Source of the DNA: Blastocatellia bacterium
GTDB lineage: Bacteria > Acidobacteriota > Blastocatellia > Chloracidobacteriales > Chloracidobacteriaceae
DNA: 64,000 nucleotides
Assembly: GCA_019695185.1 (NCBI GenBank)
Contig: JAIBAN010000002.1
Location: 1-64,000, forward strand
Direction of reading: 5' to 3'
Part shown: in pieces, positions 1 through 64,000 of the stretch
Layout of the letters: each line of letters opens with the position of its first letter
Position numbering within the stretch: the stretch's first letter is position 1
Notes under the pieces: generated by a model
Databases searched by the model: none
What the model saw: only the letters and a program-made list of their open reading frames with translations
Told to the model about the DNA's origin: nothing
Translations under genes and position numbers: made by a program

Positions 1-123
1 GGAGTTGGCTTTTGCCAACACCGTTGTGATGGCGGCGGTCAACGTCGTCTTCCCGTGGTCAACGTGGCCGATGGTCCCGACGTTAATATGTGGTTTACTG
101 CGATCAAATTTCTCTTTGGCCAT
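1..123 (-). CDS. tuf: Elongation factor Tu, N-terminal 41 residues (cut by window edge)
   Basis: EF-Tu is the GTPase that delivers aminoacyl-tRNA to the ribosome. The visible N-terminus begins [20 protein letters not shown] and continues into the P-loop GHVDHGKT, which is diagnostic of translational GTPases of the EF-Tu type. The rest of the gene lies beyond base 1. It is the last gene of a tRNA-Thr/Tyr/Gly/Thr-tuf operon, with 25 bp between the last tRNA and the start codon. The first residues and P-loop are intact, so nothing suggests a pseudogene. A second tuf copy elsewhere is possible but cannot be seen here. Confidence 0.97.
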
Positions 124-148
124 GGTCTGTAAGAATCCTCAAACAAAA

Positions 149-224
149 TGGAGCCCACAACCGGATTTGAACCGGTGACCTCCACCTTACCAAGGTGGCG
201 CTCTACCGACTGAGCTATGTGGGC
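149..224 (-). tRNA. tRNA-Thr (anticodon GGT)
   Basis: The 76-nt cloverleaf has acceptor stem GCCCACA/TGTGGGC, a D-arm with AGCTCAG, an anticodon loop TTGGTAA giving GGT, a T-arm with GGTTCAAATCC, and an encoded 3' CCA. It is the last tRNA before tuf, as in the classic thrU-tyrU-glyT-thrT-tufB arrangement, so it is probably processed from the same precursor. Confidence 0.97.
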
Positions 225-282
225 AAAAATTGATTTTAGAGACGTTCGCACCCGGAACCTGGTGCGAAAACGATCTTTCATG

Positions 283-357
283 TGGAGCGGGAGACGGGAC
301 TCGAACCCGCGACCAACGGCTTGGAAGGCCGTGACTCTACCACTGAGTTACTCCCGC
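283..357 (-). tRNA. tRNA-Gly (anticodon TCC)
   Basis: The 75-nt cloverleaf has acceptor GCGGGAG/CTCCCGC, anticodon loop CTTCCAA giving TCC, T-loop GGTTCGAGTCC, and an encoded CCA. It is the third tRNA of the operon. The spacer on its upstream side (about 364-440) holds degenerate TTTTGAG-type and CAAAACT-type heptamers facing each other, a small example of the repeat pattern seen across the window. Confidence 0.97.
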
Positions 358-450
358 CCCTGTTTTGGTTTTGAGTTTCGAGTTGTGAATCTTTGAGCAT
401 GGTACTGAACTCAAAAATTCAAAACTGAAAATTCAAAACTCTGCAAAGGC

Positions 451-538
451 TGGTGCAGGGGGTAGGATTCGAACCTACGTAAGACTGTCGTCTGCCGGGT
501 TTACAGCCCGGTGCCATTAACCACTCGACCACCCCTGC
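451..538 (-). tRNA. tRNA-Tyr (anticodon GTA)
   Basis: This is an 88-nt class II tRNA with a long variable arm, acceptor GCAGGGG/CCCCTGC, anticodon loop CTGTAAA giving GTA, T-loop GGTTCGAATCC, discriminator A and an encoded CCA. It is the second tRNA of the tuf operon. Confidence 0.97.
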
Positions 539-682
539 CTACACTTTATGATTATGACAAAGACCGTTTGAGATACATCCGAAAAAACCTAATATCCGAC
601 TTCACTATATTTCCAACCCCCAAAGGGATTTTCCTGATATATAGGAAGAGCGATGCGATATGCAACTGGCAACCGCTTGAGG

Positions 683-758
<76 letters not shown>

Positions 759-818
759 CCAGACTGCATATCCAGTGAATTGCTAGGCATTTCGGCTGGC
801 AACTTCGGCAAAAGACGG

Positions 819-846
819 ATATTACCAAAAAAATGCATAATTGCAA
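819..846 (-). promoter_or_regulatory. Probable sigma-70-type promoter of the tRNA-tuf operon
   Basis: On the minus strand a TTGCAA hexamer (841-846) is followed by a 16-bp spacer and TAATAT (819-824), which would start RNA about 50 nt before tRNA-Thr(TGT). It is the only good pair I see in the gap 759-1061. The remainder of that gap, up to the small membrane-protein gene, shows no gene or repeat. Confidence 0.45.
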
Positions 847-1061
847 CCTTTTTTATCGCTCTTTACCAATTTAGCCGAGTCGTGACATAATTTAAGAATC
901 CAAGCACGTTTCACAATCTTCGCTCGCTCTAAGTCAAACAACGCAGTCTTGCATAACGCGTAATTCTGAAATTCAGTCCATCTTTCTCAGAAGTAGCTCA
1001 CAGAACCTCGCCCCCTAAACCCTACGGGCTGGGGACGTCAAACTCTTTGGAGGGACACTGT

Positions 1062-1277
1062 ATGTCACCTGCTCTTCGGAAGTCGCTTTTGGCTGTCACG
1101 GTTGTTTTTGCGGGAATCGGCGTCTGGCAATACTTCGGATACCAAGGAACCAAAGATGAAACAACGCATTTTTGGATTTCAGTTGTATTTTTGGTAATTT
1201 CGATGGGCGCATTGCTTACATTTTTCTTAACCAAGCCTGAAGAAGACCCCAGCGACATCAGTATTACCAAATTTTAA
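1062..1277 (+). CDS. Small two-helix membrane protein of unknown function
   Basis: This 71-residue protein has two hydrophobic segments, about residues 7-25 and 37-56, separated by a short polar loop, and an acidic tail (KPEEDPSDISITKF). I do not recognise a family. The ATG at 1062 is chosen because GGAGGG ends 7 bases upstream; an earlier TTG at 1047 overlaps that ribosome site. It is divergent from the tRNA operon and lies upstream of recJ, separated from it by an intrinsic terminator. It may be an inner-membrane protein with both ends on the same side, but no function can be inferred. Confidence 0.65.
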   Translation: MSPALRKSLLAVTVVFAGIGVWQYFGYQGTKDETTHFWISVVFLVISMGALLTFFLTKPEEDPSDISITKF

Positions 1278-1407
1278 CTTGGTGATAGTGGTTTCCGACA
1301 AGGTCTTTGCCAACCCGAACATCGGGTTCAAGGCTGCTTTTTGGGCAAAACAAGTCGGAAGGTGCATTTTAGCCTTTCCGGACTGGTTCTTGACCTTCAC
1401 GATTTTC

Positions 1408-1441
1408 ACGGCTCGGAATGGTGCTTTCCGAGCCGTTCTTT
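1408..1441 (+). terminator. Intrinsic terminator-like hairpin before recJ
   Basis: A perfect 11-bp stem, ACGGCTCGGAA / TTCCGAGCCGT, with a 6-nt loop is followed by TCTTTC. It most simply ends transcription of the small membrane-protein gene. It lies only about 22 nt before the recJ start, so it could also attenuate recJ. The T-run is imperfect. Confidence 0.6.
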
Positions 1442-1462
1442 CGCATTTCCGAGAACATTTTC

Positions 1463-3247
1463 ATGTCCAGCGGTCCTCCCAGCAGCCTTCCCCTTGCACG
1501 CTACAATTCATCCCGTTCCCTGACAAATTCCATCTGGAAGGCACTTCCCACCGACCCGGTTCAAGTCCAATTCATTTCTGAAACCCTGGCCGTTCCGCCA
1601 TTGGTCGCCCGCTGCCTAGTGGCTAGGGGAGTCACAACCCCTGAATCTGCTGAAGCCTTTTTACATCCGACCCTGAGCGATATTCCCGATCCACTGGGCA
1701 TGAGAAATCTTCCAGCCGCCATTCGGTTGATTGGTGGAGCACTTGCCCGGCGAGAGAAAATCCGGATTGTGGGCGATTACGACTGCGATGGGACCACAGG
1801 TTTAATCACATTGCTGAATGTGTTTCGCCTGTTGACACCGGAGGCTGAACAATTTCTCTCATTTCATGTACCGGACCGGGAACGTGACGGATATGGCCTC
1901 AATCCTGGAATTGTGGAACGGGCCGCAGGCGACGGTATTCGAGTTCTGGTCTCAGTGGATATTGGCATCACTGCCTATCGGGAATGGGCAATGGTCCGTG
2001 AACGCGGGATGCAAGGAGTCTGTCTTGATCACCATACAGTTTTGGGGAGCTCTGCCCCCGAAGATGCCCTAGTGGTCTGCCCCAAACAAGCCGGGTGCGA
2101 CTATCAGGAGAAAGACTTGGCAGCCTGCGGCCTCAGCCTGCAATTTGGCCGGGCATTACTGGCCGACCACCCCAAACGGGACCGGATCATTGATTCCCTC
2201 ACTAAACTGGTAGCCATTGGCACGGTGGCCGACCTCGTTCCACTTTCCAGTCCGGCCAATCGGGCGATTGTTTCACAAGGCTTGAAAGGACTCAGTAGCG
2301 GTTCAAGCAATCCTGGTCTGTCGGCTCTGCTCGAAGTGGCTGGGTTGGGAGGTAAACCCATCAGTGCTTCAGACTTGGGGTTCCGTTTAGGCCCACGGAT
2401 TAATGCGGCTGGGCGGATTGACGGTTCCACCCTCAGTGTTGTGGACCTGTTTGATACGAAAACACCTGATGAAGCCCGCCGGCAGGCGGCACAAATTGAT
2501 ACCTGGAACAGTGAACGACAGGATATTCAACGCAACCTGGTCGAACTCCTCACCCATGAAATTGAAAAACAGGGTACCAGTGACTTTGTTTTTGTGTTGG
2601 CAGGAGAGCACGACAAAGGCTGGCATCAGGGGGTGGTTGGAATTGCTGCCTCAAAAATCGTTGAACAATACCACCATCCAGCCCTGGTTTGCTCCATCCG
2701 GGGTCAGATGGCCCATGGTTCAGCCCGCAGTATTCCCCAATTCAATATGGTCAATGCACTGGACCGGATTCACGATGGGTTGTTTCATCGCTACGGCGGC
2801 CATGCAGCGGCAGCCGGGTTTGCCTTGCCGGCGGAAAGGCTCCCTGAATTGCGCCAACGGATCAATGAGTATGCCCGGAACATACTGACTGAAGATGATT
2901 TTGTCGCAACCAGGCGCTATGACGGGGAAATCTCAGTTGGTGAAATCACCACTTCCCTCATTGATGCCATGGTCCAACTTGGTCCTCATGGAATTGGAAA
3001 CCCAACGCCTAAAATCGTTGTCAATGGTGTGATCAGTGAGTTTCGCCTGCTGAAAGAACAACACCTCAAACTGGTGGTCAGTGACGGGCGAAACCGTTTT
3101 GAGGCAGTTTGGTGGCAACATGGACATTTGGCGGACCAGATTGCCATCGGTGTTCCGGTACAGGTCCTTGGTCGGCTTGAAATCAATGAATGGAATGGAT
3201 ACCGCCGTCCTCAAATGGTGGTTGAGGATGTTCGGTACCCTGCCTGA
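1463..3247 (+). CDS. recJ: Single-stranded-DNA-specific 5'-3' exonuclease RecJ
   Basis: RecJ degrades single-stranded DNA 5' to 3' in recombinational and mismatch repair. The 594-residue protein is close to the usual length (about 575). It shows the DHH phosphoesterase core: VGDYDCDGTT near residue 103 (motif I), SVDIGI, LDHH near 189 (the DHH motif), and ADLVPL. The DHHA1 motif RYGGHAAAAG is near residue 445, and the C-terminal region fits an OB-fold (QVLGRLEINEWNGYRRPQ). A longer reading from the ATG at 1418 would start inside the stem of the upstream hairpin, so the ATG at 1463 is preferred, although its ribosome site is weak. It converges with the FmdB-type gene, with 33 bp between stops. 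Confidence 0.95.
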   Translation: MSSGPPSSLPLARYNSSRSLTNSIWKALPTDPVQVQFISETLAVPPLVARCLVARGVTTPESAEAFLHPTLSDIPDPLGMRNLPAAIRLIGGALARREKIRIVGDYDCDGTTGLITLLNVFRLLTPEAEQFLSFHVPDRERDGYGLNPGIVERAAGDGIRVLVSVDIGITAYREWAMVRERGMQGVCLDHHTVLGSSAPEDALVVCPKQAGCDYQEKDLAACGLSLQFGRALLADHPKRDRIIDSLTKLVAIGTVADLVPLSSPANRAIVSQGLKGLSSGSSNPGLSALLEVAGLGGKPISASDLGFRLGPRINAAGRIDGSTLSVVDLFDTKTPDEARRQAAQIDTWNSERQDIQRNLVELLTHEIEKQGTSDFVFVLAGEHDKGWHQGVVGIAASKIVEQYHHPALVCSIRGQMAHGSARSIPQFNMVNALDRIHDGLFHRYGGHAAAAGFALPAERLPELRQRINEYARNILTEDDFVATRRYDGEISVGEITTSLIDAMVQLGPHGIGNPTPKIVVNGVISEFRLLKEQHLKLVVSDGRNRFEAVWWQHGHLADQIAIGVPVQVLGRLEINEWNGYRRPQMVVEDVRYPA

Positions 3248-3280
3248 AGGAACCCATTTGAATCCTTGTTTTTCTGAAAT

Positions 3281-3508
3281 CTAATTCATCGAACAAGCAC
3301 CCGGCCCACGGGGATCCCCACAGGTGCCACAGGGTCTCAAGGGTTGGCTGGTTGCGACGGTTTTTCCGCCTGAGGAAACTGCAAACACAGAAAGCGTCTG
3401 GGTCAGGTTTTTCCCACTGCAGGACGGGCATTCTGGCTGTCTTTCACCAAACACCAACGCTTCGAAATGCCTTCCGCAGTCACTGCAATCATATTCGTAA
3501 ATGGGCAT
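3281..3508 (-). CDS. FmdB-family zinc-ribbon protein
   Basis: This 75-residue protein opens with MPIYEYDCSDCGRHFEALV and has a second CPSC pair near residue 32, the standard FmdB/CxxC_CxxC_SSSS regulatory zinc ribbon. The tail contains another CGTC and a GACS motif rich in Gly and Pro, as often seen in this family. AAAGGAG lies 8 bases before the ATG. The family is named after a putative regulator of formamidase or amidase genes, but most members have no assigned role. It sits immediately downstream of the caspase-like gene (18 bp gap), so the two are probably co-transcribed. Confidence 0.88.
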   Translation of the reverse strand: MPIYEYDCSDCGRHFEALVFGERQPECPSCSGKNLTQTLSVFAVSSGGKTVATSQPLRPCGTCGDPRGPGACSMN

Positions 3509-3526
3509 GTGCCACTCCTTTCAGGT

Positions 3527-4720
3527 TTACCTTATATTCAGCGGTTCCCCGATTGGACGAATCCGCCGGGGTGGGATCCACTCGTCCCACTCAACCGAAT
3601 ATCCAGTATAGTGGATGAAAAAACCATTTCCGGCTACCTTCAAAACCGAAGCGGCATACCAACTCCCCTGCCATTCCACCAAAACGTTCTGCCCAACCCG
3701 GTATGGTTGTTCGGGTGCGGGATCAATCTCCGCAGGATCCAACCAGACATCCAGTTTCCTTGCCTTCCCCAAAAAATGAAGCCTCAAGAAGGATCCCGAG
3801 CTGGCAGTAATCCGTGCCAGAGGCAGAATTTTCTTTTGCTTCACACTCACAAAATCACCAATCCGGGAAGTGCTCTTCGGAAATGCTGTGGCAAGATTGA
3901 TCCCCATTGAAAATTTTGCAGTTGCAGCAAAGAGTGCCTCTTGACCTTCGGCCAGAACCATGACCTTCTGGACAGTTTGCACCAACTCAGGCAGTGAAAC
4001 TACCTTGTTCCCATCCACATCTGCCCAACATTCACCGCAAAGTGCATCCAAGAGAGCCTCGGAAAATGTCCAATTTTCAGTGGAATTACCCGTTTCCGTA
4101 GTTGAAGTCAGACCAGCTATTGCAATTTTGGAATTCAACTTCTCAATTTCCTTTACAATGCTACCCGAATCACAACAGTCCGCAGTTACCAATGCCTGCC
4201 ATTCAGTGGCATGTTTGCCAACTGCTTCGATCAAGCCGTGAACTGACCAGCCTTTATTCGACTGTGTCGTATCATAGCTGATCAATCGAACATCCTGCCC
4301 ATCTCTTCTCCCGTGCCCACAATAATAAACAAAAACAAAATCCCCAGGGGCAGGCCGTGTTAGAAACTGCTCAAATTCAGTCTCAATCACCTCTGTTGTG
4401 GCAACCTGGTCCTGTAAGTAAACAATATGATCGGAGGGCACTCCTTGATGGGAAAAAAAATCCACCAGATCAGCATCCCGCCGTTCATCTTTCGGAAATG
4501 AAGGGAACGACTTTTGGTCCTGCCATTCCAATATACCAACCACAAACACCCAGGTTTTGGCTGGATTCAAAAGCAAGACCTGCGGTGGGGGCCGATGTGC
4601 CATGACGTGGACCAATAACAAAACACCACACAATCCCACCAAAAGCATCAACTTCCGGTCAACAAAAGGCAAGCGCGACATGAAATCACTCACTGGATAA
4701 AGGGAGATCTGCTCGGCCAC
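3527..4720 (-). CDS. Membrane-anchored caspase-like protease (peptidase C14) with two C-terminal SH3/Tudor-knot-like modules
   Basis: This 397-residue protein has one transmembrane segment (about 24-41) and then a caspase/metacaspase-like fold. FVFVYYCGHGRRDG carries the catalytic His136, and VTADCCDSGS matches the D-x-C-x-S-G motif with Cys183 as the likely nucleophile. Two small barrels follow. Residues 286-332 (GDFVSVKQ..ARI....WLDPAEIDP) and 338-390 (GQNVLVEWQGSWYAASVLKV..HYTGYSVEWDEWIPP) have the aromatic pattern of Tudor-knot/chromo-barrel or agenet-like SH3 folds. The start is a GTG preceded by GGGAG at 6 bases; an internal ATG at 4681 is the alternative. It is divergent from tRNA-Phe. 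The caspase fold is clear, the barrel assignment rests on motif resemblance, and the substrate is unknown. Confidence 0.85.
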   Translation of the reverse strand: MAEQISLYPVSDFMSRLPFVDRKLMLLVGLCGVLLLVHVMAHRPPPQVLLLNPAKTWVFVVGILEWQDQKSFPSFPKDERRDADLVDFFSHQGVPSDHIVYLQDQVATTEVIETEFEQFLTRPAPGDFVFVYYCGHGRRDGQDVRLISYDTTQSNKGWSVHGLIEAVGKHATEWQALVTADCCDSGSIVKEIEKLNSKIAIAGLTSTTETGNSTENWTFSEALLDALCGECWADVDGNKVVSLPELVQTVQKVMVLAEGQEALFAATAKFSMGINLATAFPKSTSRIGDFVSVKQKKILPLARITASSGSFLRLHFLGKARKLDVWLDPAEIDPAPEQPYRVGQNVLVEWQGSWYAASVLKVAGNGFFIHYTGYSVEWDEWIPPRRIRPIGEPLNIR

Positions 4721-4752
4721 CGAAAACTCCCGCCACTATAGCGAGAAATAAT

Positions 4753-4781
4753 TTGACAGACCAGGGTTCCTTGCGTAATAT
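4753..4781 (+). promoter_or_regulatory. Near-consensus sigma-70 promoter of tRNA-Phe
   Basis: TTGACA (4753-4758), a 17-bp spacer and TAATAT (4776-4781) lie 35 nt before the tRNA 5' end. It is the strongest promoter I can read in the window, as expected for a stable RNA gene, and sits in the divergent gap shared with the caspase-like gene. Confidence 0.85.
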
Positions 4782-4816
4782 GCGCGTTCCTTACAATTGA
4801 ATAGCAAATTTTGTAT

Positions 4817-4889
<73 letters not shown>

Positions 4890-4924
4890 CCTTCCACAAG
4901 TTTTAAAAAATAAATAGTTACAGA

Positions 4925-4957
4925 AAAGCGGCTTGGTTCAAACCAAGCCGCTTTTTT
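4925..4957 (+). terminator. Intrinsic terminator of tRNA-Phe
   Basis: A 13-bp perfect stem AAGCGGCTTGGTT / AACCAAGCCGCTT with a 2-nt loop is followed by a T-run, 36 nt after the tRNA. It makes tRNA-Phe a single-gene transcription unit. Confidence 0.9.
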
Positions 4958-5136
4958 CGTCAGGCATACATATTCAGATATACATTCAAGTTTTTCAAGA
5001 CTTTCACACCCAATCAAGTCAGCCACAACATCCGCCTGTGACGGTTTAGGTAGCTGCAATCCGAGAAACAGCCCCGCTCCAACCGGCCTGCTGCATACCA
5101 CCTCACCGCCCCTCATTAAATTTTCTCCCAAAAACC

Positions 5137-5253
5137 TTAAAGCCTTTTATTTCCGCCTTTGGAATGATGGTCAAGGTGTGCATCCACCCCATCGTAGGAT
5201 TTCACAAACTGAACTAAATCCCCCATTGTGTTTTCATGGGAAATCAGTTGCAT
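5137..5253 (-). CDS. Possible 38-residue small protein
   Basis: The reading frame starts at an ATG preceded by GGTGATGAGG and encodes MQLISHENTMGDLVQFVKSY, ending in HHSKGGNKRL. It lies downstream of, and on the same strand as, the conserved 97-residue protein gene, so a short operon is possible. I recognise no family. The acidic and histidine-rich composition is not obviously an artefact, but a frame this short can arise by chance. The rest of 4958-5136 has another minus-strand frame that runs into the antisense of the terminator and tRNA and is rejected. No other feature is seen there. Confidence 0.22.
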   Translation of the reverse strand: MQLISHENTMGDLVQFVKSYDGVDAHLDHHSKGGNKRL

Positions 5254-5343
5254 ACCTCATCACCTTTTTTGTAGATGGAATGCCGAAACCTGGTTATGAG
5301 TTTGGCCTGTTACAACAAGCTCCCTTTTTGCTTTGAGAGGGAC

Positions 5344-5637
5344 TCACGTTTCATCTACGTCAGAGCGGGCAGCAAGCGCAAATTCAGCTTCCACATCAAG
5401 GAAATCTTCGGCTTCAGTTTCCTGTTCGCTGCCTTCAACATAAGAGCGCACATCGTGATTGAGGTGGGCAGCAATGAAACGCAGTGCCATTCGGCCCAGG
5501 AGACATTCCCGGTCCTGACTGCTCCCCAAACTGCCATGCCAAAAGCCTAAACCGCTTCCCTCTGAATTGCGCAGCCACTTGCCCAGAAAAACATATTGCC
5601 GACACTGCCAACAACCCAGGTACCCGTAGATTGACAT
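5344..5637 (-). CDS. Conserved small protein of unknown function with a Cys pair near the N-terminus
   Basis: This 97-residue protein begins MSIYGYLGCWQCRQYVFLGK, with a CxxC pair, then GLGFWHG, then LLGRMALRFIAAHLNHDVRS and an acidic tail. The N-terminal pattern (YGYL.C..CR...LGK) resembles small uncharacterised proteins I associate with other soil bacteria, but no function is known to me. The second of two adjacent ATGs is chosen because GGGGAA then sits at a workable distance. It follows the terminator of the sortilin-repeat gene, so it probably has its own weak promoter or depends on readthrough. Confidence 0.6.
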   Translation of the reverse strand: MSIYGYLGCWQCRQYVFLGKWLRNSEGSGLGFWHGSLGSSQDRECLLGRMALRFIAAHLNHDVRSYVEGSEQETEAEDFLDVEAEFALAARSDVDET

Positions 5638-5662
5638 CATTTCCCCACTGTATTCCCATTCC

Positions 5663-5704
5663 AAAAAAACCGGGCGCTCCGGTCTTTTGGACCAAAACGC
5701 CCGG
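5663..5704 (-). terminator. Intrinsic terminator after the sortilin-repeat gene
   Basis: On the minus strand CCGGGCG pairs with CGCCCGG across an insert that itself folds (TTTTGGTCCAAAA), and is followed by seven T. It begins about 26 bp after the stop codon of the upstream gene. Confidence 0.8.
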
Positions 5705-5730
5705 CCTGTATCAGGAAAAAAGAAGCAGCT

Positions 5731-8700
5731 TTAGCTTCCTTTTTCCTTTTTATCATATTCTTCTTTGGTCTGAACCTTGACCGGGTCCAGTTTTTTGGCC
5801 TGGAGCTTGGTGTTCAGACCTTCAAGTTCAGCCGAGACGGCTTTGTTGAATTCCTGGTCCGCCTTCTCCAATTCCTTTTCCAGCACCCCCGCACTGTCCA
5901 TCTGTGATTGCGTAGGTCGTCCGCCGTAGCTGTTCAGATTCGCATACAGTTCGACGATTCGTTCCCGCAATTGCTCCTCGCCGCCAATGTAGCCGGCGGT
6001 TGCGCCTTCACGGGTGGTTACCAATGTCTTGCGAATATCTTCCAGCCGGGTGGCAAAGCCTTCCAGGGATTTGGTCAAAACCGTGGCATCCTTGGCAGTC
6101 ATTTCTTTGACCTTTTTGGCCCGGTCCTGTGCCTGTTCACGCGCATCCTGAATGGCGGAAGCCAAATACCCCAGTTTTTCCTGCATTTGGTACAGCTTCA
6201 TCACGGTCTGCTGTTGCAGTTTGCGGTCTTCGGCAGAGTGGGTGGAACGTGGGTCAGCTACCAGTTTGATTTGACCGGTATAGGTTTCCTTCCCTTTTGT
6301 GACCTTGACCGTGTAGGTCCCTTCCGGAACCGCCGGCCCGATGAAGGCCCCCTGAGCCAGGGTTGCCCCCGAAGCCGATTTGGGCGGCTTCATCCGCATT
6401 TGCCAGGTTATCCGGTTGATACCACGGCGTTTGCTGGCTGGAATCGTTGAAATCAGCTTGTTCTCGGAGTCAAGAATTTCCACCTTGAATTCACCGATTT
6501 GATGCCGGTCCTTCATGTAGTAGGTAATGGAGGCGGCTTCAGCCAGACCATCCCCGACAAACTCGTCATTGCCGGAAAATTCCTGCGAAGAGGTTGGCAG
6601 GGCAATCACTGAGGGCCGGTTTTCCAAAAAGGCAAAAGGCGCATTGAGCACATCCTGGGTGATTTTCCGGATGGGCGTAATGTCATCAATCACATAGAGA
6701 CCACGCCCGTGAGTGGCCAAAATCACGTCGCCTTCACGCGGATGAATGGCAATGTCACGTACCGCCACGTTTGGCAACCGCCCCGTGAACTGAGCCCACT
6801 GTTCCCCGCCGTCAACTGAGAGAAATAACCCGAATTCCGTCCCGACAAACAGCAGTTTTTTATTAACCAGGTCTTCACGTACCACATGGGCAAATCCCTT
6901 GATGGAATCCGTAGCGATGGAAGTCCAGGTTTTGCCAAAATCCGTGGTTTTGTAGACATAGGGTTTCATATCCCCGGTCTGGTGCCCCTCAAACGTGGCA
7001 TAGGCGGTTCCTGGGTCAAACCGACTGGCTTCAATACAGCTTACCCACGTATTGGCTGGCAGGCTGGGGATGTTTTTAACCAGATTTGTCCAGGTTTTGC
7101 CGCCATCCTGGGTCAACTGCACATTGCCGTCGTCCGTTCCGACCCAAATCACTTTGGGGTCAAGCGGTGACTCACAGATGGCAAAAATCGTGCAGTGGTT
7201 TTCCGCTGAAGAGTTGTCAATGGAAAGACCGCCGGACTGGTCCTGCTTTTGTTTTTCCGGGTCATTGGTGGTCAAATCCTCAGAAATGCGTTCCCACGAA
7301 TCGCCCCGGTCGGTTGAACGAAGTAAAAACTGCGAACCGACATACAAGGTCTTGGATTCGCTCATTTTGAAGGGTGTGTTCCAATTGAACCGAAACTTGG
7401 GCTCCCCGGTTTTTGGATAGGGCTGAATTGCTTTGACCTCGCCTGTTGCACGATGGAAGCGAAGCAGCTTCCCGCCCTGGTATTCGCTGAAGACAATGTT
7501 TTTGTCGGCAGGGTCAGGAAACGCCCAGAACCCGTCGCCAAATCCCACATTGCGCCAGTCACGGTTCTGAACTCCGGACGGACTGGTGGAAGGCCCAACC
7601 CAGGAACCATTGTCCTGCAACCCGCCATAGACGTTATAGGGGCGCTCCATATCGTAGGCAACGTGATAGAACTGCGAAACCGGCAGGTTTTTCATAAACT
7701 TGAAGGTATTCGCATAATCAAACGATTCATAAACGCCGCCATCCGTCCCCAAGTACATGTGGGCCGGGTTCGTCGGGTCAATCCATAAGGCATGGTGGTC
7801 TGAGTGCACATTTCCGCCGCCGCCAAAAGGACTGCTAAAGGATTTTCCGCCGTCCTTGCTGACTGACAGGGTCAGTCCCGGTTTATACACCCGGTTGTAA
7901 TCCTTGGGGTCAATCGCCAGTACCCCAAAGTAAAATGGCCGGACAATCACGTTAAAAGACGAGCTGACTTTGGTCCAGGACTCTCCCAAGTCATCCGAAC
8001 GGTACAGCCCGCTTTCTTTGGCCTCCACCACTGCATACACCAGATTGGGGCGGGATGGAGCCACCCGAATCGTAATCCGGCCCAATTCACCTTCGGGCAA
8101 CCCTTTGGTCAGTTTTTTCCAGGTTTTGCCACCGTCGGTGCTCTTTTGGAAGGTACTGCCGGGGCCGCCGGACGTGAAGGTCCAAGGCTGGCGGCGGAAT
8201 TGCCACATTCCGGCGTAAACAGTGTTTGGTTCCTGCGGATCCAGAGCAATGTCGGAGCAGCCGGTATTGGCATCCACATACAAAATCCGCTCCCAGTTTT
8301 TGCCGCCATCAGTGGTTTTGTACAAACCGCGTTCCTCACCGGAGGACCATAACGGTCCCAGCACGGCGACATACACGATTTCGGAATTTTTCGGGTCAAT
8401 TACAATCCGGCCAATCCGTTCGGATTTGGCAAAACCGACAGCCGTCCAGTTGTCACCGCCATCCGTGGTTTTGAACAAACCACCACCGACCGAGGTGCTG
8501 TTACGCACCCAGACTTCGCCGGTGCCGACCCACACCGTCTCCGGGTGAGCCTGGTCAATGGTGATGCAGCCAATGGATTGCGTATTTTTGTCAAAAACGG
8601 GTTTGAAAGTTGTCCCGCCATTGGTTGATTTCCAGACACCGCCGTTGGCTGCCCCGACATACAATGTCGAAGGTTTGTTTTCGAGCGCATCAATGGCGGA

Positions 8701-8871
8701 AATCCGCCCGCTCATCAAAGCCGGCCCAATGGACCGGGCCTCGATGGCACCGAAGGTGTTGGAATCAATTTTAACTTTGGAGTCCTGGGCGGAGACGAGA
8801 GCAGAGCAGGTTGTCAGTGCAAGTACAAATGTTACAAGGGAAAGAACAAAGCGATAGGGGCGAATAGGCAC
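5731..8871 (-). CDS. Secreted VPS10/sortilin-type Asp-box (BNR) beta-propeller protein
   Basis: This exported protein of about 1046 residues has a signal peptide (FVLSLVTFVLALTTCSALVSA) and many Asp-box repeats of the form S/T-x-D-G-G-x-x-W: STNGGTTF, TTDGGDNW, TTDGGKNW, STDGGKTW, SDDLGESW, STDRGDSW, TQDGGKTW, TTDFGKTW and SVDGGEQW. This is the sortilin-like propeller family annotated in Acidobacteriota as VPS10 or glycosyl hydrolase. The last ~200 residues are helical and Lys/Glu rich, probably a coiled coil. An ATG at 8886 overlaps AAGGAGGA; the GTG at 8871 lies just after it and is the better start. Hydrolase activity is unproven; a binding or peptidase-associated role is equally possible. 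Confidence 0.88.
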   Translation of the reverse strand: MPIRPYRFVLSLVTFVLALTTCSALVSAQDSKVKIDSNTFGAIEARSIGPALMSGRISAIDALENKPSTLYVGAANGGVWKSTNGGTTFKPVFDKNTQSIGCITIDQAHPETVWVGTGEVWVRNSTSVGGGLFKTTDGGDNWTAVGFAKSERIGRIVIDPKNSEIVYVAVLGPLWSSGEERGLYKTTDGGKNWERILYVDANTGCSDIALDPQEPNTVYAGMWQFRRQPWTFTSGGPGSTFQKSTDGGKTWKKLTKGLPEGELGRITIRVAPSRPNLVYAVVEAKESGLYRSDDLGESWTKVSSSFNVIVRPFYFGVLAIDPKDYNRVYKPGLTLSVSKDGGKSFSSPFGGGGNVHSDHHALWIDPTNPAHMYLGTDGGVYESFDYANTFKFMKNLPVSQFYHVAYDMERPYNVYGGLQDNGSWVGPSTSPSGVQNRDWRNVGFGDGFWAFPDPADKNIVFSEYQGGKLLRFHRATGEVKAIQPYPKTGEPKFRFNWNTPFKMSESKTLYVGSQFLLRSTDRGDSWERISEDLTTNDPEKQKQDQSGGLSIDNSSAENHCTIFAICESPLDPKVIWVGTDDGNVQLTQDGGKTWTNLVKNIPSLPANTWVSCIEASRFDPGTAYATFEGHQTGDMKPYVYKTTDFGKTWTSIATDSIKGFAHVVREDLVNKKLLFVGTEFGLFLSVDGGEQWAQFTGRLPNVAVRDIAIHPREGDVILATHGRGLYVIDDITPIRKITQDVLNAPFAFLENRPSVIALPTSSQEFSGNDEFVGDGLAEAASITYYMKDRHQIGEFKVEILDSENKLISTIPASKRRGINRITWQMRMKPPKSASGATLAQGAFIGPAVPEGTYTVKVTKGKETYTGQIKLVADPRSTHSAEDRKLQQQTVMKLYQMQEKLGYLASAIQDAREQAQDRAKKVKEMTAKDATVLTKSLEGFATRLEDIRKTLVTTREGATAGYIGGEEQLRERIVELYANLNSYGGRPTQSQMDSAGVLEKELEKADQEFNKAVSAELEGLNTKLQAKKLDPVKVQTKEEYDKKEKGS

Positions 8872-8903
8872 AGAATCCTCCTTCATCGGGTTCGGGAATC
8901 AAC

Positions 8904-9028
8904 GAATTGAGAATTGAGAATTGAGAAATTTGAAACCTGTTGGGCAGAGAGAGGTGCCTTAAACCACAACCAACCTGGGTGAGAATTGGAAAGAAGCACA
9001 TGAAATTCTCAATTCTCAATTCTCAATT
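8904..9028. repeat. Facing pair of TTGAGAA / TTCTCAA heptamer arrays
   Basis: About three tandem GAATTGA units at 8904-8930 face three complementary TTCTCAA units at 9005-9028, with about 75 bp between. The pair fills the gap between the LolA-like gene and the downstream sortilin-repeat gene on the same strand. The RNA could form a stem of about 24 bp. The same heptamer family recurs at 14747-14881, 52689-52820 and 56802-56818. Confidence 0.85.
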
Positions 9029-9045
9029 GTTCAAGACCCTGAACC

Positions 9046-9846
9046 CTATTTCTTGGCTGGTTCTTTGGCTGCATCCTTGGCCGGAAACTTAAAGATGGCA
9101 TCATCCACGGCAACATCCAGCTCAATTTTTTCAATCACAATTTGAGCGCCTCCACCAGCCGGGCCCCCCTTGGCTTTTTGTTCCAGGCTAAAGGGGAACA
9201 TCACTCCGTTGACCTCTTTGAAGTCACCCGGAAATGATTCGACTTCCAACTCATTGCCCTGCATTTTGCGTTTGGATGCGGATTTAATCGTAAGGAAGGA
9301 TTTGGCATCCAGGAATTCGAATTCCACATCACCTTTTTTATCAGTGATTTTCAGCTTATAGGCATCACTTCCCTCGACATCCTCTTTGCCGGCCAGTTCG
9401 ACGGTTTTGCCCATCGCTTTGGCATTCAGAAGGGAACCTTCGAAAAAGCCGTCGGCTTGGTCTTTTGCCTGCACAGTGTCTTCCTCAGGCATTTTTTCAG
9501 GGTCGGTCTTGCCCATAAACGGAGAGATGGTCCAACCCACTGTACCATCAAAGGCCTGCACCTGGGTTTTGCCTTGCAGGCTCATTTCCATGCGGAACAT
9601 ATCCGGACGTTTGGCTTGTATCACCATGGGAATTTCCAAAGCTCCGCCCTGAACCACCAGTTTGCCAGTCATTTTAATGCTTTTGATGGCTTTCAATTTA
9701 TCCAGGCCGCCGCGTGCCTGGGCGTGTTTGGCAATGATTTCATCCAGAGAAAGGTCAGACTTTGCGGGAGCAGTTGATTGAGCGAGAGCCGGCAGACAAA
9801 ACAGGGCTATCGCTGCATACACAGAGAGAGCAATCTTTCGGAACAT
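9046..9846 (-). CDS. Secreted LolA-like outer-membrane lipoprotein-sorting family protein
   Basis: This 266-residue protein has a clear signal peptide (KIALSVYAAIALFCLPALAQS), then LDEIIAKHAQARGGLDKLKAIKSIKMTGK, the usual N-terminus of a LolA-like half-barrel family common in Acidobacteriota. Further motifs are FRMEMSLQGKTQVQAFDG and VGWTISPF. The family is thought to bind hydrophobic ligands in the periplasm, but these paralogues are not shown to be true LolA carriers. The tail is Lys/Ala rich (AKDAAKEPAKK). It precedes the sortilin-repeat gene on the same strand, with a facing heptamer pair between them. Confidence 0.8.
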   Translation of the reverse strand: MFRKIALSVYAAIALFCLPALAQSTAPAKSDLSLDEIIAKHAQARGGLDKLKAIKSIKMTGKLVVQGGALEIPMVIQAKRPDMFRMEMSLQGKTQVQAFDGTVGWTISPFMGKTDPEKMPEEDTVQAKDQADGFFEGSLLNAKAMGKTVELAGKEDVEGSDAYKLKITDKKGDVEFEFLDAKSFLTIKSASKRKMQGNELEVESFPGDFKEVNGVMFPFSLEQKAKGGPAGGGAQIVIEKIELDVAVDDAIFKFPAKDAAKEPAKK

Positions 9847-9962
9847 GTGTGTTTCCTCATTCTTGAGTTTAGGTAGAGATGGGTTTGTGACGGATTCTGA
9901 ACTTGGAGAGGTTTGCGGCGGATACGTTGCTGGAAAGGAAAGTGTTTCAAGAAATTGTATTT

Positions 9963-10061
9963 TGTGATTTTGTGGGTTGTGGGTTGTGGGTTGTAATTAC
10001 CTTGGAGTGTCTCAATGGCCTTCACATCCACAACCCACGACCCACAACCCACAAAATCACA
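9963..10061. repeat. 32-bp inverted repeat built from GTGGGTT heptamers
   Basis: The left arm 9963-9994 contains three GTGGGTT units after TGTGATTTT. The right arm 10030-10061 is its reverse complement with one mismatch, and the loop is 35 nt. The fabG stop codon (10057-10059) lies inside the stem. A strong hairpin would form in RNA from either strand; there is no T-run. Confidence 0.9.
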
Positions 10062-10803
10062 TTGCCAGGCCGCCATCGGCCTGAATTACCTGTCCGGTGA
10101 TGTAGGCTGCATCCGGTGAAAGCAAAAAGGCTGTAATCCGGGCAATTTCCGTTACCTTGCCGAATCGCTTGAGCGGAATTTGTTCAGTCACTTTGGCCCG
10201 GTATTCGGCATCAAGCGCACCGGTCATATCAGTTTCAATCATCCCCAGAGCAAGCGCGTTGACAGTGATGTCACGGCTGGCCAGTTCCTTGGCCAGAGCT
10301 TTGGTAAAGCCAATCATGCCAGCCTTGGAAGCCGAATAATTGGTTTGTCCGGGCATTCCGACGACACCGCTGATGGAACTGATATTGAGAATGCTGCCAC
10401 CCTGTTTCTGGCGGACCAGAATGGCGGCCACCGCCTTACTCAGATTGAAGACACTCTTGAGGTTGGTATCAAGCACTGCATCCCAATCATCCTCTTTCAT
10501 CATCAGAATCAGCTTGTCGCGGGTGATGCCGGCGTTGTTGACCAGAAAGTGAATTCCGCCAAACTGGGTTTTGACATCCTTGATAAAAGTTTGGGCAGCT
10601 TCGAAATCAGCCGCATCCATATTGAAAGCCTGAACTCGCACGCCCAGGGCTTCACATTCACTCACCAAAGACTGAGCGGCTTCCTCATTGGACCGATAGG
10701 TAAAGGCGACATTGCAGCCCTGCCGGGCCAGTTCCTGGACAATGGCCCGGCCAATTCCACGCGAACCGCCTGTGACAACGGCGGTTTTCCCTTGAAAACT
10801 CAT
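10057..10803 (-). CDS. fabG: 3-oxoacyl-ACP reductase-type short-chain dehydrogenase
   Basis: FabG reduces 3-oxoacyl-ACP with NADPH in fatty-acid elongation. The 248-residue protein has the Rossmann motif TGGSRGIG (residues 11-18), NNAG (89-92), and the catalytic Ser142/143, Tyr156 and Lys160 (YSASK). It ends with ITGQVIQADGGLAM, typical of FabG. The usual VNAVAPG is VNALALG here. The start at MSFQGKTAVV is supported by GAGGA upstream; a longer in-frame extension is translated from a 9-mer repeat and is rejected. It is third in a plsC-CPBP-fabG run. A more specialised SDR substrate cannot be excluded. Confidence 0.92.
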   Translation of the reverse strand: MSFQGKTAVVTGGSRGIGRAIVQELARQGCNVAFTYRSNEEAAQSLVSECEALGVRVQAFNMDAADFEAAQTFIKDVKTQFGGIHFLVNNAGITRDKLILMMKEDDWDAVLDTNLKSVFNLSKAVAAILVRQKQGGSILNISSISGVVGMPGQTNYSASKAGMIGFTKALAKELASRDITVNALALGMIETDMTGALDAEYRAKVTEQIPLKRFGKVTEIARITAFLLSPDAAYITGQVIQADGGLAM

Positions 10804-10822
10804 GATTGAATCCTCTTTTGAA

Positions 10823-10863
10823 GAGTCTTGGGAGTCTTGGGAGTCTTGGGAGTCCCAAGACTC
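10823..10863. repeat. 9-bp tandem repeat (GAGTCTTGG x3) with one inverted copy
   Basis: Three exact GAGTCTTGG units (10823-10849) are followed by an inverted copy CCCAAGACTC. The inverted arm can pair with any one of the three direct units, giving alternative hairpins just upstream of fabG. The array also overlaps the stop codon of the CPBP gene. Confidence 0.88.
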
Positions 10864-11665
10864 ACTTTTGTTGTCCCGCCAGCAAAATCCCCAACGCTCC
10901 GGCGGCATTGAATAAGGTGTGAATATACACCCCTGGTAGAATTGATTTGGTTTCGGCTCGGATGACGGTCAAGGCCAGACTCAGAGTCCCCAGCAAAATC
11001 AACCCGGACCAGCCTCCCCAATATTGCGGCACATGCACCAGCAAAAAAAGAAATGAAACAATGCCAATGGTTGTCCATTGGCTAAACCGGCTGCGCAATC
11101 CGGCAAAAAGCACGCCCCGGTAGATAACTTCCTCGACAAACGGAGCGGTAAAAACCGCCATACAGGCAATCGAAATCCGGACTGCCTGACCTTTTTGCAA
11201 CATTTTGTCAAAATCGGTGGTGCGTCCCGGAATCAGTTTTTCCAGACCAATTCCCATAAAGAGAAAGACCACCACCAGTAAAAATCCATGATACCAGCGG
11301 AAGCCATTGGTCCAGCCCCATCCCAGCGTCGGTAAAAACCCGGCTTTGGAGAATTTCTGGACAAACATCCAGCACACCAAAACCGTCAGGGCATGGGCCA
11401 CCGCCGTTGAAAGCACGGTGTAGAGCACCAAGCGGCTATCCTGCATCGGGTCAAATTTAGGTGGGCGTCCTCCGTTGAGCAATTGCAACTCAATCATCCG
11501 GACCAAGACCGCTCCGATTTGAGTCACCATCAGGAGGCCAACGCTGACAAACCAGAGCGAAACGCCTCCGCCCGGCCCCCAGCCGGGGTTGTCCGGGTCG
11601 TTGACAGGAGTCCGCCAATAGGGATTAGCGGAGTATTGATACGGGTACGGTGCTGGATTGATCAT
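10862..11665 (-). CDS. CPBP/Abi-family intramembrane metalloprotease
   Basis: This ~267-residue polytopic membrane protein has the CPBP (CAAX protease and bacteriocin-processing) motifs: EEVIYRG (motif 1, EExxxR), FLLVHVPQY (motif 2, with His) and HTLFNAAG (motif 3). The N-terminus is a Pro/Tyr/Asn-rich cytoplasmic tail (NPAPYPYQYSANPYWR), then roughly seven or eight hydrophobic segments. The start ATG at 11665 lies inside the end of plsC (41-bp overlap), implying translational coupling. An upstream TTG at 11680 is less likely. The family cleaves membrane or prenylated substrates, but the target here is unknown. Confidence 0.88.
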   Translation of the reverse strand: MINPAPYPYQYSANPYWRTPVNDPDNPGWGPGGGVSLWFVSVGLLMVTQIGAVLVRMIELQLLNGGRPPKFDPMQDSRLVLYTVLSTAVAHALTVLVCWMFVQKFSKAGFLPTLGWGWTNGFRWYHGFLLVVVFLFMGIGLEKLIPGRTTDFDKMLQKGQAVRISIACMAVFTAPFVEEVIYRGVLFAGLRSRFSQWTTIGIVSFLFLLVHVPQYWGGWSGLILLGTLSLALTVIRAETKSILPGVYIHTLFNAAGALGILLAGQQK

Positions 11666-12398
11666 TCGCCGGTTTTCCAAAAATGCTGGCCAAATGGTCG
11701 TTCATCTGGTTTTCAATTTCCGCCATCACCTCGGCAACGTCTCGCTCCTGGTCGTTTTCCTTGAGATAGATGGGCGGGTCAACAAACATGTGAACGGTAC
11801 CGGGGTTGAATAAAAGCGAGTTGGGTTTGAGAATGAGGGCGGTTCCGACAATCGTGATCGGCAAAATCGGAGCATTGGTCATCTGCGCCAGCTTGAAAGC
11901 TCCGGCCTTCAGGCGCTTTACTTTCTGATATTCATCGCCGCGCGTTCCTTCGGGAAAAATCAGAACCGGAATTCCTGCTCTCAGTTTTTCGGTAGCCAGA
12001 TTGAGAGTTTTCGTCGTGCTGGCATGATTGCCCCGGTCCACCGGAATATGGCCCGAACGCCATAAATGCCACCCCATGAAAGGGACATAAAAAAGAGGGC
12101 GTTTGGCAAAAATCCGGAACTGAAAGGGCAGGTTGGCAAACAGCGTCGGAATGTCCATATAGCTTTGATGATTGGACATGACAATCGCAGCACCTTGCAG
12201 TTTCAGATTTTCAGCCCCGTGAATGATGACTTTCATTCCAACTGTGGCCGCAATCAGTTTGCACCAGGCACGGGAACACCAGTGCTGGAGTTCACCTGTC
12301 CGGTCAAACAGCGAGAACGTCAGCGAAAGCGTTGCCATCACCATGGTATAGAGGTAAATCAAGGGAATGGCGATGATTGAGTGCAGATACTTCAACAT
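11625..12398 (-). CDS. plsC: 1-acyl-sn-glycerol-3-phosphate acyltransferase
   Basis: PlsC transfers an acyl chain to lysophosphatidic acid to make phosphatidic acid at the inner membrane. The 257-residue protein has an N-terminal hydrophobic segment, the acyltransferase motif NHQSYMD (H77, D82), a middle motif with FAKRPLFYVPFMG, and FPEGTRG (148-154), followed by the P-rich motif ILPITIVG. All catalytic residues are present. It heads the plsC-CPBP-fabG run, consistent with a phospholipid/fatty-acid role. Degenerate GGCTTCAGG/GTTTCAGG repeats lie just upstream (about 12424-12445). Confidence 0.92.
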   Translation of the reverse strand: MLKYLHSIIAIPLIYLYTMVMATLSLTFSLFDRTGELQHWCSRAWCKLIAATVGMKVIIHGAENLKLQGAAIVMSNHQSYMDIPTLFANLPFQFRIFAKRPLFYVPFMGWHLWRSGHIPVDRGNHASTTKTLNLATEKLRAGIPVLIFPEGTRGDEYQKVKRLKAGAFKLAQMTNAPILPITIVGTALILKPNSLLFNPGTVHMFVDPPIYLKENDQERDVAEVMAEIENQMNDHLASIFGKPANDQSSTVPVSILR

Positions 12399-12696
12399 AA
12401 CCGGTTGGCTTCAGGTGGCACCGGGTTCAGGCTTCAGGTTTCAGGAAAAACCCGCCCAAGTTTTATGTGTGCCGCCCGAAATCTGAAATGAAATTGATCG
12501 TTCCTGATTTGGCAGGGCCTGATTGCCAGAGGATTGTCCGTACAAGAAGTTTCAAACAAACGAAAACTATGATGGAACTTTGTTTGGCAAGTCAATCAAA
12601 AAAGCCTATCGTTACCCTGGCGGTTCTGCTTCCCGGCTTCCCGGATACCCCCAACCAATCCATTTTCAGACTTTTTCAGGTGACCACATATCCGCT

Positions 12697-14745
12697 ATGT
12701 CTTTTTCTCAAGCACCTTTGGCTCTGCTTTACGCGTTGACATTTCTTTTTCCCCAGAACATTCCCGTTCCGGCGGATTCCAAACCCGAACAGACCAATTC
12801 AGCCCCGGCACCTCCGCAAACGCCTGCCGAGCAACCCGCCGTCGCCTCTTTGGGAACGGTTTTGGACGACCATGCCGAATTACAACGGCTGGCCAAAGCA
12901 CCTCTGGCGGAACGGCCCCAGCTTTTGAGTGAGTTCCTCACCAAGCATGCAGGTTCACCAATTTTGGATGAGTGCCGTATTCTGTTGGCCAAAACCTATG
13001 GCGAACAAGGCGAACAGGCCCTTCGCTCCTCCCAGCCGACGGTTGCCCGTGACGCCTTTCTCAAACTGATTGAGGCGCTCCCGACGCCGCTCTCGGCAGC
13101 CCATCTGCGGGCCTATGTCCTTCCCTTGCCTGTCCTCATGGCCGGGTACGGCAATCGGACCGAAGCCATTCTGCTGATGCGGGAATTGCAGGAAAAGGTC
13201 GGCACCAACGTCGAACTGCTGGAACAGGTCGGGCTTTTTTATCTCAGCGTCGAAGACCCCGTGGATGCCCGCCAGGTCTTTGAAAAGGCGGTTGAGCTGG
13301 ACCCGACCCAGGCCAATCTGCATTATGACCGGGGAGTGGCGCTCCAAATCAACCTGCGGCTGGACGATGCTGCCGCTGCCTTTCAAAAAGCTGCCGAACT
13401 GGACCCCAAAAGCCGTACGGCCTTTGCTGCCTTGGGTGACCTCTATCGCTCCAACAGCCTGCTCAAGGAGGCCGAGACCTGGTATCGCAAACAGTTGGCC
13501 GTGACGCCCGACCACCAAACCGCCTGGGGCGGGCTGGCTTTAACCCTCTATGACCTCCGGCGGGAACCCGAAGCGGCTGAATGTCTGGGCAAAATGCTGA
13601 CCCTGACTCCCCGTGATGTCCGGTATTGGACCCAGCTTGCCTATGTTTATGCAGCCCACGGGGAATATGCGGCTTCGGCCAAGGTGTTGGAACGGGCCAA
13701 GGAAATTCAACCCCGTTACCCATGGATTCGGGTGGTTGAAGCCCATCTCAAACGCTCCGCCGGTGACTATGCCGACGCTGAAAACCTGCTGGGCGAGGCA
13801 CTGGAAGTCGTCAAATTCCCGACCATTTATTTCGAGTTGGGAAAAACCCTGGTGTTGAACCAGGATTTCGACCGGGCGTTGGAACCCTTTGAAAGTTTTC
13901 TGAAACTCTCGCCCGAAGGCGAATTTGAAACCACTTTGGGCGGTGTGTTGGAAGTACGGGGGCCACGGCTCTCCAAACTGATTGAAAACGAACGGCGAGC
14001 CGCCATCCTGATGGATGACCCGCTCACCAGCGAGAGCCAGTTCCAGCGCATCGAACAATTTGTCCGGTTTGCCCTGCTGGCCAAACAGGCAGCGCAGACA
14101 GCCAAACCCCAGACAGCCAGTCCGGAAACGCCTGCATCCGCACAACCAGCCGAGGCAACTTCATCCTCCGGGGGCCGCCGCCGGCGGGTGACCAAACCAG
14201 CCATCACCGCAGAAACCTGGACCATGCCCCCGCCGAGTGAAACAGCTTTAGGTCGGGCATTGGCCGATTTTACGGCTGAAAAAGACGAAAACCGGGCGTT
14301 GCGCTATGCCTTTGCCGCCCGCCAACTGGTTGAAGCTGACACGGAACTGCCTCAAGCTGAAGCACTTGCCCAGGGGGCAATGCTGTTTGCCGCCCAAGCC
14401 TTTACCCAGGCTGAAGGCAGCACTTCCGCCGAAGACCGCCGGAAGCTCTTTTTGTTACAGGCGCAGACCACTTTGGGCTGGGCTCAATTCAAACTGGGCA
14501 AACGAACCGAAGCGGTGGCCTCGTTAAAGGAAGTGGTGGCCGCAGCCCCTGACGGTGCAGAAAAACGGGGAGCTTCCTGGAAACTGGGAGTTGCCCTGGA
14601 AGCCACCGGACAACTGGAGGACGCACTCGCAGCCTATCGCGGCGGGTATGATGCCAATGCCTCTTCCGCCGGAGTCCAGCGGGCAGTTATCGAAGCCGTT
14701 TACCAGAAAATCCACGGCTCCCTGGAAGGGTTTGACCTGAAATGA
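12697..14745 (+). CDS. Exported tetratricopeptide-repeat protein
   Basis: This ~682-residue protein has a short hydrophobic leader (APLALLYALTFLFPQ), a Pro/Ala-rich linker, and then multiple TPR units: ARQVFEKAVELDPTQANLHYDRGVALQ, AAAFQKAAELDPKSRTAFAALGDLY and later copies. A low-complexity Pro/Ala/Thr region with GGRRRRVTKPA near residue 490 separates a second TPR-like half. The ATG at 12697 is chosen because the signal-like segment follows directly; a longer frame from 12523 has no signal. It is divergent from plsC and converges with the HD-domain gene across a heptamer pair. It is likely a periplasmic scaffold with unknown partners. Confidence 0.82.
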   Translation: MSFSQAPLALLYALTFLFPQNIPVPADSKPEQTNSAPAPPQTPAEQPAVASLGTVLDDHAELQRLAKAPLAERPQLLSEFLTKHAGSPILDECRILLAKTYGEQGEQALRSSQPTVARDAFLKLIEALPTPLSAAHLRAYVLPLPVLMAGYGNRTEAILLMRELQEKVGTNVELLEQVGLFYLSVEDPVDARQVFEKAVELDPTQANLHYDRGVALQINLRLDDAAAAFQKAAELDPKSRTAFAALGDLYRSNSLLKEAETWYRKQLAVTPDHQTAWGGLALTLYDLRREPEAAECLGKMLTLTPRDVRYWTQLAYVYAAHGEYAASAKVLERAKEIQPRYPWIRVVEAHLKRSAGDYADAENLLGEALEVVKFPTIYFELGKTLVLNQDFDRALEPFESFLKLSPEGEFETTLGGVLEVRGPRLSKLIENERRAAILMDDPLTSESQFQRIEQFVRFALLAKQAAQTAKPQTASPETPASAQPAEATSSSGGRRRRVTKPAITAETWTMPPPSETALGRALADFTAEKDENRALRYAFAARQLVEADTELPQAEALAQGAMLFAAQAFTQAEGSTSAEDRRKLFLLQAQTTLGWAQFKLGKRTEAVASLKEVVAAAPDGAEKRGASWKLGVALEATGQLEDALAAYRGGYDANASSAGVQRAVIEAVYQKIHGSLEGFDLK

Positions 14746-14746
14746 C

Positions 14747-14881
14747 TTGAATTGAGAATTGAGAATTGAGAATTGAGAATTAAACCATTTCAGCAAACCA
14801 AAACTCCGGATTTTCGCAGACCTGAATTTTTGATTGAAAAGGTTTCTGATTTTTAATTCTCAATTCTCAATTCTCAATTCA
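14747..14881. repeat. Facing pair of TTGAGAA / TTCTCAA heptamer arrays between convergent genes
   Basis: Tandem GAATTGA units at 14747-14781 face TTCTCAA units at 14855-14881. The TPR gene stops at 14745 and the HD gene stop codon overlaps the right array at 14879, so the pair occupies the whole convergent gap and may act as a bidirectional 3'-end structure. Confidence 0.87.
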
Positions 14882-15448
14882 AAACTGCCCCATCCAGGCC
14901 AGGCGGGCATCTGCATTTTGGGTCAACCTGGTGAGAATGGCATCCAGCTTTTCATAATGCTCCCAGGGTTCCCCACCCACAGCAGCCCGGATTTTTTCCA
15001 CTACCTGATTTTCCAGCGTTTCCGGACGTTTCCCTTTCCAGGATTGGTCTGCCAGGGAAACCAGTAAATCCTCAAGCGTAAGTGTCGGAAGAGGGTCAAG
15101 TTTCCAGGCGGCATGTGTGTAGGCAAAACGAGCCCGTTCCGGAGGAACCCCCAATTTTTCCAGTATCTGCGGGCCTTCCAGTTCGTGCTGATGCCCGGAG
15201 GCGCGTAATTCAGCCGGGTACAGGGCTTTTCCCAAATCGTGGGTGGCGGCTCCGAACAAGACAGACTCTGTATCAAATTCCAAACCGGGAAATGCGCTTT
15301 CCATCTGTTTTACCAACTGCACCGCAACGTCATGAACCAACAGGAGATGCGCCTGTAACCGGAATGGGGCCTCCAGTTTCTCGCAGAGTTCACGGGCCTG
15401 GGGCGGTAATCCACTGGTAACAAAGTTTGGCGGGTTCAAGTCTTTCAT
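14879..15448 (-). CDS. HD-domain protein (putative metal-dependent phosphohydrolase)
   Basis: This 189-residue protein carries an HD-superfamily core: H39 in LLLVHDVAVQL, the doublet H70-D71 in GAATHDLGK, and H86/H88 in SGHQHELEG, plus a later Asp in SLADQSWKG. HD proteins hydrolyse nucleotides, cyclic dinucleotides or phospho-metabolites; the substrate is not evident. It is the last gene of a PLP-lyase/GNAT/DinB/HD series, with a 38-bp gap after the DinB gene. Its stop codon lies in a heptamer repeat. Confidence 0.85.
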   Translation of the reverse strand: MKDLNPPNFVTSGLPPQARELCEKLEAPFRLQAHLLLVHDVAVQLVKQMESAFPGLEFDTESVLFGAATHDLGKALYPAELRASGHQHELEGPQILEKLGVPPERARFAYTHAAWKLDPLPTLTLEDLLVSLADQSWKGKRPETLENQVVEKIRAAVGGEPWEHYEKLDAILTRLTQNADARLAWMGQF

Positions 15449-15486
15449 GGTTTTCTCAGAATTATTGATGGAAAAACAACCAGGTC

Positions 15487-16023
15487 TTACTTTTCCCCGG
15501 TGCCAAGATACCGTTCCTTGATGATATTTAGGTGGCGCAGTTCATGACCGGCGATATGGTAGGCCGCCGCCCGGACACTCATCACGTTTCCATCAGCAAT
15601 CCCTTTGCGGAGGAGTGCCGCGCGGTCAAAGCTCTGAAACAGTGAAATGGTTGCCTGTCGGACCGTGGTCAGTTCCCGCAAAATGTCCCTGATACTTCGT
15701 TCATTTGCGCCGGAGTATCTGGCGTAATCATCCTGCTCAAATCCGGGCAACTCGGTTTGGTCGTTGCGGGCAAAACGGAGCGCCCGATAGGTATAAATCC
15801 GCTCATCATCGCTGATATGAGCCAGAATTTCCTTGATGGTCCACTTCCCTTCCGCATAGCGAAAAGTCAGTTTTTCTTCAGGCAGGGAGAGAATGAACTC
15901 TTTGGTTGTCTGCACATTGTTCTTCAGATGTTTGAGAACCAGCCCGTCATCCGGCAGAAGCCCAATATAGATAATGGTGTACGGTGCATATTCATCGGGT
16001 GCAGGTTTTTCAATTCGTTTCAT
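15487..16023 (-). CDS. DinB-superfamily protein
   Basis: This 178-residue four-helix-bundle protein is of the DinB/YfiT type. Metal-ligand histidines are visible in KEILAHISDDERIYTYR and in AAYHIAGHELRHLNIIKERY. RFARNDQTELPGFEQDDY is the usual loop in the bacillithiol-transferase-like DinB_2 group. Members are metal-dependent enzymes or thiol transferases, and no specific role can be assigned. The start codon overlaps the GNAT stop (ATGA), so the two are translationally coupled. Confidence 0.85.
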   Translation of the reverse strand: MKRIEKPAPDEYAPYTIIYIGLLPDDGLVLKHLKNNVQTTKEFILSLPEEKLTFRYAEGKWTIKEILAHISDDERIYTYRALRFARNDQTELPGFEQDDYARYSGANERSIRDILRELTTVRQATISLFQSFDRAALLRKGIADGNVMSVRAAAYHIAGHELRHLNIIKERYLGTGEK

Positions 16024-16490
16024 GGATTTCCAGTTTCCGGAGAAAGCTGTTTTCCCAGGCAGACGGCCTCGGAATTGCCGATATATTTCCCAAAATTCGG
16101 AATCTTTTGGTAGCCATGCCGTTCATAAAACGCGACGGCCCGGTGATTGACGACACGGGTCTCCAGCCACAAAGTGGTGAAGCCCAGTTGCAGGGCCTGA
16201 GCCTCCAGAAAACCAAGAATGGCGGCTCCCACGCCTTTTGTGTCAGGTTGGGCATACATCCGCTTCACCTCGGCAGTGGTTTCATTCAAAGGACGGAAAG
16301 CTCCGCAGCCAACTGCCTTGCCAGCCTGCGTCGAAGCCACGACAAAAAGGGCGCGTGCCCCGCGCACATCATTGGCATCAAAGGAGTTTTTCCCGCTGTT
16401 GCCGGTGATTTCGGTGAGAGCGGCTGACAGCTCTTCCAACAACTGCCGGGCATCAACCGTATCCGGGTCTGAAGGATTGACCACAATCAT
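16020..16490 (-). CDS. GNAT-family N-acetyltransferase
   Basis: This 156-residue protein has a GNAT fold. VGCGAFRPLNETTAEVKRMYAQPD is the beta4 region, DTKGVGAAILGFLEAQA is a variant acetyl-CoA pyrophosphate loop (normally R/Q-x-x-G-x-G/A), and FYERHGYQKIPNFGKYIGN is the C-terminal motif. The usual loop arginine or glutamine is Asp-Thr here. It starts 20 bp after the PLP-lyase stop and overlaps the DinB gene by 4 bp. The pattern resembles small-molecule acetyltransferases; the substrate is unknown. Confidence 0.87.
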   Translation of the reverse strand: MIVVNPSDPDTVDARQLLEELSAALTEITGNSGKNSFDANDVRGARALFVVASTQAGKAVGCGAFRPLNETTAEVKRMYAQPDTKGVGAAILGFLEAQALQLGFTTLWLETRVVNHRAVAFYERHGYQKIPNFGKYIGNSEAVCLGKQLSPETGNP

Positions 16491-16510
16491 ACCAATTCAA
16501 AAAGGTTCTT

Positions 16511-17614
16511 TCAGAGTGTATCCAAAGCCTGCTCCACATCGTGCAGCAGGTCGTTCACATCCTCGCAGCCGACACTGAAACGAATGAATCCGGGCGGAAT
16601 ATCATCCCCGCCCCAGCGTGCCCGTCGTTCTGCCGTCGTGTGAACACTGCCAAAACTGGTAGCCTGGGTGACCAACTGGCAGGAATTCAAAAAGCGGTCT
16701 GCCCGCACTTCATCCGCCAGCACAAAACTGACCACCGGGCCAAAATACCGCATTTGCCGGGTCGCAATCGGGTGGGCCGGGTCGGAAGGAAGTCCCGGAT
16801 AGCGCAATCCGGTCACTTCCCGGCGGGTAGTCAGAAACCGGGCGATTTCCAGTGCATTCCGGCATTGTCGCTCAAGACGTAATTCAAGCGTTGCCAGCGA
16901 ACGGTGCGCCAGCCAAGCTTCCATCGGACCGGGAACCGCCCCGATTTGGGTACGCCAGGAACGCAGTCTGTCCGCCAGATTCGGGTCACGGGTGGCGACA
17001 TGGCCCAGAATCAGGTCGGAATGCCCCGTCAGCGCCTTGGTATCGGAAGCCATCGAAAAATCAGCCCCCAACGCCAAAGGCTCTTGCCCCAGAACAGTGG
17101 CGGTGGTGTTATCAACCGCCACCAGGATATTTTGTTCATGAGCGACAGCCGCCAACATTGCAATGTCACAGACTTCCAGCCCCGGATTGCTTGGGGTTTC
17201 CAGCCAGAGCAGTTTGGCTCCTTCCAGGCATTGCAACTGGGCATTTCCGGCGGTTGAAGCCTTGCGGACTTCCACCCCCATTTCGGCAAAAAACCCGTCA
17301 GCCAGCAACCGCGAGGTGTAATAACAATCCGAGGGCATCACCAACACATCGCCTGGGCGCAACGATACGCCGAAAACAGCCGCTACGGCAGCCATTCCGG
17401 AGGCAAACGCCACCGCCTGACCGCCTTCCAACTGGTTGAGGGCGGTTTCGTACTGAGTCCAGGTCGGGTTGTGATAACGACCGTAGGTATACGGACTGGT
17501 GGTTGGGTCACCGGCCACATGGTAGGTTCCGGCAAAGGTCACACCGGTGGCAAAAGGCTCACCCTGCCGGGTTGGCGGAATCCCCGCACGGACCACTTTG
17601 GTTCCCATTCGCAT
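16511..17614 (-). CDS. Cystathionine gamma-lyase/synthase-family PLP enzyme
   Basis: This ~367-residue trans-sulfuration enzyme (Cys/Met metabolism PLP family) has the PLP-binding SDTKALTGH with Lys193, YGRYHNPT near the N-terminus, ASGMAAVAAV, LETPSNPGLEV and VDNTTAT. FIRFSVGCEDVNDLLHDVEQAL closes the protein as in MetB/MetC-like enzymes. The reaction may be gamma- or beta-elimination of cystathionine, or gamma-replacement; motifs do not separate these. The ATG at 17614 has GGAG 8 bases upstream; a TTG at 17629 is rejected. It is first in a run with GNAT, DinB and HD genes. Confidence 0.9.
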   Translation of the reverse strand: MRMGTKVVRAGIPPTRQGEPFATGVTFAGTYHVAGDPTTSPYTYGRYHNPTWTQYETALNQLEGGQAVAFASGMAAVAAVFGVSLRPGDVLVMPSDCYYTSRLLADGFFAEMGVEVRKASTAGNAQLQCLEGAKLLWLETPSNPGLEVCDIAMLAAVAHEQNILVAVDNTTATVLGQEPLALGADFSMASDTKALTGHSDLILGHVATRDPNLADRLRSWRTQIGAVPGPMEAWLAHRSLATLELRLERQCRNALEIARFLTTRREVTGLRYPGLPSDPAHPIATRQMRYFGPVVSFVLADEVRADRFLNSCQLVTQATSFGSVHTTAERRARWGGDDIPPGFIRFSVGCEDVNDLLHDVEQALDTL

Positions 17615-17723
17615 GGTTGCAGACTCCAAAAATTTGATCGCAAGAACCGGATAGCTGGCAGAACAAACAGGCCGTAAGATCGCACCTGTTCTGGAATCCT
17701 ATCACTTACGGAGCACAAACCCC

Positions 17724-18188
17724 ATGTCAGCTTTTCAAGTTGTTGCCCTTTCAACCGATTTTGCCAACCGGGTCCGAACTTCCTTGCAGGCACCGCAATA
17801 CAAACATCCCGCCCATGTTGAAACAGCAACCGGATACGGTCCCTGCCGTCATTGCCTGAATACCTTTCAGGAAGGTCGGGAAAATCGGGTTTTGTTTACC
17901 TACAACCCGTTTCAGTCCGGCTTGACGCCCCTGCCCGGTCCGGTCTTTATTCATGAAAAGGATTGCACCCGGTTTGCCGGTCCGGGACTGCCGCCTGATT
18001 TTCAACGGTTGCCGTTGTTGCTTGAAGGCTACAACAACCAGGGTCGCGTGGTAACACTTGAAAAACCGGCCCTCGGAACCGCTGCCGCCTCAATTGCCGA
18101 CCTTCTGGCCAATCAGGAAGTGGCTTTTATTCACATCCGGAACGCCGAAGCCGGATGTTTCATGGCACGGGTTGAACGCGTTTTGTAA
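17724..18188 (+). CDS. DUF1203-family protein
   Basis: This 154-residue protein matches the DUF1203 pattern: GYGPCRHCLNTFQEGRENR, LFTYNPF, PGPVFIHEKDC, and HIRNAEAGCFMARVERV at the end. The family has no established function. The conserved Cys pair suggests metal or redox chemistry (inference). It is divergent from the PLP-lyase gene. The 120-bp gap after it holds a degenerate inverted pair, GGGTTTCGGGTT against AGCCCGAACCCCG. Confidence 0.8.
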   Translation: MSAFQVVALSTDFANRVRTSLQAPQYKHPAHVETATGYGPCRHCLNTFQEGRENRVLFTYNPFQSGLTPLPGPVFIHEKDCTRFAGPGLPPDFQRLPLLLEGYNNQGRVVTLEKPALGTAAASIADLLANQEVAFIHIRNAEAGCFMARVERVL

Positions 18189-18307
18189 GGTATCTGGGAC
18201 TTGCAGGCTCAGGGTTTCGGGTTTCGCATACCGGCAATTTGATGCTGCGCATTGGATTGCAACAAAAATTCAAAGCCCGAACCCCGCAAGGCCCTGTCTT
18301 TCAAAAA

Positions 18308-19135
18308 CTACACCCCGGCTGCGTCCCAATGTCTGATGGTATCTTTAATCAGGTCCGCGACTGAGCGACAGACCTTTTCAAAGTATACTTTCGCCTTTTT
18401 TTCGTCAAAATCCGGATACCCCTGCCCGGCCTGATACAGCCCGATGGAGGCCGGGAAAGGGGTTGCCGACCAGGAGTTCCGCTCCGGATAGGCCACCGCC
18501 ATATCCTTGTTGTAGCGTTTGGGATTAACCAATGTTGGGTCTATGGCTTGAAGAAAGGCCGTTTCATTGTTGCCTGCATGGCCGCCGTCTTCGCCAAAAA
18601 CCTCTTTCGTGATGTTTGACGTGTAACTCCACCAGTTGATGACCAGCGTCCTGACACCCCGGTGCCGGTTTGCCACCTCTCCGGCAACGGCTTGCAAGAC
18701 AGCGGTTTGCCCTCCTCCGTGGCCATTCATGACAATGATGTTTTTGAAACCGTTGGCCACCAGTCCTTCCAAAACCTCTTTGACAAACGGGCGATACGCC
18801 GCTTCGCTGATTTCAAACGCTCCCGGATAGTTGGCCATGCTACCCGTCATGCCAAAGGGCAGCGTCGGAGCCACCATGGCATTCACCTCCACTGCGATTT
18901 TCCGGGCCAGGGCTTCCGGTGCCAGATTATCGGCTCCGTTGGCCGTCACGCCGTGCGGCTCCAGGGTTCCGGTTGACAGAATCACCGTGTTGATTTTGGC
19001 GGGAACCACCTCGCGGAACTCCATCCAGTTGATACGGTTCAGGTCGCGGGTGGAAACAATGTCACTGGTTGTTTGTCCCTGGACAAGCAGCGGAAACAGG
19101 CAAACACAGAGGCTGAGACACAAGGAACGCAACAT
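18308..19135 (-). CDS. Exported creatininase-family amidohydrolase
   Basis: This 275-residue protein has a signal peptide (CLSLCVCLFPLLVQGQ) and the creatininase-family metal-site motifs: TLEPHG near residue 57, ADNLAP with the metal Asp, VMNGHGG near 140, and EDGGHAGNNETAF with His and Glu ligands. The family opens cyclic amides or hydrolyses related substrates with Zn/Mn. The export signal is unusual relative to cytosolic creatininase and suggests periplasmic action. The substrate is unknown. It is divergent from the cupin gene. Confidence 0.88.
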   Translation of the reverse strand: MLRSLCLSLCVCLFPLLVQGQTTSDIVSTRDLNRINWMEFREVVPAKINTVILSTGTLEPHGVTANGADNLAPEALARKIAVEVNAMVAPTLPFGMTGSMANYPGAFEISEAAYRPFVKEVLEGLVANGFKNIIVMNGHGGGQTAVLQAVAGEVANRHRGVRTLVINWWSYTSNITKEVFGEDGGHAGNNETAFLQAIDPTLVNPKRYNKDMAVAYPERNSWSATPFPASIGLYQAGQGYPDFDEKKAKVYFEKVCRSVADLIKDTIRHWDAAGV

Positions 19136-19273
19136 AAAAAGTCCTTTCGGAAATGAAATTGTGAGTGAAGGACTATCTTTCCCAGCACCGCCCCCTGACG
19201 CAAGCGAACATGGGTTGTTGAAATCACAGCCTGTGACATAGAGTGCCGCCGTCCATTCCCAAAGGAGTTTTTT

Positions 19274-19645
19274 ATGCCCGATTCCGTTGCGCCCAAAAAG
19301 ATTGCTGCTGCCCTGGAGGAACTATGGTCCCCTCGCATTGTGGCCGAGGTGGATGATGTGTATGTCAAAGTGGCTAAAGTCCAAGGGTCATTTGACTGGC
19401 ATGCCCACACGGATGAAGACGAACTGTTTCTCATCCTCAAAGGCAAACTGCGGATTGAAATGGAAACAGGAGCGGTTGAGCTGAAGGAAGGCGAATTGTT
19501 CGTGGTTCCGAAAGGCGTCCGGCATCACCCGGTGGCCGAGGAGGAATGTCATATCCTCCTGATAGAGCGGAAATCCACCCTGCATACAGGTGATGTGGTG
19601 ACCGAAAAGACCCGCTCCCTGGCTGAACAGCTTCGCCCTGTCTGA
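19274..19645 (+). CDS. Single-domain cupin
   Basis: This 123-residue protein has a cupin_2 barrel: motif 1 is DWHAHTDEDELFLILKG (two His, Glu) and motif 2 is GELFVVPKGVRHHPVAEEE. The metal ligands are present. Such small cupins are dioxygenases, isomerases or binding proteins; I cannot say which. AAAGGAG precedes the start. It converges with the sensor-like membrane protein gene. Confidence 0.9.
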   Translation: MPDSVAPKKIAAALEELWSPRIVAEVDDVYVKVAKVQGSFDWHAHTDEDELFLILKGKLRIEMETGAVELKEGELFVVPKGVRHHPVAEEECHILLIERKSTLHTGDVVTEKTRSLAEQLRPV

Positions 19646-19671
19646 GCCGGCCAGCGGAACGCCTGAAACTG

Positions 19672-21012
19672 TTAAGCCACCCTGCGTTTCCAAAGAAACA
19701 GCGAAATTGAGAGCGGAAATCCGAATGCCAGCCACAGGATGACAGCATCAATGGCGATTGCCTGATTTGGAAAAAACCGGATGGCCAGGGCGGTTCCCAG
19801 AACGTAAGCCACGACCAGCCAGGCTCCACCAGCAATCAGGCGGGCTTGGGGCAACGAAGCACGAACTGCCCGGACGACAAAATTACCTGCCATTACCACA
19901 TGGACGGCAATCAAGGCCAAAACCCCCAGAAAAGCCTGGGCTCCCCATTGCTCCGCCGGCTGCGGCAGGAAAAAACCAAGCAACAGAAACCCACCCACAG
20001 CAAATGTCAGTCCGCCGGAGAACCACGCCTGCAACCGCAGCCGTGGGAAATCAAATATGACTTGGCAGAGCTGAACCAAAATCAAGGGCAGAATCCAGCC
20101 CGCCATCAGACAACTGACAACCCCTAAAAGTCCGGCATGGGCCAGCCAAATTGAACGGTCCAGCCCGGCGAATCCCACCAGAGCGGCGACCGCCAGGAGC
20201 ATTCCCACTTGGTAAAGTTGTGCCCATTGTCGGTCTTGGCGAAACCAATTCACATGAAGGCAAACCAATAAGCCACAAAGAGTCAGACACATCCAGCGAC
20301 TGACCGTCCGAAGGAAATTTTGCTTCTGGCTTGGAGGGTTGGAAGAGGCAGTCGTTTCCAGTCTCATTCCAAACCCAAAAATTTGCGGCTGAATCGGCGT
20401 TTCCGTATACCACCAAGCCGCACTTTCATGAGCGGAAAAACGGACGGCCAGCACGTGTTCGCCAGCTTTCCGAAATACCAACGGGAGAGGTTTGGGAGCA
20501 AAATCCCCCACTCGTTCAGCAACCGGGCTGGAACTGACGCTTCCGAATTGGGCCAGCAGCCCGCCATCCAAAAAAATCTCCATGGCTCCGCGCTGTTCAA
20601 TTTTGAGAACCAAGGGTTGTTCCACCAGTGAAGCATCCACTGTCAGGCGATTTCGAAACCATCCGATTCCTTGCCATCCGGGAAGGCGTTGTGCCCGTTT
20701 GAACTGGGTCGGGGCATTCAGCCAGCCAGCATCATCCACGTTGACCTGAGCAAATGACGGATTGTCATGGGGCTGATATTTCCATTCCGAACGGGTCAGC
20801 AAACAATGCGAATGCCCCCGGAACCATTCCTCCGACAAGGTTTCGCCTGGAGCAGACTGTCCTCCGGCCATTCCGGTTCCGCCCCAAATACAACCAGCCA
20901 ATAATCCGACTGAAAGAACAGGACTGAGGATTGAGGACTGAAGACTGAGGAAAATCCATTTGCGGTGAAACTGGTTTCGAAAGGGATGATGTACGAAAGG
21001 AATGGTTTTCAC
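19672..21012 (-). CDS. Membrane protein with extracytoplasmic jelly-roll and multi-TM region, no output domain
   Basis: This ~446-residue protein has a leader that ends in a lipobox-like LLAGC. An extracytoplasmic galactose-binding-like or jelly-roll domain follows (GIGWFRNRLTVDA, LKIEQRGAMEIFLDGGLLAQFG, VLAVRFSAHESAAWW), then about seven hydrophobic helices, ending shortly after the last (FPLSISLFLWKRRVA). This is the layout of sensor halves of 7TM-type histidine kinases or cyclases, but no kinase, phosphatase or GGDEF domain follows. The GTG start has GAGGG just upstream. The leader h-region (SLQSSILSPVLS) is translated from a heptamer repeat. It may be an orphan sensor or a truncated gene. 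Confidence 0.75.
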   Translation of the reverse strand: MKTIPFVHHPFRNQFHRKWIFLSLQSSILSPVLSVGLLAGCIWGGTGMAGGQSAPGETLSEEWFRGHSHCLLTRSEWKYQPHDNPSFAQVNVDDAGWLNAPTQFKRAQRLPGWQGIGWFRNRLTVDASLVEQPLVLKIEQRGAMEIFLDGGLLAQFGSVSSSPVAERVGDFAPKPLPLVFRKAGEHVLAVRFSAHESAAWWYTETPIQPQIFGFGMRLETTASSNPPSQKQNFLRTVSRWMCLTLCGLLVCLHVNWFRQDRQWAQLYQVGMLLAVAALVGFAGLDRSIWLAHAGLLGVVSCLMAGWILPLILVQLCQVIFDFPRLRLQAWFSGGLTFAVGGFLLLGFFLPQPAEQWGAQAFLGVLALIAVHVVMAGNFVVRAVRASLPQARLIAGGAWLVVAYVLGTALAIRFFPNQAIAIDAVILWLAFGFPLSISLFLWKRRVA

Positions 21013-21070
21013 TCGGCCCTCAGTCCTCAGTCCTCAGTCCTCAGTCCTGTTCTTCCAGAAGTCCTCAGTC
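20920..21070. repeat. Facing pair of GAGGACT / AGTCCTC heptamer arrays, one inside a coding leader
   Basis: GGACTGA-type units at 20920-20950 face AGTCCTC units at 21017-21048, with a last copy at 21062-21072. The left array encodes part of the leader of the sensor-like membrane protein, and the right array supplies its GAGG ribosome site and abuts the stop of the next gene upstream. The same family recurs at 56825-56853 and 57652-57790. Confidence 0.85.
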
Positions 21071-21071
21071 C

Positions 21072-24000
21072 TTAAAACGTGGTTTGTCCAAATGAAACCG
21101 CCCGCAAGAGGGAAAAATCAGTTGAGGTCAACTGTCCGTTGCCACGGCTGCCATTGCCATTGGCCGGAACCACATCCACCGAAATCTGCTGGCGAGTGGT
21201 CGGAACCGCCTGGAAAAGGAGAAATGCGCGTGCCAGGGCCACGTCGTTGGTCGCAAACTGGCCATCCGCCGTCACATCACCCCAGAGGATAAATTCCGGG
21301 AAGACAGCGCTGGGGTCACCTGGGTTGGGCGCGTTGGCCACCAGATTCTGGGTCGTGGCAAAGCCCCCTTCAGGCCGTAAGATGGTCAAATATCCATTGA
21401 TATTCCCGGTTCCGGTCGAAGAAGACGGAACCACCGCTTGTAAGGTGGTGCTGTTAACCACGGTGACACTGGTCGCCGGGACCAAATTGGCTCCGCCGAA
21501 AAAGACCTGGGTGCCGTTGGAAAAGTTGGAACCGGCGATAGTAATGGTTCTGCCGGTTGTCGAAGCCACAGGATAAAACTGGGTCACCGTCGGGGTCGGC
21601 CCAACCGACAAGGAATTGGCCGTCACCGTGTAGGGGACCTGAGTTACTGTCGGAGGCGCGCCAAACGTCAAATTGGTATTAAACGGTGATTGACTGGAAG
21701 CCGTCACCACGGTTCCTTGCGGCGGAGCACTTGGCAGCAACGGCACTGTAATCTGGCAGAAAACACCAGTGCCAACATTGACCCGTGCGGTGGCTGGAAC
21801 AATTGAAGAAACCAATCGCACCCTGATTCCATTCACTCCGTTCAACCGTTGAACGGTTAAATCTCCAGGAGCATATTGATTGCCCGGAATCATACTGCCC
21901 GCCGCCACGGACAGGGTACCGTTCAAATCCACCAGCGTGGCATCCAGAGGGATGTCCAGGTTGACGCCTCCTGGTGCCGCCTGCGTCGTCGGAACCGTAA
22001 AAATCACGCCAAAAGTAATATTGGTTCCGGCTGCTCCCACAACCTCCGTGAATGTCATTTGGGTCACCAAATCAGGGTCATTGGTAACCGTGAATTCTGG
22101 CAGCCCAACCTGGGTGTCCGTTTGGGTGGAAATGACAAGCGGCCCGGTTTCCCCGCCGGAAGGGACCTCGGAAAGTACCTGACCCGGAGACACATCTACG
22201 TTGCTGGACTCAGTACCATTGAATTGAACACTTGTTGCACCGCCAAATTGTTTTGGGTTGACTCTGCGTGCTGGAGTTCCCAAAAAAGCTGTGATGGAGG
22301 TTCCAGCAGCACCACTGGTTGGGCCAACTGCATTGACCAGGAGCAATTCCCCTGGAATGGCAAAATTTTGTGAACTGGTTGCCGTTCCATTGGGCGTCAC
22401 CACCTGCAACGGTCCGGCAATCATATTGCTGGGAACCGTGACTGTGATTTGAGTTGGTGAACTGACCGTAAACGATGAGGCTTGGCGTCCGTTGAAAAAT
22501 ACCCCGCTGGCACCGGTAAAGTTGCTGCCGGTGATGACGACGTTGGAACCAATGGCCCCCACAGTGGGTGAAATATTGCTGATAATGGGGCTGGCTCCGC
22601 CGCCTTGAGCGTTCACAATCATCCTGGAAAGATCATAGGTTAAATTGAACCGCAATCCATTGTTGGCATTTTGACCGTTCACCGAAGCAAACGTACCGAC
22701 TCGTTCACCGTAGGTCAAAACGGTAAAGTTCTGCCCGCTCACAGGATTAAACCGGCTTTTCAAAATCAGGTTGAGGGTTCCGTTCAGCGTCGCCCGACCA
22801 GTCACCTGCATCCGGTCATGGGAGACTGCGGCAACCAAACCGCCGATTTCAATATTGAGCCGTCCGAAAGCTGTTTGAGTAAACGTGCTGACGGCAATCG
22901 TCGTCGGGCAATCCATCACCCCACTATTGATCAGGGCCCAGTTGAAATTGGAAGTCCCCACCCCTGATGTTTTTCTGAGCGTCCCTAAATTATTGAACGT
23001 TCCAGGCGCACCAAGCGTGGCGTTATTGCGAATGTCAAAGATTCCCCCCTTCAGGTTGGTAAAAACAGGAGAACCGCTGCTGACCAGAATGTCACCGGAA
23101 AAGCCATCCCAGGTGGTTACTCCTGCATTGTTAAACTGGGGCGAACCGCTTAGGGTTTTCGTAACCGAACCGGTGAAAATCAGGTCGGCTCCGGCAGCGA
23201 TATTGATCGTGAGGGAGCTTTGAATACTGCCTGCGGCCCAGGTCATCACCGTACCAACATTGAGCACTCCGCTACCTGAGAGAATTCCTCCCATCAGTGC
23301 CAGTTTTTGGGCGGAGGCGCTTCCTGCTACCGTGACGGTTCCATTGGACCAGGACAATTGCATCACGTTGGTACCATTGTTGAGCGTCAACCCGCCCAGC
23401 GGGTCCAACTGTCCGGTCTGAATGTTGATCACACCGCTATTGACAATGGTCCAGTTGCATGAGGTTGAGGCCGTTCCGCTGGTTTTACGAAGAAGACCGG
23501 CATTATTCAGAATGCAGGTCCCATTCAAGGAGAGATTGTTTTGAATCTCAAAAATCCCGCTCGTCAGGTTATTGAAAACCGGAGCACCAGTGCTCACCCC
23601 CAAAGGAGTGGTTCCTGCAAAAACAAACAGCCCGGAATTATTGAAAGTCACATTGTTGGCAAGGCTCTTGCCTAAGGCCCCACCCACCATCACAGTCCCG
23701 GTGGAGGCAATGTCAAACACCAACCCACCGCCAATTGTGCCAGCGTTCCAGTCCACTCTTCCGCTGACGGCCACAGTTCCGGTTCCAATCACTGAAACAA
23801 TTGAACCAGCCAGCGATAGAACCCCGTTAGAACCAATGGTGCTGGTTCCTGAAAGAGTCAGGGAACCGGATTGAAGTGAAAGTGTCTGCGTTCCAGTGGC
23901 TGCTCCCAAAACCAAACCGCCCAGGGCTTGGGTGGCAACCACGGAGACGGTATACGTCCCCGGCAGATCAATCACAGCAATATCAAGGTTCGTGGGTACT

Positions 24001-24308
24001 TGGTTGGGAGTCCAATTGGTTGCGACGTTAAAGCTTCCGCCGGACGCATTATTCCAGCGAATGGTGGCTCGTGGCTGAACATTCCGTTGGGTCTGAAGCG
24101 GGGCAGCTTGAGTCCTGGACTCTGGAATTTGAGATGGTGCGGTTTCAGAACGAGCCTGGAATTCTTTTTGAGTTGACCAAATGAATGATTCGGCTGAATT
24201 TGGGTTTTCATAGGCGCGGGCGAAACGTGTCCCCATCAAAAGAAATGCCAGAGCACACGCAACAACCGCAAGTATCCACATATATCGGCTGCTGATTATT
24301 GACTGCAT
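21072..24308 (-). CDS. Large exported protein with beta-helical repeats, two IPT/TIG domains and a C-terminal dockerin-like pair
   Basis: This ~1078-residue protein has an N-terminal membrane or signal segment (MWILAVVACALAFLLMGTRFARA). Residues ~80-590 are Gly/Asn/Thr/Ser-rich beta-helix-like repeats (INSGVINIQTGQL, FNNLGTLRKTSG). A first IPT/TIG domain follows (SPTVGAIGSNVVITGSNFTG), a possible cohesin-like segment (~740-880), and a second IPT (TVTQFYPVASTTGRTITIAGSNFSNG). The C-terminus (GDVTADGQFATNDVALARAFLL and GNGSRGNGQLTSTDFSLLRA) resembles two Ca-binding dockerin repeats. AAGGA precedes the ATG at 24308; an upstream start is less likely. A surface adhesin or matrix role is inferred. 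Confidence 0.82.
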   Translation of the reverse strand: MQSIISSRYMWILAVVACALAFLLMGTRFARAYENPNSAESFIWSTQKEFQARSETAPSQIPESRTQAAPLQTQRNVQPRATIRWNNASGGSFNVATNWTPNQVPTNLDIAVIDLPGTYTVSVVATQALGGLVLGAATGTQTLSLQSGSLTLSGTSTIGSNGVLSLAGSIVSVIGTGTVAVSGRVDWNAGTIGGGLVFDIASTGTVMVGGALGKSLANNVTFNNSGLFVFAGTTPLGVSTGAPVFNNLTSGIFEIQNNLSLNGTCILNNAGLLRKTSGTASTSCNWTIVNSGVINIQTGQLDPLGGLTLNNGTNVMQLSWSNGTVTVAGSASAQKLALMGGILSGSGVLNVGTVMTWAAGSIQSSLTINIAAGADLIFTGSVTKTLSGSPQFNNAGVTTWDGFSGDILVSSGSPVFTNLKGGIFDIRNNATLGAPGTFNNLGTLRKTSGVGTSNFNWALINSGVMDCPTTIAVSTFTQTAFGRLNIEIGGLVAAVSHDRMQVTGRATLNGTLNLILKSRFNPVSGQNFTVLTYGERVGTFASVNGQNANNGLRFNLTYDLSRMIVNAQGGGASPIISNISPTVGAIGSNVVITGSNFTGASGVFFNGRQASSFTVSSPTQITVTVPSNMIAGPLQVVTPNGTATSSQNFAIPGELLLVNAVGPTSGAAGTSITAFLGTPARRVNPKQFGGATSVQFNGTESSNVDVSPGQVLSEVPSGGETGPLVISTQTDTQVGLPEFTVTNDPDLVTQMTFTEVVGAAGTNITFGVIFTVPTTQAAPGGVNLDIPLDATLVDLNGTLSVAAGSMIPGNQYAPGDLTVQRLNGVNGIRVRLVSSIVPATARVNVGTGVFCQITVPLLPSAPPQGTVVTASSQSPFNTNLTFGAPPTVTQVPYTVTANSLSVGPTPTVTQFYPVASTTGRTITIAGSNFSNGTQVFFGGANLVPATSVTVVNSTTLQAVVPSSSTGTGNINGYLTILRPEGGFATTQNLVANAPNPGDPSAVFPEFILWGDVTADGQFATNDVALARAFLLFQAVPTTRQQISVDVVPANGNGSRGNGQLTSTDFSLLRAVSFGQTTF

Positions 24309-24366
24309 AGGAATATCCTTTTTGAAATTTGGAAAATAATGTGTATCGGAAGTTAAAGACACGTTT

Positions 24367-24405
24367 CCCCTTCAGAAGACAAACTCTTTCCTGTCCCTGA
24401 AGGGG
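24367..24405 (-). other. Hairpin between the two giant exported-protein genes
   Basis: A 9-bp stem CCCCTTCAG / CTGAAGGGG with a 21-nt loop lies just after the NHL gene stop on the minus strand. It lacks a T-run, so it could be a 3'-end stabiliser or a weak terminator between the NHL gene and the dockerin-like gene. Confidence 0.4.
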
Positions 24406-24413
24406 TATCATGT

Positions 24414-27400
24414 TCACAAATTCAAGGTAAAAACATTCGAGGCCACCCCATTCACAGTCACCGAAACCTGATTGGCTCCCGCCTTGAGTTTGAGTTTTTT
24501 CTCCTTGCCTTTCAGGGTGATGACAGTGGCCGTTTGGGTTTTGATAAATTGGCTGACATCCGAACCGTTGATTTTGACCTGAGCCCCTGAGCTACCAAAG
24601 CCGGTCCCGTTAATGGTCAGGTTGGGGCTGGTAAAGACAGCATTGGAAATCATGGGCCCGCCTTGGTTTGGCTGGATTGTCACAGCAAACGAAGTGGTTG
24701 CCGTCAGTCCGCCGACATCAGTCACTTGTACAATCACCCGACCACTTTGTGTTTCAGTCCCTCCTGGGGCAATTCGAATGGTGCCGATTCCGCTGCCTTG
24801 GTCTGACAAAGTGACATAACCTGGGTTTGAAACCAAAGAAAGCTTCAAACCGGCGTTTCCATCCGGGTCAGTTGCTTTAACCTCAAGCGTTTTGGCTTCC
24901 CCGGCAGCCAGGGTCTGATCCGCAATGGCAGCCAGCACGGGTGGCTGGTTTCCCGAACCAATCGTAACGATAAAACCGGTTTGCCCAGTCAACCCGCCAG
25001 GGTCTGTCACCACCACGGCCACGGCTCCACCTTTGGTTTCTCCGATGCCTGGAGCCAAGCGAAGCATTCCGCTTCCGTTGCCGTTATCGCTCAAGGTCAC
25101 ATAAGGCAACACTGTTTGCAGCGATAAACGTAACCCTTCGTTTCCATTTGGGTCAGCGGCAGCAATGGGTAAGGAGCGAACTTCCCCTGGTTTTACGGTT
25201 TGGTCGGGAATGGATGCCAAAGTTGGTCCCACGTTGGAGGAAACAACCCGCAAAAGCACCGTTTTGCTCTGGGTGACGGTCCCGGCGGTCCCGGTTACTG
25301 CAAGGGAAAGAGTTGAAGTGGGGATACTGGCTGGCGTACTCACCATTACAGTGGCCGATTGTCCTGGATTGACAGAATCGGAGGCAATTGAGATGGCAAT
25401 CCGAGGGTTGGGCGGGCTGACAACGGCGCTCAGGCCAACACTTTGATTAAATCCGTTGACGCTTTGCACCGAAACGGAAAAACTGGTTGATTCGCCGGAA
25501 CGAATGGTTTGTGTAAGCGGGTTCACCGCAAGAGAAAAGGCTGAAAGCGGTGCGGTTTGGGAATATCCTTTGACAACCCGAATGGCGTTATTGAAGCCAG
25601 CAGCAATGAGTAAATTCCCATTGCGGTCAAGTGCAACCCCTTGCGGGAAAGAAAGTGCTGCTTGAATTGCCTCGTTACCATCTCCCGAAAATCCGCCAAC
25701 ACCGGTTCCCGCCACAGTTGTTATGATTCTTGAGTTGAGATTGACTTGGCGAATTCGATGATTACCGGTGTCTGCAATCAACAAATTCCCTACTGAATCA
25801 ATCAAAAGGCCGTTGGGAAAATTCAATGAAGCTCTGATTGCCTCACCACCATCACCGGAATCACCTGGAGTTCCAGTTCCAGCTACAGTGGTGACGAGTT
25901 TGGTCACCGCATCCACTCGGCGGACCCGATGTCCGTTAGTGTCAGCTACAAAAAGATTTCCAGCAGCATCAACTGTTACCCCAAACGGCTGATTTAATCT
26001 GACATCCGTAGCTGGAACGTTTTCACCAGTGGCAGCACCACCGCCAACCACTCTGGCAATAATTCCCGTTGTGGCATCAATCCGGCGAACTCGGTCATTG
26101 GCTGTGTCACAAATAAAAATATTTCCGTTGGAATCAACTGTCACAGCAGTTGGAAAATTCAATCGCGCCTGAGTTGCAGGGCCATCATCTCCGAGCGCCC
26201 CAATGGCACCGGTTCCGGCAATCGTCGAAAGCACACCAGTGCTTTTATTAACCAAACGAATACGGTTGGTTTGAGCTTCACCAATCAAGAGATTTCCATC
26301 CTTATCAAAAGCAAGGCCATAAGGAATAGTAAACGGAGCAGAAGTTGCCTCACCTCCATTTCCACTAACTCCAAAGTTTCCGTTTCCCACAACGGTTGAA
26401 ATCTCCCCGCCTGAACTGATTCGGCGGACCCTAAGGTTTGAATAATCACCAAAGAAGGTATTTCCATTTTGATCGGTCAGAACGCTGAACGGATTGGCTA
26501 CCTCTGAATTGATCGCCGGTCCGCTATCGCCAAGAAACCGGATGGTACCTGCAAAAGTCGAAATTGTTTGTGAATTTACAGCTATTCTGCGAATCCGATG
26601 ATTGAACTGATCCGCCACAAAAATGTTACCGCTGCCATCCACTCCAACACCGGTTGGTTGATTCAACACACCAGCAGTCGCACTTCCACCATCGCCGCCA
26701 AATCCAAAGGTTCCATTTCCTGCTATACGTATCAAGTTCTGGTTGACGAGCTCCAGTCTAAGGAGACTTGAAGTTGACAAATCAGCAATCCATAAATTCC
26801 CGGCTGGGTCCAATGCCAAATCGACTGGTTGCCTTAACAAAGCAGAATTCTCGCCTACCGTCGAAATAGTTCGATCTGTGGCAGTGACCCGTTTAATCTT
26901 TCCGTTAAAACTATCCGCAATATAAATGTTGCCTTGCACATCAACAGCCACCCCACTGGGAATCCGAAGCTGGGCATTTGTGGCAGGGCCTCCCTCCCCG
27001 GAATCTCCTAAGGCTCCAGTTCCAACTATAGTGGTTATAACAGAGGTTACTGCGTCAATTTTGCGGATACGATTGTTGACAGCATCTGCAATCAACATAT
27101 TATTAGCCCCATCAACAGCAATAGCTCGCGGGCTATTCAATTTTGCATTCTTGGCTAAATCCCCATCACCACTAAATCCAAGCACTCCGGTTCCTGCTAT
27201 AGTAATAATTACACCTGTCCGTAAATCAACTCGGCGAATCCGACTGTTGAAGGTGTCGCAAATTAGTAAATCCCCATTTCGATCAATTGTGATACCCAAT
27301 GGATTGTTCAAGGTTGCTGCAACCGCCAAACGTCCGTCGCCGTTGTAACCAGCAGCCCCAGTTCCTGCTACTGTGGTGATAATTCCTGATGTGTCAATTT

Positions 27401-29156
27401 TGCGAATCCGATTATTAAGCACATCTGCTACATAAACATTTCCAACACTATCCACCGCTATGCGTTGAGGGAGTTGAAAATTCGCTGCTGTAGCCGGCCC
27501 GCCATCGCCAAGAAACGGGATTCCGCCGGCAATCGTGGTGATTTCGCCGTTTTGCAGTTCGCTCAAGGGTTTGGGCAAAACCTGGAAGGGGCGTTGGTCG
27601 GTGCCTCCGCGAGTCAGAATGGAAAGAGTGCGATTACCGGGTGCTCCCTGCGGAGGTACGGTAAAACGAATCTGGGTGGCGCTTAAAACCTCGGCATCAA
27701 TCACGAGGTCGTCACCCAGCACAACCTGAGACTCCGGAGCAAAGTTTTTGCCTGTAACGATGACTTCGACATTGCCTTCAAGCGTGCTCGACGCACGGCT
27801 GAGGGAAGCAATCTGTGGTGCGCCGACGGTCACAACCTTGACGGCTTCCGCATCGCTGGTCGCACTCGCGTCAAGCACGAACGCCTGTGTGCCTTCAACC
27901 AACACGCTGGCGGCTTTTCCGAAACTCACAGTCGGTTGGGCCAGCGAGGTGAGTTGCGGAGGCTGGTTGGTGGGAAAGGTCACGACCTGAACACCTGAAG
28001 CATCCACCACATACAGGTTTCCCCGTGTGTCGCTGCTGACCGATTGGGGCGCATTAAAAGTGAAATCGCCTCCGCTTTGATTGGGAGCAAACCGCAACCC
28101 TTTGACCGAAGCCGCGCTGAGGGTGCGGACTTCCCCGCTCCGGCTAATCTGGCGGACAGCATTGTTGCCTGTATCGGCAACATTCAAAATCCGACCGTCG
28201 GCGCTCAGGCTGAGACTGCCGGGCTGTTTGAAGCGGGCTTGTCGGCCCTGGCCGTCGGTTCGGCCTGACTGGCCCGGTTCTCCTGCCAGCAAACGCACTT
28301 CCCGTCGGGCAAAATCGGCATAAAAAATGGCGTGGTTTTCCGTATCCGCAATGAAAAGATTGCCGCCACCATCCACGGCCACGCCCCGTGGCCCGGTAAA
28401 AACCGCTTGTGCAAACGGCGTGGTGTCAGCGGTCATGCGTCCCGGACTGCCTGAACCAAGCAGAGTTGTCACCTGTTCGGTAAAATCTATTTTGCGGATG
28501 CTGTGGTTGGCCGTATCGGCAATGTACACACCGCCTTGAGCACTCGTATCAACCGTGACCGCCGTCGGGGTATTGAACAATGCGTCGGTGACTTTGCCAT
28601 TGGTGCGCCCGGCAACCCCTTTTTTTCCGGCATACTGACGCGCTTCGGAAAGCAGGCTGTCCTTCCGCAAAATGACGCTGCCGGTCGGGTCGCTGATATA
28701 AAATTTTCCGGCTGAGTCCTGCTTCTGGTCACCGGGAACCATGGCTCCCCGACTGCTTTCCACTCGTGCAACAGCCACAAAAATGGAAACCGTATCGGGT
28801 CCGCGTTTGGCTGTGATGGTGGCAAAACCACGCTGCATTCCGCGCACCACTCCGGTCTGAGGATCCACCTGGGCAATGTCCGGGCTGCCGGACTCCCAAG
28901 CGACTCCGGTCACTGGCTGGCCTCCGGCATCAGTCGCGGTGAGGGTAATCTGCTTGGTTTCATTGACAACCGGATTGCGCTCTTTGATGCGCAAGGTTCC
29001 GCTCTGTTGGGGGTTGATGTGGCGGGTATGAAGTGGAAGTTGAAAATCGGGGTTCGTGCGTTGTGCCTGAATGTACCCGAAGGGGAAAAGGGTCTGTAAT
29101 ACAAATCCGGCAAGCAGCCAGACTCCGCAAATGCGAGCACGTGAAATCTGTTTCAT
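24414..29156 (-). CDS. Giant exported NHL-repeat beta-propeller protein with Ig-like and IPT domains
   Basis: This ~1580-residue protein has a signal peptide (GVWLLAGFVLQTLFPFGYIQAQ). A BIG2-type Ig domain (GQPVTGVAWESGSPDIAQV) comes first, then NHL repeats of the form GVAVDGGGNLFIADTENHAI, and an IPT domain near residue 460. About twelve regular ~57-residue NHL units follow (AGTG..G..GDGG.A..A.LN.P..V.VD..GN..IAD..N.RIR), then two cadherin/Ig-like domains (PGEVRSLPIAAADPNGNEGL and a close copy) and a terminal IPT. The ATG at 29156 is preferred over a nearby TTG. NHL arrays bind proteins or carbohydrates; the ligand is unknown. Confidence 0.88.
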   Translation of the reverse strand: MKQISRARICGVWLLAGFVLQTLFPFGYIQAQRTNPDFQLPLHTRHINPQQSGTLRIKERNPVVNETKQITLTATDAGGQPVTGVAWESGSPDIAQVDPQTGVVRGMQRGFATITAKRGPDTVSIFVAVARVESSRGAMVPGDQKQDSAGKFYISDPTGSVILRKDSLLSEARQYAGKKGVAGRTNGKVTDALFNTPTAVTVDTSAQGGVYIADTANHSIRKIDFTEQVTTLLGSGSPGRMTADTTPFAQAVFTGPRGVAVDGGGNLFIADTENHAIFYADFARREVRLLAGEPGQSGRTDGQGRQARFKQPGSLSLSADGRILNVADTGNNAVRQISRSGEVRTLSAASVKGLRFAPNQSGGDFTFNAPQSVSSDTRGNLYVVDASGVQVVTFPTNQPPQLTSLAQPTVSFGKAASVLVEGTQAFVLDASATSDAEAVKVVTVGAPQIASLSRASSTLEGNVEVIVTGKNFAPESQVVLGDDLVIDAEVLSATQIRFTVPPQGAPGNRTLSILTRGGTDQRPFQVLPKPLSELQNGEITTIAGGIPFLGDGGPATAANFQLPQRIAVDSVGNVYVADVLNNRIRKIDTSGIITTVAGTGAAGYNGDGRLAVAATLNNPLGITIDRNGDLLICDTFNSRIRRVDLRTGVIITIAGTGVLGFSGDGDLAKNAKLNSPRAIAVDGANNMLIADAVNNRIRKIDAVTSVITTIVGTGALGDSGEGGPATNAQLRIPSGVAVDVQGNIYIADSFNGKIKRVTATDRTISTVGENSALLRQPVDLALDPAGNLWIADLSTSSLLRLELVNQNLIRIAGNGTFGFGGDGGSATAGVLNQPTGVGVDGSGNIFVADQFNHRIRRIAVNSQTISTFAGTIRFLGDSGPAINSEVANPFSVLTDQNGNTFFGDYSNLRVRRISSGGEISTVVGNGNFGVSGNGGEATSAPFTIPYGLAFDKDGNLLIGEAQTNRIRLVNKSTGVLSTIAGTGAIGALGDDGPATQARLNFPTAVTVDSNGNIFICDTANDRVRRIDATTGIIARVVGGGAATGENVPATDVRLNQPFGVTVDAAGNLFVADTNGHRVRRVDAVTKLVTTVAGTGTPGDSGDGGEAIRASLNFPNGLLIDSVGNLLIADTGNHRIRQVNLNSRIITTVAGTGVGGFSGDGNEAIQAALSFPQGVALDRNGNLLIAAGFNNAIRVVKGYSQTAPLSAFSLAVNPLTQTIRSGESTSFSVSVQSVNGFNQSVGLSAVVSPPNPRIAISIASDSVNPGQSATVMVSTPASIPTSTLSLAVTGTAGTVTQSKTVLLRVVSSNVGPTLASIPDQTVKPGEVRSLPIAAADPNGNEGLRLSLQTVLPYVTLSDNGNGSGMLRLAPGIGETKGGAVAVVVTDPGGLTGQTGFIVTIGSGNQPPVLAAIADQTLAAGEAKTLEVKATDPDGNAGLKLSLVSNPGYVTLSDQGSGIGTIRIAPGGTETQSGRVIVQVTDVGGLTATTSFAVTIQPNQGGPMISNAVFTSPNLTINGTGFGSSGAQVKINGSDVSQFIKTQTATVITLKGKEKKLKLKAGANQVSVTVNGVASNVFTLNL

Positions 29157-29497
29157 ATAAACCAAACTCCGGCCTGATATGTCGTTCCAAGAATATGTTG
29201 CGGGTTAAAAGTTGAAACTGAATCAACATTGCCAGAAGCCAAAATAAAATTGTCACCGGCACCTTTTGATTAAAGCCAAGGAGCAGGTGTGCCTTGCTCA
29301 AACAAGACAGCAATCCACATTAAAATAGATTTGGTGAAAACCGTTGGGCACGCACGCGGGAAGAAGAAGGATGCCCCTAAAAGTGGTTTTACATGCCCTT
29401 GGTATCCCTTTTATCAGGGAAAAAATTGTTGTACGGGGTTTCCTGCTTTTATGAGAGTGGATTTTTACAGCAATCTCTGAATGATGTCCATAAGGAA

Positions 29498-29668
29498 TTC
29501 AGGGTTCAGGGTTCAGGGTTCAGGGTTCAGGGTTCAGGGTTCAGGGTTCAGGGTTCAGGGTTTTGGAAAACCGAAAATTTGATGGGTTTCTTCGGTTTCA
29601 AAACTCAAAACTCAAAACTCAAAACTCCACAAACAGCCTCTGAACCCTGAACCCTGAACCCTGAACCC
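29498..29668. repeat. Nested heptamer arrays: TTCAGGG x9, CAAAACT x4, CCCTGAA x4
   Basis: Nine uninterrupted TTCAGGG copies (29498-29560) face about four inverted CCCTGAA copies (29639-29668), and a separate CAAAACT array (29598-29629) sits between them. They lie in the ~470-bp gap 29157-29674 between two giant exported-protein genes on the same strand. The left part of the gap (29157-29497) shows no gene, only AT-rich sequence that may hold the NHL gene promoter. Confidence 0.93.
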
Positions 29669-29674
29669 CAGTCC

Positions 29675-32600
29675 TTATTCCTTCGTGATTGAACCGGCCC
29701 GCACCAGTGAATAGACATCCTCACTGCCGCTCCGGGTGTCGGTCCACACCAACAGCAGATTCCGGTCAAGGGTGGTCAAGCCGATGCGGGAGCCAAGATT
29801 GGCTGAGAAATCCCGTTTCGGGTTGGATTTCGAGGTATTGGAAGGAACCGTGGTCACTCGCTCGTTGCGGCTGAAGCTCTTGCCTCCATCCACCGAGGAA
29901 GTAACGTACACATCCACCGTCTGCCGGGATGGGTTTTGCCGGGTATCATAAAAACTGAGATAGACCGTACTTCTGCCGTCGACAGCCAAGGTCGGGTGGA
30001 ACTGGTCTGCCAAGACCGTATCATCATTGACAATGCGGGGAGCGGACCAGGATTTTCCACCATCACTTGTGCTCGTGAAAAACACATCCAGGTTCTTTCC
30101 GACTCCGGTAAAGGCGGCATAGACGATGCCTTCCTTGTTCGGGTCAGGTACCAGCGACAGGTTGGCCCCCACCGCCTTTTCGGGCATTGAGGGCAACTTG
30201 ACGCCCAAGCCCAATCCGGTGGCTCCGAGAGGAATCGGCGTGCCATAGGTAAGTCCGTTGGAACTGCTGGCCACCAATACCTGTCCGGTTGACTGGTTTT
30301 TCCCATCCCACTCGTTCCAGCCCGCCAACACGGTGCCTCCCGGCGTAATGGCCAAGGTCGGGTGCGACACGAATCCCTGACGCAAGGTGGTACGAGGCAG
30401 GTCCGGCCCAAAGGCACGGGCGACGATGATACTGGATGTGTTCTTCAATGGGTTCAGGCTTTCCCAAACCACAAACACCCGTCCATCACCAGCCACGGCA
30501 ACCGTGGGGCGGCTTTCATAGACCACCTGGGTGGCACCATAGCTGCTGAGCACCGTGGTTCCGAAACTCAAACCGTTGGTTGAACGGGCGACCACCACCG
30601 CATTGGCCGAATCGGTCAGATTGGCAACCGTATAGGCAACAAACAATTCCCCGCTCCCACTGTAACTGAGGCTGGGGCTTTGTGCGCTGTAGTAGCTCAC
30701 TCCCTGCACTGTTGCCGGCAAAGTGGTGGTTTGCCAGGAGTTGCCGCCATCATTGGTGGTGCGGATGGAAATTGAACGGCTGGCATAGTCCGTACAGGCG
30801 ACTGCCATTTGCAATGGATTTTTGGGATTGCTGATGGCAACCGGGCTCGATTGCGCGCCATTTCCGCCAATCATCAGGCTTTCCCGGTCAAACGGTGCAT
30901 TGGGAACCACCGTTCCGTCCCGGCCATCCAACACGGCCCCTTTGGGATTGGAAAACTGATTTTGATTCACCACAAATTGATACCGACCAACGAAGTCCGG
31001 TCGCGGCGAATTGTTGGTTGCCGCATACAAGGCGACATCAATCCGGAAAGGCTGGCGGGCTCCGGCAATGCCAACGGTAAAGGTCACCGGATAAGTCTGC
31101 CCGCCTCCCAGGGTTCCCAAGGGAAGGGTTTGCACATCGCCCGGCAAACCGGCCTGGTTGTCAGCGGTAAGCAGGGTGTACGGTTGCCCCGGTGCCAGAT
31201 CAGTGCCGACTTTGGCCAAGGTTTCAACCCGGAAGAACATGGGGCCGTAAAAGGTGCTGCTACCGGTGTTGGTCAAGGTCGTGTTAATCGAGTAATTTCC
31301 CACATAACCAATAGAGGGCAATGCCTCGTAACCGTTGATTCCAACCGTCAGACCGGCATTGGCGCTGACATCAACCAGAACGTTGGTAATGACACTGATG
31401 GAACAGGAACCGGCGGTTACCACTACCCGCCATTTCCCGGAATAAGCCAGAGTTCCCATCACATTGACGGTGGCTCCGGTAAAGTTGTCTCCGTTGGGGG
31501 CCGTCCAATTATAGGTCGCCCCAATCGGTCCGGTGGCGGTCAGAGTCAACGCTTGATTGATGAAAACCGGGCTGTTGGTTGTCACGCTGGCATTGACGGT
31601 ACACATGGCCATCACAAAAACGTCACTCACCGTATTGAGATCACTGGCAATAAAATTCGAGGCAGTGCTTTCAAATCCGACAAACCGTCCATCTGCGCTG
31701 AGATTGAAGGAGGTTGACAATTGATTACCGGAGTCCGTTCCAGGCAGATTGATACTTGCCAACTGAATGGTTCCGGGAGCACCGCCCGGATTCATGTCAC
31801 GCCAAAAAATATCCTGGGAAAAATTGGAATCGGATGCAACCAAATCCGAAGCATTGCTGGTGAAAGCCACATAGCGTCCGTTGCTGCTGAGCATCGGGGT
31901 GTTTGACCCGCTGTCTCCGCCGTTGGTACCACCTGCATTGACACTGACTAACAGAACCGGACCCAAAGCACCGGCTGGGTTAATATCCCGCCAATAAATA
32001 TCACTGTTGAAGTTGGTGTCAGTTGGGTCCAAATCGGTTGCGTCACTTTGGAAACTGACATAACGGCCATCATCACTGATGGCGGCAGCCGAGGAAAAAC
32101 CATTTCCACCACTGGCCAACCGAATGGCTCCCGGCGTTCCACCCGGATTCATATCCCGCCAGAAAACATCGCTCCCGGACCCATTCGGATCCGTGGCGAC
32201 CAAATCGGAGGCGAAACTTTCAAAGGCCACATAGCGCCCGTTGGAACTTGCTTTGGGAAGCATGGCAGCACCGTCTCCACTGGCCGTTCCGCTGGTGTTC
32301 GCGCTCACCAGTTGCGCCGGCAGGGCTGGCCCGCCGGGATTCATATCCCGCCAAAAAACATCGGATTGACCATTGGCATCCCCTGCCGCTATATCACTGC
32401 CCATACTGGCAAACACCACATACCGACCATCGAAACTCAAAACCGGACTGTCGGATGCGTTGTTGGCCGCCCCGGTTAAATCCGACCTGAGACTGACCAC
32501 TCGGCAGGAGGCCGCCAGCATGTCACGCCAAAAAACATCGGATACCCCGCTGTTCAAGTCCTGGGCAATCGGGATTAAGTCAAAGGCATTGCTCACAAAC

Positions 32601-34690
32601 GCAACATACCGGCCATCATCGCTGACCACCGGATTATAGGAGGCATTATTGCCGCCGCTGGTTCCGGCATCATTGATACTGACCAATTGGACGGCCCCCG
32701 GACTGCCGCCGGGGTTCATGTCCCGCAGGTAAATGTCTCCGGCACCGGTTGTGGGGGTTGTCACCAGATTGGTGGCAGAACTGAAAAAGGCCACATAGCG
32801 CCCGTTCCGGCTGAGTACCGGCAGGGCTGAAGTTCCATTTCCGCTGCCTGTGCCGCTGCTGTTGACACTGACCAAAACAGTCCGACCGGTCTGCAAATCA
32901 CGCCAAAAGATATCACCAAAAGTGTTGGTATCGTTCGCGGTCAGGTCGGTCGCATCACTTTGAAAAACCGCATAACGGCCATCGGAACTGAGCTGAATGC
33001 CACTGGAGCCGGCATTTCCGGTCGCCGAAAACAACGAACCAATCCGAACCGTCAGTAATTGAGTGGTGGAAGTGGCGAAACTCCGTATGAAAACGTCGTT
33101 GGTGCCCACCGTGTCGAAATTCACCAAATCTCCGGCCAAACTGACAAATACAACGGCACTGCCGTCGGCACTGAGGCGTGGAGTGGAGGAACTGCTGTTC
33201 CCACTGGCGGTCACGGCTGCGTTGACCGTCACCAAGACCGACCCCAACACGGTGGTATCACGTCGCAAGACATCGGTTGCCAGATTGGTATCACCTGCGA
33301 CCAGGTTGCTGGCTTCGGTTGTGTAGGCCACATACCGCCCGTCGGAACTGATGGATGGTTCAGTGGAAGCGCCATTCCCGGTCTGGTTGACGCCCGACCG
33401 ACGGCTGACCAAAAGAGTAGAATTCCCCACCACATCCCGGCGAAAGATGTCAGAGGCGCTGTTGCTATCCGTGGCTGTGGTAAGATTGCTGGCATCGCTG
33501 CGAAAAGCCACAAATTGACCGTTCCCGCTGATGCGGGCAGTGTCGGAAATATTGTTTCCGGAAGCTGTATTCGTCGAATTGCGGCTGACCAACCGGCATT
33601 GAGTGGCCCCCATGTCACGCCAAAAGGCATCCGACAGACTATTGCCATCCCCTGTGTCCAAATCCGAAGCATCACTCACAAAAGCGACATACTGGCCCGA
33701 ATCATCAATCGAGGCACTGCTGGAGTTGTTATTGCCACTGCCTGTGAGTCCCGGTATGGCACTGACCAGTTCCGTCGGAGCGGGGCTCCCGCCCGGATTC
33801 ATATCCCGCCGGAATACATCCGAGACAAACCCATTTGTATCATTCAGGGTCAGATTCGAGGCGAAACTTTCAAAAGCCACATACCGGCCATTTCCGCTAA
33901 TGACAGGGCGGTTCGACTGTAAATCGCCCGTATCCGTGCCGGCACTATTGGAACTGACCAAACCAATCGCTCCCGGCGAACCGCCGGGGTTCATGTCCCG
34001 CCAGAAAACATCTTCCGAAAAATTGGAGTCGGAAATGACCAGGTTGCTGGAAAAACTGCTGAAGGCAATAAACCGGCCATTGGAACTGAGGTCCGGGTTC
34101 ATTGAAAATACATCGCCGGTGCTGCCTCCGGCAAAACTTTCACTGACCAACGTGCAGGTTGGCTTCTGCATATCCCGCCAAAAAACATCGCTGCCAAAAT
34201 TGCCGTCCGCATCCGCAGTCAGATTGGTGGCGGCGCTTTCAAACGCCACAAAGCGCCCATCGGCGCTGATGACCGGATTAAAGGAAGCTCCATCCCCGCC
34301 TCCAGTGCCGCCGGAATTGACACTGACCAAGCGGGTGATGCCGGTCATGGTATCGCGCAGAAAAATATCTTCAAATCCATTGGTATCATTCGGCACGAGC
34401 GAGCCCGATACACTTGAAAATACGATATACCGCCCGTCACTGCTGGTGGTACGGCGAGCATTGGGATTCACCCCTCCCGTGGTTCCGGGACCGAACAGCG
34501 TTGGGTCACTGAGCGAAGCGCAGCGCATATCCGCCACGTTCGGATTGAAAACCGGTTTGTGGGAAGGGAGTGGGGTTTCAGAAAAATTCCAGGCCGAAGA
34601 CGAAACTGGACCAAAACAGACCCCCAATCCAAGCAGACAGAAAGTCAACCACCCGATTGAACGAAATGAAATCCGAGAGTGAAAAAACAT
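29675..34690 (-). CDS. Giant exported PD40/TolB-like beta-propeller protein with C-terminal sialidase-like domain
   Basis: This ~1671-residue protein has a signal peptide (SIGWLTFCLLGLGVCFGPVSSSA). Residues ~40-1080 hold about 16 PD40-type units with the core S-x-D/N-G-R-Y-V-A-F-x-S, joined by linkers such as DVFWRDMNPGGSPG. A PKD/Ig-like stretch follows, then a BNR/sialidase-like propeller (TTNDGGNSW, STSDGGKSW, SSVDGGKSF) near the C-terminus. AGGAAG precedes the ATG at 34690; a longer frame from 34891 is rejected. The repeats are similar enough to be visible at the DNA level. A surface or secreted binding function is inferred. Confidence 0.87.
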   Translation of the reverse strand: MFFHSRISFRSIGWLTFCLLGLGVCFGPVSSSAWNFSETPLPSHKPVFNPNVADMRCASLSDPTLFGPGTTGGVNPNARRTTSSDGRYIVFSSVSGSLVPNDTNGFEDIFLRDTMTGITRLVSVNSGGTGGGDGASFNPVISADGRFVAFESAATNLTADADGNFGSDVFWRDMQKPTCTLVSESFAGGSTGDVFSMNPDLSSNGRFIAFSSFSSNLVISDSNFSEDVFWRDMNPGGSPGAIGLVSSNSAGTDTGDLQSNRPVISGNGRYVAFESFASNLTLNDTNGFVSDVFRRDMNPGGSPAPTELVSAIPGLTGSGNNNSSSASIDDSGQYVAFVSDASDLDTGDGNSLSDAFWRDMGATQCRLVSRNSTNTASGNNISDTARISGNGQFVAFRSDASNLTTATDSNSASDIFRRDVVGNSTLLVSRRSGVNQTGNGASTEPSISSDGRYVAYTTEASNLVAGDTNLATDVLRRDTTVLGSVLVTVNAAVTASGNSSSSTPRLSADGSAVVFVSLAGDLVNFDTVGTNDVFIRSFATSTTQLLTVRIGSLFSATGNAGSSGIQLSSDGRYAVFQSDATDLTANDTNTFGDIFWRDLQTGRTVLVSVNSSGTGSGNGTSALPVLSRNGRYVAFFSSATNLVTTPTTGAGDIYLRDMNPGGSPGAVQLVSINDAGTSGGNNASYNPVVSDDGRYVAFVSNAFDLIPIAQDLNSGVSDVFWRDMLAASCRVVSLRSDLTGAANNASDSPVLSFDGRYVVFASMGSDIAAGDANGQSDVFWRDMNPGGPALPAQLVSANTSGTASGDGAAMLPKASSNGRYVAFESFASDLVATDPNGSGSDVFWRDMNPGGTPGAIRLASGGNGFSSAAAISDDGRYVSFQSDATDLDPTDTNFNSDIYWRDINPAGALGPVLLVSVNAGGTNGGDSGSNTPMLSSNGRYVAFTSNASDLVASDSNFSQDIFWRDMNPGGAPGTIQLASINLPGTDSGNQLSTSFNLSADGRFVGFESTASNFIASDLNTVSDVFVMAMCTVNASVTTNSPVFINQALTLTATGPIGATYNWTAPNGDNFTGATVNVMGTLAYSGKWRVVVTAGSCSISVITNVLVDVSANAGLTVGINGYEALPSIGYVGNYSINTTLTNTGSSTFYGPMFFRVETLAKVGTDLAPGQPYTLLTADNQAGLPGDVQTLPLGTLGGGQTYPVTFTVGIAGARQPFRIDVALYAATNNSPRPDFVGRYQFVVNQNQFSNPKGAVLDGRDGTVVPNAPFDRESLMIGGNGAQSSPVAISNPKNPLQMAVACTDYASRSISIRTTNDGGNSWQTTTLPATVQGVSYYSAQSPSLSYSGSGELFVAYTVANLTDSANAVVVARSTNGLSFGTTVLSSYGATQVVYESRPTVAVAGDGRVFVVWESLNPLKNTSSIIVARAFGPDLPRTTLRQGFVSHPTLAITPGGTVLAGWNEWDGKNQSTGQVLVASSSNGLTYGTPIPLGATGLGLGVKLPSMPEKAVGANLSLVPDPNKEGIVYAAFTGVGKNLDVFFTSTSDGGKSWSAPRIVNDDTVLADQFHPTLAVDGRSTVYLSFYDTRQNPSRQTVDVYVTSSVDGGKSFSRNERVTTVPSNTSKSNPKRDFSANLGSRIGLTTLDRNLLLVWTDTRSGSEDVYSLVRAGSITKE

Positions 34691-35219
34691 AGGGCTTCCT
34701 CGATGTGTTGAGGCGCGCGACCAAGCGGCGCGGCCAAGATACTGAGCGGCGTGCGGTAAAAAACTACACCCAACGGATGCAGTTATAATTAAGATACCTG
34801 GATAGTGATGAAAGGAGGAAAGTCTCCGGATATTACAAAGAGAAGCTGCAAAGAACAATCGGCAACAGGCCAAAAACAGTCGATTCATCAATTATGGCAG
34901 TGGAACCGGTTGTTTTGAACTGGTTTCACAACTTGGGAAAAAGGCTCTCTGACCAGACAGACTGAAGGAAACACCACAGTCACCAGCATTAAGGCGGCAT
35001 GGTGGCTGGGTTCATTCCTGGTTCAAGGCAGGTTTCCTGGAACGAGTTCCAATCCAACCAGCGGTTGAGTCTCTTTTTCATCCTGCCGGGTTTCCAAAAA
35101 CAAAACCGCAATACTTTTCCAAACTTTTTTGACAATGCTACACTCTACTGGACATCTCATTTCCATCATTCAATAAAAATCGCCGCTTAACAGTTCAGTT
35201 TCACGTACTTGGAGGTCGT
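34691..35219. other. Divergent intergenic region, no gene seen
   Basis: This region separates the divergent PD40 and DUF1549 genes. It is AT-rich on the right side, with a TTGACA at about 35129 but no good matching -10 box. The string GGAGGAAAGTCTCCGG near 34814 recalls the RNase P RNA core, but nothing else supports that. No convincing coding frame is present. Confidence 0.5.
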
Positions 35220-37187
35220 ATGAGGAAATCCTCGCTCAAGGTTTTGGTTCTCTGCCTGTTTCTCGTCGCAGGCATGAGTTGGGGTTGGAGCACCGTTGGG
35301 TCCGCCGCTGGCGGTAAAAACAAGAAGGAAAAAGGCTGGGATCCGGGTTTCGTTGAAAGCGGCCCGGCAGTTACTCCTTCCGATTGCAGTTTTCTGAATG
35401 ACCCGGAGGTGTTGGGCGATCCGCTCAAACACCGGCATGAATTGTCATTCCAAACCGAATGGCTGACCCGCCAGTTGGCCACTGCGCCGACGACAACGGC
35501 GGCGGCACCCATTCGGAACTATGTTGATGAAGAAATCTTCCGCAAAATAGAAAAGGACAAGGTTCCCTCGGCCCCGTTGACCACGGACGAGGAGTTTCTG
35601 CGCCGCGTGACGCTCGACCTGACCGGACGCATTCCAACCCAGGCCCAGGTTGAAGCCTTTTTGGCCGATACCTCCGCCGGCAACAAGCGTGACCGTTATA
35701 TTGAAACTCTGATCGGTTCGCCTGAATTTGTTGACCGCTGGACGATGTTTTTTGGCGATTTGCTTAAAAACAGTTCCCGTGCCACGAATGTTGTGCGTTA
35801 TGCCGAGGGGCGGAATGCTTTCTACTACACGATCAAGTACGCAATTGAGCAAAATCGGCCCTACAATCAGTTTGTGACTGAATTGCTGACCAAAAACGGG
35901 AGCAATTTTGAAAAAACCACGGGAGCGGTGAATTACTCAGTCGGAACCCTGACCCCGATGGGCCCCCGCCAGGACACGCTTGATACGGCAGCCGCCCAAA
36001 CCGTCCAGCGCTTCCTTGGGATTGAAACCCTGGACTGCCTCCTGTGCCATAGCGGGCAAGGCCATCTGAACGCCCTCAACGTGTGGGGAACCAGCATCAA
36101 ACGGGAGGAAGCCTGGGGCATGGCGGCCTTTTTCTCCCGAATGGGTGTGCGGACAACCTTGGTGAGTCAGCAGCCGTTTATTGTCAGCCGGGAAATCTTT
36201 GACCTCCCTGCCGGTGACTATCAACTCAATACTGACTCCGGGAACCGGGTTCCGCGCCAACCGGTGGACGGCAAGAGTGTCATCACTCCGAAATACCTTT
36301 TCACCGGTGAAGCCCCGGCCAGAGGCGAAAACTACCGCCAGGCATTGGCTCGCATGTTGACCAAAGACCGGCAATTCGCCCGTGCCACAGTGAATTACCT
36401 GTGGGCTCATTTCTTTGGAATGGGCATTGTGGACCCACCCACTGGATTTGACCTGGCCCGGCTGGACCCCAAAAATCCACCGGCTGAACCCTGGACCCTC
36501 CAACCCAGCCATCCGGAACTGTTGGAAAAACTGACAGACGAATTCATCGAAAGCAATTACAACCTCCAAGCCATCATGCGGACCATCACCAAATCAAGCG
36601 CCTATCAGTTGTCTTCGCGCTTTGAAGGTGAATGGAAAGAGGAATACACCCCGTATTTTGCCCGTAAACTGGTGCGGCGGTTGGATGCGGAAGAAACCTA
36701 CGATGCGTTGGGACGGGCCACAGGCGTGACGCCTGGGTTTAACATCCAGTATTTCACCCAGCCGGTCCAATGGGCCATGCAGTTGCCTGACACCACCGAG
36801 CCCTTTCCGGTTCCAGGCGTGCAAAACAATCCGGAACTCTTCCAGTATCGGAATTTCCTGGATACCTTCGGACGTGGCGACCGCGACAGTGTTCCCCGTA
36901 CAAACAACCCGTCCATTTTACAATCGCTGTCCATGATGAACAGCACGATTGTCACCAACCGGATTCGTGCCAGTGCGCAGAACGGCACCCTGGCTGCCTT
37001 GCAATCCAAATACGGCGGAGATGAACGCGGCTTTGTCGAGGCCATGTTCCTCACCACGGTGGGGCGCAAACCCTCAACGGCTGAGTCCGGGCAAGCGCTT
37101 TCCCTGTTGCGCGCGAATCGAACCCAGGGTCCGCAGGACCTGCTGTGGGTACTGGTGAACAAGATTGATTTTCTCTACAACTACTAA
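35220..37187 (+). CDS. Exported DUF1549/DUF1553-family protein with one CxxCH heme motif
   Basis: This 655-residue protein has a signal peptide (VLVLCLFLVAGMSWGWS). A DUF1549 domain spans about 97-290 (LTTDEEFLRRVTLDLTGRIPT, SPEFVDRWTMFFGDLL), with a CxxCH heme-binding motif (C273, C276, H277). A DUF1553 domain covers the C-terminal half (NYLWAHFFGMGIVDPPTGFD, FIESNYNLQAIMRTITKSSAYQLS, LVRRLDAEETYDAL). This is the architecture that in Planctomycetota is often fused to or paired with cytochrome c (PSCyt/PSD) domains. GGAGG precedes the ATG. It is followed 29 bp later by a DUF1501 gene; the two are a recurrent pair. The reaction is unknown. Confidence 0.9.
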   Translation: MRKSSLKVLVLCLFLVAGMSWGWSTVGSAAGGKNKKEKGWDPGFVESGPAVTPSDCSFLNDPEVLGDPLKHRHELSFQTEWLTRQLATAPTTTAAAPIRNYVDEEIFRKIEKDKVPSAPLTTDEEFLRRVTLDLTGRIPTQAQVEAFLADTSAGNKRDRYIETLIGSPEFVDRWTMFFGDLLKNSSRATNVVRYAEGRNAFYYTIKYAIEQNRPYNQFVTELLTKNGSNFEKTTGAVNYSVGTLTPMGPRQDTLDTAAAQTVQRFLGIETLDCLLCHSGQGHLNALNVWGTSIKREEAWGMAAFFSRMGVRTTLVSQQPFIVSREIFDLPAGDYQLNTDSGNRVPRQPVDGKSVITPKYLFTGEAPARGENYRQALARMLTKDRQFARATVNYLWAHFFGMGIVDPPTGFDLARLDPKNPPAEPWTLQPSHPELLEKLTDEFIESNYNLQAIMRTITKSSAYQLSSRFEGEWKEEYTPYFARKLVRRLDAEETYDALGRATGVTPGFNIQYFTQPVQWAMQLPDTTEPFPVPGVQNNPELFQYRNFLDTFGRGDRDSVPRTNNPSILQSLSMMNSTIVTNRIRASAQNGTLAALQSKYGGDERGFVEAMFLTTVGRKPSTAESGQALSLLRANRTQGPQDLLWVLVNKIDFLYNY

Positions 37188-37216
37188 CGGCTGGTTGTGA
37201 ACGGAGGACCTGATTT

Positions 37217-38629
37217 ATGAATCGCAAAGAAATTTTCAAGTTGCAGCAGCAACCGTCCACCCACTACCAGACCGTGAGTGAAGGAGTGGGACTTTCCCGG
37301 CGCGAGTTTTTCAAACTAGGAGCACTCGGGCTGACCGGGTTTTACTTTAACCAACTGAATCCGTCGCAGGTTTTTGCCCAGGGCGGCGGCAGTGCGGATA
37401 TTAAGGCAACCGCCCGGTACTGTGTGTTTGTCCACCTGATTGGGGCACCAAGCCACCTGGACACGTTCGACCTCAAGGAAGGCTCCTGGATGCCCAAGGA
37501 TTTCAACCCGATTTCAGCAGGTGAAATCCGTTGGCCGAGCGGCCTTATGCCCAAACTGGCGGACCAGCTTTCGAAAGTGACGCTGGTCCGGTCCCTGAGC
37601 GCCTGGGCGTTGGTTCACCCGCTGGCGCAGGTCTGGACGCAAATCGGGCGCAACCCGGTCAGTGGTCTCTCCAAAATTGCGCCAAACATCGGATCCGTGG
37701 TGGCCGCCGAATTTGAGAGCAAACGGCAGGAAAGTCAAAAACTGCCCGGATTCATTGCGCTCAATGCCGGCGGGACCATCTCCCGCGAAGGGTACTTTGA
37801 TCCAAAGTTTGCGCCTTTCACCGTGACCCCCAGCGCACAAGGGTTAAACAACGCATCGCATCCGGAAGGTCAGGACCGGTTCCTGCGCCGCTATGAGGCA
37901 CTGGAACAGATGGACAAGCCATTCCGGTCGGAAAACCCTTTGGGCAAAGGACCGGATGTGATGTCCACCGTGTACCAACAAGGCCGGGGCCTGATGTACG
38001 ACGCAACCACCCAGGCCATTTTCCAGTATGGAACCGATGATTCGCAAAAATACGGCAACACCGCGTTTGGGAATGCCTGCCTGGTGGCCCGCAACATCAT
38101 CAAAGCCGATGCAGGAACCCGGTTCATTCAGATTGACTTTGGCAGTTGGGACCATCACACCAACATCTATAACACGCAAAACGGGATTTACCCGATGGCA
38201 CGCACTTTTGATGGCGGCTTGGGGCAACTGATGACGGATTTGGCCAATACACCATCAAAATCCACGCCCGGCAAATCCCTGCTCGACGAAACATTGATTG
38301 TTGCCATGGGTGAGTTTGGCCGGACCCCTGGCCAATTGACGGGACAACAGGGCCGTGACCATTACCTGCAAATGGCTGCCTTCGTTGCCGGGGCTGGAGT
38401 CCGGGGCAACCATGTCATTGGTCGAACCGACGACAATGGCGCTGGAACCGTGGATTTTGGTTGGTCACGGGAAGTTCTGATTCGTCCGGAGGACATTTTC
38501 TGTTCCATCTATTCGGCCTTGGGAATTGACTATACCAAGGTCCTGTACAACGACCCTTTCAATCGTGGATTTGAGTATGTTCCGTTTGCCAAATACGGAA
38601 CCTATGTTCCTATCAACGAGTTGTGGTAA
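37217..38629 (+). CDS. DUF1501-family protein with twin-arginine signal
   Basis: This 470-residue protein has the Tat motif SRREFFKLGALGLTGF near residue 27, then the DUF1501 body: YCVFVHLIGAPSHLDTFDLK, PKLADQLSKVTLVRSL, RFIQIDFGSWDHHTNIY, and MGEFGRTPG followed by GRDHY. The fold belongs to the alkaline-phosphatase/sulfatase-like superfamily; the enzymatic function is unproven. It follows the DUF1549/DUF1553 gene by 29 bp and is almost certainly in the same operon. Tat export implies folding, perhaps with a metal, before transport to the periplasm. Confidence 0.92.
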   Translation: MNRKEIFKLQQQPSTHYQTVSEGVGLSRREFFKLGALGLTGFYFNQLNPSQVFAQGGGSADIKATARYCVFVHLIGAPSHLDTFDLKEGSWMPKDFNPISAGEIRWPSGLMPKLADQLSKVTLVRSLSAWALVHPLAQVWTQIGRNPVSGLSKIAPNIGSVVAAEFESKRQESQKLPGFIALNAGGTISREGYFDPKFAPFTVTPSAQGLNNASHPEGQDRFLRRYEALEQMDKPFRSENPLGKGPDVMSTVYQQGRGLMYDATTQAIFQYGTDDSQKYGNTAFGNACLVARNIIKADAGTRFIQIDFGSWDHHTNIYNTQNGIYPMARTFDGGLGQLMTDLANTPSKSTPGKSLLDETLIVAMGEFGRTPGQLTGQQGRDHYLQMAAFVAGAGVRGNHVIGRTDDNGAGTVDFGWSREVLIRPEDIFCSIYSALGIDYTKVLYNDPFNRGFEYVPFAKYGTYVPINELW

Positions 38630-38644
38630 GGGAGAAAACCCACC

Positions 38645-38764
38645 GGGCAACTGGCGGTAAAGTGCCGGTTGCCCACTCATACAGTTCAGCAACAACAGAT
38701 TTTCGGGCACAAAGGGCACGAAAGCGTTTTGCCAACTTTCCTGTTCCTCTTTGTGCCCTTTGTG
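38645..38764. repeat. Hairpin and facing 9-mer repeat between DUF1501 and the anchor-V gene
   Basis: A hairpin GGGCAACTGGC / GCCGGTTGCCC (38645-38674) lies just after the DUF1501 stop. A second inverted pair follows: GGCACAAAG/GGCACGAAAG at about 38706-38724 against CTTTGTGCCCTTTGTG at 38749-38764. Neither has a clean T-run. The rest of the gap to 38978 shows no gene. Confidence 0.6.
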
Positions 38765-38978
38765 TTGAAAAAAACAAATAGGAACTTTTGCAGGAGAAAT
38801 TCTCCATCGTATTCAAACAAACCGGCAAATCCCAAAATTATCAGCAAAGGATTCATCCAAAAATTAACCGCCGGGAACCGACACTTGAATTTTGCAAGCC
38901 AACCGGTAATAGTTATTTTTCCAGTAACATACCAGCCCGCCAAGTCCAGATGGCTTATTTTGAAAAGGTAGGTTCGTA

Positions 38979-40646
38979 ATGCTTCACTTCCGACAGAAAA
39001 TAAAATTGTTCATTCTCTGCGCTGTCACCTTGAGCTGGGTGACCTTTGCTTATGGGTTTTCTTCAGGGCCTCCTCCGGCAAACACCGGAGCACCCGGTGA
39101 ATCAACCTGCAATAGTTGTCATGGGGGGGCGGCACTGAATTCCGGAGGCGGCAGTGTCACCATCACCGGGTTACCAGCCACCTATACACCAGGAACCCGG
39201 TATGATGTCACGGTCACGGTTTCCCAATCCGGACGGTCCCGGTGGGGCTTTGAATGCACTGCCTTGGCAGCGGATAACTCGTTTGCCGGAACTTTTAACG
39301 TAACTGACACTGCCAGAACCCAAACCTTCCAGGCATCAGTTGCCGGGAAAGTCCGAACCTACGTCTTGCATACCAGTAGCGGAACCCAGGCCGGAACCCA
39401 GGGTTCAGCCAAATTCACCTTTGCCTGGACAGCCCCGGCAGCCACGGTCGGAACCGTCACGTTTTACGCTGCCGGAAATGCGGCAAACGGAAATGGCGGG
39501 GATTCGGGCGACAACATTTATACGACCAATGTGAAGGTCAATGCCCCGGCAGCCGCCCAACCACCAGCCATCACGTCACTCAGCCCAACCAGCGGCTCAG
39601 TTGACGGAGGGACCACGGTTACCATTACCGGCAGCAATTTTGCCAACGGTATCTCGACCACCTTTAATGGGAAAAATGCTCCGACCACCTTTGTGGACAA
39701 TAAAACCATTCGGGTCACCACCCCGGCCAATGCGGCTGGTGCAGTGGATGTCGTGGTGAAAAATTCCGACGGTTTGTCAGCTACAGCCAAAGGAGCCTTT
39801 ACCTATGAAGCAGCGGCCCTTCCTGCTCCAACCCTGGCCGGTATCAGCCCCACCAATGGACCGGCTTCCGGGGGAACCGATGTCACGATTAACGGTGCCA
39901 ATTTTGCCCAGGGTGCGACGGTTCAGATTGGGGCTGGGCAGGCAACGGTGACATCTGTCTCAACAACCGCCATCAAAGCCAAAACCCCCATCAATCCCAG
40001 CGGCACAGTGGATGTCGTGGTCAAAAATCCGGACGGGCAGCAGGCAGTGCTCAAAGGGGCCTTTACGTTCGAAGGCAGCACGCCAAGTGTTGCGGCGCAA
40101 ATCGTGGATCCCAATGGTGGCGAGGTCCTCAGTGCAGGCGGCTTGGCTTTTAATATTTCCTGGACGGTCATGGCCAGCTCCTCCGCTACGCAAACGCTTG
40201 ACCTCTCAACCGATGGCGGATTGAACTTCGGTACTTCAATTGCCACGGGACTGCCAACCTCGACCACTTCCTTTAGCTATTCCGTCCCAAGCGGTATCAG
40301 CACCGACAAGGCGCGGGTCCGGATTCGGATTACAGACGGCAACGCAACAGCTTCGGATGTGAGTGACGCGGACTTTAAGATTGCGGCAGCACCGGTGATT
40401 TCAACCATTTCACCAGCCACCACAACCGCCAACAGCCAGATTGCAAAACTGAAAATCAATGGTTCCAACTTTGCGGATGGTCTTTCGGTGGAATTGAATG
40501 GGACGGCCCTTTCAGGTGTCAAATTGAAATCGGCCACCTCCATTCAAGTCAAAAAGGTCAACGTCGGAGCAGCCGGTGCCTACAAAATCCGGGTGAAAAA
40601 CCCAGATGGCACGATTTCGAAGGAAGTGACTTTGACAGCCCAATAA
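38979..40646 (+). CDS. Exported choice-of-anchor-V-type protein with CxxCH motif and IPT/TIG domains
   Basis: This 555-residue protein has a signal peptide (LFILCAVTLSWVTFAYG). GAPGESTCNSCHGGAALNSGG is the N-terminal choice-of-anchor-V/Reelin-like domain, with a CxxCH heme-type motif at C44, C47, H48. Two IPT/TIG domains follow (PPAITSLSPTSGSVDGGTTVTITGSNF and APTLAGISPTNGPASGGTDVTINGANF), then an Ig-like domain and a final IPT. It may form a functional set with the DUF1549 and DUF1501 genes upstream, two of which carry CxxCH, but there is a 349-bp gap. A surface electron-transfer or adhesin role is speculation. Confidence 0.82.
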   Translation: MLHFRQKIKLFILCAVTLSWVTFAYGFSSGPPPANTGAPGESTCNSCHGGAALNSGGGSVTITGLPATYTPGTRYDVTVTVSQSGRSRWGFECTALAADNSFAGTFNVTDTARTQTFQASVAGKVRTYVLHTSSGTQAGTQGSAKFTFAWTAPAATVGTVTFYAAGNAANGNGGDSGDNIYTTNVKVNAPAAAQPPAITSLSPTSGSVDGGTTVTITGSNFANGISTTFNGKNAPTTFVDNKTIRVTTPANAAGAVDVVVKNSDGLSATAKGAFTYEAAALPAPTLAGISPTNGPASGGTDVTINGANFAQGATVQIGAGQATVTSVSTTAIKAKTPINPSGTVDVVVKNPDGQQAVLKGAFTFEGSTPSVAAQIVDPNGGEVLSAGGLAFNISWTVMASSSATQTLDLSTDGGLNFGTSIATGLPTSTTSFSYSVPSGISTDKARVRIRITDGNATASDVSDADFKIAAAPVISTISPATTTANSQIAKLKINGSNFADGLSVELNGTALSGVKLKSATSIQVKKVNVGAAGAYKIRVKNPDGTISKEVTLTAQ

Positions 40647-40670
40647 AAGCTGTTCCAAGCTGAAAAACCA

Positions 40671-40706
40671 AAAGGTGAACGGTTCCAAACCGTTCACCTT
40701 TTTTAT
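40671..40706 (+). terminator. Intrinsic terminator of the anchor-V/IPT gene
   Basis: The stem AAGGTGAACGGTT / AACCGTTCACCTT has a short loop and is followed by TTTT, starting about 25 bp after the stop. It is a strong canonical rho-independent signal. Confidence 0.92.
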
Positions 40707-41048
40707 TGGGTTGTGTTGTCAAAACCTGAGGGGTAAGGCCTAGCGAGCAGAACCCCCAAGTCTTTCCAATGGGTATTTTAGGGCCAGTAAAGCAAGTTAA
40801 TGTAAGGAGTCCCAGGTGGATTGCCCAACTCAGGGAAGTATTGAGTAACTATCAATCTGGATTGTCCTGGATGAAGCCTTTCCCACCAATGCAGTTAAGT
40901 GGACGATGGTCTGATTGCCTCGTCACAAACACAAAACAGACCAGTCAGAGTGCGTTTCGGCCTGTATATCCAGTAATTCAAGTGAACTTCCTTTTGCGCT
41001 ATTGCCCATTAGAAAGAGTGGGCTTGCCCGCTTCGCCACGCGCATGGC
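40707..41048. other. Intergenic region between convergent genes, no gene seen
   Basis: This gap lies between the anchor-V/IPT terminator and the TonB-receptor terminator. A plus-strand frame crosses it but has no ribosome site and runs antisense into the receptor gene, so it is not called. I see no RNA gene or repeat here. Confidence 0.5.
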
Positions 41049-41083
41049 AAAAAATTTGGGGAACCCTCAAAGAGGATTCCCCA
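41049..41083 (-). terminator. Intrinsic terminator of the TonB-dependent receptor gene
   Basis: On the minus strand GGGGAATCCTC pairs with GAGGGTTCCCC (one wobble) with a 3-nt loop and is followed by AAATTTTTT, about 37 bp after the receptor stop. Confidence 0.8.
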
Positions 41084-41119
41084 AACAGGTTTGGCTTGCA
41101 AATTCCGATCTTCCAAAAA

Positions 41120-44100
41120 TTAGAAGATGAATTTGACGGCCAATTGCACGTTCCGGTTTCCAAACCGTTTGGCGGTCACAAAGTCTTGTGAGCCGTAGTC
41201 GGCGGAGTCACCTACGAGGAACAGGTTGGCGTGGTTGAAGAGGTTGAAGGCTTCAGCCCGCAATTGCAGTGAATATTTTTCAGTGATGGAGATGCGCTTG
41301 CCGATGCTCGCATCAAGATTCCAGAAGCCAGGGCCACGGAACGCGTTCCGGGCCGTCATGTTTGACGGGAACGGACCGAATTCCGAGTTTCCGGTGATCG
41401 GGTTGGTGTGTTGCAACACTTTCACACCGCTCAGATCAACGTACTTGAATTCATTCGGCGTCGTGGTGGCAGCCGGGCTGCCCGAAATCCGGGGAGCGTT
41501 TCCACCCACAATCAACCGCGGCACGGCGTTGCCGAATTCGATGTTTGTCGTGTCGAAAATCGAGAATGGTGTACCGGTTGCAGCCGTGTAGATGTAGTTC
41601 AGTGACCAGCCATCCAACAGCCGTTTTTGCCATCCGGTCGTGTTTTTGGCAAACGGAATATCCCAGATGCCGCTGAACACAAAGCGATGCCGCTGATCGA
41701 AATCGGCATGGCCTTTGTCAAGTTTCGGATTGAACGGATCCAGGTAGCCCAGGTTGAAGCTGCCGTTGTTGGTGGATTCGCTGAAGGTCGAGCTGAGGTT
41801 ATCCAGCGCATGTGCCCACGTGTAGTTGGCCGTCAGATAGAGACCGGTTTTGTACAGGTTGCGGCTTTCCACTTTCACCACCAAAGCGTTGTAGTTGGAG
41901 AAGCCACCATTGCCACGGGAGTTGATGCTGCCGTATTGCTTGTTCAAGCGGGCAGTCCGGGTCGGGTCATTCAAATAGACCGCACCGGCACTCACACGGT
42001 TCAGGTTCGAAATGTCATACAGGTCGGTGCCTTTTGAGCCGGAGTATTCCAGCGACACGACCGTGTTGTCATAGATTTGATGTTGCAGTGACACACCCCA
42101 GGTATGCGCAAAGGCATTGTGGAGGTTCGGATCCAACGCGCGCAAGGTCACGGCAGGCAGGGTTTTCTTGCCCGTGCCGGACAGCGGGCCGCTGTTGTTG
42201 CGGGAAATCGGAATCGTCGGCACGTCAGCACCGGCAACCAGGGAAACCACCGCGTAGTTGGGCGGATTCTGGATCACGTTGAAGGTCACGTTGCCGAAGT
42301 TGCGTTCGTAACCAATTCCGTAACCACCGCGCAGGCTCCATTTGCCGTCGCCAAAAATATCCCAGGCAAAACCGACGCGCGGAGCAAAGTTGTTTTTGTC
42401 TTTCTTATACAGGTCGCCGATGGGGCTGTTGCCCGTGAGCATCACTTTGCCATTGCGAATCTGTTCGAAGATGTTGGCACCAGTACCATAGTAGAAGTTC
42501 GAATCCAGCGCTTTGTCTTTGTTGTGCTGCACGCCATAGTATTCATAGCGCACACCCAGGTTGACTTTGACGTTGGAACGGACGCTCCAGGCATCATTGA
42601 AATACAGCGCAAATTCGTTGTAGCGGTTGTTGCGGCCAAACTGCGGCGATGAAAGCGGCAGGTTGACCGTGTCGCCGGGGAAGGCACCTTTCGGATCAAC
42701 GGCGGCTTGGAACTGACGGGCACGGCCCAACACCAGATTGTCCAGAGCATTGCCGAAGCTGCTGCCCAGGGTCAACACGGCGTTTTGGTAAGCACCAAAC
42801 ACGCGATTGTCAAGGATTTTCACAAACTGGCCACCAAAACGGAGGTCATGTTTGCCCAGGTTGTAGCTGGCATCTTCAAAGAATTGCACCAGGTTCTGCG
42901 GTCCGCCAAACGGAATCGCGTTGCCAGGACTGGTCGGCAGGTAGCCGGGGAAGGCAATCAGGTTGCCACCGATGGGAGAGCGACCGTTTGCCAGGGTGTA
43001 GAGGGTCGGGCCCACCGGCTGTTCCGCCAGTGGCTGTTGGCTGTTCAAGCGGTTGTACACCACTTTCGTCTGCGTGATGAGACGCGGCGTAAAGGTGTGG
43101 GTGAACGAACCGAGGATGTTGTTGTTGAAATTTTCGCTGCCGGTATTGAAGCCTTTGTACGGGCTGAAGCCGTTGGTGCCAGGGAAGGCATTGATGCTTT
43201 CCAAAGCATAACGGACATACAGTTGGCTCTTGTCGCTGATATTCCAGTCAAACCGGTTGACAAACTGATAGCTGTTTTGTGGGGAACCCGCACCAGCGTT
43301 GGTCGGAATGTTGTAGGTGGTGTTTCCAAAGACCGGCAAACCAGCCGGCAATTTGCTGAACGCACCAGTGGAAGTCTGGCCGGGGATTTCGGCGCGGGTG
43401 AAGACCCGTCCGTTGATGCCGGCAATCAGGTCATAACCCTGGAAGAAATTCCGGGTGGCGGCATCCGAAGCGGCAATCAGTTGCGGCGTGGCCACCACAC
43501 TGGTCACCGGAGCAACGCTGCGCACGCGAATGAATTCGCCGCTGGAGAAGAAGAACATCTTGTCTTTCAAAATCCGGCCACCAGCGGAATAACCAAACTG
43601 GTTGCGGGTGAAGACACCTTTGTCCTGTTGCAGTGAATTGTTGTTGAAATCGTTGGAGGCCAGAGCGGAAATCCGGTTGAATTCATAGGCGGTGCCATGG
43701 AATTCGTTGGTACCGGACTTGGTGGCCACGTTCACCACACCGCCGCCAGCGCGGCCATATTCAGCCGAGAAGTTGCTGGTCACAATGCTGTATTCCTGGA
43801 CGGAATCGAGCGGAATGTTCTGACCCACAGTGGCCGTGAACTGGTCGTTGTTGTCTGAACCATCGAGCAGCACGTTGGTGCTGGCTGAACGCTGACCGTT
43901 GATGGCCACGCCCGCACCGCGCCCGGACGGGTCGGAGTCGGAAACGTTGCCCGACAACACCACCAGCGCATAGGGGTTACGGGTGGCGGTCGGCAGTTCT
44001 TTCAACTGCTTTTCGGAAACAACGCTTTGCAGCGTCTGGGACACGGTGTTGACGGCAATGCCGCTTTCGCCGAGGACTTCGACGATTTCACCTTTGTCGC

Positions 44101-44476
44101 TTCCGACCACCAATTCAAAATCGGCTCCAACTTTGGAACCGACCGTCACCTGCACCTGAACTTTCCTGGTCGAAAATCCGGGAGCGGCCACGGAAACTTC
44201 ATACACCGCCGGGAGCAGGCTGGTAATGCGATACTCGCCGTTGGCATCCGTCGTGGTCGAACGCTTGGCCTGCGTTCCGACGGAAGTCGCGGTCACTTCG
44301 GCTCCGGCAATCACGGCACCCGTCGAATCTTTGACGGCACCGGAAATCTGGCCGGTTTCAGTCTGTCCCCAGGCCATGCTCGGAGCAAAAGCTACGAACA
44401 ATGCGACCAGCATGGGCAGAACTGTCAACGAAGCGAGGCGCTGAACCAGAGAAACTGAGTTTGTTCTCCTCAGCAT
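41120..44476 (-). CDS. TonB-dependent receptor, Oar-like, with N-terminal carboxypeptidase-regulatory domain
   Basis: This ~1118-residue outer-membrane protein has a signal peptide (TVLPMLVALFVAFAPSMAWGQ). A carboxypeptidase-regulatory-like domain spans ~40-125 (GQISGAVKDSTGAVIAGAEV), then a plug domain (LKELPTATRNPYALVVLSGN, INGQRSASTNVLLDGSDNND) and a long beta-barrel ending VQLAVKFIF. This Oar/TonB-receptor architecture is abundant in Acidobacteriota and is linked to uptake of polymers or peptides. The ATG at 44476 has GGAGG just upstream; the in-frame ATG at 44488 overlaps that site and is rejected. No SusD-like partner is nearby. The substrate is unknown. Confidence 0.93.
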   Translation of the reverse strand: MLRRTNSVSLVQRLASLTVLPMLVALFVAFAPSMAWGQTETGQISGAVKDSTGAVIAGAEVTATSVGTQAKRSTTTDANGEYRITSLLPAVYEVSVAAPGFSTRKVQVQVTVGSKVGADFELVVGSDKGEIVEVLGESGIAVNTVSQTLQSVVSEKQLKELPTATRNPYALVVLSGNVSDSDPSGRGAGVAINGQRSASTNVLLDGSDNNDQFTATVGQNIPLDSVQEYSIVTSNFSAEYGRAGGGVVNVATKSGTNEFHGTAYEFNRISALASNDFNNNSLQQDKGVFTRNQFGYSAGGRILKDKMFFFSSGEFIRVRSVAPVTSVVATPQLIAASDAATRNFFQGYDLIAGINGRVFTRAEIPGQTSTGAFSKLPAGLPVFGNTTYNIPTNAGAGSPQNSYQFVNRFDWNISDKSQLYVRYALESINAFPGTNGFSPYKGFNTGSENFNNNILGSFTHTFTPRLITQTKVVYNRLNSQQPLAEQPVGPTLYTLANGRSPIGGNLIAFPGYLPTSPGNAIPFGGPQNLVQFFEDASYNLGKHDLRFGGQFVKILDNRVFGAYQNAVLTLGSSFGNALDNLVLGRARQFQAAVDPKGAFPGDTVNLPLSSPQFGRNNRYNEFALYFNDAWSVRSNVKVNLGVRYEYYGVQHNKDKALDSNFYYGTGANIFEQIRNGKVMLTGNSPIGDLYKKDKNNFAPRVGFAWDIFGDGKWSLRGGYGIGYERNFGNVTFNVIQNPPNYAVVSLVAGADVPTIPISRNNSGPLSGTGKKTLPAVTLRALDPNLHNAFAHTWGVSLQHQIYDNTVVSLEYSGSKGTDLYDISNLNRVSAGAVYLNDPTRTARLNKQYGSINSRGNGGFSNYNALVVKVESRNLYKTGLYLTANYTWAHALDNLSSTFSESTNNGSFNLGYLDPFNPKLDKGHADFDQRHRFVFSGIWDIPFAKNTTGWQKRLLDGWSLNYIYTAATGTPFSIFDTTNIEFGNAVPRLIVGGNAPRISGSPAATTTPNEFKYVDLSGVKVLQHTNPITGNSEFGPFPSNMTARNAFRGPGFWNLDASIGKRISITEKYSLQLRAEAFNLFNHANLFLVGDSADYGSQDFVTAKRFGNRNVQLAVKFIF

Positions 44477-44782
44477 AGAATCCTCCATACAAGTGAGCCT
44501 CTTTTTCTCAAGAGAAAAGGCTTTTTGAGTTTTTCATCAACAAATTTGTAGATGATTGGTTTTTTTGGATGAAAATCCAAAGATGTGTAGCATCCTTATT
44601 TATGCAAAATCTGTTCCGCTTCCCCCCAACTCCCCTCCTTTCCCAGCTAACTTCAAGTCTTTAAGAATGTTAGCAGTTTCTTCCGGATTTCCTCGCCAGG
44701 CTTTGCAGGACAGGAAAATCCGAAATAATGGATTCCAATACAAAATTCTGAAAATACCCCCAAAAAACTGTTTCCATCGAAC
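44477..44782. other. Upstream region of the TonB receptor, no gene seen
   Basis: This AT-rich gap between two minus-strand genes probably holds the receptor promoter. I could not identify an unambiguous -35/-10 pair. A plus-strand frame here is not coding-like. Confidence 0.5.
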
Positions 44783-44812
44783 AAAAAAGCCCTTCCGAAC
44801 TTTCGGAAGGGC
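44783..44812 (-). terminator. Intrinsic terminator of the peptidoglycan-binding protein gene
   Basis: On the minus strand GCCCTTCCGAA pairs with TTCGGAAGGGC with a 2-nt loop and a T6 run, about 33 bp after the stop codon. Confidence 0.92.
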
Positions 44813-44845
44813 CCGTCAGATTGCATACAGTTGGTGATGAGTCGG

Positions 44846-45229
44846 TTATGTGGTGGCGTTCGGTTTGGCAGCTTTCGTGGCAGCCACAATCCCCAGCTTG
44901 TCTTTTGTTTCCTTGCTCAGGGTACCAGTCACCTTGAGATTGTTTTGCTTCTGGAAGGCAGTCAACGCATCGGTCGTTTCCTGGTTCTTGAAGCCGGTGA
45001 TGTCCCCTTTGTACAGGCCCATTTCTTTCAACCGCTGCTGGACCTTCCCGTATTGCGTATTGGGGTTGGCCTTGCGTTCCCTGGGCGTTGCCACCGAGGC
45101 CGGTTTCGGAGCCGGGCCTGGATTTTGAGCGGCCTGCACCTGTGTGGCAAAACCCAGCAGACAGACTGCCAAGGCCAAAGAAGCGGCGAAAGACTTGATA
45201 ACTGACACTGCGTAGTTGGTGTTCTTCAT
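44846..45229 (-). CDS. Exported peptidoglycan-binding-domain protein
   Basis: This 127-residue protein has a signal peptide (FAASLALAVCLLGFATQVQA), a Pro-rich linker and one PG_binding_1 domain (VQQRLKEMGLYKGDITGFKNQETTDALTAFQKQNNLKVTGTLSKET). There is no catalytic domain, so it probably binds the cell wall on its own or accompanies another enzyme. The tail is Lys/Ala rich. It is a single-gene unit with its own terminator. Confidence 0.9.
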   Translation of the reverse strand: MKNTNYAVSVIKSFAASLALAVCLLGFATQVQAAQNPGPAPKPASVATPRERKANPNTQYGKVQQRLKEMGLYKGDITGFKNQETTDALTAFQKQNNLKVTGTLSKETKDKLGIVAATKAAKPNATT

Positions 45230-45442
45230 TTTATTGATTCTCCCTGAAAATAAATTTTTTCCTTGCGGATTGAATTGATTTTTCCCTTGAATCCCCTAAC
45301 CGTAGGGGTTCTGCTTCTGCTTTCCCTCACTGCAACCAATGTGCCACAATTTTCCAGCGCCAAATGAAATATAAATTTACATTTTTCTATTTTACCCTTT
45401 CCACCTACATCCTTATTCAACCAAAATAAACAAATATTTCTT

Positions 45443-45976
45443 TTATGGATTAAAAGGAAGGTAGCTGCTTTCCGGCGGAGCCCCAATGGATGGTTTGGCT
45501 ACCAGCAGCAGGTTTGTTTTTCCAGCGGCGGCGTTCCGATACCGGTATCGAAATCGGCGATAGGTCCGGGCGTAAGCTGGCTTAGGATCAGCATCCAAGG
45601 TGTATCCAATCGCATTTACGTCAAAACGGAAGCTGTATTCATAGCGCCCATCACTGATGACCTCGCTTGCCCCAGTTCCGCTTACATTGCGGATAAACCC
45701 TTGACTGAGAATGTTTTCCCTGGTGATAAGCTGTTCAAAGGTGGCAAACCGCCCGGATGCGGAATGGAAAGCAATTTGGGCTGTCACCATAGTCCGCAGG
45801 TTGGCGACTGCCCGTGCCTCATGCGCCGCTCTCAGGCTGTGCAGGAACCACGTCCCGGCCCCAACTGCCAAAAGTCCAATAATTACAAGCACCACCAGCA
45901 TTTCCAGCAGGCTGTAACCGGACGTTCCCCGCTCCTGCAAGCGTTGTACTGAAACCGTCTGAATTCTGTTTTCCAA
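45443..45976 (-). CDS. Type IV pilin-like (prepilin) protein
   Basis: This 177-residue protein has the prepilin motif G-YSLLEMLVVLVIIGLLAVGA, cleaved by a PilD-type peptidase before the Tyr; Glu at +5 is present. The leader is about 20 residues (MENRIQTVSVQRLQERGTSG). The globular part has FATFEQLITRENILSQGF and GRYEYSFRFDVNAIGYTLDADP, a pattern of minor pilins or pseudopilins. The start is TTG, with GGAGGG 8 bases upstream; that site lies in a strong hairpin. No other pilus genes are in this window. A role in type IV pilus or type II secretion cannot be separated from the sequence. Confidence 0.87.
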   Translation of the reverse strand: MENRIQTVSVQRLQERGTSGYSLLEMLVVLVIIGLLAVGAGTWFLHSLRAAHEARAVANLRTMVTAQIAFHSASGRFATFEQLITRENILSQGFIRNVSGTGASEVISDGRYEYSFRFDVNAIGYTLDADPKPAYARTYRRFRYRYRNAAAGKTNLLLVAKPSIGAPPESSYLPFNP

Positions 45977-45977
45977 T

Positions 45978-46032
45978 GAAAAATCCCTCCTTTAGGCTGG
46001 CCGAATCATTCAAGGGCCAGCAAAAGAGGGAT
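45978..46032 (-). promoter_or_regulatory. Terminator-like hairpin overlapping the pilin Shine-Dalgarno
   Basis: In minus-strand RNA AUCCCUCUUU pairs with AAGGAGGGAU, then GCUGGCC with GGCCAGC (two-base bulge, 12-nt loop), about 18 base pairs. The 3' arm is the pilin Shine-Dalgarno GGAGGG, and a U5 run follows directly. The structure can act as the dcd terminator, as an SD-sequestering element, or as both. Confidence 0.75.
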
Positions 46033-46084
46033 ATGGCAAATCCAGGTCCAAACTCAAATTAAATTTAGATTTACTTTCTACATT

Positions 46085-46675
46085 CTAAATCTTGGCCAAA
46101 GTTAAACCGGTTTGGTTTTGATATTTACCAGAGCGGTCGCTGTAGGATGTGGCACAGTCTTCGTCCGACTCAAAAAAGAGAATTTGGATAAATCCTTCCT
46201 CCGCATAAAGGCGGACAGGCAAATTGGCCGCATTATAGATTTCCACCACCAACCGCCCGCACCAATCAGCTTCCAGCGGCGTTGTGTTGACAATCACGCC
46301 ACAACGGGCATAAGTGGATTTGGCCAGTGCCAAGGCGGTCACGCGGCGGGGCATCTGGAACCGTTCAATGGTTACCCCCAGGGCATAGGAATGAGGCGGT
46401 AACAGCCAGTAAAGCGAACCTTCCGGGTCTTCCCGGAGTCGTATGTCAAGCAAACTGTCCGGATCAAATTTTTTCGGATTGATTTCAGTTCCCTGAATCG
46501 GGGAAAACACCTTAAACTCATCCTTTGCCAAGCGGCAGTCGTACCCATAACTGGAGAGACCACAACTGATGATCTTGCGGTCGTCAACCTGCCGAACCAG
46601 TTTTCGTTCAAAGGGTGTGATAAGTTGTTGTTCTTCACACATGCGAAGAATCCAGCGGTCTGATTTGATGGACAC
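46085..46675 (-). CDS. dcd: dCTP deaminase
   Basis: Dcd converts dCTP to dUTP, feeding dTMP synthesis. The 196-residue trimeric-dUTPase-fold protein has SSYGYDCRLA, the motif ALAKSTYARCGVIVNTTPLEADWCG with the Lys/Ser/Arg active site, and QTGLTLAKI near the end. The catalytic Glu is in TTPLEADW. The length is typical. The start is GTG. It is divergent from a secreted protein gene and sits upstream of the pilin on the same strand, separated by a strong hairpin. The bifunctional deaminase/dUTPase subtype cannot be excluded by motif alone. Confidence 0.92.
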   Translation of the reverse strand: MSIKSDRWILRMCEEQQLITPFERKLVRQVDDRKIISCGLSSYGYDCRLAKDEFKVFSPIQGTEINPKKFDPDSLLDIRLREDPEGSLYWLLPPHSYALGVTIERFQMPRRVTALALAKSTYARCGVIVNTTPLEADWCGRLVVEIYNAANLPVRLYAEEGFIQILFFESDEDCATSYSDRSGKYQNQTGLTLAKI

Positions 46676-46729
46676 GGACGTTCCCTACCTCAAATTGAAA
46701 TGAATGTTGTTTTTGGAGCGCGAATTTGT

Positions 46730-47935
46730 ATGCGATTTCACAACCAAAAATCCAATCCTTTGCGTCGGGTTCTGACACAAATCCTGATTTTGCTGATGGG
46801 TTGGAGCCTTTCACCCGCTTTCCCGGCAGGTGCTGAAGCCGGCCCCCAATCCCGACCGCAACACACTGATACCAAACAGCCCATTGCCCCTCAGACCACA
46901 CCGGAATCAGAACCACCCCTGACTGAGGCCCAGTTTTTCAGCCTGCTCCAGCAAATGCTCAAAAAACAGATGACCCAGGGTGATGTGGCCAGTCAACTTG
47001 AAAGCCGGGGGATTGAGTTTGAGGCAACTGATGCAGTCATCAGGCGCGCCCAAACCGGCGGTGCCCAAACCGTTGTGATTGCTGCCTTGATTCGGGCAGA
47101 GGAGCGGCGCAAACGGGCCCGCTATGCCCTGCCCGAACCGGAACGACCAGCCCCGCAATTGAATCGGCAGCCGGCCAGGGGGACCGACCTGGGGGCCGAA
47201 CCCACCGAAGAGGAGTTGGAAGCCGCCATCCACAAACTGCCGTTTGTGGAGCAGGCCCGGCAATATGCCATCATGGATGCCACGACGCTCCCTGATTTTG
47301 TGGTCTTACAGGATATAACCCGTTATGTTCAACAACCGGGTCGGAAATGGGAACTCCGCGACACTTTAACCACTGAAGTTCGCTATGAACATGATTCCGG
47401 GGAAACCATCAAAGTCCTCAAAATCAATAATCAACCAACCAACAAAAGCTATGAAGATGTCGGCGGGTCAACCTCAGTCGGGGATTTTTCAGCCCAACTG
47501 GCTTCGGTTTTTGCCCCTTCCAGCAAAGCTGATTTGAAGGCTGTCGGGGAAGAAACCTATCGGGGCCGCAAGTGCTCGCTCTATTCCTATTCCGTCCAGC
47601 AACAGAATTCCCAATATGAGTTATATGGCGGATACAATGACGCTAGACTGCAAAAGGCAGTGGTCGGGTTTCAAGGCACCCTGTGGATTGACAAGGAAAC
47701 CAAGCACGTGCTCCGCGTAGAAAAAACGGCGACGGGGATTCCCCGCGATTTTGCCCTGTCAGTAGCCGAGTCAGTGGTTGAATACGATTGGATTACCATT
47801 GGAGGGAACCAATATTGGCTTCCGATTAACGGTGAAGTGCTACTGGGAAGTGACCGTGACCGTTACTACATGCGCAATACCATCAAATTCAATGGTTACC
47901 GGAAATTTGAAGGTGATGTGAAGATTGTGGATTAA
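46730..47935 (+). CDS. Exported protein of unknown function, Acidobacteriota-type
   Basis: This protein of about 401 residues has an N-terminal hydrophobic segment (LTQILILLMGWSLSPAFPAG), a Pro/Gln-rich linker, a helical region (EAQFFSLLQQMLKKQMTQGDVASQLESRGIEFEATDAVI), and a C-terminal half rich in beta strands (RYVQQPGRKWELRDTLTTEV, LWIDKETKHVLRVEKTATGIP, YWLPINGEVLL). The latter resembles LolA/DUF-type secreted proteins that read as outer-membrane sorting-like barrels. The ATG at 46730 has GGAG ahead; an ATG at 46700 has no ribosome site. Converging with serS, it ends in an inverted repeat. The function is unknown. Confidence 0.72.
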   Translation: MRFHNQKSNPLRRVLTQILILLMGWSLSPAFPAGAEAGPQSRPQHTDTKQPIAPQTTPESEPPLTEAQFFSLLQQMLKKQMTQGDVASQLESRGIEFEATDAVIRRAQTGGAQTVVIAALIRAEERRKRARYALPEPERPAPQLNRQPARGTDLGAEPTEEELEAAIHKLPFVEQARQYAIMDATTLPDFVVLQDITRYVQQPGRKWELRDTLTTEVRYEHDSGETIKVLKINNQPTNKSYEDVGGSTSVGDFSAQLASVFAPSSKADLKAVGEETYRGRKCSLYSYSVQQQNSQYELYGGYNDARLQKAVVGFQGTLWIDKETKHVLRVEKTATGIPRDFALSVAESVVEYDWITIGGNQYWLPINGEVLLGSDRDRYYMRNTIKFNGYRKFEGDVKIVD

Positions 47936-47937
47936 GG

Positions 47938-48042
47938 TTTTGAGTTCCGCCTTCAGGCGGCTGTCTGCCAGCACCCTTCAGGTTGCGGTCGGTGACAATA
48001 TCCTGAATCAAAACAGCTACCTGAAGGCGGAACTCAGAACGC
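47938..48042. repeat. Facing GAGTTCCGCCTTCAGGCGG-type units between convergent genes
   Basis: One unit of the family expanded at 51781-51978 (GAGTTCCGCCTTCAGGCGG) lies at 47941-47959 and its inverse, CTGAAGGCGGAACTC, at about 48023-48037. Each core is itself a palindrome (CCGCCTTCAGGCGG). The pair fills the gap between the secreted-protein stop and the serS stop. Confidence 0.8.
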
Positions 48043-48043
48043 A

Positions 48044-49327
48044 TTACGATTTGGAGATTTTCTCCAGCCCACCCAAATAAGGCCGGAGCACCTGAGGTAC
48101 CACCACCGAACCGTCTTCCTGCTGGTAATTTTCCAAAATCGCCAGCCATGTCCGCCCGACGGCCAACCCGGACCCATTCAAAGTATGGACAAATTCCGGC
48201 TTTGCACCCGGCTCACGCCGGAAGCGGATATTTGCCCGCCGGGCCTGAAACGCCTCGAAATTGGAGCAGGACGAGATTTCCCGGTAGGTCTGCTGGCTGG
48301 GCAGCCAGACCTCCAGGTCATAGGTCTTTGCAGAAGAAAAGCCCATATCCCCGGTGGCCAGAACCACTTTACGGTACGGCAATTCCAGTCGTTGCAGAAT
48401 TGTCTCGGCCTGAGCAGTCAGGGTCTCATGTTCAGCATAGGACTCTTCCGGTTTGGTAAATTTCACCAGTTCCACCTTGTCAAACTGATGCTGGCGAATC
48501 AGCCCGCGCGTGTCACGGCCATAGCTGCCAGCTTCACTCCGGAAACAGGGGGTGTAGGCCGTGAAGGAAATCGGCAACTGTGCTCCATCCAGGATTTCGT
48601 CCCGATAGTAGTTGGTCACCGGAACTTCAGCCGTCGGAGCCAGATACAGTTTTCGTTCATCCGTCAGTTTGAACAGGTCCTCTTCAAACTTAGGCAGTTG
48701 CCCGGTGCCAAACAGCGAATCCGCATTGATGATGAACGGCGGCAGCATTTCCGTATAGCCATGTTCCTGGGTATGGATGTCGAGCATGAAGTTGATTAAG
48801 GCCCGTTCCAGCCGGGAACCAATCCCCAGCAGAGCTGCAAACCGTGAACTGGTGATTTTGGCAGCCCGTTCCTGGTCCAGAATTCCCAGATTGACAGCCA
48901 AATCAATGTGGTCCTTTGGCTCAAAGGAAAACTCACGCGGAGTTCCCCATTTGAAAACCTCCAGGTTGGCTTCTTCCCCACCCACCGGGACTGACGCATG
49001 AGGCACGTTGGGAATAATCTGGGTGAGTTTGTCGAGGGTTTCCTGGGCTTCGGCCAGTTCTTTTTCCTGCGCCTCGATTTTGGCTTTCACCTCTTTCATC
49101 TCAGCGCGTTTGGACTCGGCTTCATCCTTTTTGCCAGCCTTCATCAAAGCGCCGATTTCCGGGCTGATGCGATTTGAATACGCCTTGAGGCTTTCGGATT
49201 CGGTAATCAATTGCCGACGACGGGCATCAAGCGCCACAAATTCATCAACAGTGAGTGTGCTGCGCCGGTTGGCGAGCATCTGTTTCACATCTTCCAAATG
49301 GGTGCGAATAAATTCAGCAGAAAGCAT
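48044..49327 (-). CDS. serS: Seryl-tRNA synthetase
   Basis: SerRS charges tRNA-Ser (and tRNA-Sec where present). The 427-residue protein has the N-terminal coiled-coil arm (~30-105), class II motif 2 ([21 protein letters not shown]) and motif 3 ([33 protein letters not shown]). The length and order of motifs are standard for bacterial SerRS. It is followed upstream by the amidohydrolase gene, 10 bp apart, with a heptamer-derived gap. No T-box leader is seen. Confidence 0.97.
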
Positions 49328-49328
49328 A

Positions 49329-49361
49329 GTTTAGGGTTTAGGGTCTAAGGTCTAAGGTTTG
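49329..49361. repeat. TTTAGGG/TCTAAGG heptamers encoding the amidohydrolase C-terminus
   Basis: Tandem TTTAGGG, TTTAGGG, TCTAAGG, TCTAAGG units lie between serS and the amidohydrolase gene. Read on the minus strand they encode the last residues SQTLDLRP and the stop codon of the amidohydrolase. Confidence 0.8.
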
Positions 49362-50183
49362 AGATGAGGGGCTGTTGAGCCCAAGCAACGAGAGCGCGTT
49401 GGTACGAAAAATTTGGGCTTCGATTTCAGGCCCCAGATGCAAATTGGTGAGAGCAGCCACTTGGTCCTGATAGGCATAAGGAATATTGGGGAAATCGGAA
49501 CCAAATACAATCCGATTCCGGTACCGGAGAAAAAAATCGCGGCCCGGACTGTTTCCCCGGAAAACATCCACGTGAACGCCAATCATCGCCGTGTCAAAAT
49601 AAACAAATTCAAAATCTTCTGCCAGTTGTGCGGCCTGCTCATATTCGAAGGCACCGCAATGAGCAATCACGGTTTTCAAGCGGGGAAACCTGGTCAACAC
49701 GCGCCGCAGCCGGTGCGGTCCATCAGCTTTGCCATAAACCGGAGCCGAGCCGGGATGACAAATCAGGATTTTCCCCAATCCCTCCATCGCTTCGTAAACC
49801 GGAAAAAACCGGGTATCATCCAGGTCTTCCTGCGATACAAACGGATGGAGCTTGATTCCGTAAAAGCCGTAATTTTCAAAAATCGTACGAGCTGTCCGGC
49901 TGGTGTCCCCGTCCCCGGCAAAGACGGTACCAAACGGAATCATGGCCGGAAACCGTTCTTGTGACTGATTGACAAAATCATTCAGAAAAGGGGCCAGACC
50001 GGGCTTGTGCGCATATACCAATGAGGTAAACCGTTCAACTCCCTGGCGTTCCAGTTCCGCGACATGTTCCGGTCCGAACAACTTGTACGTAATTGTCCAC
50101 AACCCGTGGCTTTCAGTTTCGAAATACCGCCAGATGGCCTGAAAAACAGATTCGGGGAAGAAATGCACATGCAGGTCAATCAT
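49338..50183 (-). CDS. Amidohydrolase-2-family TIM-barrel metalloenzyme
   Basis: This 281-residue protein begins MIDLHVHFFPE (the HxH metal motif) and shows FYGIKLHPF, ILICHPGSAP, VIAHCGAFE and FGSDFPN, the ordered metal-site His/Asp motifs of the amidohydrolase_2 (ACMSD-like) group. The substrate may be a carboxylic acid or amide; decarboxylase and hydrolase roles are both known in the family. It is directly upstream of serS. Its last residues are translated from a heptamer repeat, so the native C-terminus may have been altered by repeat insertion. Confidence 0.88.
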   Translation of the reverse strand: MIDLHVHFFPESVFQAIWRYFETESHGLWTITYKLFGPEHVAELERQGVERFTSLVYAHKPGLAPFLNDFVNQSQERFPAMIPFGTVFAGDGDTSRTARTIFENYGFYGIKLHPFVSQEDLDDTRFFPVYEAMEGLGKILICHPGSAPVYGKADGPHRLRRVLTRFPRLKTVIAHCGAFEYEQAAQLAEDFEFVYFDTAMIGVHVDVFRGNSPGRDFFLRYRNRIVFGSDFPNIPYAYQDQVAALTNLHLGPEIEAQIFRTNALSLLGLNSPSSQTLDLRP

Positions 50184-50303
50184 GCCGCTTCACAAATGGT
50201 GGAACGTTAAGAAAACAAGCCTGCAAGCCTAACCGTCCAACTTTCCTACCGTCAAGACAGGAAGTTTTGAGTTGTTCATTTTGAGGTTTGGAAATTGTTA
50301 AAA

Positions 50304-50332
50304 ATTGAACTTGAACTAAAGTTCAATATTTT
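50304..50332 (+). promoter_or_regulatory. Operator-like palindrome inside a promoter spacer upstream of the P450
   Basis: TTGAAC (50305-50310, -35-like) and TATTTT (50327-50332, -10-like) are separated by exactly 16 bp. Those 16 bp form the perfect palindrome TTGAACTAAAGTTCAA (50311-50326), with an extra half-site ATTGAAC to its left. The core GAAC-N4-GTTC also resembles a LexA-type box. It lies about 98 bp before the P450 start. Confidence 0.6.
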
Positions 50333-50429
50333 TTACTCTACCAACGACCGAAATCCAGACCTTGGGTTTACAACGCACCACAATTGGTTTTGACTTGGTG
50401 CAACTGTTTCCATTTGAAAAAAGGAATTT

Positions 50430-51779
50430 ATGGCAAAAATCGTCAATCCTCCCGGTCCCCGCCGCACCCTGCCGGGCGGCAATTTTCTCGCTTTCCGTCG
50501 CAATCCACTCACGTTCTTTCAGGGATTGGCCCAAAAATATGGCGACATCGTGCATTTCAGCCTGGGCCTGGAACGGGTCTACCTGGTGAATCACCCGGAT
50601 TTGATTAAGGAAATTCTGGTCACCAGCAATTCCAATTTCACCAAAAGCCGAGGTTTGGAACGGGCCAAACGCCTCCTTGGCGAAGGGTTACTGACCAGCG
50701 AAGGCGAGTTTCACAAACGGCAGCGCCGGCTCTCGCAACCAGCCTTTCATCGTGACCGGATTGCAACCTATGCCAAATATATGGTTGAGCGGACTATGCA
50801 ACACCGTGACACCTGGAAAGCGGGACAGACGATTGATGTCAATGTGGAAATGATGCACCTGACTCTGGCGATTGTCGCCAAAACGCTTTTTGACGCGGAT
50901 GTGGATTCCGAAGCTGATGAAATCGGTCAGGCGCTGACAACTTCGATGGAGTTGTTCATCACCTTTATGGTACTGCCCTTTGGGGACCTGATTTATAAAC
51001 TCCCGCTCCCCGCCAAAAAGCGGTTTGAACAAGCCAAAGAACGGCTGGATACCACCATTTACCGCATCATCAACGAACGACGGGCAAACCAGCAGGATAG
51101 GGGGGATTTGCTTTCGATGCTGTTGCTGGCAACGGACACAGAAGGCGATGGATCCGGCATGACCGATGAACAATTGCGCGATGAAGTGCTCACGTTGTTC
51201 CTGGCGGGACATGAAACCACTGCCAACGCCCTGACCTGGATGTGGTATGCCCTGTCGCAAAATCCGGAAGTGGCTCAAAAGTTTTATGCGGAAGTGGATG
51301 AAGTGCTCGGCGACCGTCCTGCCACAATGGCGGATTACCCGAATCTGAAATACACGGAAATGGTGATGGCCGAAGCCATGCGGTTATTTCCACCAGCCTG
51401 GTCCATTGGCCGCCGCAATATTCAGGAATACGAATTGGGAGGCTACACGATTCCAGCCCGCTCAATTCACCTCATGAGCCAGTATGTCACCCACCGCGAT
51501 GCGCGATTTTTCCCTGAACCGGAGAAATTCGACCCCGAACGATGGACCCCCGAAGCCAAAGCAGCCCGTCCAAAGTTCAGCTATTTTCCGTTTGGCGGAG
51601 GAACCCGGCTTTGCATTGGCGAGTCGTTCGCCTGGATGGAAGGGGTTTTGCTTTTGGCAACCCTGGCCCAAAAGTGGCGGTTGCGGCTGGCTCAAGGTCA
51701 GGTGATTGACCCACAGGCATTGCTGACCCTGCGGCCCCGCTATGGAATGAAGATGATTGTTGAGGAAAGAACCAAATAG
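50430..51779 (+). CDS. Cytochrome P450
   Basis: This 449-residue heme monooxygenase has the I-helix AGHETT (259-264), the ExxR motif EAMR (315-318), FDPERW (367-372) and the heme-Cys motif [12 protein letters not shown] with Cys395. It resembles fatty-acid or xenobiotic-type bacterial P450s (CYP102/CYP110-like) without a fused reductase. It has no TM segment and is probably cytosolic. No ferredoxin or reductase is adjacent. It lies behind an operator-like palindrome, so it is likely induced. It converges with a cyclophilin lipoprotein gene across a large repeat array. Confidence 0.93.
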
Positions 51780-51780
51780 C

Positions 51781-51978
51781 TTGGAGTTCCGCCTTCAGGC
51801 GGCGGTTTGGAGTCCAGCCTTCAGCCCGCTGTTTGGAGTTTAGCCTTTAGGCGGCGGTTTGGATTCCAGCTTTTAGGCTGCTGCTTTTTCTTTGGATTCC
51901 AGGTTTTCTTTATTTTAAACCCAAAACCGCCGCCTGAAGGCGGAACTCCAAACCGCCGCCTGAAGGCGGAACTCCGAA
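51781..51978. repeat. ~26-bp repeat array, about five direct then two inverted units
   Basis: Units of the form TTTGGAGTTCCGCCTTCAGG(CGGCGG) repeat with drift at 51781-51910, then two clean inverted units (AACCGCCGCCTGAAGGCGGA...) occupy ~51925-51975. Each core CCGCCTGAAGGCGG is palindromic, so the RNA can fold in several ways. It fills the whole gap between the convergent P450 and cyclophilin stops. Confidence 0.9.
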
Positions 51979-51981
51979 CTG

Positions 51982-52683
51982 TTATTCGACTTTGGCCTTT
52001 TTGATGGTGATGGGCGTGACCGGGCGGTCACCGGGACCGGTTTGAGTCGTGGCAATCGCATCCACCACGCTTTGCCCCTCAATCACCCGACCAAAAATCG
52101 TATAGTTTGGCGGCAGCGGATATTTCTTGTGCATAATGAAAAACTGGCTGCCGTTGGTGTTGGGTCCACGATTGGCCATGGCCACGATTCCAGGTGCATA
52201 ACCGGTTTTATAGACTTCCGATGAGGGGTTGATTTCGTCGGCAAATTCCCCACCCCAAGCGGATTGGCCGCCGGTACCGGTGCCATTCGGGTCCCCGCCC
52301 TGAATCATAAAGCCGTTGATGACCCGATGGAAAATAATCCCGTTGTAATAGCCCCGGTTGGCCAGCAAGCGGAAATTTTCACATGCCTTGGGAGCATCAC
52401 TTTCGAGCAACTCGAATTTGATCGTGCCCTTGTTGGTTTCCAGGGTGGCAATCTGTTTCTTTCCCGGAACCGGTTTGGCATCAGGCGCTGCATCCTTGGC
52501 CGGAGTCTCAGGAGCTTTGGTTTCCGGCTGGGCCGGTTTGGTTTCAGGAGTTGGGGTCGAGGTCGGAGCCGGCGTGGTGGGTTGGGCCGGGGGCGGCGTG
52601 CTTGATTCACAACCCGTCAGGCTGACAGCGACAACAAAAAACAACACAGCACACAAAGTGCGAAATTTTGATGACCAGTACAT
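51982..52683 (-). CDS. Cyclophilin-type peptidyl-prolyl isomerase, predicted lipoprotein
   Basis: This 233-residue protein has a lipoprotein signal (FFVVAVSLTGC), a Pro/Thr/Lys-rich linker of about 45 residues, and a cyclophilin domain: FHRVINGFMIQGGDPNGTG, SQFFIMHKKYPLPPNYTIFGRVIEG. The catalytic Arg (FHRV), Gln and Phe are present. It is likely a periplasmic folding factor anchored to a membrane. The next gene upstream on the same strand is a close cytosolic paralogue, suggesting a local duplication followed by addition of the export signal. Confidence 0.93.
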   Translation of the reverse strand: MYWSSKFRTLCAVLFFVVAVSLTGCESSTPPPAQPTTPAPTSTPTPETKPAQPETKAPETPAKDAAPDAKPVPGKKQIATLETNKGTIKFELLESDAPKACENFRLLANRGYYNGIIFHRVINGFMIQGGDPNGTGTGGQSAWGGEFADEINPSSEVYKTGYAPGIVAMANRGPNTNGSQFFIMHKKYPLPPNYTIFGRVIEGQSVVDAIATTQTGPGDRPVTPITIKKAKVE

Positions 52684-52688
52684 AGTAA

Positions 52689-52820
52689 ATTGAGTATTGG
52701 GGATTGGGAATTGAGAATTGAGAATTTGAATCCTTGATCCAAAATGGTTGGGTCGGGTCGGTTTAACGAGGAAAAACAGGTTTCTCAGTTTTCCGTTCTG
52801 AAATTCTCAATTCTCAATTC
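52689..52820. repeat. Facing TTGAGAA / TTCTCAA heptamer arrays between the two cyclophilin genes
   Basis: AATTGAG-type units at 52689-52726 face CTCAATT units at 52802-52820, filling the gap between the duplicated cyclophilin genes. It is the same family as 8904-9028 and 14747-14881. Confidence 0.85.
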
Positions 52821-52828
52821 CATTCGGG

Positions 52829-53326
52829 TTAGGCTTCGGAAACCGTCGCACTGTTGATGACAACCGGGGTCAAGGGGCGGTCCGAACGGTCGGTCGGAGT
52901 CGTGGCAATCGCATTGACGACTTCAAGTCCGCTGATGACACGACCAAAAATCGTGTATTTGGGCGGTAACGGATACGACACGTGCATAATGAAAAACTGG
53001 CTGGAATTGGTGTTTGGGCCACGATTGGCCATGGCCACCACACCCGGTTGGTAACCGGTTCGATACAGCGGGGACGAAGCGTTGATTTCGTCTGCGAAAT
53101 CGCCGCCCCAAGCGGAACTTCCGCCCGCGCCGGTTCCTGTGGGGTCGCCCCCCTGAATCATGAATCCTTTAATGACCCGGTGAAAGGTGACCCCGTTGTA
53201 GTACCCACGACTGGCCAGGAGCTGGAAGTTTTCCGTCGTTTTTGGAGCATCCTGGGTATAAAGTTCAAACTGAATGGTGCCTTTTGAGGTTTCGAGTGTA
53301 GCGATTAGTTTTTTTGCGTCAGACAT
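52829..53326 (-). CDS. Cyclophilin-type peptidyl-prolyl isomerase, cytosolic
   Basis: This 165-residue protein is a minimal cyclophilin: FHRVIKGFMIQGGDPTGTGAGGSSAWGG, SQFFIMHVSYPLPPKYTIFGRV. The residues aligned with the catalytic Arg, Gln and Phe are present. It lacks a signal peptide. The ATG at 53326 has AAGGA at a workable distance; an ATG two codons earlier is too close to it. It is about 70 percent alike by eye to the neighbouring lipoprotein cyclophilin over the core. Confidence 0.93.
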   Translation of the reverse strand: MSDAKKLIATLETSKGTIQFELYTQDAPKTTENFQLLASRGYYNGVTFHRVIKGFMIQGGDPTGTGAGGSSAWGGDFADEINASSPLYRTGYQPGVVAMANRGPNTNSSQFFIMHVSYPLPPKYTIFGRVISGLEVVNAIATTPTDRSDRPLTPVVINSATVSEA

Positions 53327-53340
53327 GATCATTCCTTGGA

Positions 53341-53414
53341 GAGTTTTGAGTCTTGAGTTTTGAGTTTTGAGTTCCAGGTCAAATCACTCAAAACTCAAAA
53401 CCCAAAACTTAAAA
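53341..53414. repeat. Facing TTTTGAG / CTCAAAA heptamer arrays
   Basis: About four TTTTGAG units (53341-53375) face CTCAAAA/CCCAAAA units (53384-53412), with only a short loop, so this pair would make a long near-continuous hairpin between the DHS-like gene and the cyclophilin gene on the same strand. Confidence 0.85.
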
Positions 53415-53425
53415 TTGGATTGGGG

Positions 53426-54481
53426 TCAGGCAAAGTGGGTAACTAAATCACGACCATGAGTGAAGGTGGGCTTGCGCCGCTGCTTGATTTGTTTGGTTGC
53501 GCTTTGGGAAAGACCCGTCACCAGAATTGGCATGACAATGGTCGGGTCACAAAAGACCGTCACATTCCGCATGTCTTTCGGGGTTTTGTTCCAGTTGTCC
53601 CGCTCGTCAACCTGCTGCAAGTGCGCGCTGCTCATGTGTGGTGATTCGGTAAAAACCTGAACCGAGTATTTATGGGTGCGCATCCGCGAATTGATGACCG
53701 AAGCGGTTGAATGAGCCTGCTGTACGAAATTGGGCGGGGTTCCGGCTCCGAAATAAATAACTCCGGTATTAACCGAACCAGCCAGAATATGAGCCATTTC
53801 CACCACATCCTGAATCACATCAAACATGAACGGGGATTTGCGGTCAATCCGGCTGGCGGCAATGCCTCGCGCCAGCATGGATTCCACAATGCCGGAGCAA
53901 AAGACCGGAACCCGGGCCTTGAAGGCCGATGTCAAAATGCCGTCTTCGTTGGCAATCTCAGACAGTTCATGCCCCAACAGATGAAGAAATTCGCGCGATG
54001 AGTAAGGCCGCTGGCTTTCGAGGGTATTGATAAACGAACAAAGCCATTCATCAGCTTCCTTGAACTCCTCTTCGCTGATGAGCGTGTCGTACATCCGGCC
54101 AATGCTCATGGTCTGGAGTTCGGTCGCATCCAGGGTTGGTGAACCCAAATAGTGCAACCGCCCCAGCGTTTCATGCACGTCATGAAACAGATTGGCCCCG
54201 GTTGAAACCACCACGTCCACATAGCGGTTACGAATCAACCAGGCAATGATACGACGCATTCCGGCTGGAATCAGCGCTCCGGAAAGTCCCAGAATGATGG
54301 TGGTGTTGTCGTCGAGCATGTTCAGCCACACATTGTGGGCACCGGCCAAATTGCGTGCCTGAAACGACGACGTCTCCATTTTGGTGAGCAGACCCGCAAC
54401 ACTGCGGTCCCGGTCAATCTGGATAGGTTGGGTGGGGTGCTTGAGATAGGGTGATGTCTTCGCTTTTTTCATCATAGGCAC
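53426..54481 (-). CDS. Deoxyhypusine-synthase-like protein lacking the catalytic lysine
   Basis: This 351-residue protein has the DHS fold: LGLSGALIPAGMRRII, VDVVVSTGANLFHDVHETLG, PVFCSGIVESM, and SVNTGVIYFGAGTPPNFVQQAH. Bacterial homologues of this family have been shown in a cyanobacterium to act as homospermidine synthase. In the canonical motif the catalytic Lys follows the Gly-rich turn (GGGVVKHH in human DHS); here the aligned residue is Pro250 (FGAGTPPNF). It is next to speA on the same strand, so a polyamine role is likely. Loss of the lysine implies altered chemistry or a non-enzymatic role. The GTG start has AGGAAG 8 bases before. Confidence 0.85.
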   Translation of the reverse strand: MPMMKKAKTSPYLKHPTQPIQIDRDRSVAGLLTKMETSSFQARNLAGAHNVWLNMLDDNTTIILGLSGALIPAGMRRIIAWLIRNRYVDVVVSTGANLFHDVHETLGRLHYLGSPTLDATELQTMSIGRMYDTLISEEEFKEADEWLCSFINTLESQRPYSSREFLHLLGHELSEIANEDGILTSAFKARVPVFCSGIVESMLARGIAASRIDRKSPFMFDVIQDVVEMAHILAGSVNTGVIYFGAGTPPNFVQQAHSTASVINSRMRTHKYSVQVFTESPHMSSAHLQQVDERDNWNKTPKDMRNVTVFCDPTIVMPILVTGLSQSATKQIKQRRKPTFTHGRDLVTHFA

Positions 54482-54608
54482 AGATGGCGCTTCCTGAACA
54501 GGAACCCAAACCGATGCTGTCGTGCAGCCGTCAAACCGACTTAAACTATTTTTCTACCGTGCTTTGCCATGCTTCCGGTGAGGCGATTCCTGTCCTGAGA
54601 GTGTTAGG

Positions 54609-56504
54609 TTATCCGAGATATGTGTAATAGGTGATGTTATTTTCATACTCGCGGCACAGGTTTTCAGCCTGTGTCGGAGAAAGGCTTCCCTGTTTGACCT
54701 GCTCGGCGGCCAAACGTCCGAATCCTTCGTGCAGAAACGCCCGGTCATAGCGCGCGGTGGCAACCGCATCACCCAGATTGCTGCCGGGCACGACTTTGGT
54801 CACCAGATAGCTTCCGTCCTGAATCACGATATGCGCTTCGTGAACAGCTCCAAACAGGTTGTGACCGTTACCCATCACCTCCTGGTAGGCTCCCACCAGA
54901 AAAATTCCAAGGTAATAGGGTTCGCCTTTGAAGGGATGCAGTTCCAGGGTTTCCTTCACGTCTTTGAGGTCCACAAACTTGTCAATAATGCCGTCGGAAT
55001 CACAGGTGATGTCCACCAGCGTGGCATGTTCGGTGGGACGCTGGTGAAGCTTGTGAATGGGCATAATCGGAAACAGTTGTTCAATCGCCCAACTGTCCGG
55101 AACCGAGCGAAACACGGAAAAGTTGCACAAATACTTGGCCGACAGGAGCTGACGCAGCTCTTCATACTCGTCAATCATTTGCCGCCCATACTGGTGCTGG
55201 GCAAACTTGACGGTCCGCTCGCAGACTTCCCAAAAGAGGATTTCGCCCTTGGCACGGTCCTCCAGGCTGATGATGCCCAAATTGAAAAGGGTGAAGAGTT
55301 CATCCTTGTGTTCCAAGGCGTCGTGGTAATACTCAACGTAGTTTTTGGAGGTGATGCCTTCGCACAAATCCTTGAGTTCAACAATCACCTGCGGGTCGTC
55401 GTCGTCCACTTTGACGGCTTCGTACTCGCCCACTACCGTTTCGATTTCTTCCTGAATATTGGTAATCAACAGGCAATGGTAAGCCGACAGGGCGCGCCCG
55501 GATTCGGTGATGATGTTGGGTTCGGGCATGTCCTCGTCTTCGCAGACGCCCTTGATGGTGTAAATGATGTCGTTGGCAAATTCCTGCGGACCATAGTTGG
55601 CCGATGAATCGGAACTGGTCTTGCTGCCGTCGTAATCCACCCCCATGCCGCCGCCCACATCCAGATACTCAACCCCGATGTGCATGGCCCGAATCTTACA
55701 ATAGACCCGTGCCGCCTCTTTCATGGCGTTTTTGATGCGCTTGATGTTGGTGATTTGCGAGCCGATGTGGAAATGAAGCAGTTTGAGCTGGTCGAGGAGG
55801 TCGTTTTCCCGCAGGAGCCGAATGACTTCGAGGATTTCGCTGGCCGTGAGCCCGAATTTGGCGGTTTCGCCTCCTGAAGTCTCCCACTTTCCGCTGCCGC
55901 GTGAGTACAACTTGACGCGGATGCCAATCATGGGCCGCACTCCGGTTTCCTGAATCAGCCGGATGATGGTTTGCAATTCGCCCAGTTTTTCAACGACGAT
56001 CACCACTTTTTTGCCGATTTGCGTTCCCATGAAGGCCATGCGGATATAGCCTTCATCTTTGAAACCATTGCAAATCAAGAGCGAAGCGGAAGATTGCTCC
56101 AGGGCCAGCGCGGAATAAAGTTCGGGTTTGCTGCCAACCTCAACGCCGAAATCATAGCGCTTGCCACTCCGCAGAAACTCTTCGACGACTTCGCGGCGGG
56201 GATTGACCTTCATGGGAAACACCCCCAGGTATTTTCCCTGATAGTCAAACTCTTTGATGGCATTTTGAAAAGCGGTTGAGATGCGGCGGACCTGATTGGC
56301 AAGGATTTGCGGAAACCGAAGCAGAATCGGGGATTTGATGTTACGCCGGGAAAGGTCTTCGATAATTTCCTTGACATCTACATTGCGCCGGTCCCCTGGC
56401 GCGGGCCGCACAATCAAATGGCCCTTCTGGTTGATGTCAAAATAGCCCGCCCCCCAATTTTCAATACCATAAGTCTGCGCGACTTCTTCGAGTTTCGCTT
56501 TCAT
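54609..56504 (-). CDS. speA: Biosynthetic arginine decarboxylase
   Basis: SpeA makes agmatine from arginine using PLP. The ~631-residue protein matches the large alanine-racemase-fold SpeA family: YGIENWGAGYFDINQKGHLIVRP, the PLP-lysine motif FPMKVNPRREVV, FGVEVGSKPELYSAL, HIGSQ, DVGGGMGVDYDGS, and GRALSAYHCLL. The start at MKAKLEEVAQTYGIENWG is chosen because it matches the usual N-terminus; the ribosome site is poor and longer in-frame starts exist. It precedes the DHS-like gene, with a 127-bp gap. No agmatinase or agmatine deiminase gene is nearby. Confidence 0.93.
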   Translation of the reverse strand: MKAKLEEVAQTYGIENWGAGYFDINQKGHLIVRPAPGDRRNVDVKEIIEDLSRRNIKSPILLRFPQILANQVRRISTAFQNAIKEFDYQGKYLGVFPMKVNPRREVVEEFLRSGKRYDFGVEVGSKPELYSALALEQSSASLLICNGFKDEGYIRMAFMGTQIGKKVVIVVEKLGELQTIIRLIQETGVRPMIGIRVKLYSRGSGKWETSGGETAKFGLTASEILEVIRLLRENDLLDQLKLLHFHIGSQITNIKRIKNAMKEAARVYCKIRAMHIGVEYLDVGGGMGVDYDGSKTSSDSSANYGPQEFANDIIYTIKGVCEDEDMPEPNIITESGRALSAYHCLLITNIQEEIETVVGEYEAVKVDDDDPQVIVELKDLCEGITSKNYVEYYHDALEHKDELFTLFNLGIISLEDRAKGEILFWEVCERTVKFAQHQYGRQMIDEYEELRQLLSAKYLCNFSVFRSVPDSWAIEQLFPIMPIHKLHQRPTEHATLVDITCDSDGIIDKFVDLKDVKETLELHPFKGEPYYLGIFLVGAYQEVMGNGHNLFGAVHEAHIVIQDGSYLVTKVVPGSNLGDAVATARYDRAFLHEGFGRLAAEQVKQGSLSPTQAENLCREYENNITYYTYLG

Positions 56505-56801
56505 CTCCCTGGTGCGCCTCATTTTTGTAGTTGGGAATTTTGCGCTTGTCGGCACAAGTCGCGGAATGTAGCAAGGATTCCCCCCTGTGTCAAAAACAAT
56601 TTTCGACCAAAAGCACCGAAAAAATCTCCGAAAAATCAACGTAAATATTTAATTTCATTAAAGATAGCAAACATAAAAACAAGCTCTCGAAGCAGTAAAA
56701 ATTCTTTCAAAAATCACCCCAAAGTCACACAATTCGACTTGACACGCTTTCACAAGCTGTGCTGCGCAACCCAATTGGGAGTCTGGGGAGTCGAAGCATG
56801 G
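56505..56801. other. Divergent intergenic region between speA and the ABC ATPase gene
   Basis: This AT-rich stretch probably carries the speA promoter, but I cannot choose a convincing hexamer pair. It contains no gene. It ends in GAATTGA and AGTCCTC heptamers (56802-56853). Confidence 0.45.
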
Positions 56802-56853
56802 ATTGAGAATTGAGAATTCCCTGCTTAGTCCTCAGTCCTCAGTCCTCAGTCCT
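56802..56853. repeat. Adjacent GAATTGA and AGTCCTC heptamer blocks
   Basis: Two GAATTGA units (56802-56818) are followed by four AGTCCTC units (56825-56853). Unlike most sites here, the two families are joined and no inverted partner of either is close by; the AGTCCTC partner may be the array at 57652-57669 across the ABC gene. Confidence 0.75.
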
Positions 56854-56929
56854 GATTCCGACTCCCAGGACTCCCACGACTTCTGATAGGATGCAGCAAA
56901 TTTTTCCAGGAAAGGCTGACTGAAGTTGA

Positions 56930-57634
56930 ATGGGTGAACAATCAAATGGTGTGGTCGTGTCCCTACGGAATGTTTCCAAGGCATACGGCGAGGGGAAAAC
57001 CGTTCAGGCGTTGCGAGACGTGAGCCTGGATATTCGTCGGGGCGAACGAATTGCCGTCATGGGGCCGTCAGGGTCGGGAAAATCCACCCTCCTGAATGTG
57101 GTCAGCGGGCTGGATGACCCAACCTCCGGCAAGCTTGAGTTTGAAGGTACGGACTTGGCCAAACTGTCTGATGACCAACGGACCCGGCTGCGGCGTGAAC
57201 GCATTGGTATTATCTTTCAGACTTTCAATCTGTTGCCCACGTTGACGGCCCTTGAAAACGTGAGCCTGCCGCTCCGGCTCCAAAATATCTCCCGCCGGGA
57301 AGCCGAAAACCGCGCCCGGACGATGCTCGAACGGGTAGGACTGGCCGGACGCGCCACGCACCGTCCGGACGAACTGTCAGGCGGTGAACGGCAACGGATT
57401 GCCATTGCCCGCGCCCTGATTTTTCAGCCTCCCATTCTGTTGGGTGATGAACCGACCGGAAACCTTGATTCCAAAACCGGCGAAGAAATTCTGATGCTGT
57501 TGGATGACCTACACCGTGAATTTAATACAACAGTTCTGCTGGTGACCCACAATGCCAGTGCCGCTGAACACTGTGACCGGATTTTACACATGAAAGACGG
57601 CGGGTTGGTGCGGGAAGAGCAGGTCGGAAAGTAG
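56930..57634 (+). CDS. Orphan LolD/MacB-type ABC transporter ATPase
   Basis: This 234-residue ATPase of the lipoprotein-exporter/MacB class has Walker A MGPSGSGKST (44-53), Q-loop FQTFNLLPTL, signature LSGGERQRIA, Walker B ILLGDEPTGNLDS and the switch His in LVTHN. Such ATPases act with FtsX-like permeases in lipoprotein release or efflux. No permease is adjacent: the flanking genes are speA (divergent) and an esterase (convergent). The partner must be encoded elsewhere or the gene is an isolated paralogue. Confidence 0.93.
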   Translation: MGEQSNGVVVSLRNVSKAYGEGKTVQALRDVSLDIRRGERIAVMGPSGSGKSTLLNVVSGLDDPTSGKLEFEGTDLAKLSDDQRTRLRRERIGIIFQTFNLLPTLTALENVSLPLRLQNISRREAENRARTMLERVGLAGRATHRPDELSGGERQRIAIARALIFQPPILLGDEPTGNLDSKTGEEILMLLDDLHREFNTTVLLVTHNASAAEHCDRILHMKDGGLVREEQVGK

Positions 57635-57651
57635 CCCTCCACTCATTACTC

Positions 57652-57790
57652 CAGGACTGAGGACTGAGAAGCTTCATTCTTTCACAGTAAATTACACTTA
57701 TTGGGGTTAAATAACGTGCTTTGGCAAGCTTGACAAACTCAACCCTGAAATCATCCTCAGTCCTCAGTCCTCAGTCCTCAGTCCTCAGTC
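57652..57790. repeat. Facing GAGGACT / AGTCCTC heptamer arrays between convergent genes
   Basis: GGACTGA units (57652-57669) face about five AGTCCTC units (57753-57790), spanning the gap between the ABC ATPase stop and the esterase stop. Confidence 0.87.
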
Positions 57791-57795
57791 GCAGC

Positions 57796-59664
57796 TTATT
57801 TCAATTCGCGCAACCGTTGGAGTGAAGGGATATGGTATGAGTCCACGGCCACAGCTTGTTTGAAATGTGACCGAGCCTGGTCCTTATGCCCCAGTGCCAG
57901 TTCGATTTCCCCCAGACTGAAATGAGTAAAGGCAATCTGTGGAAAATATTCCTGGTTGAGACGCATGGCCGCCAACGCCTCCTGTGGTTTCTTGTCCTGT
58001 CTCAGCAGCCGAAATCCAAGAATGCCTAAAACATAGCTTGAAACATAGGTTCCCGACTTGGGCTCCATCATTTGGCGAAACCGTTTGGCGGCAACCTCAC
58101 TCCCTGCTTTCAAAAACAAATCATGCAATTCCTCAATCTGGGCTCGTTCATTTGGCCCCCGGAATTCCATCGGTACGGTGATGCGGTTGGTTGAAACCAA
58201 CCCGGTTCGAAGAAATTCGACCATGACATCTTTGATTTTCGGGGTGGCGTTGTAAAAGTCATGCGCTACGCCTTCAATGATGACCTGCTGTTTTTTGGAA
58301 AAACCGGCAGCAACTTCCCCGGCATCCTCCTGTGAGGTGCGCCCGTCCAGGGTTCCGCTCAAAAACAGTGTCGGAACCTCAGTTTGCAGGTTGCGCCGAT
58401 ATTCCGGCCCCAAATCCAGGATTCCCCACTCCTGCCAAACCGATTCAAAATTGAAGGGAAAGTTGATTGCATCCCGAAACACAAAAGCAGGGTCGGCCAG
58501 TTCTTTGGCGATTCGGGCTTTGCGCTGGTCGGATACGCCGGAGGCCAGCACCATCGCATACCGCATGGCGGTTCCCAGAGGGCGTTGCTTCAACTGACTC
58601 AGCAAAAATTCCCCGGTTTTCGCAAAATCCCCCAGATACAGTGAGTGAATAAACTGTGGCAGGGATTTGACAATTTCGATTTCACCAGCCGAAAGAATAA
58701 CCAGCACCCGCACATCATTGGGACCAATGGTCATCGAAACCGGTCCTTGGGCTGTTTTGACCTCAACCGTTACCGGTTTTTGTTCCAACCGGTGCAACAC
58801 GGTGCGGAATTCGGCCACCAAGTCGGGCATTTCCCGGCCCAATACCGGATGAGCCTTAACTTGCGCCGCAATGTGCTCCAGCCAGCGTTGACCGTCGCTG
58901 GGAAAACGCCAACGATGGTCAGGGCCGTTGATACCCCCCAAAATCACCTTGTCAATGACAGCTTTGTGTCGCTTCAGGACAGCCAAACCCAAATGCGACC
59001 CGTAACTGTGTCCCCACAGTCTGATTTTGTCGTACCCAAGTGCCTTGCGCAGGTCATCCACATCATCTGCGCTTTCATTGGTATTGTAAGAAGCAAGGTC
59101 AATCCCCTTGGCCTTCAGTTCTTTCGCGGCCTGGGTCAAACCCTTCTCAAGCGCCTGAATCGTTTCCGGGCTATACACATCCTTATCAAGCGGAAGGTTC
59201 AGCGTGCTGGGAATTTCCAAACTTGGTTCGGTCCGTCCGGTTCCCCGCTGGTCAAACAAAATCACATCCCCGAGTTCGCTAAGAGCGGCGCAAATTGGTG
59301 AAACGGTACTGCCGGCGCGCGGAATTCCAGCCGAACCCGGTCCGCCAGCCAGATAAAAAACCGGTGGAGCGGGCCTGGTGGCAGAGCTTTTAATCCGGAC
59401 AAAGGCTATCCGAATCGAAGCCCCCGCAAGACGCCTGCGATTTTCCGGAACGGTGACAAAACCGGATTCGGCAGCCAGTTTTTCCCCTAAAAAGGTTTCA
59501 ATGATGACTGGCTCGGTTTTGAGGTCCGGGCCTGTTTGAGGCGGAGGGAAACCAGACGTTTCGGTGGTCGCCCCGGCCAGTGAAAACAAACCACTCAGGA
59601 ACAGCCAAGCGAGTGACGCCCCCAGCCGGTTACGCCACCCAAACAGATACACAAGGTGAGCCAT
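57796..59664 (-). CDS. Exported alpha/beta-hydrolase (tripeptidyl-aminopeptidase-like) with C-terminal TPR-like tail
   Basis: This ~622-residue protein has a signal peptide (LAWLFLSGLFSLAG). The hydrolase core has YLAGGPGSAG (oxyanion region), DVILFDQRGTGRT, GHSYGS with nucleophile Ser220, TLFLSGTLDGRTS with the likely Asp, and VAHDFYN with the catalytic His. The last ~120 residues include a TPR-like unit (AFTHFSLGEIELALGHKDQARSHFKQAVAVD). The family (abhydrolase_1 with TAP-like C-terminus) includes secreted prolyl or tripeptidyl peptidases. AAGGAG precedes the ATG at 59664. It lies downstream of a membrane AraC regulator on the same strand. Confidence 0.88.
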   Translation of the reverse strand: MAHLVYLFGWRNRLGASLAWLFLSGLFSLAGATTETSGFPPPQTGPDLKTEPVIIETFLGEKLAAESGFVTVPENRRRLAGASIRIAFVRIKSSATRPAPPVFYLAGGPGSAGIPRAGSTVSPICAALSELGDVILFDQRGTGRTEPSLEIPSTLNLPLDKDVYSPETIQALEKGLTQAAKELKAKGIDLASYNTNESADDVDDLRKALGYDKIRLWGHSYGSHLGLAVLKRHKAVIDKVILGGINGPDHRWRFPSDGQRWLEHIAAQVKAHPVLGREMPDLVAEFRTVLHRLEQKPVTVEVKTAQGPVSMTIGPNDVRVLVILSAGEIEIVKSLPQFIHSLYLGDFAKTGEFLLSQLKQRPLGTAMRYAMVLASGVSDQRKARIAKELADPAFVFRDAINFPFNFESVWQEWGILDLGPEYRRNLQTEVPTLFLSGTLDGRTSQEDAGEVAAGFSKKQQVIIEGVAHDFYNATPKIKDVMVEFLRTGLVSTNRITVPMEFRGPNERAQIEELHDLFLKAGSEVAAKRFRQMMEPKSGTYVSSYVLGILGFRLLRQDKKPQEALAAMRLNQEYFPQIAFTHFSLGEIELALGHKDQARSHFKQAVAVDSYHIPSLQRLRELK

Positions 59665-59740
59665 AGCTCGCAACTCCTTCAAAATGTTTTTGTTCGGCTC
59701 AAACCCTACCGGTCCGGGCAAAGTCTGTCGTCCGAAATGA

Positions 59741-60904
59741 TCATTTTGGAGGTCCCAAAACAGCCGACTCCACTGCACTTTCCCGAAATTGGGAAGGTGT
59801 CACCCCGGTGTGCTTCTTAAATGCCGCATTGAAGGTGGATTTGGAGTTAAAACCGGAATCCTCGGCAATGGCCAGAATGGAAAGGTGTTTATGGCGCGGG
59901 TCCGCCAGCCGGCGCTTGGCTTCCTCGACCCGGTGACGGTTAACCCAATCGGAAAAATTTTGGTCGAACCGTTCATTGATCAATTGCGAAACCTGCTGAG
60001 GTGTGGCCGACAGGCTGGCAGCTACATCGCGCAACGTCAGTTCAGGCTGCAAATAGGGTTTTTGGGTAACAACCAGTTTCTGCAACTGCTCGGCCAGCCG
60101 TTCACCCCGGTCCGGTGTCAGGCTTGACGTCAGATATTTCCGTTCGACCAGGGGTGGAACCGACTCGATTTGCGTGGGCAGGACAGGCATCAAAGCCCGA
60201 CCATCAATCAAAATCTGCTTGAACCAGACAAAGCCTGCCCAATAGATACACACCGAAAAACAGGCTGGAACCAGCAAACCTGTTTGCAGTTTGAAGGCAA
60301 ATACCAGTCGCAGCACCCCAATCACCCAAATTCCAGCCAGTGTCAGCAGCCAGCCGTCTCCTGGTTTGTGCCAATTTGTCCAGGGCTTCCTGTTGGCAGA
60401 AACCGGTCTGAAGAGAATCTGCCCCCGAAGCTGGCAGGCAAGGACCAGATAGATACCAAATTGAATCAAAACCGCAGCAGTCCGAACCTTCCATTCCACC
60501 GGAAAGTTCTGCAGCGCCTCTGCCATAAAAGCCCGTTTCGCGGTTCCGTCAAGCAAGTAAAACGGCATCAGCCATATGACATCCGCCGCCAAAGGTAAAA
60601 AATGCAACCCGTCACGTACATGCAAGGAACGTTTTGGATTCACCAGCCATTGACAGTACAGATAGAGCAGCGGCCCCAAAGCCAATCGCAACGGAGTATG
60701 AAGTTGCGCCAAATGGGGGAAATCCAACACCTGCCCGGTCACATTGAGCATGGTTCCGCCGACAATCAAAGCAAATGCCGTCAACAGCAGGACCAGCAGT
60801 CGGTCAGCAGGTTGCCGGGTTTTCCTCGCCCCAACCAAAACCGTTGCCAGAAACAACGCTTGGCAGCAGCCAAGCAAAGCCATGACCTGAAATGAAGTAT
60901 TCAT
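59741..60904 (-). CDS. Membrane-bound AraC-family transcription regulator
   Basis: This 387-residue protein has about seven or eight hydrophobic segments in the first ~230 residues, and then an AraC-type double helix-turn-helix (PYLQPELTLRDVAASLSATPQQVSQLIN, LSILAIAEDSGFNSKSTFNAAFKKHTGVTPSQFRES). Such regulators sense a membrane or periplasmic signal and bind DNA from the inner membrane. It is immediately upstream of the exported hydrolase gene (76 bp), a likely target. The signal is unknown. Confidence 0.9.
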   Translation of the reverse strand: MNTSFQVMALLGCCQALFLATVLVGARKTRQPADRLLVLLLTAFALIVGGTMLNVTGQVLDFPHLAQLHTPLRLALGPLLYLYCQWLVNPKRSLHVRDGLHFLPLAADVIWLMPFYLLDGTAKRAFMAEALQNFPVEWKVRTAAVLIQFGIYLVLACQLRGQILFRPVSANRKPWTNWHKPGDGWLLTLAGIWVIGVLRLVFAFKLQTGLLVPACFSVCIYWAGFVWFKQILIDGRALMPVLPTQIESVPPLVERKYLTSSLTPDRGERLAEQLQKLVVTQKPYLQPELTLRDVAASLSATPQQVSQLINERFDQNFSDWVNRHRVEEAKRRLADPRHKHLSILAIAEDSGFNSKSTFNAAFKKHTGVTPSQFRESAVESAVLGPPK

Positions 60905-61242
60905 CTTGAATTGTAAGAAAAGAAGCGAAATGAAATGTGCAGGCGATTTGTCGAAACTGTACGCTGGCTGTTCAAAAGGGTTCGCAGACAGGCTTCAATC
61001 TTTCACCAAGTGCCAAGGCGTCATACTGCAGGAATCAAGGGCTACGCAGCGAATGCCCCAAACGGCACAATGATGAGGCAATTACGCTGGTTTAACCTCG
61101 ATGGCGCTGTGGCTGACAGCCTGATTTCGACAACTACTGCGAGCCCATACCAAAACATGATGTTTCAGTGGTTCGGGTTTCGGGTTTGTGGGCTGGTTTT
61201 GATTGCGAAATAACCCGGACCAGACCAAAAGAACGCATGGAG
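60905..61242. other. Gap upstream of an unexplained terminator, no confident gene
   Basis: A plus-strand frame (60935-61213) ends 30 bp before a good terminator, but its product is not protein-like and has no ribosome site. It could be the body of a small RNA; I see no tRNA, tmRNA or RNase P signature. The left end must hold the AraC-gene promoter on the minus strand. Confidence 0.4.
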
Positions 61243-61275
61243 CGGGTGCAGTTTCGGCTGCACCCGTTTTGTTTT
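61243..61275 (+). terminator. Intrinsic terminator with no assigned upstream gene
   Basis: A 9-bp stem CGGGTGCAG / CTGCACCCG with a 6-nt loop is followed by TTTTGTTTT. It reads on the plus strand, whereas the nearest gene to its left is on the minus strand. The 61276-61584 region to its right shows only the LRR gene leader and no repeat. Confidence 0.75.
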
Positions 61276-61584
61276 GGGGCAAATTCCCTACTTTTGGGAA
61301 AAAATCCCGGTGGAAATCCGCACCTCCAACTCAGGGCTTCAAACGGTTTTCTTTCGTTGGACGGGCAATGGCCGCTTCTTCAAGCTGCCATGTTCAATCA
61401 TGAGAACGGGTTTCCCTTTTTGCCTGCAAATTGCAACCAAGGTTTTTTCCCTTTTGAGCAGAGCTGAAAAACTACGGCATATCAATTGCACCGTCCGAGG
61501 GTAAATTCTTGATAAATCGAAACGGTAACAGAGATCGCCCTGGGTGTGCGTCATCCGGCTTGTGCGGTTCTGAAAGGAGGAGGT

Positions 61585-62373
61585 ATGAAGTCGCTTGCTT
61601 TTATCATTTTCAGTCTGTTGGTTACTGTTTTGCTGGTCACTCCGCCCGTGCAGGCGGCTCCGCAACAAGACCCGGAACGCGTCGTGACCTCGCTTGAAGA
61701 AGCCCTGGCTCAACCGGCCAATTGTTATAACCTGAGCCTGGCAGGCAGAGACATAACCGTTCTCCCACCTGAAATCGGAACATTGACAAATTTGCGCAGT
61801 CTCAATCTGGTCAGCAACATGATCACCAGCCTACCGCCGGAAATCGGCAATCTGACCAATCTGCGGCGGCTCAATCTGGCCAGCAATGCCTTGACGACAT
61901 TGCCGCCGGAATTTGGGAAATTGACCAAACTGGAATGGTTAAGTCTGGCAGGCAATGAAATTGCCGTCCTGCCGCCGGAAATCGGCAACCTGACCAAACT
62001 CAAAGAGCTGTACCTGGCAGCCAATAAAATCGAAGCGTTGCCACAGGTTTTGGGCAACCTGACGGCCCTGCAAACACTGGGCTTGAGCGTCAATCAACTA
62101 ACTCAGGTACCGGCAGACCTGGACAAACTGGTTTCCCTCCGGAACTTGCACCTGAACAACAATCAAATCACGGTGCTCCCGGTCAGCATTGCCAAAATGA
62201 AGAAACTTGAACAACTCTTCATCAACAACAACCGGCTGACCGATTTGCCGATGGAACTGAAAGGCGTGCCCACGCTGAGGGCGCTGCGGTATGAAGAAAA
62301 CCCGTTCCCGCCGGAACGGCAAACCGAAATTGACAAGGTGTTTGGAGCCTTGCAACAAGCCCCCATCCAATAA
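61585..62373 (+). CDS. Exported leucine-rich-repeat protein
   Basis: This ~262-residue protein has a signal peptide (FIIFSLLVTVLLVTPPVQA) and about eight 23-residue LRRs of the L-P-P-E-I-G-N-L-T-N-L-R-x-L-N-L-x-x-N type (plant-intracellular-like, PIRL). AGGAGG lies just before the ATG at 61585; a longer frame from 61546 is rejected. It ends with a terminator. It probably mediates protein-protein binding in the periplasm or at the surface. There is no transmembrane or enzymatic domain. Confidence 0.9.
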   Translation: MKSLAFIIFSLLVTVLLVTPPVQAAPQQDPERVVTSLEEALAQPANCYNLSLAGRDITVLPPEIGTLTNLRSLNLVSNMITSLPPEIGNLTNLRRLNLASNALTTLPPEFGKLTKLEWLSLAGNEIAVLPPEIGNLTKLKELYLAANKIEALPQVLGNLTALQTLGLSVNQLTQVPADLDKLVSLRNLHLNNNQITVLPVSIAKMKKLEQLFINNNRLTDLPMELKGVPTLRALRYEENPFPPERQTEIDKVFGALQQAPIQ

Positions 62374-62415
62374 TGCTTGAGCAGGTGACAACACCTCACC
62401 AGAGATGGGACAAAA

Positions 62416-62474
62416 GCCGCCGGTTTCTGAGAAACTTCTCCCTGGCTCTCAAAAACCGGCGGCCTTCTCTTTTA
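62416..62474 (+). terminator. Intrinsic terminator of the leucine-rich-repeat gene
   Basis: GCCGCCGGTTT pairs with AAACCGGCGGC around a ~26-nt loop, followed by CTTCTCTTTT, about 42 bp after the stop. The loop is long but the stem is strong. Confidence 0.75.
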
Positions 62475-62513
62475 AAATGCAAGAATAAAGCCTGCTGTTC
62501 CCAATGCCTGAGG

Positions 62514-63035
62514 TCAGGCAGGGACCCGATGGTTGAAAACCACCAGCTTGACCAGTCGTTTGATGGCCCAGTGCAGCAGCACATACACCAGTAACGCCGC
62601 CACATATGAAAGCCGCAATTGGAAGGGTCCAATCCCCGGCTCAAACAACAGCCGCCGAAACGGCCCCAGAATTGGAGTACTGACCAAGTGGATAAACTGG
62701 CGGAATCCGTTTCCTTCACGGGCTCCCAATAACTCCAGCAAAAACTCCATCCCAATCAGCCAGTACATCACATAAAAACCAAAATCGACAAATTGCAGCG
62801 CCCTGGTGACCAGCTTGACCTGCTTGAGGTTCTTTTCAGTTTGCACCACCTCCAGGATGGCTTCCTTTTTGAGGTGTTCGCCAACCAGGGCAGCCTGAGC
62901 TTGTTCTTCCGGGGCCAGTTCGGCAGCCTGTCGTTTGACTTCGGCCTGCACTTCCTGCCGAACCTCATTTTTGACAGCTTCCAGGTGTTCCAGGCGACCG
63001 ACCACATCCAGAGACAGATTATTCAGTTCAGCCAT
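62514..63035 (-). CDS. YggT-family membrane protein with N-terminal coiled coil
   Basis: This 173-residue protein begins with a ~75-residue Glu/Lys/Ala-rich helix (LEHLEAVKNEVRQEVQAEVKRQA...), followed by a YggT-like membrane part (FIHLVSTPILGPFRRLLF, LRLSYVAALLVYVLLHWAIKRLV) with two or three hydrophobic helices. Standard YggT proteins are about 90-190 residues without such a coiled coil. AAAGGAGG precedes the ATG. It is downstream of a GlsB-type gene on the same strand, with a 51-bp gap. YggT members have been linked to membrane or osmotic functions; the role is uncertain. Confidence 0.8.
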   Translation of the reverse strand: MAELNNLSLDVVGRLEHLEAVKNEVRQEVQAEVKRQAAELAPEEQAQAALVGEHLKKEAILEVVQTEKNLKQVKLVTRALQFVDFGFYVMYWLIGMEFLLELLGAREGNGFRQFIHLVSTPILGPFRRLLFEPGIGPFQLRLSYVAALLVYVLLHWAIKRLVKLVVFNHRVPA

Positions 63036-63086
63036 TCAAAAGTTCCTCCTTTTTCAAAATGAAGCGTCTGCGACCAGTCAAAAAGA

Positions 63087-63359
63087 TTAGCGCCGTTTTA
63101 AGATCAAACTGAGAATTCCAACAAAGACTGCCGAGCCAATGATTGACCACAACACCGGAAACACCTGTCCTCCGATATGAAGCGCCAAAAACTCATGCAT
63201 TCCCAGCATCCGCGCCATCCACATGCCAAACATGGCTCCGATGAATCCAAGGACAATTGAGGTTAAACACCCGCCATGGCTGTATCCCACCAGGCTTTGG
63301 CCTAACGAACCGCAGACTCCGGCCACCAATAACAAAATCAAAAAAGAAATGAATGACAT
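63087..63359 (-). CDS. GlsB/YeaQ/YmgE-family small membrane protein
   Basis: This 90-residue protein has three hydrophobic segments and the family pattern GSLGQSLVGYSHGGCLTSIVLGFIGAMFGMWMARMLG. It is the transglycosylase-associated/GlsB family, often stress-linked, of unproven biochemistry. GAGGAGA precedes the ATG. It pairs with the YggT-like gene just downstream on the same strand. Confidence 0.88.
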   Translation of the reverse strand: MSFISFLILLLVAGVCGSLGQSLVGYSHGGCLTSIVLGFIGAMFGMWMARMLGMHEFLALHIGGQVFPVLWSIIGSAVFVGILSLILKRR

Positions 63360-63640
63360 GTTGTCTTCTCCTCATCGAGTTGCGAGCAATCTGCCCGTTT
63401 CAACCGGCCAGATGACCGATGACCTGTCGTAGCGATGAAGCCCACGCAAGCACGAGTTGCCCTTGAACTGTAAAAACATACAGTCATTTTTATCCAGTAA
63501 ACCTGAAAAACACTATTTGCAAAGGTGGGTTCCCACTCTCAAAAGAAGCTTCAGGAAAACTGTAAAACACTGAAATAAAAAATCTTGCAAAGAACATTAG
63601 CCGGTTCTGCGAAATACCTGTTTGTTCCTGGCGGACAAGT
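63360..63640. other. Upstream region of the GlsB-type gene, no gene seen
   Basis: This gap separates the GlsB-type gene from the terminator of the SUMF1-like gene. I see no repeat, RNA gene or clear promoter pair in it. Confidence 0.5.
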
Positions 63641-63685
63641 CAAAGAAAAACGGGAACAGATTTTTCATCATCTGCTCCCGTTTTG
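63641..63685 (-). terminator. Intrinsic terminator of the SUMF1-domain gene
   Basis: On the minus strand AAAACGGGA pairs with TCCCGTTTT, with an extended inner stem (CAGAT/ATCTG) and a trailing TCTTT, about 28 bp after the stop. Confidence 0.8.
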
Positions 63686-63712
63686 ATTTGCAGTTTTCCG
63701 CCGCAGGTACAG

Positions 63713-64000
63713 TCAGGGAATCTGTTCCATGACGACCCGGAGCCCATTGAAAGGGCTTGCCACGCGTGGATTGCCCCGGTCCCGAAAGGCCGAGCGACAG
63801 CCATGGGCGACATAATCCCAGGAACCGCCGCGCAACACCCGTAAAGCCTGATTTCCGCCTGTGGTCCAGGAACTGCCATCCGTGGGGGCACCGACATAAC
63901 TGTCATGCCAGACATCCAGGCACCATTCCCATACATTGCCATGCAGGTCGAACAGGCCGAATTCATTGGCAACGCCTAAACTTCCGACCTCCACCGTGCG
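63713..64000 (-). CDS. C-terminal part of a SUMF1/formylglycine-generating-enzyme-family protein (cut by window edge)
   Basis: About 95 residues are visible before the stop. GLFDLHGNVWEWCLDVW and LRVLRGGSWDYVAHGCRSAFRDRG, ending with GLRVVME, are the C-terminal SUMF1/FGE-sulfatase domain. The Cys pair that serves catalysis in true formylglycine-generating enzymes (GGSxxC...C) is not conserved here; the position after GGSW is Asp. This suggests a SUMF1-fold protein of another role, as in many kinase-fused or copper-free members. The N-terminal part, which would identify any fused kinase or caspase-type domain, is outside the window. Confidence 0.85.
   Translation of the reverse strand, partial: RTVEVGSLGVANEFGLFDLHGNVWEWCLDVWHDSYVGAPTDGSSWTTGGNQALRVLRGGSWDYVAHGCRSAFRDRGNPRVASPFNGLRVVMEQIP

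Follow-up and report, generated by a model that had tools for sequence, protein, structure and literature searches.

The open reading frame at 3527..4720 on the minus strand of the window, which is the whole 64,000-nucleotide stretch of DNA that was analysed, encodes a protein of 397 residues that starts with an N-terminal export segment, continues as a protease core of caspase fold and ends in two SH3-like barrels. The frame opens with a GTG codon, has a GGGAG found by eye on its 5′ side and is supported by a family alignment with 24 other members; all parts of the gene described below lie on the same strand. On balance, we consider it probable that the protein is an exported, barrel-targeted, caspase-fold protease of a kind described in 2018. 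The sequence-only reading had held that no bacterial caspase with such a tail was described, and that a common known architecture would speak against it. However, exactly this fusion was reported by Kaur, Iyer, Subramanian and Aravind (PMC5906684), who list the secreted fusion of a chromo-like domain with a caspase-like peptidase among the commonest architectures and name planctomycetes, cyanobacteria, bacteroidetes and chloroflexi as hosts; thus, the chromo-barrel caspase architecture is not new. The fusions in that account combine a signal peptide, a caspase-like peptidase, tandem chromo-like barrels and an aromatic cage, and the conclusions given there on architecture, secretion and the cage agree with the present analysis. 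Judged by the same features, the window protein possesses the caspase-like domain, the chromo-like SH3-fold domains and at least a subset of the cage residues, and it differs from the published fusions in its degenerate first barrel and in its host, probably a member of the Acidobacteriota. Three genomes from the family of the window genome encode the FMO bacteriochlorophyll a protein, which fits Chloracidobacterium, a genus assigned by NCBI taxonomy to Acidobacteriota, Blastocatellia; the window genome has no FMO, and a 16S search detected no rRNA in its assembly. The main text of Kaur et al. (PMC5906684) makes no mention of acidobacteria, and the literature on orthocaspases with planctomycete architectures yielded nothing further than a 2012 survey (PMC3501461). 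The local novelties are therefore modest: probably the presence in Acidobacteriota, together with a fast-evolving paralogue whose first barrel has decayed and a sister protein without the catalytic cysteine.

The full protein was modelled with AlphaFold2 using an alignment of 25 proteins as input, which gave a mean pLDDT of 87.4 and a pTM of 0.80; in most blocks, the pLDDT of the two barrels exceeded 90. The predicted caspase-fold core spans residues 54–278 (3887..4561), as delimited by structural alignment and Foldseek. The calculated Z score is 20.7 against Arabidopsis metacaspase 9, with 2.5 Å over 208 residues, and about 20 against legumain and caspases (VIA-align on the AlphaFold2 model). 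Metacaspases, orthocaspases and legumain, all of clan CD, have the core fold and the Cys/His dyad in common with the window protein; the identity is about 10–18%, the comparison covered the fold, and they lack the extra barrels and the EF-hand-like loop. The Peptidase_C14 profile of Pfam (PF00656) scores the window protein at 19.3 bits, under the cut-off of 21.4, which six of eight relatives pass. The alignment, consisting of the window protein and 24 homologues that share its core and carry one or two barrels, places the catalytic histidine at His136 in the motif YYCGHG (4313..4315), invariant in all 25 members, and the catalytic cysteine at Cys183 in ADCCDSG (4172..4174), kept in 24 of the 25. 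The dyad conservation and these structural matches bear out the His136/Cys183 caspase core that had been proposed from the sequence, and this dyad would cut peptide bonds. The one exception, L011 (1531–2613, plus strand, of genome G259, from the same order as the window genome), carries LDSPRSS in place of D-x-C-x-S-G and retains a second barrel with a full cage; by its motif it is probably a pseudo-protease.

Within the core, residues 234–245 (DVDGNKVVSLPE; 3986..4021) form an EF-hand-like loop of calcium type. Asp234 and Glu245 of this loop are invariant in all 25 aligned members, and weak EF-hand matches to Pfam occur in relatives of the window protein. The loop may stabilise or gate the core. 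A comparable loop can be read in L003 and L004, two other caspase-like proteins of the window genome, so it is not special to the chromo-barrel caspase family. These two proteins (contigs C3 and C35) lack chromo barrels and carry AGHG/GGHG and DTCHSAG motifs. Two more specific assignments of the core were considered. The NCBIfam profile for EACC1-associated caspases (NF047832) matches all 25 members, with a best E value of 2.9e-23; however, the window protein reaches 48.2 bits against a curated cut-off of 140, which indicates a related core of a different type. The PADLOC defence caspase profile scores 37.9 bits over profile positions 2–139 only of a 453-position model, and the neighbours of the window gene (recJ, fmdB and a tRNA-Phe gene) include no defence gene and give no support to a defence system.

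Since the PDB search with the whole model was filled by matches to the protease core, the C-terminal tail was modelled alone (pLDDT 84.3) and searched separately. The sequence-only reading had assigned the tail to two barrels of Tudor-knot or chromo-barrel type and had named structure prediction with a fold search as the check. SH3-like barrels are indeed present in the model, and the fold holds for both. The second barrel, residues 340–390 (3551..3703), is of MRG15 type. Residues 342–388 match the Tudor-knot family (PF11717) at 33.7 bits against a cut-off of 20.8, and the top PDB match by phmmer is human MRG15 (E value of 3e-5), with further chromo barrels of MRG and Eaf3 proteins ranking next. 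In structural comparison, the second barrel is closest to the chromo domain of MRG15 (2f5k; Z 11.1, 1.6 Å over 60 residues, 33% identity) and to MRG2 (4pl6; Z 10.5, 0.6 Å over 53 residues), after which the list for the tail consists of other Tudor and chromo-barrel readers. Some of the matched MRG15 and MRG2 chromo-barrel structures were solved with methyl-lysine peptides. The second barrel thus has the fold of the MRG15, MRG2 and Eaf3 chromo barrels at 33–36% identity over about 55 residues. Those proteins are eukaryotic nuclear histone readers, whereas the second barrel here is predicted to be exported and is joined to a protease.

The aromatic cage is necessary, yet insufficient, for methyl-lysine binding. 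Its five positions were placed at what we take, from the MRG15 and MRG2 literature, to be the cage residues. All five of these positions are present in the second barrel, where alignment with MRG15 gives Trp350, Tyr355, Tyr371, Tyr374 and Trp378, all aromatic. The second barrels of 29 other members have five aromatic cage positions in 15 cases and four in 12. The first barrel, residues 287–334 (3719..3862), is different: the corresponding residues read Q-P-F-K-L, with one aromatic position of five, whereas the first detected barrel of 38 other proteins has three to five. No Pfam family matches the first barrel of the window protein, which scores 13.4 bits against the family profile for first barrels and has a pLDDT of about 91–93. 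The fold list for the tail barely probes this barrel, so the evidence for its fold comes from the model and the alignment. In the model, the first barrel of the window protein folds but is degenerate. Thus, judging from the cage residues, only the second barrel looks able to bind a ligand in the classical manner. The first barrel would be a worn-out repeat, with a role that is probably structural only.

The hydrophobic export segment covers residues 22–42 (4595..4657), as seen in the sequence, in a model helix at 22–41 and in the signal peptides of most relatives. The sequence-only reading had described it as a transmembrane anchor; the hydrophobic helix is present, but a signal peptide is the likelier assignment. 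By inspection, nearly all relatives start with short, basic, hydrophobic signal peptides that end in small residues and stop just ahead of the conserved start of the core, W-x-P-x-[KR]-TW. In the window protein, a longer N-terminus is followed by LMLLVGLCGVLLLVHVMA and then by HRPPP (by eye), so that a V-x-A site, with its break between VMA and HRPPP, follows the hydrophobic stretch in place of a textbook AxA. An uncleaved helix, from which the protease and the barrels face the periplasm at the inner membrane, agrees with the absence of an AxA motif, with the arginine and lysine ahead of the helix and with a 22-residue extension before it that most relatives lack. We regard such an anchor as rather unlikely, because ordinary, cleavable-looking signal peptides occupy the same site in nearly all relatives and the V-x-A site comes directly after the helix. 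In addition, the 2012 survey of prokaryotic metacaspases warns that single N-terminal helices of this kind may be signal peptides (PMC3501461). The segment is therefore probably a Sec signal peptide rather than an anchor, and Sec would carry the protein across the inner membrane. Under either reading, the basic residues ahead of the helix predict that the protease and the barrels lie outside the cytoplasm; thus, the nucleoid-associated ligand that had been suggested for the barrels is unlikely, judging by these export signals.

A protease exported by Sec would be held by its full-cage second barrel on a peptide or matrix polymer with a cationic, possibly methylated, amino group. This ligand would sit in the periplasm, the cell wall or the extracellular matrix, and the protease would thereby be placed on its substrate. 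A similar arrangement is known from the secreted SH3-domain peptidases of bacteria, which are likewise exported peptidases with small barrels for targeting (PMC5906684). In those enzymes, however, the barrels are classical bacterial SH3 domains that bind peptidoglycan, whereas the barrels of the window protein belong to the chromo-like branch. Alternatively, the barrels may bind nucleic acid of the matrix (extracellular DNA or RNA) and not peptide, as some Tudor-knot domains do. The Tudor-knot is an RNA-binding variant according to Pfam, and Kaur et al. (PMC5906684) allow that bacterial chromo-like domains may have encountered nucleic acids in the matrix. Nevertheless, the second barrels conserve a peptide-reading cage of MRG type, which nucleic-acid binding would not need, and we judge this alternative improbable. 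A more specific form of the peptide-binding proposal is that an MRG-type methyl-lysine reader directs the exported protease to a methylated peptide of the periplasm or matrix, and that the family is a surviving representative of the bacterial ancestry of eukaryotic chromo barrels; this we put forward as a speculative idea, with the odds against it. The chromo-barrel fold is familiar above all from chromatin, and its occurrence on an exported bacterial protease fits the published view that eukaryotic readers arose from bacterial extracellular peptide binders. With 0.6 Å to MRG2 and an intact cage, the second barrel would be a convenient object for testing the binding of methylated amines in bacterial ancestors.

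In the phylum of the window genome, matches at an E value of 1e-8 or better occur in eight of 396 sampled genomes, six of which hold clear members (E value below 1e-40), and all of the strong matches to the barrel profile (E value of 1e-6) in the 396 genomes lie within proteins of this caspase family. Full-length relatives are also present in two named planctomycete MAGs. A profile search for the same architecture, which had been proposed alongside the claim of a novel tail, again tells against that claim: in the class, 35 of 162 genomes match at 1e-15 and about 22 carry full members (E value below 1e-100), and in the phylum of one planctomycete MAG (L015) the family occurs in 23 of 294 genomes. 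Fourteen further proteins from planctomycete-side genomes all have two barrels. No relative of the window protein was found in plasmid records or in viral contigs scanned with the family alignment, and hence nothing hints at a mobile or phage origin.

In the window genome, the chromo-barrel domain was found in two paralogues only, the window gene and L002 (contig C11, 1453–2610, minus strand), which is 39% identical over residues 32–389. In the tree, the window protein is among those on long branches (1.7, where the median is 0.32), which makes its exact position unsure. With this long branch and the loss of the cage in its first barrel, the window copy may be changing or losing its function. 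It has a minor chance of being a decaying or specialised paralogue, with a regulatory or narrowed role, while L002 does the main work. The branch length and the single aromatic cage position of the first barrel agree with such a fate, as does the fact that L002, from the same genome, keeps both barrels. On the other hand, the window copy has kept its reading frame, the dyad, the calcium-type loop and the cage of the second barrel undamaged, as would be expected under selection, and we favour the reading as an exported protease.

An FmdB-type zinc-ribbon gene (3281..3508, minus strand; 75 residues; PF09723, 50.2 bits) begins 18 bases downstream of the caspase stop codon on the same strand. Its co-directional position, stressed in the sequence-only reading, is correct, and cotranscription with the caspase gene is possible. 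However, neither FmdB nor RecJ was found in any fetched flank of the relatives, most of which cover about 1.5 kb; an operon link to FmdB was rejected for this reason, and the gene is probably a chance neighbour. Upstream of the caspase gene, a tRNA-Phe gene lies on the opposite strand. Elsewhere in the window, the minus strand carries four clustered tRNA genes (Thr, Gly, Tyr and Thr) at 149–758 and two very long open reading frames at 24414–29165 and 29675–34891, of 1583 and 1738 residues, respectively.
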